Below are positions 1 to 20,025 of a DNA stretch of 20,025 nt, in pieces (positions within the stretch are counted from its first letter, which is position 1; every line of letters begins with the position of its first letter). The notes under the pieces are model-generated. The model searched no databases. It saw nothing but the letters and a program-made list of their open reading frames with translations, and was not told the origin of the DNA. The translations under genes and the position numbers were made by a program. Where the stretch lies: positions 1 to 20,025 of IMG/VR virus record IMGVR_UViG_3300046519_000194. One strand, written 5' to 3'. Origin of the DNA: a virus.

Positions 1-644
1 TCATGGTATTCGTCGACGATCGCGCAGCTGGGCGAAGCGCCGTCACCGGGGTCACCGATCAGCGGCTCGAAGCGGCTGAAGTCGGCCGGGATGTTCATGT
101 TCGAGGCGTTGACCTCGATGCCCGCCGCCTGGATCAGCATCGGCGACTTGCCCACCATCAGCTTGGCTGGGCGGAATACCTCCCATGCCTGCTTCTCGGT
201 GGTCGCACCGGCATAGACCTCGGCGCCGAACTCACCATCGGCCACGAACATGCTGATGCCCACGCCGGCCGCGATCACTGATTTGCCGTTCTTGCGGGGC
301 ACTTCCCAGTAGCTTTCACGAAACCGACGATGGCCGCCCTTCTTCTTGACCCACCCGAAGGTCACCGCCATGCCGAACAGCTGCCATGGCTCCAGGCTGA
401 TCAGTTGCCGCTTGAACGCCCATTCGCCCTTGGTGTGAGGTAGCAGCTGGATAAGCTTCAGCTTCTTCTCCGCCTTGACGGGATCGAACTTGAAGCGGTA
501 CCCGCGTTTACGGCTGGCGGCCACGTCATCGAAGTGCCGCTGGACGGCCTGGATGATGTAACGGCAGGCAGGCACCTTCCCGCGCAGCACGGACCTTCCC
601 CACGCCATCGCCTTGTCGACGTTGGGGTGCGGGGTTCTGGTCAT
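1..644 (-). CDS. terL: Phage terminase large subunit (partial, N-terminal 214 residues)
   Basis: ATPase and nuclease motor that packages phage DNA into proheads. Only the N-terminal part is present; the gene runs off the left edge. The reading frame starts [17 protein letters not shown] Walker A-type motif, VPRKNGKS, lies at about residues 115-122 and a Walker B motif with its catalytic acid, CAIVDEYH, at about 207-214. This spacing fits the HK97-like Terminase_1 family, and the nuclease domain would follow outside the window. The ATG lies immediately after the TAA stop of the small subunit gene, implying coupled translation. The family call is firm from motifs and position next to a P27-type small subunit. 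Confidence 0.93.
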
Positions 645-1130
645 TTACATGCTCAGTAGTTGGGCGAATTCGTTGGTCGCTTTCTCCTTGTTGCCGCCTA
701 TCAGCCTGGTTCGGCTGGACGGGTCCAGGCCCAGCAGAGACCCGAAGGTCACCATCTGGCGCATTGTTTCGTTGGCAGCCGTGAGCGCTGGGTTCTTCAT
801 CGGCCCGCCGGTGGCACCGGTGACAACGATGCCGTGCGCGCGCACGGACTCCTGGGCCATCCGCCAGTTGTCGTATGCAACGCAGAACGCCTCGACGTTG
901 TGCAGATCCGTCAGCGCGACAACTTGTTCACGCAGCAATTCGGGAACGACCATCCGCCACATGCCGGCGGCGCGCTCGCTCAACCACTCTGGCGGATCAA
1001 CATTCGTGACCTGGGAAAATGTGGGCTCGGCCTTGTTCAGGGCGCGCTTACCAGGGTTCCCGGCCAGCTGTTTCTTGGCCGTCGGCTTGGGTTTGCGACC
1101 ACGGCCGGCGACCGTGGCGGTGCCTCCCAT
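645..1130 (-). CDS. terS: Phage terminase small subunit, P27 family
   Basis: DNA-recognition subunit of the packaging terminase, which brings the large subunit to the cos or pac site. The 161-residue protein begins with the basic segment GRGRKPKPTAKKQLAGNPGK (about residues 9-28), a hallmark of P27-type small terminases. The rest is helical, and the C-terminal DPSSRTRLIGG segment is also typical of the family. Start chosen at 1130 because AGGAG lies about seven bases upstream. The stop directly precedes the large subunit ATG. The noncoding gap upstream is where a cos site would be expected. Confidence 0.92.
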   Translation of the reverse strand: MGGTATVAGRGRKPKPTAKKQLAGNPGKRALNKAEPTFSQVTNVDPPEWLSERAAGMWRMVVPELLREQVVALTDLHNVEAFCVAYDNWRMAQESVRAHGIVVTGATGGPMKNPALTAANETMRQMVTFGSLLGLDPSSRTRLIGGNKEKATNEFAQLLSM

Positions 1131-1319
1131 CGCGCAACTCCTGGATTTTTAATTTCGCGGGTGTAAGAAAAAGGCTGAGGGCGCGGTCTAGAAGCGAAAA
1201 GCCCCAGACTTTCGACCCGCCCCCTCCCCGCAGGTGCGAATCCGTCTCATTTGGTCGAATTTCGCTGATTTTTCGGGCTTTTTCTGCTTTCAGCGGCGCG
1301 CGTTGCCGGATCGGCGATG
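1131..1319. other. Noncoding gap upstream of terS; candidate cos region
   Basis: No convincing gene is seen in these 189 bases; the open frames here are shadows. In HK97-type phages the cohesive-end site lies between the HNH gene and the small terminase, so this is the natural place for cos, although a homing-type endonuclease gene now sits between the HNH gene and the gap. It contains a C-rich run (about 1218-1230) and an AT-richer stretch (about 1245-1290). The nick sites cannot be identified from sequence alone. Confidence 0.35.
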
Positions 1320-1820
1320 TTAAGCAGCGGTTAGGTGGCGCCATCGACGCCCGTTCTTGATCCTGCTGACCTGCGCCTTGCTGACGCCAGTTGCCCTGGA
1401 GACTTCAACACCAGTAAGTCCCGCTTCAATGCATCGCAGGACTTGCAGCACAGTTGCCTGGCCAAGAACACGGCCGTTTCCACTTGGGCTGAGCTTACGA
1501 GTCCCATGCCCCACCGCATCGTGGAAGTTGCTGAGCTCCGTCCCCCAGGCCAAGTTGACCGAGTAGTTGTTTGATTTATCGCCATCGAGATGGCGAACTA
1601 AATGCTCTCCATCTGGGCAAGAGCCCAAAAAGGCGGAAGCAATAAGTCGGTGCACCAAGGTCTTTCGCTTAACGCCGTCGTCGGCTGTCACAGTGACTGT
1701 GAGATAGCCATCCTCGTTAACATAACCGTCCAGCACTTTGCCTCGCGGATACCGGCGAGTAGATATGATTTTTCCTTCCGCCGTTGCGAAGTAGTGCGAA
1801 TGCCCAGGGATCTGCTTCAT
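1320..1820 (-). CDS. NUMOD4/HNH homing-type endonuclease
   Basis: Probable free-standing homing endonuclease, 166 residues. The N-terminus (about residues 3-16, IPGHSHYFATAEGK) resembles a NUMOD4 motif. An HNH_3-like core follows: VHRLIASAF (about 56-64), HLVRHLDGDKSNN (about 73-85) and NLAWGTELSNFHDAVGHGT (about 89-107). A C-terminal helix-turn-helix-like segment (about 120-160, ATVLQVLRCIEAG to VSKAQVSRIKNG) probably recognises DNA. The ATG overlaps the stop of the preceding HNH gene (ATGA). Its position between the HNH gene and terS, and its base composition, which looks less GC-rich than neighbours by eye, suggest an inserted selfish gene. Enzymatic activity is inferred. Confidence 0.8.
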   Translation of the reverse strand: MKQIPGHSHYFATAEGKIISTRRYPRGKVLDGYVNEDGYLTVTVTADDGVKRKTLVHRLIASAFLGSCPDGEHLVRHLDGDKSNNYSVNLAWGTELSNFHDAVGHGTRKLSPSGNGRVLGQATVLQVLRCIEAGLTGVEVSRATGVSKAQVSRIKNGRRWRHLTAA

Positions 1821-2197
1821 TTGATTACCCTTCTATTGCCCCATCCACCATCTTCGGCCGCCGTTTTAGTGGAGTGACACGGGCCGCATAGGCTTTGCCA
1901 GTTGCCCCGGTCCCAGAACAGAGCCATGTCACCGCGATGCGGCTCGATGTGGTCAACGTCAGTGGCCACGACCACCAGACCTTTGGCCTCGCAGTGCCTG
2001 CACAGCGGGTGCTTGGCAAGCCACCCGGCCCGGGCTTGCTGCCACTTGTAGCCATAGCCGCGGGAAGCACTGGACTCACGGGGCTTCTCACGCGCATGGC
2101 TCTTGAGCAGGTGCACGTGGGCATCGCAGTAGCGAGGGTTACGGGTGAGCACATTGCATCCTTGGGCGTTGCATGGCTTCTGCGGCCTCAGCGGCAT
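1817..2197 (-). CDS. HNH endonuclease, HK97 gp74-like
   Basis: Small HNH nuclease of the type found beside terminase genes, where such proteins (HK97 gp74 is the model) assist terminase cleavage of cos. The 126-residue protein has paired zinc-binding cysteines (CRHC about 70-73 and CGPC about 104-107). The HNH core reads DVDHIEPHRGD (about 80-90), then a Trp/Asn segment RGNWQSLC and the closing H in CHSTKT. A further N-terminal Cys/His set (CNAQGCN, CDAH) may bind a second metal. The ATG overlaps the upstream small gene and the TGA overlaps the homing-type gene. The fold assignment is firm; the role in packaging follows from the family and position. Confidence 0.9.
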   Translation of the reverse strand: MPLRPQKPCNAQGCNVLTRNPRYCDAHVHLLKSHAREKPRESSASRGYGYKWQQARAGWLAKHPLCRHCEAKGLVVVATDVDHIEPHRGDMALFWDRGNWQSLCGPCHSTKTAAEDGGWGNRRVIK

Positions 2198-2364
2198 GGC
2201 GTGCCATCCATGTAGGTGCGGGCTGGCGCGTCCGGGTCTTGCTCGTCATCAGCCATCGCCTGAATCAGCAGGTCGAGGCGCTGGGCTATCTGGCTCAGGG
2301 CCTGAGCGCTGCTCTCTTGGGCGCGCACCTGCCGTTCCAGCAAGGAGATCAACTGATCGTTCAT
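2188..2364 (-). CDS. Small hypothetical phage protein, predicted coiled coil
   Basis: Function unknown. The 58-residue product starts MNDQLISLLERQVRAQESSA; heptad-like leucines and isoleucines through residue 33 suggest an amphipathic helix or coiled coil. An acidic stretch, DDEQDPDAP, follows and the protein ends YMDGTPCR. Start chosen at 2364, where AAGGTGG precedes the ATG. It overlaps the HNH gene start by 10 bases and overlaps the CxxC gene upstream by 116 bases in another frame, so at least one of the two could be a shadow. I favour this one because of its tidy fit between spanin and HNH genes and its protein-like composition. Confidence 0.6.
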   Translation of the reverse strand: MNDQLISLLERQVRAQESSAQALSQIAQRLDLLIQAMADDEQDPDAPARTYMDGTPCR

Positions 2365-2431
2365 ATGCCACCTTGCTCCACTTCTTGATCCACTCACGCC
2401 GGGCGGCGCATCCGCTGCACGCCATGATCAT
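2249..2431 (-). CDS. Small CxxC phage protein overlapping its neighbour
   Basis: Function unknown. The frame begins MIMACSGCAARREWIKKWSK, with a CSGC pair near the N-terminus followed by a basic/aromatic helix. The tail is rich in Pro, Gly, Arg and Glu and looks disordered. The ATG at 2431 overlaps the TGA of the Rz1-like gene (ATGA); a second in-frame ATG at 2425 is also possible. The last 116 bases overlap the downstream small gene in another frame. The conserved-looking N-terminus and the stop/start overlap support it, while the low-complexity tail may simply reflect coding on the other frame. Moderate confidence only. Confidence 0.45.
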   Translation of the reverse strand: MIMACSGCAARREWIKKWSKVAYERSVDLLAGTAGARPREQRSGPEPDSPAPRPADSGDG

Positions 2432-2703
2432 TTGCTCTTGCTGCGAAGGATCTGGGCGTCTACCTGGTCGGCGCAGGTGTCGAGCAGGTTGATGGCCCGA
2501 TCCTTCAGCGCCCAAAGGTCGCCGTTTAGTGCCAGGTCATCATCGCTGTCGCTCACCCGCTCGCAGGGGACCAGCTCAGGGGGCTCGATTCGTACCGTCT
2601 TTGTCTTTACCGCTACCGGCTGCGGGCTTCCCACGCAGGCCGTCAGGCAAAGGCTGAGCAGCCCAATCACGAACAGGCTTGCTGGTGCGCTTGAGTTGTT
2701 CAA
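2428..2703 (-). CDS. Rz1: Rz1-like outer membrane spanin lipoprotein
   Basis: Outer-membrane half of the spanin complex that fuses inner and outer membranes at the end of lysis. The 91-residue protein has a short hydrophobic signal (about residues 9-21) and a lipobox ending LTAC with the lipidated Cys at residue 23. A proline-containing segment follows, then a helical C-terminus. It starts inside the Rz-like gene in another frame (overlap 2576-2703), the classical embedded arrangement, but runs well past the Rz stop. At 91 residues it is longer than lambda Rz1. Both the lipobox and its partner gene make the call firm. Confidence 0.85.
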   Translation of the reverse strand: MNNSSAPASLFVIGLLSLCLTACVGSPQPVAVKTKTVRIEPPELVPCERVSDSDDDLALNGDLWALKDRAINLLDTCADQVDAQILRSKSK

Positions 2704-2974
2704 AGTCCTTCCTCGCTTGCCTGGCCTTGTCTTCGCTGGCCTTGAGGCGCTTGTTCAGGTCAGCCAGGTAATCGGCGTTGCGCTTCGCTTCAGCGCGCAG
2801 CGTGGTGATGGTCGCCTGGCTTTCGGTGTTGGCTTCGACCGCATCCTTTGTGGCCTTGGCCTGGATGACCACTTGGCCTTCCAAGGCGACGACCCGGTAC
2901 TGTTGGATGCCGATCAGCAGGCCAGCCACCAGGATGATGATCAAGGCCAGTGCGGCGACTTGAAGGCCCTTCAT
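2576..2974 (-). CDS. Rz: Rz-like inner membrane spanin
   Basis: Inner-membrane spanin: a type II membrane protein whose periplasmic coiled coil contacts the Rz1-like lipoprotein. The 132-residue protein has one membrane segment (about residues 6-24, VAALALIIILVAGLLIGI). A long charged coiled-coil region follows (about 35-100), then a segment VRDWAAQPLPDGLRG that is typical of Rz C-termini. The ATG overlaps the holin stop (ATGA) and the 3' third contains the start of Rz1. No endolysin gene lies between holin and Rz, unlike lambda. Confidence 0.88.
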   Translation of the reverse strand: MKGLQVAALALIIILVAGLLIGIQQYRVVALEGQVVIQAKATKDAVEANTESQATITTLRAEAKRNADYLADLNKRLKASEDKARQARKDFEQLKRTSKPVRDWAAQPLPDGLRGKPAAGSGKDKDGTNRAP

Positions 2975-3285
2975 ACCGACTCAGCCTTGCGGCCCAAGAA
3001 CTTCGTCACAAGCTCGCGGATCGCGGTCACGCCCAGGAATCCAATGGCGCCGCCGGCAGCCACGGATAGGTTGGAGGGCCACTCCATCCATTCGATAACG
3101 CTGCTGGCGGACAGGCTGAGGCCGCCGCAGATCAGCGCTTCAAGGATGATCCGGCGTTTGCTGGTCTCTTTGGCGTCATACAGCACGCGCAGGCCGGAGA
3201 TTAGGATCGCCATAATTGCGCCCTGCCATAGCGGGTCGGAAAGAGCCAGCCAGATCTTCGTCCAAGTTTCGGGCTTATCAGGCAT
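2971..3285 (-). CDS. Phage holin, lambda-type family
   Basis: Small membrane protein that times lysis by forming holes in the inner membrane. The 104-residue product starts MPDKPETWTKIWLALSDPLW. Three hydrophobic segments are seen, at about residues 20-35, 46-65 and 72-90, and the C-terminus is basic (KFLGRKAESV). This resembles the lambda-family holin group (Phage_holin_3). The frame extends upstream to 3423, but those residues do not resemble a holin and would cross a strong terminator, so 3285 is preferred. It is the first gene after the late terminator, as expected for a Q-controlled lysis cassette. Confidence 0.82.
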   Translation of the reverse strand: MPDKPETWTKIWLALSDPLWQGAIMAILISGLRVLYDAKETSKRRIILEALICGGLSLSASSVIEWMEWPSNLSVAAGGAIGFLGVTAIRELVTKFLGRKAESV

Positions 3286-3327
3286 GGGAATGGTCCGACT
3301 GGCCTCCCTTTCGGGGAGCTGGAAACG

Positions 3328-3353
3328 AAAAAACCCGGCGCAATGGCCGGGTT
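3328..3353 (-). terminator. Rho-independent terminator in the late leader (tR'-like)
   Basis: On the minus strand a perfect 8-bp stem (AACCCGGC pairing with GCCGGGTT, bases 3332-3339 and 3346-3353) with a six-base loop is followed by a run of T (3331-3328). It lies between the Q-like gene and the holin, about 60 bases after a candidate promoter. Confidence 0.85.
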
Positions 3354-3410
3354 CCGTATGTTCTGATTGTCGTCGCGTATCACCGCACGCAAGATCGACA
3401 TGATGGGGAT

Positions 3411-3440
3411 AATTTACGGCCAAATGGCCATCACGGTCAA
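3411..3440 (-). promoter_or_regulatory. Candidate late promoter (pR'-like)
   Basis: On the minus strand TTGACC (3440-3435, overlapping the Q-like stop codon) is followed after 18 bases by TAAATT (3416-3411). The spacer contains an inverted repeat, GGCCATTTGGCC. In lambda the Q binding element sits between the -35 and -10 of pR', so this repeat is a candidate Q site. Transcription would run about 75 bases to the terminator at 3353-3328. Confidence 0.55.
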
Positions 3441-4000
3441 GCGGCGTCTACGAAGATTTGCTCGGCGTCGAAGATCTCGGTGGCGTGGATCACCGCAGCC
3501 TCCTCCAACTGCTCCAGGCGCTTGTGGATACCGGCGCGCCAGTTGCGGCGGGTGCGCTCCGGCGAGGCCTCTGGATCCCAGGTGTTCATGTCATAGAACT
3601 CGACCGGCAGCACGATCATGTCGGTTGAGCGCTTGCCGGTCTGCACACCCTTCAGCTTGGGGATTGCCCAGGCTGTCAGCGCCTTATAGATGAAGAGCTG
3701 CGGTGCCGGCGAAGTCATGCGGGCGCCCAGGCGGCCAATGGCGGCGACTTTGTTCGCCTTGTGCGTCGAGTACTTCGCCACCAGCACGTCCCACTGGGCC
3801 GGGGCCAATTGACGGTGGAGCAGCGCGTACAGGCAACAGTCGTAGTCAAATTTGTCGCGCACCGAAAGCGTGGACCCGGTACCGCCCTGGCGCAGATCGG
3901 CATCGATGAGCTTCTGCCAGGACTGCTTCGTGCTGTTGTCGATGTTGTCGGCGGCCAGCACGCGTACCAGGGTACCCATCACGTCTTTATACATGCCCAT
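3437..4000 (-). CDS. Putative Q-like late antiterminator
   Basis: Likely late-gene regulator, 187 residues from the ATG at 4000, which has AGGGGA seven bases upstream; a GTG at 4003 is also open. The sequence is mostly helical, with features such as CLYALLHRQLAPAQWDVLVAKYSTHK and a C-terminal WDPEASPERTRRNWRAGIHK segment. I see no classic zinc finger. The call rests on position: last gene of the early operon, directly followed by a promoter-like sequence, a terminator and then the lysis genes, which is the arrangement of lambda Q. The product sequence is of a type common in pseudomonad prophages. Function is inferred and not shown by motifs. Confidence 0.55.
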   Translation of the reverse strand: MGMYKDVMGTLVRVLAADNIDNSTKQSWQKLIDADLRQGGTGSTLSVRDKFDYDCCLYALLHRQLAPAQWDVLVAKYSTHKANKVAAIGRLGARMTSPAPQLFIYKALTAWAIPKLKGVQTGKRSTDMIVLPVEFYDMNTWDPEASPERTRRNWRAGIHKRLEQLEEAAVIHATEIFDAEQIFVDAA

Positions 4001-4003
4001 CAC

Positions 4004-4321
4004 TCAATCCCCTGTGTAGTTGGTGCCGCCGGCGCCGCGGCGGTTGTTCTGTCCGTACTGCGCGGCCGGGCCACGAATAGCCGGGCGCTTCAATTGTTCG
4101 ATCTGGTGGTCGGCAGCCTGCAGGCGGATGCTTAGCTGCGTCACCAGGACCTCCAACGGCAAAGGCTCACCGGTATCGGCCGAGACCCAGCCGGAGGCAT
4201 TGCACTGCACGCAGGCCAGTTCGTGAAAGACGCCAGGAACCACCGCCCTACCCCGGCATGCCGAGCACTTGGCCAGGTCGAGCTGCGCGGCGCGAAAATC
4301 TGGACCGTGCTTCTTCATCAT
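4004..4321 (-). CDS. Small zinc-ribbon-like phage protein
   Basis: Function unknown. The 105-residue product contains CSACRGRAVVPG and, 15 residues later, CVQCNASGWV. These paired CxxC knuckles, each followed by Gly, resemble half of a DnaJ-type zinc finger. A helical stretch (about residues 56-78) and a Gly/Arg/Asn-rich tail follow. The ATG overlaps the upstream stop (ATGA, 4318-4321), with AAGG about eight bases before it. It lies directly upstream of the Q-like gene, a position occupied in lambdoid phages by small nin-region proteins. Confidence 0.75.
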   Translation of the reverse strand: MMKKHGPDFRAAQLDLAKCSACRGRAVVPGVFHELACVQCNASGWVSADTGEPLPLEVLVTQLSIRLQAADHQIEQLKRPAIRGPAAQYGQNNRRGAGGTNYTGD

Positions 4322-4599
4322 CCGACAACCTTCAGTCCTTGGCCCTGAAGCGACTTCTCCGCCACTTCACGCGCCCACTGACCATCAGGGTCACCCATGA
4401 TCAACTCGAAGGGGTTCCTGACGCGTAGCGACTCGCGGGAGGCCTCCCAACCCCACCAGGCAGATTGAACCTGCGGGATGACGTACTCGTCGTCAGCCCT
4501 CCGAGTGAACACCGACCTATCGAAACGACCGTTCCGCTCAAGGCTTCTGGCCTCGTATGCCGCCTCGAACTCGGCGCGGTTTTTGGCGCTATTCTTCAT
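4318..4599 (-). CDS. Hypothetical phage protein with WWGWEASRE motif
   Basis: Function unknown; 93 residues starting MKNSAKNRAEFEAAYEARSL. The centre contains VQSAWWGWEASRESL, a Trp-rich motif seen in many small phage proteins of early regions. Two other genes here (7089-7340, with IWQASRAA, and 17746-17901, with WHWWQRGQEAA) carry related-looking motifs, so these may be one broad family. The start at 4599 is chosen because GAGG lies about eight bases upstream; the frame itself opens further upstream inside the recombinase gene. It follows that recombinase by 13 bases. Confidence 0.72.
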   Translation of the reverse strand: MKNSAKNRAEFEAAYEARSLERNGRFDRSVFTRRADDEYVIPQVQSAWWGWEASRESLRVRNPFELIMGDPDGQWAREVAEKSLQGQGLKVVG

Positions 4600-4612
4600 T
4601 TTGAAACCTCGC

Positions 4613-5893
4613 CTATGGTTTGTCGTGGAAAGTGCTGTAAGCCGCGTCATCCGTGGGCTGTACAGGAATCAGCGAAACTTCGCGTAATGGCTCGGCAATG
4701 GTGTGGATAGCCGCAAACCCGCGAGCATCAAGCCAGCCGTGCCACTTCTCCAGGGCATCACGCTTGCCTGCCTCAACCCATGAATGGATGTACGTCTTCA
4801 CGTTCTGGCCCATGGTGTGATTGATCAGCAGCTCACCAATCAGGAAGTCGACGCCCAAGTCCACCCAGGCTGTACGGGCGACCTTGCGCAGGTCGTGACT
4901 GGTCCATTCGCCTTGGCCCAACCGAGTGAACACGGCACAGGCCTGCGTATCGCTCAGCGGCTTGCCAGTCTTGCCGGGGAACAGATAGACGCCGCTGTAG
5001 CCGGTGGCGGCCTGGGCAGCGTGGTAGCGTTTGAGCAGCGCGCACACCTGCTCGGTGAGCGGCAGGGTCAGCTCGGCGCGGGTCTTCGTGTGACTGGCCG
5101 GGATGAACCACTGACGATCCTCGAAACTGAAGTCGCGCCACGATGCCAAACGTGTCTCCCCAACTCTTGTGCCGTGGCACAGCATCATCAGGGCCAGCAT
5201 GGCGTCACCGGGCGCAGATGCGAACCGCTCGCCCAAGTCTGCCAGCACGCCTTCGACCTGCACGTCACGCAGCCGGGCGGCCTTGGGCTTGATCTTGACC
5301 TTGGAGAAGTCCCCGAAGCGGATGGCGTTCATGGGGTTTTCGTTGACGTGGCCCAGGCGTGCTGCCTGCTTGAATGCCAGCACCAGCAGCCGGAATATCA
5401 GGCGCAAGTACTCGAGCGAAAGCTCAGCCTGCAGAGGCCACATCAGGCGCTGATCGATCTCCGACTTGCTGACCTTGGCGATCGGCAAGTCATCCAGGCG
5501 CGGCCGCAGGTGCTTGGTCATCACCGATCGTGCCGTTGATTTGCGCTTGTCGGACAGGTTGCGGTCACGACCCATTCTGTCGTCGAACCATGCCAGCAGC
5601 TGGCCAACGGTCTGCCAGGTGCCCACGGCTACGCCGGCCTCGGGGTCACCGGCAAGCCGCAGGCGGATCTGGGGGAGCACTGCCAGCACGTTCTTGGTAG
5701 GCAGGTCAGGGAAATTGGCGATCTTGTGCCAGGTGCTGCCCAGCACCAGGTACCACGACGCGCGATTGCGGTCCTGTTTGAAGCGCAGGCGCAGCGCGGG
5801 CTGGCGTGCATCGCGCAGGTCGCGAACATTCGGGTTGTCGACGTGGCGGCGAATCTCCGCGTCAGACAGGTTCACGGTCAATGTCTTGCTCAT
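4613..5893 (-). CDS. Second tyrosine recombinase, inside the lytic early operon
   Basis: Complete tyrosine recombinase of 426 residues, beginning MSKTLTVNLSDAEIRRHVDN. The N-terminal third probably binds arm-type DNA, and residues of about 95-195 form the SAM-like core-binding domain. The catalytic set looks intact: R243 (HGTRVGE), K270 (SHTKTR), H333 and R336 (SHDLRK), H359 (LINHTMG) and the nucleophile Y368 (VKTYIHS). The ATG overlaps the VRR-NUC gene stop (ATGA) and AGGG lies upstream, so it is translated with the lytic early genes. It is distinct from the terminal integrase at 18801-19910 and no tRNA or attachment-like site adjoins it. It could resolve multimers, act on another site or be a remnant of a module exchange. 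Confidence 0.9.
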   Translation of the reverse strand: MSKTLTVNLSDAEIRRHVDNPNVRDLRDARQPALRLRFKQDRNRASWYLVLGSTWHKIANFPDLPTKNVLAVLPQIRLRLAGDPEAGVAVGTWQTVGQLLAWFDDRMGRDRNLSDKRKSTARSVMTKHLRPRLDDLPIAKVSKSEIDQRLMWPLQAELSLEYLRLIFRLLVLAFKQAARLGHVNENPMNAIRFGDFSKVKIKPKAARLRDVQVEGVLADLGERFASAPGDAMLALMMLCHGTRVGETRLASWRDFSFEDRQWFIPASHTKTRAELTLPLTEQVCALLKRYHAAQAATGYSGVYLFPGKTGKPLSDTQACAVFTRLGQGEWTSHDLRKVARTAWVDLGVDFLIGELLINHTMGQNVKTYIHSWVEAGKRDALEKWHGWLDARGFAAIHTIAEPLREVSLIPVQPTDDAAYSTFHDKP

Positions 5894-6321
5894 GCCGCAA
5901 CCCTCGTGCGGGGCTGGAGCAGGTAAGCCCGTAGGCACTCCAGCGCATCGATGTGACCGCGGCAAACCACCGCGAGATAGCCTTGGTCGATCAGCGCCTG
6001 AATGTAAGCGTCCTGACTGGCCGACACGTCGGCGTCGAACGGCGGCATGGCCTTGAACTCGATGTACAGGCCGAAGTGCCCGCCGCGCGCCATTGGCAGG
6101 ACCAGGTCCGGCACGCCGGCTTTCACACCCTGACCTTTCAGCTTCGCCGCCACGGCCTTGTGACGGTGTCCGCCGTTGGGCACGTGGTAGATCAGCTTGA
6201 ACGCCTCGGGATACCGCAGCCCGACCTCGCGCATCAGGGCGGCCTGCTCCTGGCTTTCGCGGTCCACTGGCTTGGTACGTTGGGCGCGCGGGCCGAAGGC
6301 TTTCATAGTTGCCGGTTTCAT
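5890..6321 (-). CDS. VRR-NUC domain nuclease
   Basis: Predicted PD-(D/E)XK nuclease of the VRR-NUC family, associated with DNA repair and recombination junction processing. The 143-residue protein carries ESQEQAALM (about residues 22-30), VPNGGHRHK (about 47-55), the acidic motif GVKAGVPDLVLP (about 65-76) and the catalytic IEFKA (about 87-91). A C-terminal helix, GHIDALECLRAYL, follows, as is usual. The ATG overlaps the upstream stop (ATGA) and GGAGG sits about seven bases before it. It is directly coupled to the downstream tyrosine recombinase, suggesting that both act on replicating phage DNA. Confidence 0.9.
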   Translation of the reverse strand: MKPATMKAFGPRAQRTKPVDRESQEQAALMREVGLRYPEAFKLIYHVPNGGHRHKAVAAKLKGQGVKAGVPDLVLPMARGGHFGLYIEFKAMPPFDADVSASQDAYIQALIDQGYLAVVCRGHIDALECLRAYLLQPRTRVAA

Positions 6322-6782
6322 TGTCCGGCCTCCTTGCTAATGGCGGAGTCGATGGAGCCGTCCACGTTCTCCTTGCTGAACTTGGCGCCAGCCAGCCAGA
6401 TTGGCGTGCTCAGGTAGAACGAATGGAACGCCTCGCTACTGTCACGCAACCACCGATACCGCTCGGCATCCTTGCGCAGCGCCTCGACCTCGGCCTTGAG
6501 CTGCTCGCAATTCTCACGACGACGCTCCGCCAGTGACGCGAACTCTTCGCCATAGCCTCGCAACCTATCAAGCTCGCCAATCAGCGCCAGCACGGTGGCA
6601 GGGTTGGCGGCAGCAATAAAATCGGCGTCTGCAGATGGATTGGTATCGCTCGTAACGCCGACAGTTGCCAGATCGAGGCCATCCACAATGACATGCAGCT
6701 CGCCATGGACGTCGTTATCTACGCTTCGACGCCCAGGCGTTGCAGCCTCAGCCAGCCGCTTCAGTGCGCTGTAGTCGGTCAT
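6318..6782 (-). CDS. Ead/Ea22-like phage protein
   Basis: Ead/Ea22-like protein of unknown function, 154 residues. The N-terminus MTDYSALKRLAEAATPGRR is the family signature. ADADFIAAANPATVLALIGELDRL follows, then a coiled-coil region (about residues 83-115, ERRRENCEQLKAEVEALRKD) and a segment RYRWLRDSS. Start at 6782 is chosen for this signature and the G-rich stretch just upstream; the open frame extends to 6929, but that part is a different coding frame of the neighbouring genes. It overlaps the 41-residue upstream gene by ATGA. Confidence 0.87.
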   Translation of the reverse strand: MTDYSALKRLAEAATPGRRSVDNDVHGELHVIVDGLDLATVGVTSDTNPSADADFIAAANPATVLALIGELDRLRGYGEEFASLAERRRENCEQLKAEVEALRKDAERYRWLRDSSEAFHSFYLSTPIWLAGAKFSKENVDGSIDSAISKEAGQ

Positions 6783-6904
6783 GGTTGCCCCCAGACGCTG
6801 AATGTATGAGCGGGACGCTGGTAGCCGGACGGAATGAAGTGGTAGCCGGGGAAGTACCAGCCGGCGAGCAGGAGCGCGCCGATCATGCGGACCGTCGTTT
6901 TCAT
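6779..6904 (-). CDS. 41-residue hydrophobic phage peptide
   Basis: Short gene encoding MKTTVRMIGALLLAGWYFPG followed by 21 more residues ending FSVWGQP. The first 20 residues form one likely membrane segment or an uncleaved signal; an aromatic tail rich in Tyr, Phe and Pro follows. AGGTG lies about five bases before the ATG. Both ends overlap their neighbours by ATGA (6901-6904 and 6779-6782), so it fits exactly into the translational chain, which is the main evidence that it is real. Function unknown. Confidence 0.7.
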   Translation of the reverse strand: MKTTVRMIGALLLAGWYFPGYHFIPSGYQRPAHTFSVWGQP

Positions 6905-7092
6905 GGCGCACCTCGCTTGTAACGCTCATGCTTCTCGCAACGGCTGCACATCCTGTTCACCCATTCAGAAGTAGTTCCGTCGGCCTCGTATACGCGCGGG
7001 CCTACCATGATGTGCCGGTCGAAGTCGTGACCCTTGCTTGCACAAATAACGGCACCTACACGCAGCTTCATGATGTAGATCAACTTGTTCAT
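6901..7092 (-). CDS. Small CxxC phage protein
   Basis: Function unknown; 63 residues starting MNKLIYIMKLRVGAVICASK. It has a basic, partly hydrophobic N-terminus, a central GHDFDRHIMVGPRVYEADG segment and a C-terminal MCSRCEKHERYK knuckle that could bind zinc with C19 or the nearby histidines. The ATG at 7092 overlaps the stop of the gene upstream (ATGA) and the TGA overlaps the next start. The open frame continues to 7248 but overlaps the upstream gene, so the shorter form is preferred. Confidence 0.7.
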   Translation of the reverse strand: MNKLIYIMKLRVGAVICASKGHDFDRHIMVGPRVYEADGTTSEWVNRMCSRCEKHERYKRGAP

Positions 7093-7340
7093 GACTTCAC
7101 CTTCAGGCCGGCGGCCTCGATGGCGTAACGACTCTTTCGCAACGCATCGTTCCATGAGTTGGCCGGGGCGTTCCACGGAACGCTTGGCAGTTCCGCCGGC
7201 AGCTCCACCACCACAGCAGCGCGCGAGGCCTGCCAGATGAAGAAGCAATCACCCTTGCTCACCTTTCGCGTGCCCAGCATGAAATTCTTGTTGGCCTCAA
7301 ACCACGCCTCGAACTCTTCCCGCATCTTCTCGCTGCTCAT
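7089..7340 (-). CDS. Hypothetical phage protein with FIWQASRAA motif
   Basis: Function unknown; 83 residues, MSSEKMREEFEAWFEANKNF at the start. The acidic amphipathic N-terminal helix plus the central GDCFFIWQASRAAVVVELP motif is a pattern shared by many small early proteins of tailed phages. The C-terminus, RKSRYAIEAAGLKVKS, resembles that of the 4318-4599 product (QGQGLKVVG), hinting at a distant relationship. The ATG overlaps the YbcO-type gene stop (ATGA) and the TGA overlaps the next start, so it is an integral member of the chain. Confidence 0.78.
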   Translation of the reverse strand: MSSEKMREEFEAWFEANKNFMLGTRKVSKGDCFFIWQASRAAVVVELPAELPSVPWNAPANSWNDALRKSRYAIEAAGLKVKS

Positions 7341-7648
7341 GAAGCAACCCTCCCCTCACGAATCAGAATGTCCTGGGTACGCATGACGCCCTCGGCGTGC
7401 AGCTGCCGCGCCTGCTCGCGGTCACCGGCCCGGCGGCTGCCGCCGCGACCGTCCACATAGTCATGGCACGCGGAGCAGGCCCAGGCGCCTTGGAAGTCGT
7501 TCGGCTTGCAGCCCATGCCGTTGGTGCCAGCCAGGCGGTAGTGCGCCAGCACGGTGGTTTCCGGGTTGTGGTTGCAAACGCCCGGCACACGCACCTGGCA
7601 GTCGCGGCCCCGGGCGGCCTTGGTCAGCTTGTTTTGGCGAATGCTCAT
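7337..7648 (-). CDS. YbcO-family nuclease (DUF1364)
   Basis: Predicted HNH-like nuclease of the YbcO/DUF1364 family, common in the nin region of lambdoid phages. The 103-residue protein contains the family block AARGRDCQVRVPGVCNHNPE (about residues 11-30), TTVLAHYRLAG (about 31-41) and WACSACHDYVDGRGG (about 56-70). The paired Cys and His residues form the metal site. Start at 7648 overlaps the upstream stop by ATGA. It probably takes part in recombination or junction processing together with the VRR-NUC protein further downstream, but the substrate is not known. Confidence 0.9.
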   Translation of the reverse strand: MSIRQNKLTKAARGRDCQVRVPGVCNHNPETTVLAHYRLAGTNGMGCKPNDFQGAWACSACHDYVDGRGGSRRAGDREQARQLHAEGVMRTQDILIREGRVAS

Positions 7649-7845
7649 GCCTGGGTGTCCTCAAGGTCGATAACTCGGAAGGTGCTCGGCCACATGCGGG
7701 CGCCGTGGGCGTCGGCAAGAGCGCGATCCTGGTACAGGGCCACCGGAGGCTGCGGCTGGTCGCACAGGCCGATCAGATGCGAGCCTGCGTACAGCGCAAA
7801 TCGGAACAGGCCGGGCTCTGGCAGGGCCAACATCGGATCACGCAT
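7645..7845 (-). CDS. Small hypothetical phage protein
   Basis: Function unknown; 66 residues from the ATG at 7845, starting MRDPMLALPEPGLFRFALYA. The sequence is compact and looks folded, with likely beta strands (FRFALYAGSHLIGL, PPVALYQD) and a helix (RALADAHGARM). The open frame has an upstream TTG at 7854, but the ATG is the more usual start; no strong ribosome site is seen for either, so coupling to the P-like gene (8-base overlap) is probable. The stop overlaps the YbcO-type start by ATGA. Confidence 0.68.
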   Translation of the reverse strand: MRDPMLALPEPGLFRFALYAGSHLIGLCDQPQPPVALYQDRALADAHGARMWPSTFRVIDLEDTQA

Positions 7846-8533
7846 GGCTTGCAACCCCGCGACGGGCAGCGCGGATCGCGTTCAACGCCTCAGTAGCCTT
7901 TTCGCGGGAGCTGCGCACCGGGATGTGCTCGGGTAGCGCCAGGGGCATCGGCTGCAGCGGCTTGCCGGCGACTATGCGGCGAACTGTGATCACGTAGTTG
8001 CGCTCGAACAGCTTCAGGCTGAGCGCAGTGTCCAGCTTGTTCAGGCTATCAAATCCGCATTCCTTGGCGGTGTGCCAGACCGCGTCGTGAGACCACTTGG
8101 CCTGGCCGGCCATGGTTGGATGAGCGTTTCGGCAGGCTTCCCGAAAGGCGGTGTTGAGCGGTGGCAGGCCCATCATTTCTGGCGTTGGGGTGCACCAGTC
8201 AATGAAGGTGCCCACGTTCGGGATGAAGTCGCGGGCAGCCTGCCGGGCGCGCATCAGCCCGAACTGCAGCTGATCGAAGGTTTGCAGGCCGGCCTCAACG
8301 AAGCCCTGCAGCCATTCCTTCTTCGCGGCCTTGTATGCGGGCATATCTGGCCAGGCCTGCTTCCATGCCGGGAAGATAGCGCGCAGCTGACGGAACAGCA
8401 CGTTGATCACGGTGGCCGTCTGGCGATTTAGCTCGGATTGAACTTCGGCAGGCAGCATCTCGTCCTTGCCAATGAATTCGCCGGCCTGGACTTTTCCCCA
8501 CAGGCCAGCGGTGATAGCGGTTACGTTGTTCAT
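7838..8533 (-). CDS. P: Phage replication protein P (helicase loader)
   Basis: Lambda P-type protein that brings the host DnaB helicase to the phage origin. The 231-residue product starts MNNVTAITAGLWGKV. The diagnostic core includes LFRQLRAIFPAWKQAWPD (about residues 47-64), EWLQGFVEAGL (about 74-84), QLQFGLMRARQAARDFIPNVG (about 88-108), FIDWCTPTPEMMGLP and WSHDAVWHTAKECGF. Start at 8533 overlaps the O-like gene stop (ATGA); residues encoded further upstream belong to the other frame. The adjacent O-like gene carrying the apparent origin supports the assignment. Confidence 0.9.
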   Translation of the reverse strand: MNNVTAITAGLWGKVQAGEFIGKDEMLPAEVQSELNRQTATVINVLFRQLRAIFPAWKQAWPDMPAYKAAKKEWLQGFVEAGLQTFDQLQFGLMRARQAARDFIPNVGTFIDWCTPTPEMMGLPPLNTAFREACRNAHPTMAGQAKWSHDAVWHTAKECGFDSLNKLDTALSLKLFERNYVITVRRIVAGKPLQPMPLALPEHIPVRSSREKATEALNAIRAARRGVASHA

Positions 8534-9291
8534 TGGAACTGGCCCTCTGCAATCCAATCGGTGTCCGAGTCGGCGCCGTCGAAGTCCGCTGCCGAAGTCC
8601 TCTGCGGAAACTGAGCGACGTTGTTTTTGATGGACGCGGCGCGGGCGTTATCGCGCTGCACCCACTTGACCAGCATCTGCACCCATTCCTTCTGGGTGTT
8701 CACTTGTTCGCCGGACTCGTAGTGCGCGGTGAAGGCCTTGCGGACTTCCTCGGTGAACAGAGTCGGCGGCAGGCCGGCGTGCACCACGTAGGTGTTCAGC
8801 AGGGTTTCGTCTGGCACCCAATTCAGGGTCATCTCGCTGGGCATGCGAGGGTCGACGGGCTCGTGCGTAGGGAGTGGGTCTTTATTATTCTCTACATCTT
8901 CTTTAGGTAACGATCCGCTAACGTTGCGAGCGTTACCTTTAGCGTTAGCGCTCTTGTGGTTTGCCACACGCTTTGCCGTTAGAAGCCTATTTTTGGCGGT
9001 CTTGCCGTTGTGGCGGTCGAAGTGCGGCAGGCTGATAAGGCCATCTGCCTCGGCCATCCACCCCACTGATTTCATGTGCTCGCAGAAACCGGTAACGCCC
9101 ACCATGCGGTCGAGTAACTTTTTACTAACGTTCGGAGCGTTACCGTTCTCGGTCTGCTGGTCGAACCATCCCCACACGCGCATCAGCTTGCCCACCACAG
9201 CATCCGGGTCGATATCGGCCAGGTCAGCGATCTGGCAAACCTCGGGCTTGTCCATGGTGGTCAGTTCGAACTTGATCCAATCGCCGGCCAT
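8530..9291 (-). CDS. O-like replication initiator with DnaT-type C-terminal domain
   Basis: Probable origin-binding and primosome protein, 253 residues, MAGDWIKFELTTMDKPEVCQ at the start. The N-terminal domain (about 1-108) resembles winged-helix replication initiators of phages. A Ser/Asn-rich linker (about 110-150) follows. The C-terminal domain (about 153-220, MTLNWVPDETLLNTYVVHAG to WVQMLVKWVQRDNAR) is DnaT-like, a fold that binds single-stranded DNA. The linker-coding DNA holds inverted repeats and an AT-rich tract that look like the origin, as in lambda O. The ATG overlaps the upstream TAA by one base (TAATG). Confidence 0.85.
   Translation of the reverse strand: MAGDWIKFELTTMDKPEVCQIADLADIDPDAVVGKLMRVWGWFDQQTENGNAPNVSKKLLDRMVGVTGFCEHMKSVGWMAEADGLISLPHFDRHNGKTAKNRLLTAKRVANHKSANAKGNARNVSGSLPKEDVENNKDPLPTHEPVDPRMPSEMTLNWVPDETLLNTYVVHAGLPPTLFTEEVRKAFTAHYESGEQVNTQKEWVQMLVKWVQRDNARAASIKNNVAQFPQRTSAADFDGADSDTDWIAEGQFQ
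8881..9144. other. Candidate phage replication origin with iteron-like repeats
   Basis: Within the O-like gene, half-sites of the form G(G/C)TAACG recur. Plus-strand copies are at 8906-8912, 8917-8923 and 9091-9097, with a variant, ACTAACG, at 9124-9130. Inverted copies are at 8931-8937, 8943-8949 and 9138-9144. The 21-bp unit 8917-8937 recurs at 9124-9144 with 18 of 21 bases identical. An AT-rich stretch lies at 8881-8905. In lambda, palindromic iterons plus an AT-rich tract inside gene O form ori, so this is a strong candidate for the same role. Confidence 0.65.
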
Positions 9292-10034
9292 TACTGCAGC
9301 CCTCCGCTGAGCTTTTCCGCAAGCAGCACCAGACCGCGGCGGGTAACCATCACCTGCTCGACGACCTTCAGCTCTTCGGATTCTTTGTTGTTGATGCGAA
9401 CCATCTTGTGTTCGAGCAGGCCGGCGGATAGCCGGGGCTGGAAGGCAGACCAATTCGCGAAGGATGTACGCCGGTAGATCCAGCGATTGCTGCTGAGCCA
9501 GCCGATCAGCTTCAGCGGCCCGATGCCCAGGTGTTTGGCCGCATCGGTGAGGCAAACGGAGCCGGGGGTGCTGGCCAAGCGCTGCAGCGCCGCGACCTTC
9601 GGCGCCTGCAACTGGATGACGCCCAGCAGCCGCTCGTTCTCTTCGGCTTTGTCGGCGGCCAGGCGCAGCGCCTCAGCCAGATTGGTCGGGATGAACGATT
9701 GGCGGGCGGCCTGCTGCTCCAGATCCTGCCAGCGGTCGATGATCTTGGCGCGCAGCTCGACGCTGTAGCCGGAGACCACCACCATGGTGTCGCGGTAGCT
9801 CAGCAGGAACTCCGCGTAGGTTTGGCCGTTCTGCTTGTGGATGTAGGGGGTCTCGTTTGAAGAAACGACACCCTTTTTCACCAACTGGCGGACGGTCTTC
9901 AGCACGTTGTCATGGGTGCTGCCGGTAAGCTCGGCAATCTCACGCGACGACATGACATGACGCGTCATTGGTTGAGAGCTAGGAAACCGTGTCGCGTCAG
10001 GAGGGGTATTGCGGGGGTAGGTGGTACTGTGCAT
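9291..10034 (-). CDS. Rha-family regulator with KilAC antirepressor-type C-terminus
   Basis: Predicted DNA-binding regulator, 247 residues. Residues of about 24-108 match the Rha domain (VMSSREIAELTGSTHDNVLK, then YIHKQNGQTYAEFLLSYRDT). Residues of about 145-245 form a KilAC domain (LQRLASTPGSVCLTDAAKHLGI to LVLLAEKLSGG), found in phage antirepressors. GGGAG lies about five bases before the ATG at 10034. It occupies the position of cII in lambda, downstream of cro and upstream of the replication genes. A LexA-box-like sequence at 10105-10120 lies upstream. It may lower repressor activity on induction, but this is inferred from the domain family. Confidence 0.85.
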   Translation of the reverse strand: MHSTTYPRNTPPDATRFPSSQPMTRHVMSSREIAELTGSTHDNVLKTVRQLVKKGVVSSNETPYIHKQNGQTYAEFLLSYRDTMVVVSGYSVELRAKIIDRWQDLEQQAARQSFIPTNLAEALRLAADKAEENERLLGVIQLQAPKVAALQRLASTPGSVCLTDAAKHLGIGPLKLIGWLSSNRWIYRRTSFANWSAFQPRLSAGLLEHKMVRINNKESEELKVVEQVMVTRRGLVLLAEKLSGGLQ

Positions 10035-10061
10035 AATTACTCCCAGTTATCGATGTCGAAG

Positions 10062-10088
10062 AAGCCGCCCTGCCAGGCGGTTTTTTTT
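10062..10088 (+). terminator. Plus-strand terminator between Cro-like and Rha genes
   Basis: CCGCC (10065-10069) pairs with GGCGG (10076-10080) around a six-base loop, extended by A-T and G-T pairs, and eight T follow (10081-10088). It points rightward, against the direction of the surrounding operon, so it would end an antisense or short RNA and not the cro transcript. Confidence 0.7.
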
Positions 10089-10104
10089 CGTCTTCATTTT
10101 TTTG

Positions 10105-10120
10105 CTGTATGAAAAAACAG
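10105..10120. promoter_or_regulatory. LexA-box-like palindrome upstream of the Rha/KilAC gene
   Basis: CTGTATGAAAAAACAG fits the CTGT-N8-ACAG SOS box exactly at the conserved ends. It is 71 bases upstream of the Rha/KilAC start. No strong -35 or -10 pair for that gene is obvious beside it, and the A-rich centre lowers specificity, so the call is tentative. Confidence 0.4.
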
Positions 10121-10175
10121 CTGTCTTGCAGCACTTATTGCCAAGCGTTATCGGGCGCAGAATTCAACTACCTGA

Positions 10176-10406
10176 TCAGCCGTTGGCGACTTGCTCGACC
10201 GGGTACAGGTCGGGCCTCAACTCAAACCTTGTTACCTGGCCATCAACGGCCTTCTCCAGCGGTATTACTAGATCTGCTGGGACGCGCTGATTGCGGTGAA
10301 TGCACTGCCAGATACGTGGCTGACTGGTGTGACACCGACGAGCCAATTCGGCTTGGCTGCCCGCCAATCGAAGCACCTTATCGATCGGTCTTTCTTTTTT
10401 CGGCAT
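10176..10406 (-). CDS. Cro-like repressor, YdaS family
   Basis: Small DNA-binding protein that would oppose CI at the shared operators. The 76-residue product has the helix-turn-helix SQAELARRCHTSQPRIWQCI (about residues 17-36), followed by RNQRVPADLVIPLEKAVDGQ and the tail FELRPDLYP. This is the pattern of YdaS/Cro-type regulators. It starts at 10406 with GAGG about nine bases upstream and is the first gene of the leftward early operon. It diverges from CI over a 104-base operator region. The protein family is clear; the Cro role is inferred from position. Confidence 0.87.
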   Translation of the reverse strand: MPKKERPIDKVLRLAGSQAELARRCHTSQPRIWQCIHRNQRVPADLVIPLEKAVDGQVTRFELRPDLYPVEQVANG

Positions 10407-10435
10407 GGTTGCTCGCCCTCATAGTCGTGCACTGG

Positions 10436-10498
10436 ATGATAACTCAAGTTATGAAAACTACAAACACATGTTATTTGAAGAGGTATAACGCGTGTTTT
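10436..10498. promoter_or_regulatory. Divergent cro/cI operator region with three repeated sites
   Basis: Three 14-bp sites resembling ATAAC-N4-GTTAT lie at 10439-10452 (perfect), 10461-10474 (8 of 10 fixed bases) and 10485-10498 (9 of 10), spaced 22 and 24 bases centre to centre like lambda OR1-OR3. A minus-strand -10 TATCAT (10441-10436) with a poor -35 (TTGTAG) would serve cro and overlaps the first site. A plus-strand -10 TATAAC (10484-10489) would serve cI and overlaps the third. Confidence 0.68.
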
Positions 10499-10510
10499 AC
10501 CCTTGCAGGC

Positions 10511-11179
10511 ATGACGAAACCTCAAGAACTACTGAAGGACCGCATCTTTCAGCGGCGCACGCAGCTGGAAATGAGCCAGCAAGCTCTGGCCGAAAAAGCG
10601 GGCGTGAGCCAGGTGACAATCCAGCACCTCGAGAGCGGCAGGAACTCGACCTCTAAAAAACTGGTGGAGATAGCGCGCGCACTGAACGTCTCGGCTGAAT
10701 GGCTAGCCAATGGCGGGGATGATCTTGGCCGGGCGCGCGAGGAGCGGGCGAACGTCGCCATGATTGACCAGCCCAACATGATGTTCAGATACCCGGTAAT
10801 TTCTTGGGTCGCGGCAGGCGCTTGGTCTGAAGCAGTTGAGCCCTTCCCGCCCGGGTTCTCAGATCGCTACGAAATGTCCGAGTACGATTCGAAAGGCCCG
10901 GCGTTCTGGCTTGAAGTTAAGGGTGATTCCATGACCTCAAGCGGCGGGCAAAGCATTCCTGAGGGGACTTTTATCCTGGTCGACACCGAGGCTCATGTGC
11001 AGCCAGGTAAGCTGGTGATAGCGAAGCTTGCGGACAGCAACGAAGCCACCTTCAAGAAGCTGGTTGAGGATGGTGGTCGTCAATTTTTGAAGCCTTTGAA
11101 TCAGGCCTATCCAATCCAGATGTGTGCAGATGGTTGTCGCATTGTAGGTGTTGTGGTCAGAGCCCTGACTAAGCTGTAG
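10511..11179 (+). CDS. cI: CI-type prophage repressor with S24 autocleavage domain
   Basis: Maintains lysogeny by binding operators at both early promoters, and is inactivated by RecA-stimulated self-cleavage. The 222-residue protein has a helix-turn-helix (about residues 21-41, MSQQALAEKAGVSQVTIQHL), a linker and an S24 peptidase-like domain. The cleavage site is Ala102-Gly103 (WVAAGAW), the catalytic Ser is S140 (KGDSM) and the Lys is K182 (TFKKLVEDGG). The following segment, FLKPLNQAYPI, is close to that of lambda CI. The start at 10511 follows a short leader and has only a weak ribosome site, like some repressors read from a maintenance promoter. A terminator follows. Confidence 0.95.
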   Translation: MTKPQELLKDRIFQRRTQLEMSQQALAEKAGVSQVTIQHLESGRNSTSKKLVEIARALNVSAEWLANGGDDLGRAREERANVAMIDQPNMMFRYPVISWVAAGAWSEAVEPFPPGFSDRYEMSEYDSKGPAFWLEVKGDSMTSSGGQSIPEGTFILVDTEAHVQPGKLVIAKLADSNEATFKKLVEDGGRQFLKPLNQAYPIQMCADGCRIVGVVVRALTKL

Positions 11180-11197
11180 CACGAAAATCCGCAGAAC

Positions 11198-11224
11198 AGG
11201 CCCGCCACCGAGCGGGCTTTTTTT
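11198..11224 (+). terminator. Rho-independent terminator after cI
   Basis: GCCCGC (11200-11205) pairs with GCGGGC (11212-11217) around a six-base loop, and seven T follow (11218-11224). It lies 19 bases after the cI stop and isolates the maintenance transcript from the DUF1654 gene. Confidence 0.88.
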
Positions 11225-11311
11225 CGCCCGAACCATTCCGCCTGCTTCAAAACCTTACTCATCGTCAGAAGCATCGTACGCCGGGCTTGCGAATTTCCTA
11301 CATCATTAATA

Positions 11312-11327
11312 CTGTATGCATATACAG
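11312..11327. promoter_or_regulatory. LexA (SOS) box upstream of the DUF1654 gene
   Basis: CTGTATGCATATACAG is a near-perfect palindrome fitting CTGT-N8-ACAG with the AT-rich centre preferred by LexA. It lies 21 bases before the DUF1654 start codon, overlapping any promoter there, with GGAGG (11338-11342) just after it. DNA-damage induction of the downstream gene is a direct prediction. Confidence 0.8.
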
Positions 11328-11348
11328 CAGTAGAAATGGAGGTTCACA

Positions 11349-11600
11349 ATGCTTCACCAGCCGGATTTCACCCAGACCAAGCCGCGTACTTATGAGCAGA
11401 TTGGCCATCGCGTTCAGAAAATGATCAACGACCCAAAGGTGCAGAAGCGACAGTTCATCGTCGTCGCCAGGCTGCCGAACGAAAGCCCCTCCGACTGGCA
11501 CCGGTTTCTGAGCGAAATCGCTGAGACGGTCGGCATAAGGGTCGACGAGGTTGAGGGCGATGGGGTCAGAATCGGCTGGCAGGAATACTGCGAAAGCTAA
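11349..11600 (+). CDS. DUF1654 domain protein, predicted SOS-regulated
   Basis: Function unknown; 83 residues. The sequence matches the DUF1654 pattern: TYEQIGHRVQKMINDPKVQK (about residues 14-33), a strand QFIVVARLP, SPSDWHRFLSEIAET (about 46-60) and the closing VRIGWQEY. DUF1654 proteins are known from Pseudomonas chromosomes and prophages. A strong ribosome site GGAGG precedes the ATG by about six bases and a LexA box covers the promoter region. It sits between cI and the rightward early promoter, where lambda carries rex genes, and is probably expressed separately from both. Confidence 0.87.
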   Translation: MLHQPDFTQTKPRTYEQIGHRVQKMINDPKVQKRQFIVVARLPNESPSDWHRFLSEIAETVGIRVDEVEGDGVRIGWQEYCES

Positions 11601-11628
11601 TCGTCCGCCCACCAACGCAACCAAATAA

Positions 11629-11690
11629 ATAACGTAGGTTATTGACAGGACCAAAACATGAGTTATGATCTAACCCATAACTTAGGTTAT
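11629..11690 (+). promoter_or_regulatory. Rightward early promoter bracketed by two repressor operators
   Basis: TTGACA (11642-11647) and TATGAT (11664-11669), 16 bases apart, make a strong promoter reading right. Perfect copies of ATAAC-N4-GTTAT lie at 11629-11642, touching the -35, and at 11677-11690, over the expected start. The same motif occurs at the cro/cI operators. This corresponds to lambda pL/OL: CI would repress the whole right arm from here. Confidence 0.8.
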
Positions 11691-11699
11691 CAGGACAAA

Positions 11700-11828
11700 G
11701 CCGGGCAATCGCCGGCTACCAAGATCAGGGGGAAGCCTGATCCCAGCCCCCGACAAGGGGATCGACTGGCTCAGAAATGAGAGCTCTTTTGGAAAGCATC
11801 ACTGAAGCGCCTGGTAAAACGGGCGCTT
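11700..11828 (+). promoter_or_regulatory. Structured early leader with boxA-like and boxB-like elements
   Basis: The leader RNA can form hairpins at 11700-11716, 11723-11742 (GATCAGG/CCTGATC, perfect), 11748-11760 (CCCC-GACAA-GGGG, a pentaloop like that of P22 boxB) and 11805-11828 (9-bp stem with one G-U pair, loop GTAAAA). GCTCTTTT at 11783-11790 resembles boxA. A terminator follows the first gene, so an antitermination (nut- or put-like) site is a reasonable reading. Confidence 0.45.
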
Positions 11829-11855
11829 TGGGATGACAACCACCGAGTAAATCGC

Positions 11856-12239
11856 ATGGAAAACGTGATCGTTAGCGGCGCATGGAAGGGCCACCTCGGC
11901 CAAGGCCTTGCGCCAAGGGAGCTCCAATGCGTGCTTTCGGTTGCACAGGGAATGACCGCTAAAGAGATAGCCCGGCTGTTCGGTGTAACGCCTGGAACAA
12001 TTGGCAAGCGCATCGAGAACGCCATGTACAAGCTGGGCGTGCACCGCCGGGCCGCGCTGGTGGCCGAGGCCATGCGCCGGCAGATCATATCGCCCATGTG
12101 CTTCGTGCTGGCCGCTCTGATCGCCATGCATGCGGTGATCGACGACCAATCAATGCGCCGTGACCGCCGCGCGCCGGATCGCCGTACCGCCCAGGTGCGG
12201 GTGGTGCGCAAGGCAGAGAGCTTCGAATACCACGCTTGA
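11856..12239 (+). CDS. LuxR-type HTH protein with membrane segment and Arg-rich tail
   Basis: First gene of the rightward early operon, 127 residues. Residues of about 19-73 form a LuxR/GerE helix-turn-helix (LAPRELQCVLSVAQGMTAKE, IARLFGVTPGTIGKRIENAM, YKLGVHRRAALVAEA). A hydrophobic stretch at about 78-95 (ISPMCFVLAALIAMHAVI) could be a membrane helix. An arginine-rich tail follows (about 100-119, with MRRDRRAPDRRTAQ). No receiver or ligand domain is present. The ribosome site is weak (GAG about 10 bases upstream). It probably regulates phage or host genes. Its position and basic tail make an RNA-binding or antitermination role conceivable but unproven. Confidence 0.78.
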   Translation: MENVIVSGAWKGHLGQGLAPRELQCVLSVAQGMTAKEIARLFGVTPGTIGKRIENAMYKLGVHRRAALVAEAMRRQIISPMCFVLAALIAMHAVIDDQSMRRDRRAPDRRTAQVRVVRKAESFEYHA

Positions 12240-12243
12240 CGGT

Positions 12244-12263
12244 GTCGCTGCCGCCCCAGCGAC
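12244..12263 (+). promoter_or_regulatory. Intergenic RNA hairpin ahead of a ribosome site
   Basis: GTCGCTG pairs perfectly with CAGCGAC around a six-base loop, followed by AAGAAGGGAGG. It has no T-run, so it is not a terminator. Similar GC-rich hairpins precede ribosome sites in other gaps of this operon. Confidence 0.5.
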
Positions 12264-12285
12264 GAAGAAGGGAGGATGCAGCCAT

Positions 12286-12384
12286 GTGAACTTCAGCTAC
12301 CGGCCCCGCCACATGCGGCGCCGCTCAACGCGTGACATATGGCGGCATATCAAACGCGGAAGCCCGGGAGACCGGGCTTTTTAA
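12286..12384 (+). CDS. Possible 32-residue arginine-rich peptide overlapping a terminator
   Basis: A GTG start at 12286, preceded by GGGAGG (12270-12275), opens a frame of 32 residues that begins NFSYRPRHMRRRSTRDIWRH after the initiator and ends GSPGDRAF. It is strongly basic, with nine arginines. Its last eight codons run through the terminator at 12361-12382 and its TAA lies at the end of the T-run. This layout suits a leader peptide controlling read-through, or an RNA-binding peptide, but a chance frame cannot be excluded. Start codon and ribosome spacing are only fair. Confidence 0.35.
   Translation: MNFSYRPRHMRRRSTRDIWRHIKRGSPGDRAF
12361..12382 (+). terminator. Rho-independent terminator inside the rightward early operon
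   Basis: AGCCCGG (12361-12367) pairs perfectly with CCGGGCT (12372-12378) around GAGA, and T residues run from 12378 to 12382. It lies between the first gene and the rest of the arm, like lambda tL1, and implies that expression of genes such as xis and int needs read-through or another promoter. Confidence 0.85.
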
Positions 12385-12448
12385 TGCCTGTCGTTATTCG
12401 CCAGTTCCCTGCACCAGGGTGCTGACCAATGCCTACAGGGAGAAACAC

Positions 12449-12736
12449 ATGACCGCAGCCATGCACCACAGCGTCACCGCCCTTGAGGCGATGCGCACCC
12501 GCTTGAATACCTCAACCGTCGAACTCTTCTCCAAAACCGGGAGGCGCTCACCAGTGCAAAAGATCCGCTACCAGATCGTTGGCAAGGGCCCGGGCGCATA
12601 CCACATCAAAGAGTTGGCCACCGGCAAGACCGTGGGCTGGCGCAACACCTGGAAGGCTGCGAGCAACTTCGCCCAACAGATGGAATCGCGGGCCGACGCC
12701 CAGGCGTTAATCATCGGATCAGGGTTCGAATCGTGA
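12449..12736 (+). CDS. Hypothetical phage protein
   Basis: Function unknown; 95 residues starting MTAAMHHSVTALEAMRTRLN. The C-terminal half (IRYQIVGKGPGAYHIKELAT, then GKTVGWRNTWKAASNFAQQM) looks like a small alpha/beta fold in which a strand pair is followed by a helix. The start at 12449 has AGGGAG about eight bases upstream. The open frame extends back to 12332, but that part crosses the terminator and is not expected to be translated. Its stop overlaps the GTG of the RMF-like gene. Confidence 0.7.
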   Translation: MTAAMHHSVTALEAMRTRLNTSTVELFSKTGRRSPVQKIRYQIVGKGPGAYHIKELATGKTVGWRNTWKAASNFAQQMESRADAQALIIGSGFES

Positions 12737-12888
12737 GGTTTGGTGGCCCGCCGCCGGCGTACTACCTGGGCAAGACAAGCCGCTGCGAAGGTCATGGCCG
12801 TGAAGCAGTGCCGTATAGCCCGATCAGCATCCGCGGCGCCTGGTGGCTCGCCGGCTGGCATGACCGCGACATCGAGCTATCACGGTGA
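12733..12888 (+). CDS. RMF/CrpP-like small phage protein
   Basis: 51-residue protein starting at GTG 12733, which overlaps the preceding TGA (GTGA) and has AGGG about eight bases upstream. The pattern SRCEGHGREAVPYSPISIRG followed by AWWLAGWHDRD matches the small ribosome modulation factor-like family: a helix, a Pro-Tyr turn and a terminal aromatic GW motif. In this family the turn usually reads CPY; here it is VPY. Related short proteins are frequent in Pseudomonas phages. Ribosome binding is a family-based guess and is not shown by the sequence. Confidence 0.62.
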   Translation: MRFGGPPPAYYLGKTSRCEGHGREAVPYSPISIRGAWWLAGWHDRDIELSR

Positions 12889-12972
12889 GGCGCATCCAGA
12901 ACCGCGTCACGCAGCGCCGCCGGCAAACCTGGCTCGCAATACCAGCATCAGGAATAACGAAAGAGGTCACCC

Positions 12973-13293
12973 ATGGCGAAGTCACCCGCCCAGGCAGCGA
13001 AGGATTACCGCGCGCGCCAGAAGGAAAAGGCAGCAGCGCTGGGCATGAAGCGCATCGGCATTGATGTAGCCGCCGGCGTCGAGGCCGGCCTGGCCGAGAT
13101 CATGGCTGCTCACGGGTTCGAGCAGTTCGAAGAGCTGTTCCAAACCCTGGCCCTGAACCTGCTGGCCGCACCGCCCGACCTGGCCGCTTCAATGCTTCGC
13201 CGCCCTGACGCGTCATCATTTCAGATCAAACCAAAACACACGCGCCAGCTTCGCGAGTTCGTAGAGGCAGGAGGAATCGATGCCAGCCAGTAA
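12973..13293 (+). CDS. Hypothetical phage protein, basic N-terminus and helical core
   Basis: Function unknown; 106 residues starting MAKSPAQAAKDYRARQKEKA. The first 25 residues are basic and helical. A strand-helix stretch, MKRIGIDVAAGVEAGLAEIM, followed by AAHGFEQFEELFQTLALNLL could be a ribbon-helix-helix-like DNA-binding unit, although this is only a visual impression. AGAGG lies about seven bases before the ATG. The 3' end overlaps the LexA-like gene by 14 bases, suggesting coupling between the two. Confidence 0.75.
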   Translation: MAKSPAQAAKDYRARQKEKAAALGMKRIGIDVAAGVEAGLAEIMAAHGFEQFEELFQTLALNLLAAPPDLAASMLRRPDASSFQIKPKHTRQLREFVEAGGIDASQ

Positions 13294-13507
13294 AAAGCCC
13301 AGCAAGGGCCAGCTCGAAACGCTCGAGCACATCCGCAAATACATCGAGGCGCACGGCTACTCGCCGACCATAGCTGAACTCGCTGTGGCCGGCGGCGTAG
13401 CGCAGAACTGCATCGCCGAACGCATGGGCGCCCTGGTCAAGCACAAGCTGATCACCAAGACGCCAGGCATCGCCCGCAGCATTCGCATAGCCCCACTGTC
13501 CGTTTAG
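13280..13507 (+). CDS. Stand-alone LexA DNA-binding domain protein
   Basis: 75-residue protein matching only the N-terminal winged helix of LexA: KGQLETLEHIRKYIEAHGYS (about residues 9-28), PTIAELAVAGGVAQNCIAER (about 29-48), then the wing MGALVKHKLITKTPGIARSI. There is no S24 peptidase domain, so it cannot self-cleave. AGGAGG precedes the ATG by about five bases. It may bind LexA-type sites and keep them shut when host LexA is destroyed, or regulate phage sites of another sequence. The recognition helix differs from that of E. coli LexA (FRSPNAAEEH), so its target is open. Confidence 0.83.
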   Translation: MPASKKPSKGQLETLEHIRKYIEAHGYSPTIAELAVAGGVAQNCIAERMGALVKHKLITKTPGIARSIRIAPLSV

Positions 13508-13556
13508 TTACACATCTCCGGGCGGTAAAGCCCAAATGTCCAACATAACTCACACA

Positions 13557-13576
13557 GCCACCCGGTGATGGGCGGC
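13557..13576 (+). promoter_or_regulatory. Intergenic RNA hairpin ahead of a ribosome site
   Basis: GCC-A-CCC (13557-13563) can pair with GGG-C-GGC (13570-13576) with one mismatch. The ribosome site GGAG follows 9 bases later. It is a weaker member of the set of hairpins found in gaps of this operon. Confidence 0.3.
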
Positions 13577-13595
13577 GTCTGCAATGGAGATTGCC

Positions 13596-13922
13596 ATGCA
13601 CACCCGAGAAGAATGGCTCGTCGATCGCCAGGACTACATGATTTGCGTCGAGCGCGACGGCGATTCCTTTGAGATCGCCAGCCTTGGCGCCATGGATCAC
13701 AACGGCATCAAGCCCGTAATCGGCGATGAGACCTGGTCGAACGCCTACCTGATGCGCTCGGCTCCACAGTTGCTGGCCGCGCTCGAAGAAATGCTCGGCA
13801 AGGCCTACAAGCAGAACTGGAACGACCAGTACCCAAAATTGGTGGAGCAGGCCAAAAAGGTGATCAAGCTGGCCAAGGCCGGCTATCCGAGCGTGTGCGA
13901 TGGTGATGAGGTGCTGATATGA
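13596..13922 (+). CDS. Hypothetical phage protein
   Basis: Function unknown; 108 residues from the ATG at 13596, starting MHTREEWLVDRQDYMICVER. GGAGA ends five bases before this ATG and favours it over the in-frame ATG at 13584. The segment NAYLMRSAPQLLAALEEMLG (about residues 49-68) is a motif common in small phage proteins of this type. A basic helix, LVEQAKKVIKLAKAG, follows. The stop overlaps the next start by ATGA. Confidence 0.75.
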   Translation: MHTREEWLVDRQDYMICVERDGDSFEIASLGAMDHNGIKPVIGDETWSNAYLMRSAPQLLAALEEMLGKAYKQNWNDQYPKLVEQAKKVIKLAKAGYPSVCDGDEVLI

Positions 13923-14215
13923 CCCACAAGTGCTATCGACGTGACCCAAACGTGAAAGCGATCACCGACCTTGTGAGCGATGAGCAAATGCAGGCCGTTT
14001 TCGACGGTACGAACTTCGGCCACACCGACTTCCGGGGCCTGCTCGCCCAAGGCTGCATCAAGGCCTTGGCCGGCTGGCATCAGGGTCACACTCTGACAAC
14101 CATCCTCGACGAGCTACGCCTGATCAGCTGGAACAGGCAGGCCGGGAAGATCAAAGTCACGGCCAAGGGTCGGCACTATATCTGGCTCGCCTTCAAAGGC
14201 CGTCCGGGCGTCTGA
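13919..14215 (+). CDS. Hypothetical phage protein
   Basis: Function unknown; 98 residues starting MTHKCYRRDPNVKAITDLVS. The C-terminal part, TTILDELRLISWNRQAGKIK followed by VTAKGRHYIWLAFKGRPG, has the look of a small winged-helix or similar alpha/beta domain. Its first ATG overlaps the upstream stop (ATGA), indicating coupled translation. It is followed by a convergent small gene on the other strand, ending 60 bases away. Confidence 0.75.
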   Translation: MTHKCYRRDPNVKAITDLVSDEQMQAVFDGTNFGHTDFRGLLAQGCIKALAGWHQGHTLTTILDELRLISWNRQAGKIKVTAKGRHYIWLAFKGRPGV

Positions 14216-14275
14216 TCCCGTCACCCTCCCCCTACCTTCACCTATAACGCTGAACGCCTCGGCAGGCGGGCGGCC

Positions 14276-14464
14276 TTATCTGAGCGCGCGCACTTCACCT
14301 GCCGCCTCATCAGCAGAAGCCTGCGCCGCTGAAGCAGCAGAGTAAGCGTCATCAGCCGCATACCAAGCCTCGTAGGCCCAATAAGCAGCTGTAGCAGCGA
14401 CAAACAGCGTCAACACGTTGGTTACTACCAACACCTTGAGCAGCACTTTCACATCTGAGCTCAA
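14276..14464 (-). CDS. Small membrane protein on the opposite strand
   Basis: Probable 62-residue membrane protein inside an otherwise rightward operon. From a TTG at 14464, with GGAGG about five bases upstream, it reads SSDVKVLLKVLVVTNVLTLF after the initiator. A membrane helix (about residues 9-28) is followed by an Ala/Asp/Tyr-rich helix (AYEAWYAADDAYSAASAAQA) and the tail EAAGEVRALR. The good ribosome site and clear helix support it; the unusual start codon and orientation lower confidence. An in-frame GTG at 14452 is an alternative start. It may be a moron gene with its own promoter. Confidence 0.5.
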   Translation of the reverse strand: MSSDVKVLLKVLVVTNVLTLFVAATAAYWAYEAWYAADDAYSAASAAQASADEAAGEVRALR

Positions 14465-14524
14465 ACCACCCTCCTTGGCCGTCGGCCATAAATTCGTTCG
14501 CAATATACCCGGCGAGGATGCCCT

Positions 14525-16354
14525 ATGTCCGTTCACCAGAAAAAACACCCTCTCGACTTTAAAACCCAGTATGGCCTTGGCTTCGACCCGATTGACGATG
14601 AGATCGTGGTGGATTTTTTCTGTGGCGGGGGCGGCGCCGGTACCGGCCTGGAAATGGGCCTGGGCCGCGCAGTGACGGTGGCCAAGAACCACAACCCGGC
14701 GGCGATCAGCATGCACACCGCCAACCACCCCGCGGCGCGCCACTTCACCACTGATGTATTCGATGGAGACCCCGACGAGGAATGCGGCGGGCGCGCCGTC
14801 GGCTGGTTTCACATGAGCCCCGACTGCACCCACCACAGCCAGGCGGCCGGAGGGCAGCCGCGCAAGCGCGAGATCCGCAACTTGTCATGGATCGGCCTAA
14901 AGTGGGCCGGCAAGAAGCGGCCCCGCGTCATCAGCCTGGAGAACGTGAAGCAGATACTGCAGTGGGGCCCGCTGATCGCCAAGCGCGACAAGGCCACCGG
15001 GCGAGTGATGAAACTGGATGGCCAAGTCGCGGCCCCAGGCGAGGTTGTGCCCGTGCACCAGCAGTTCCTGGTGCCGAATCCCAAACGCCGCGGCACCACT
15101 TGGCGCCGGTTCATCGCGCTGCTGGAAGGCATGGGCTACGCCGTCGAATGGCGTGTGATCAAGGCGTGCGACTTCGGCGCGCCCACCAGCCGCGAGCGGC
15201 TGTTCATGATCGCCCGGTGCGACGGTCAACCCATCGTGTGGCCAGAGGCAACCCATGCGCGACAACCCGCCAAGGGCCAGCAGAAGTGGCGCACAGCCGC
15301 CGACTGCATCGATTGGTCGGTGCCGAGCAAAAGCATCTTCGGCCGTAAGAAGGACCTGGCGCCAGCCACGCTGCGCCGGGTCGCAAAGGGCATGAAAAAG
15401 TTCGTCATCGACAGCGCCAGCCCTTTCATCGTGCCGATCGCGAACTGGTCCGGCACCCTAGCTCAGTCTGCCCATGAGCCGCTGCGCACCGTGACGGCCT
15501 GGCCCCGGGGCGGATCTTTCGCCATGGCGAGCCCTATCATCGCGCCAGCCACCCATCAGGGCAGCGACCGGGTCAACGATCCACGCGAACCGCTGCCTAC
15601 AGTGACGTGCGCCAACCGCGGCGAGCTGACGCTGATCAGCCCTACCCTGATCCAGACCGGTTATGGCGAGCGCGAAGGCCAGCAGCCCCGCGTGCCGGGT
15701 CTCGATCAGCCGCTTGGCACCGTCGTCGCAGGCGGCACCAAGCACGCTTTGGTCACCGCATTCATGGCCCAGATGAATGGAGGCTTCAACACCACCGATG
15801 CCAAGCCGCTGAACGAGCCCATGACCACGGTCACCAACACGGGCAGCCAGCAGCAGCTGGTGAGCGCCAGCCTGGCCACGCTGCGCAAGCACTGCATCGG
15901 GCGCGCAATGGATGAACCGGTGCCGACGATGACCGCCGGCGCCGAACACCATGCCCTGGTCGAATACACGCTGTCGCCCGAGCATGAAGAAGGCGCCCTG
16001 CGCGTTGCTGCGTTCCTGATCAGCTACTACGGCACCGAGAACATGAGCGGTTGCGAGCAGCCGGCGCCGACCATCACCACCAAGGACCGCCTGGGCCTGG
16101 TAACCGTGATCGTCAAAGGCACCCCGTACGTGATCGTCGACATCTGCCTGCGGATGCTGCAGCCGCATGAGCTGTACCGGGCCCAAGGCTTCCCCGCCGA
16201 CTACATCATCGACAAGGGAGCTGACGGGCGAAAGTTCACGAAGACCGAGCAGGTGCACATGTGCGGCAACAGCGTCAGCCCGCCGCCGATGGCAGCGCTG
16301 GCCCGAGCGAATGATCCGTGGCGCGTGGCCGCGCGTGAGGCGGTGGCCGCATGA
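14525..16354 (+). CDS. C5-cytosine DNA methyltransferase with repeat-rich target region
   Basis: Predicted DNA cytosine-5 methyltransferase, 609 residues, probably protecting phage DNA from host restriction. Motif I is VVDFFCGGGGAGTG (about residues 28-40). The catalytic Cys is C101, in SPDCTHHSQ, where PDC replaces the usual PC pair. ENV is at about 139-141, the motif VIII-like FGAPTSRERLF at about 217-227, and the C-terminal GNSVSPP at about 581-587. The long target-recognition region holds six EPLPTVT-like repeats (about 318, 355, 395, 431, 464 and 512). Start at 14525 follows GAGG by about eight bases. No partner restriction enzyme is visible, so it is a solitary methylase. Confidence 0.93.
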   Translation: MSVHQKKHPLDFKTQYGLGFDPIDDEIVVDFFCGGGGAGTGLEMGLGRAVTVAKNHNPAAISMHTANHPAARHFTTDVFDGDPDEECGGRAVGWFHMSPDCTHHSQAAGGQPRKREIRNLSWIGLKWAGKKRPRVISLENVKQILQWGPLIAKRDKATGRVMKLDGQVAAPGEVVPVHQQFLVPNPKRRGTTWRRFIALLEGMGYAVEWRVIKACDFGAPTSRERLFMIARCDGQPIVWPEATHARQPAKGQQKWRTAADCIDWSVPSKSIFGRKKDLAPATLRRVAKGMKKFVIDSASPFIVPIANWSGTLAQSAHEPLRTVTAWPRGGSFAMASPIIAPATHQGSDRVNDPREPLPTVTCANRGELTLISPTLIQTGYGEREGQQPRVPGLDQPLGTVVAGGTKHALVTAFMAQMNGGFNTTDAKPLNEPMTTVTNTGSQQQLVSASLATLRKHCIGRAMDEPVPTMTAGAEHHALVEYTLSPEHEEGALRVAAFLISYYGTENMSGCEQPAPTITTKDRLGLVTVIVKGTPYVIVDICLRMLQPHELYRAQGFPADYIIDKGADGRKFTKTEQVHMCGNSVSPPPMAALARANDPWRVAAREAVAA

Positions 16355-16518
16355 CCGCGCTGCGCCGCACGGCTAAGCCCAGGGTCATGCAAATGCCCGC
16401 GCTCTGCCACGACGGCCGCTGCGATGAATGCGGCGGCTATCGATCCCACGGAAACCACCGAGCCTGCTCCAAGAAGCGCCAGGCCAGGTATGCACAAGCG
16501 AGGAAGGGAAATGAGTGA
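16351..16518 (+). CDS. Small Cys-rich zinc-binding-like protein
   Basis: 55-residue protein starting MTALRRTAKPRVMQMPALCH. The arrangement C-x4-C-x2-C-x10-C with several histidines (CHDGRCDECGGYRSHGNHRAC) could bind one zinc, and the tail is very basic (SKKRQARYAQARKGNE). The ATG overlaps the methyltransferase stop (ATGA) and its own stop overlaps the next start by eight bases, so it fits exactly in the operon. Nucleic-acid binding is plausible but unproven. Confidence 0.7.
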   Translation: MTALRRTAKPRVMQMPALCHDGRCDECGGYRSHGNHRACSKKRQARYAQARKGNE

Positions 16519-16915
16519 AGTGAAGCGATACTACGCCGAAGCCGTGAACGAGCACGCCCTTGGCGCCTTCGTATCATCCAAAGACTACGACGCCCTCGCC
16601 GCCCAGCGCGATGAAGCCGTAGCCGCCCACGAAGCGCTAGGCAAGGTATACAACTTCACGCAGTTGGGGTTTGGGAAAATGATGGCCCAGCGCGATGAAG
16701 GGTTGGCGCGGGAGGCGGAGTTGCGGGAGCGGTTGGCAGCTGAAACGGGCTACTACCGGTCAACTTTGCGCAATGTCTTAAAAGATATACGCGATGACAT
16801 TGCGCGCGGTGGGCTTGCGCCATCTTGGAGTGGAGTGGCGGAAACAATTTCAATCGCACTCAATACCGCCGGCACAGACAGCCCCGGCTGCGCGGATGGG
16901 GAGAAGGCACCATGA
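16511..16915 (+). CDS. Coiled-coil phage protein
   Basis: Function unknown; 134 residues from the ATG at 16511, starting MSEVKRYYAEAVNEHALGAF. The segment VSSKDYDALAAQRDEAVAAH is a common opening of phage proteins in which a short folded N-terminus feeds into a coiled coil (about residues 22-80). The C-terminal part, LRNVLKDIRDDIARG, is also helical. AGGAAGGGAA precedes the start. The open frame begins at 16424, but the upstream part is a shadow of the Cys-rich gene. The stop overlaps the next start by ATGA. Confidence 0.77.
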   Translation: MSEVKRYYAEAVNEHALGAFVSSKDYDALAAQRDEAVAAHEALGKVYNFTQLGFGKMMAQRDEGLAREAELRERLAAETGYYRSTLRNVLKDIRDDIARGGLAPSWSGVAETISIALNTAGTDSPGCADGEKAP

Positions 16916-17010
16916 CCACCTTCCTCATCTGCTGGACCATCCTCGGTTGTGCAGTCGCCAGCCCCCTGGGCCGGATGATCAAGACTGCCGACGTGGCGGG
17001 AAAATCTTAA
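16912..17010 (+). CDS. 32-residue membrane peptide
   Basis: Short gene starting MTTFLICWTILGCAVASPLG and ending DVAGKS. One hydrophobic helix covers about residues 3-19, followed by a short basic tail. The ATG overlaps the upstream stop (ATGA), which is the main argument that it is translated. Function unknown; single-span peptides of this kind are frequent in phage early operons. Confidence 0.6.
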   Translation: MTTFLICWTILGCAVASPLGRMIKTADVAGKS

Positions 17011-17070
17011 CCGCGCCACGAAAATCTTCATTCCCGGGCAGTTCGCCCATTTTTCTTTAACCGACAGTCA

Positions 17071-17084
17071 GCCGCTGTAGCGGT
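17071..17084 (+). promoter_or_regulatory. Intergenic RNA hairpin ahead of a ribosome site
   Basis: GCCGC (17071-17075) pairs with GCGGT (17080-17084, one G-U) around TGTA. The ribosome site GGAG starts six bases later at 17090. It belongs to the set of hairpins in gaps of this operon. Confidence 0.35.
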
Positions 17085-17101
17085 GTGGCGGAGCTATGCC
17101 C

Positions 17102-17749
17102 ATGAGCAATCAAATCAAGGAGCGGCCGATCCTGTTCTCGGCGCCGATGGTGCGGGCCATCCTGGAAGGTCGGAAGACGGTCACCCGGCGCGAGGTGAAG
17201 AAAAAAGCAGCGCTGGATTGCCTGGCAGCTGGTTTCGAGCCCGCGTTTTTGGCACTGCCCGGCAACTCGGACCTTTGCCCCTACGGACAACCAGGCGACC
17301 GGCTGTGGGTGCGCGAGACAACCGAAGCAGACCACGATACGTGTGGCGTGGCTGTCCTCTCTCGATACGCCGTCGATAAAGAACCGGTGCTGTACTCAAG
17401 AAGCGAAGATCCAGAGTACGACGGCACTGTGGCCCATTGGGATTACCCGCGCCAGTCCCGGCCGAGCATCCACATGCCGCGCTGGGCCTGCCGGATACTG
17501 CTGGAGATCACCGCTGTGCGGGTGGAGCGACTGCAGTCCATCAGCGATGTGCAGGCCATGGCCGAAGGTGTGCGGCTCTACGCCGATCATGCGGCGCTCG
17601 GTGACTGGTATCACGTCGACGGCAAGGCGACCTACAGCGCTGATCCCCGCAAATCGTTCGAACTGCTGTGGTCGTCGATCAACGGTCCGGCTACCTGGGA
17701 CGCCAACCCCTGGGTGTGGGTGGTCGAGTTCAAGCGGGTGACGCCATGA
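17102..17749 (+). CDS. ASCH/PUA-like phage protein
   Basis: Predicted RNA-binding-type protein of the ASCH superfamily, 215 residues. The N-terminus KERPILFSAPMVRAILEGRK, followed by TVTRR (about residues 26-30), is the usual signature. CPYGQPGDRLWVRETTE (about 59-75), PSIHMPRWACRILLEI (about 120-135) and the closing WDANPWVWVVEFKRV (about 199-213) complete the beta barrel. Start at 17102 is favoured over the in-frame ATG at 17096 because GGAG lies at 17090-17093. The stop overlaps the next start by ATGA. Its ligand and cellular role are unknown. Confidence 0.85.
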   Translation: MSNQIKERPILFSAPMVRAILEGRKTVTRREVKKKAALDCLAAGFEPAFLALPGNSDLCPYGQPGDRLWVRETTEADHDTCGVAVLSRYAVDKEPVLYSRSEDPEYDGTVAHWDYPRQSRPSIHMPRWACRILLEITAVRVERLQSISDVQAMAEGVRLYADHAALGDWYHVDGKATYSADPRKSFELLWSSINGPATWDANPWVWVVEFKRVTP

Positions 17750-17901
17750 CTGCCCGCGAACGCTTCGAACAGGCCTACGCCGAAGACAACGAAATGACCG
17801 CGGCTCAGGTGCTGGCGCAACGGCTGAGCAATGGCAGCTACCGGCTGCCAAAGATGGCCAGCGCCTGGCACTGGTGGCAGCGTGGGCAGGAGGCGGCATG
17901 A
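17746..17901 (+). CDS. Small phage protein with WHWWQRGQEAA ending
   Basis: 51-residue protein starting MTARERFEQAYAEDNEMTAA. The pattern of an acidic N-terminal helix, a short variable loop and a C-terminal Trp-rich helix (ASAWHWWQRGQEAA) is common in phage early proteins and resembles parts of the genes at 4318-4599 and 7089-7340. Both ends overlap neighbours by ATGA. Function unknown. Confidence 0.75.
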   Translation: MTARERFEQAYAEDNEMTAAQVLAQRLSNGSYRLPKMASAWHWWQRGQEAA

Positions 17902-18095
17902 AGATCATCTACCGGATTAATCGGCTCCTGCGAATCCCCGGCCTACCGATAGCCCGCCTCACCATTGGCGGCGAGACCTGCACGCTTCGCAACGACGGCT
18001 GGGTCATCATATCGGACGGCAAGAGCAAAGACGCCCTGCCCATCAGCTTTTGCTCCCAGCGCATAGTCGACGCCTTCACTAAAGAACTGGCTTAA
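17898..18095 (+). CDS. Small hypothetical phage protein
   Basis: Function unknown; 65 residues from the ATG at 17898, starting MKIIYRINRLLRIPGLPIAR. It looks mostly beta-structured (ARLTIGGETCTLRNDGWVII) with a C-terminal helix, SQRIVDAFTKELA. AGGAGG lies five bases before the ATG, and the start overlaps the upstream stop (ATGA). The frame begins earlier at 17874, but the ribosome site indicates the shorter product. Confidence 0.73.
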   Translation: MKIIYRINRLLRIPGLPIARLTIGGETCTLRNDGWVIISDGKSKDALPISFCSQRIVDAFTKELA

Positions 18096-18114
18096 CCACC
18101 CTACTTCAACTTGA

Positions 18115-18135
18115 GCCTGCCGGCGACCGGCGGGC
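18115..18135 (+). promoter_or_regulatory. Strong RNA hairpin abutting a ribosome site
   Basis: GCCTGCCGG (18115-18123) pairs with CCGGCGGGC (18127-18135) over nine bases with one T-G pair and a CGA loop. GGAG follows directly at 18136. With no T-run it is unlikely to terminate transcription and could modulate translation of the next gene or stabilise a processed mRNA 5' end. Confidence 0.5.
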
Positions 18136-18146
18136 GGAGCATTGCC

Positions 18147-18560
18147 ATGCCACGAGAAGTAACCGAGCTGGACTTCCGTAAGCCGGAATTCCGGAACGCC
18201 AAAGTCGAGGACTACGAATTTCGAGCAGACGGCACGATCGTCAGAAAAGATCGCTGGGAAACCGGCATGCACCTGGTGGCTTCCGTGGTCGGCTCTACTC
18301 GCGGAGGTTTTGAGATCGACAAAGTCATCGAGCAGGTGCGCCAGCTCGTAGGCAACTGGTGCCCTCCTGATCCGGACGAAGACCCCGGGCTTGAGCGCAT
18401 CGATATTCGCCTGTCCTGCGGAAGCGTACTGGCCGGCTGCGAGCGAACTGGCAATTTCACCTACTCCTGGTCGTTCCGCGGCATCGAGTTCACAAACAAA
18501 GACTTCGGCGCTGACGTGATTGAGTGGCAAGAATCTCGCCAGCCCGCAGCCACCAAATAA
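18147..18560 (+). CDS. Hypothetical phage protein
   Basis: Function unknown; 137 residues from the ATG at 18147, starting MPREVTELDFRKPEFRNAKV. The N-terminal part contains FRADGTIVRKDRWETGMHLV and then FEIDKVIEQVRQLVGNWCPP. This pairing of a short strand-rich opening with KDRWE and a following helix occurs in many phage-encoded proteins of unknown role. GGAG lies about seven bases upstream, next to a strong hairpin. An in-frame start at 18111 would cross that hairpin and is less likely. Confidence 0.75.
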   Translation: MPREVTELDFRKPEFRNAKVEDYEFRADGTIVRKDRWETGMHLVASVVGSTRGGFEIDKVIEQVRQLVGNWCPPDPDEDPGLERIDIRLSCGSVLAGCERTGNFTYSWSFRGIEFTNKDFGADVIEWQESRQPAATK

Positions 18561-18566
18561 CCCGCT

Positions 18567-18582
18567 GCCGCCACCGCGCGGC
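18567..18582 (+). promoter_or_regulatory. Intergenic RNA hairpin ahead of the xis ribosome site
   Basis: GCCGC (18567-18571) pairs with GCGGC (18578-18582) around a six-base loop. GGAG of the excisionase ribosome site follows at 18585-18588. It is another member of the hairpin set in this operon. Confidence 0.35.
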
Positions 18583-18594
18583 ATGGAGCACCAC

Positions 18595-18915
18595 ATGTCC
18601 CTGATTTCCGTAGAGCAAGCGGCGACGGTGCTTGGCGTCAGCCGCGCCACCGCATACCGCATGGCCCGAGACCGCCTGATACCCACCGTGCGCATGCTCA
18701 AGCGCGGGGTCAGGATTCATGCCGAGAAGCTGCAAGAGATGATTGACGCCGAAGCCGCTGCTAGTATCCCTGGTGCGGGCGGCGTTCAGGAGGAAACTGA
18801 ATGCCCTACAAAAGAGAGGATTCGCCATTTTGGTGGATCTGCATCACCCAGCCAGATGGAAAAAGAACTCGACGCTCTTCTGGCACTGCCGACTACGCGG
18901 CGGCGAAAGCAGTAG
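18595..18915 (+). CDS. xis: Excisionase-like HTH protein
   Basis: Probable directionality factor for the adjacent integrase. The 106-residue protein opens with a MerR/excisionase-type helix-turn-helix: MSLISVEQAATVLGVSRATA (residues 1-20), YRMARDRLIPTVRMLKRGVR (21-40) and IHAEKLQEMID. The remainder is a low-complexity, charged tail. GGAG lies about six bases before 18595; an ATG at 18583 in the same frame lacks a better site. The last 115 bases overlap the integrase gene in another frame, so the tail is constrained by int coding. The Xis role is inferred from domain and position. Confidence 0.78.
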   Translation: MSLISVEQAATVLGVSRATAYRMARDRLIPTVRMLKRGVRIHAEKLQEMIDAEAAASIPGAGGVQEETECPTKERIRHFGGSASPSQMEKELDALLALPTTRRRKQ

Positions 18916-19910
18916 AGCAACAGGCCCGGGCGAACGCCTGGAAGGAAAAAGAATGGGGCGTGAATCCGCCCCGATCGTTCAACGAGGTGATGCTTCCGTA
19001 TCTGCGCCACGCCAGCCAGCACCAGCGCAGCTACGAAACCACAACTCAAAGGGTAAAAGCTTTACGCGCCTATTTTACAGGCGTGGTGATGAATGACCTG
19101 TCCGGTCAACAGATACGAGAATACACCAGCAATCGATTGGATGCAGGCGTCTCGGCATCCACGGTTAACCGGGAGCTTGCCGCATTGTCCGCGGCGATCA
19201 ACTGGTGCAACGTGGAATACGAGTGGGCCCTGCCCAACCCTGTGAAGGGTCGGACGATGCGAGAGCCTGAAGGGCGGGTGCGCTGGTTGACCCGCGCCGA
19301 GGTGGAATCGCTGTGCCGCGCAGCGCGCGCGCAAAAGTTTGGGATGGTGCTCGAGTGCTTCATCCGCCTTGCGGTGAACACTGGATGTCGCAAGGAAGAG
19401 ATGCTGGGCCTGGAATGGCGCCGCGTCGACCTGGTAAATGGCCTGCTGTACCTGGAGGGCCAGCACACCAAGACGAACAAGCGCCGAAGCATCCCGCTCA
19501 ACGAAGGGGCGATGGCGGCAATCAAGACGCTGATGGCCTATCGGGCAGAAGTGGCGCCCGCATCGCCCTGGGTGTTCATGCGAGGGGATGGCGAGCGGGT
19601 GCTGTGCATCAGGACGGGTTTCAAGAAGGCTTGCAAAACGGCGGGGATAAAGGACTTCGTTCCTCACGATCTGCGACACACCTGTGCGGCGCATCTGATC
19701 AGTGCCGGCGTTGCGCTGGCGGAAGTCAGGGATTTACTTGGGCACTCGACGATCATGATGACCGAGCGCTATGCGCATTTGGCGCCGGCGCGAGTGCGGG
19801 ATGCGGTGAAAGTGTTGGACGGGTTGCGTGAACAGGGTTGTTCACGTTTTGGTCACGCTGAAAGTCCAGCGGGTCAAGGGGGAGCGCTGTTAAAGCTCGT
19901 AACCCCTTGA
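18801..19910 (+). CDS. int: Prophage integrase (tyrosine recombinase)
   Basis: Site-specific recombinase that inserts the phage at the tRNA-Leu gene, 369 residues. An N-terminal arm-binding domain (about 1-55, with YKREDSPFWWICITQPDGKR) is followed by a core-binding domain (about 60-150) and the catalytic domain. All catalytic residues are present: R197 (NTGCRKEE), K224 (HTKTNKRRS), H289 and R292 (PHDLRHT), H315 (LLGHST) and Y324 (TERYAH). AGGAGG precedes the ATG, which lies inside xis. The stop is 9 bases from the tRNA 3' end, the usual layout for this integrase type. Confidence 0.96.
   Translation: MPYKREDSPFWWICITQPDGKRTRRSSGTADYAAAKAVEQQARANAWKEKEWGVNPPRSFNEVMLPYLRHASQHQRSYETTTQRVKALRAYFTGVVMNDLSGQQIREYTSNRLDAGVSASTVNRELAALSAAINWCNVEYEWALPNPVKGRTMREPEGRVRWLTRAEVESLCRAARAQKFGMVLECFIRLAVNTGCRKEEMLGLEWRRVDLVNGLLYLEGQHTKTNKRRSIPLNEGAMAAIKTLMAYRAEVAPASPWVFMRGDGERVLCIRTGFKKACKTAGIKDFVPHDLRHTCAAHLISAGVALAEVRDLLGHSTIMMTERYAHLAPARVRDAVKVLDGLREQGCSRFGHAESPAGQGGALLKLVTP
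19874..19910 (+). terminator. Inverted repeat over the int stop codon, possible terminator
   Basis: TCAAGGGG (19874-19881) pairs perfectly with CCCCTTGA (19903-19910), enclosing a second pair, GAGC/GCTC (19882-19885 and 19895-19898). Only a short T-run follows. It may terminate int transcription before it meets the convergent tRNA gene, or be part of the attachment region. The repeat includes the int stop codon. Confidence 0.4.
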
Positions 19911-19919
19911 TTTAGAAGA

Positions 19920-19965
19920 TGGTGCGGACGAAGAGACTCGAACTCTTACAGCTTGCGCCGCTGGA
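19920..19965. other. attR: Probable right attachment site in the tRNA-Leu 3' half
   Basis: The integrase gene ends 9 bases from the tRNA 3' end, and phages of this type recombine within the T-arm, variable arm or anticodon region of the target tRNA, carrying an identical 3' end. The exact core cannot be fixed without the left copy, which lies outside the window. The bounds given are the likely range. Confidence 0.6.
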
Positions 19966-20004
19966 ACCTAAATCCAGTGTGTCTACCAATTTCACCACGT
20001 CCGC
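19920..20004 (-). tRNA. tRNA-Leu, anticodon UAG
   Basis: The minus strand folds as a complete class II tRNA. Acceptor arms GCGGACG and CGTCCGC pair fully, followed by discriminator A and an encoded CCA at 19922-19920. The anticodon stem CTGGA/TCCAG holds the loop TTTAGGT, giving anticodon TAG. The long variable arm, CGGCGCAAGC, is as expected for leucine tRNA. The T arm is AAGAG-TTCGAGT-CTCTT. The 5' part is host sequence; the 3' part is probably shared with the phage attachment site. Confidence 0.95.
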
Positions 20005-20025
20005 TTTGAAGCTTTTAAAGCAAAG

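Follow-up and report, generated by a model that had tools for sequence, protein, structure and literature searches.

The window analysed here, a complete IMG/VR virus record of 20,025 bases, contains a cI repressor gene (10511–11179, plus strand; 222 aa, HTH_3 and Peptidase_S24) and, on the minus strand, a cro-like gene (10176–10406; 76 aa, YdaS/Cro-type HTH) that opens the rightward (lytic) operon. The CI protein gives a full-length match to the lambda repressor 3bdn (2e-32, residues 12–217), and the cro-like protein matches Pfam YdaS (1.1e-17), the phrog_35 transcriptional repressors (8.6e-17) and, weakly, solved Cro proteins. Four of the features by which a lambdoid switch is recognised are found together: a CI with an N-terminal HTH and a C-terminal S24 self-cleavage domain, a cro-like gene divergent from cI and directly across the operators from it, three operators separating the two genes, and a further set of operators of the same motif at pL.

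Operators and promoters of the two arms

Six sites of the type ATAAC-N4-GTTAT lie in the window as two triplets, three per arm, none of them assigned a strand. Between cro and cI are OR1 (10439–10452, ATAACTCAAGTTAT, perfect), OR2 (10461–10474, CAAACACATGTTAT, two mismatches) and OR3 (10485–10498, ATAACGCGTGTTTT, one mismatch), spaced 22 and 24 bp apart; around pL are OL3 (11629–11642, ATAACGTAGGTTAT, perfect), OL2 (11653–11666, AAAACATGAGTTAT, one mismatch) and OL1 (11677–11690, ATAACTTAGGTTAT, perfect), spaced 24 and 24 bp apart. The first-pass annotation had listed five operator copies, with the sites at 10439, 11629 and 11677 perfect and near-copies at 10485 and 10461, and all of these coordinates, spacings and mismatch assignments are correct. 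It overlooked the sixth copy, 11653–11666, which lies exactly 24 bp from both of its neighbours, and there are therefore three sites per arm.

The pL promoter, TTGACA-16-TATGAT (11642–11669, plus strand; TTGACA 11642–11647, TATGAT 11664–11669), agrees with the consensus at 11 of 12 positions, is conserved in relatives, and was the single consensus promoter found in the region by a promoter scan. This is the strong promoter that had been described as bracketed by two sites; it is flanked as proposed, and a third site covers it as well, with OL3 touching the −35 box, OL2 over the spacer and −10, and OL1 at the expected start site. The pR and pRM promoters gave no match in the consensus scan; they are weak matches whose placement we infer from geometry and conserved blocks. 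The putative pR core (10436–10463, minus strand; TTGTAG 10463–10458, 16 nt, TATCAT 10441–10436), placed by eye and by the lambda geometry, overlaps OR1, its −10 hexamer TATCAT lying inside and beside that site, and the ATGATAAC adjoining OR1 is conserved in relatives. The putative pRM core (10475–10503, plus strand; TTGAAG 10475–10480, 17 nt, TACCCT 10498–10503) was placed by geometry, and both of its hexamers fall in conserved blocks of the OR alignment; its transcript would start at or near the A of the cI ATG, by analogy with lambda. Measured from that A to the operator centres, the distances are 19.5, 43.5 and 65.5 bp, as against 19, 42 and 66 bp in the lambda record NC_001416. An intrinsic terminator follows cI at 11198–11224 (plus strand).

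The pL operon begins with a gene for a sigma-70 region 4/GerE-type HTH protein (11856–12239, plus strand; Pfam, phrog_3282) and also contains a C-5 cytosine DNA methyltransferase gene (14525–16354, plus strand). No N homologue was recognised in this operon, no cII gene was noticed among the pL-side genes scanned, and no pRE was identified. One tyrosine-recombinase gene (4613–5965, minus strand) lies in the pR (lytic) operon, and a second (18801–19910, plus strand) adjoins, at the right end, a tRNA (19923–20004, minus strand) that is the likely attachment site.

Co-inheritance of the motif and the repressor helix

With up to two mismatches allowed, the motif matches seven times in the window; 100 shuffled sequences had 1.67 matches on average and never more than 5. 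The seventh match, at 12384, is a solitary site with two mismatches. When palindromes of the form 5-N(0–10)-5 were enumerated in the window with no motif fixed beforehand, ATAAC-N4-GTTAT proved the sole one with three perfect copies inside 1.3 kb, and some such cluster of three arose in 5 of 200 simulated sequences. By themselves, then, the perfect sites have a modest shuffle significance that is suggestive, and the comparative tests are much stronger and decisive.

For these comparisons, 80 viral loci were fetched by CI similarity. All 25 CI relatives with the recognition helix SQVTIQHLE carry perfect sites, and none of the 55 with other helices carries the ATAAC motif, giving a helix-by-motif table of 25/0/0/55. 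The OR triplet is found again at −72, −50 and −26 from the cI start across 42 non-redundant loci (OR1 at −72 in 41 of the 42, if the 2-bp offset of locus L023 is allowed), and the OL triplet recurs at 24/24 bp wherever the DNA reaches far enough. In these relatives the two mismatches of OR2 persist, as CAAACACATGTTAT or a close variant, as does the single mismatch of OR3, indicating that both are maintained as weak sites and are not decayed copies. Throughout the group, OR2 and OR3 also have in common a T immediately preceding the GTT half (..TGTT); it is missing from OR1 in nearly the whole group and from most OL sites, and may mark a preference of Cro. One locus, L142, was considered as a counterexample and set aside; it has lost OR1, retains a damaged OR2 and showed no cro upstream, and was read as a decayed prophage. 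With OR3, cI and the OL triplet still present, it provides a natural decay series of the switch. Because the compared loci share ancestry, their counts do not represent independent events, and the domain swaps and group replacements described below are the stronger evidence.

The alternative that these palindromes arose by chance or composition, as accidental products of AT-rich islands in a GC-rich phage, could draw on the simulated windows just mentioned, 5 of 200 of which held a triple-palindrome cluster of some kind. It is refuted by conservation, as dozens of relatives keep the positions, half-sites and mismatches while the flanking bases vary, and the motif follows one CI helix without exception across the 80 CI-anchored loci; we regard it as having a negligible probability.

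A reverse scan, using DNA only and no protein, searched viral and bacterial collections for pairs of perfect sites separated by 48 bp and returned 50 viral and 19 bacterial contigs. A matching or diverged-matching CI is present in 42 of the 50 viral contigs: the SQVTIQHLE CI was found within the fetched locus in 33 and elsewhere in the record in 6 more, and in 3 the sites stand beside a cI of their own with a diverged helix (SQVTINH, SQVTIAH and TQVMIHK). The remaining eight were rejected as members of the same system, five being records with no CI-like match and three having a weak HTH match and a different repeat. In four loci (L087, L099, L132 and L152) ATAACCGC.GTTAT and ATAACAAATGTTAT recur at a distance of 48 bp from each other, next to a gene that is weakly CI-like; the element also occurs in Rhodopseudomonas and is probably a separate repressor system. 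Among the bacterial hits, the CI helix is as expected in all six Pseudomonas genomes and in none of the 13 others, so that the bacterial genomes carrying the same switch are Pseudomonas. A scan of host genomes found the motif at background frequency only and not equally frequent in host DNA: it occurs 0–9 times in each of 199 Pseudomonas genomes, no more often than a reversed control, and in the six lysogens 17 of the 20 perfect sites genome-wide lie in the immunity region.

Loci whose CI has a different helix were searched de novo for palindromes, one helix type at a time. Five further helices are each associated with a 5-N4-5 palindrome other than ATAAC-N4-GTTAT, at much the same spacing: EQPVIS with ATAAG-N4-CTTAT (20 of 20 loci), TQTSIS and DQASIS (which have SISDLE in common) both with ATGGG-N4-CCCAT, ANSAVTQW with TTCAG-N4-CTGAA, and SKATITFW with TTTAG-N4-CTAAA, the small helix groups comprising 2–4 loci and being weaker evidence. 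Most of these palindromes stand at near-identical positions before cI, and many of the loci have OL-like pairs kilobases downstream. For the QAASHYL helix, represented by one pair of loci, the search gave no clear motif. The recognition helix of Cro is TSQPRIWQC throughout the ATAAC group and is different in the other groups, and in some members of the ATAAC group (L089, L158, L102 and others) the CI C-terminal domain falls to about 20% identity while the operators stay the same. The exchange of C-terminal domains over constant operators, taken together with the covarying Cro helix, defines a specificity module composed of the Cro HTH, the operators and the CI HTH, which on this sequence evidence appears independent of the CI oligomerisation domain. 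The co-inheritance of motif, CI HTH and Cro HTH is thus directly observed, as are the sites themselves, their positions, their conservation and their lambda-like geometry.

Two proposals of the first-pass annotation, that one repressor controls both arms and that the motif predicts the immunity group, survived these helix and motif comparisons, including the reciprocal DNA-only scan, the finding of other motifs in other CI groups and the low host background. When the immunity region was searched against a collection of named phages, only relatives of the C-terminal part of CI matched, and the CI HTH alone reached at best about 50% identity at full coverage; accordingly, no isolated phage of the ATAAC group was found in that collection. 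No description of the ATAAC-N4-GTTAT operator specificity was found in the open papers searched. The operator code can be read from sequence and covers five or more repressor specificities of Pseudomonas-type prophages, which makes homoimmunity and heteroimmunity predictable for unisolated metagenome phages and testable with simple reporters.

The DUF1654 gene and the pL leader RNA

Between the arms lies a DUF1654 gene (11349–11600, plus strand; 83 aa, PF07867, 1.4e-21), and 37 bp upstream of it is a LexA-like SOS box, CTGTATGCATATACAG, recognised by its sequence (11312–11327, no strand assigned). Of 90 distinct DUF1654 ORFs in the fetched related loci, 73 are preceded by such a box at a distance of 30–37 bp, and loci with a very short cI–OL gap have neither the gene nor the box. 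This recurrence makes SOS control of DUF1654 a strong prediction; how the protein might act on the switch is a guess. Its fold was predicted with a pLDDT of 84.6 and has no decisive structural relative, the best Foldseek match (E 0.13) and the best VIA match (Z 7.1, the DNA-binding part of CtsR) being too weak to identify it. No link between DUF1654 and LexA control was found in the literature searched. A longer form of the protein (about 105 aa; L167:3836-4153, L192:3776-4081, L208:3662-3979 and others) often has an acidic tail ending in -APF, and tails such as EEPAPF and DEIAPF recall the C-terminal tip of SSB, which recruits DNA repair proteins.

The pL leader contains a 74-nt structured RNA element (11696–11769, plus strand), identified by fold, covariation and a covariance model. 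The segment 11676–11856 has a fold z-score of −4.9, and 5 of the 7 pairs of the second hairpin show two-sided changes that preserve pairing among 30 sequences; the invariance of the third stem is no evidence, because its sequence was in the search pattern. The copy in the window scores 72.5 bits with the covariance model. The model detects one copy per locus, located on the pL side; the phages concerned have at least four different CI types, and 7 of 149 Pseudomonas genomes also give a match. The pattern scan for the RNA matched at least 120 viral contigs, and further copies lie at L046:5824-5895, L128:7954-8025 and elsewhere. The RNA has no Rfam family, the sub-threshold Rfam matches to a snoRNA and to isrK being judged to be chance, and it has no blastn match in the named-phage collection. 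On its 3′ side is a boxA-like GCTCTTTT (GCTCTTT; 11783–11790, plus strand), and in many relatives that lack the RNA the same leader carries a boxA-like CGCTCTTTA. The natural reading of the sequence is that the leader RNA and boxA together form a candidate nut- or put-like antitermination signal.

These two elements are less ordinary than the switch itself, and we flag the conserved pL leader RNA and the SOS-box DUF1654 gene family for function. It is possible, if on the whole doubtful, that they are two undescribed layers of control. The leader RNA with its boxA, swapped between phages of different immunity, might be a cis-acting new class of processive antiterminator replacing the lambda-type N/nut system, and the LexA-controlled DUF1654 protein might feed a second SOS signal into the switch, for instance through interference with CI or with the OR–OL complex.

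A lambda-type switch with its own specificity

We are confident that the locus is a bipartite immunity region of the lambda type, with an operator specificity of its own, in which CI would read ATAAC-N4-GTTAT on both arms. As a switch it is an ordinary one of the lambda type; the operator specificity is the new part. From the observations above we infer binding, cooperativity, pRM activation, the action of Cro, looping and the immunity phenotype, as follows. CI dimers would bind the palindromes, and in the lysogen pairs of dimers at OR1–OR2 would silence pR (cro, antirepressor and replication genes) and pairs at OL1–OL2 would silence pL (the early genes through to excisionase and integrase). 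CI at OR2, with its centre 43.5 bp before the cI start (42 bp in lambda), would contact polymerase at pRM and so sustain its own synthesis, and dependence of this weak central site on a cooperative neighbour would make the switch steep. OR3, occupied by CI at high dose or by Cro early in lysis, would turn pRM off, and DNA damage would lead to CI self-cleavage via the S24 domain. Lysogens of one helix/operator group would exclude each other and be blind to other groups.

Looping between OR and OL is plausible by analogy with lambda, which uses the third site of each arm for loop-assisted repression of pRM. The OR2–OL2 separation among relatives ranges from 783 to 2833 bp, so that neither its length nor its phase is fixed, and whole genes come and go in the spacer; as each arm is also complete alone, CI could repress pR and pL independently through the local triplets, with no looping and merely a common motif. 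Set against such independence are the conservation of the third site of each arm (OR3 and OL3) in the loci read and the ability of lambda to loop across 2.36 kb, a distance taken from the lambda record, and we give the independent arms somewhat less than an even chance. A different question is which protein reads the sites. The palindromes could be bound mainly by the Cro-like protein or another regulator, with the CI sites elsewhere, and the Cro recognition helix is indeed tied to the motif as strictly as the CI helix, with the ..TGTT of OR2 and OR3, missing from OR1 in nearly the whole group, as a possible mark of Cro. However, no further repeated palindrome was found in the cro–cI gap or around pL, and where the HTH of CI has been swapped the motif is swapped with it, in roughly the same positions, as if CI reads the motifs too, which leaves this possibility very improbable.

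Among known systems, lambda is the most similar in architecture: both have divergent cro and cI genes with three operators between them at near-identical distances to the cI start, three further operators at pL, genes between cI and pL, and an S24-type CI. The present region differs from lambda in having 14-bp ATAAC-N4-GTTAT operators in place of 17-bp ones, a YdaS-type Cro, arms 1.2 kb apart as compared with 2.36 kb, a DUF1654 gene with a LexA-like box at the position of rexAB, and no recognised N or cII. The operators of phage 434 are also 14 bp long, the CI HTH domain matches the 434 and P22 (c2) repressor structures, and P22-like c2 genes are about 50% identical to CI over the first 68 residues; the half-site and the recognition helix differ from those of 434 and P22, and the C-terminal domain of CI is lambda-like here. 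In the cluster A mycobacteriophages, repressor and stoperator motif diverge together and define immunity relations (PMC6550527), and the same joint divergence of binding motif and repressor is seen here. The cluster A stoperators number 20–30 sites across the genome, most of which block elongation (PMC6550527); in contrast to such scattered sites, the sites here form two promoter-associated triplets.
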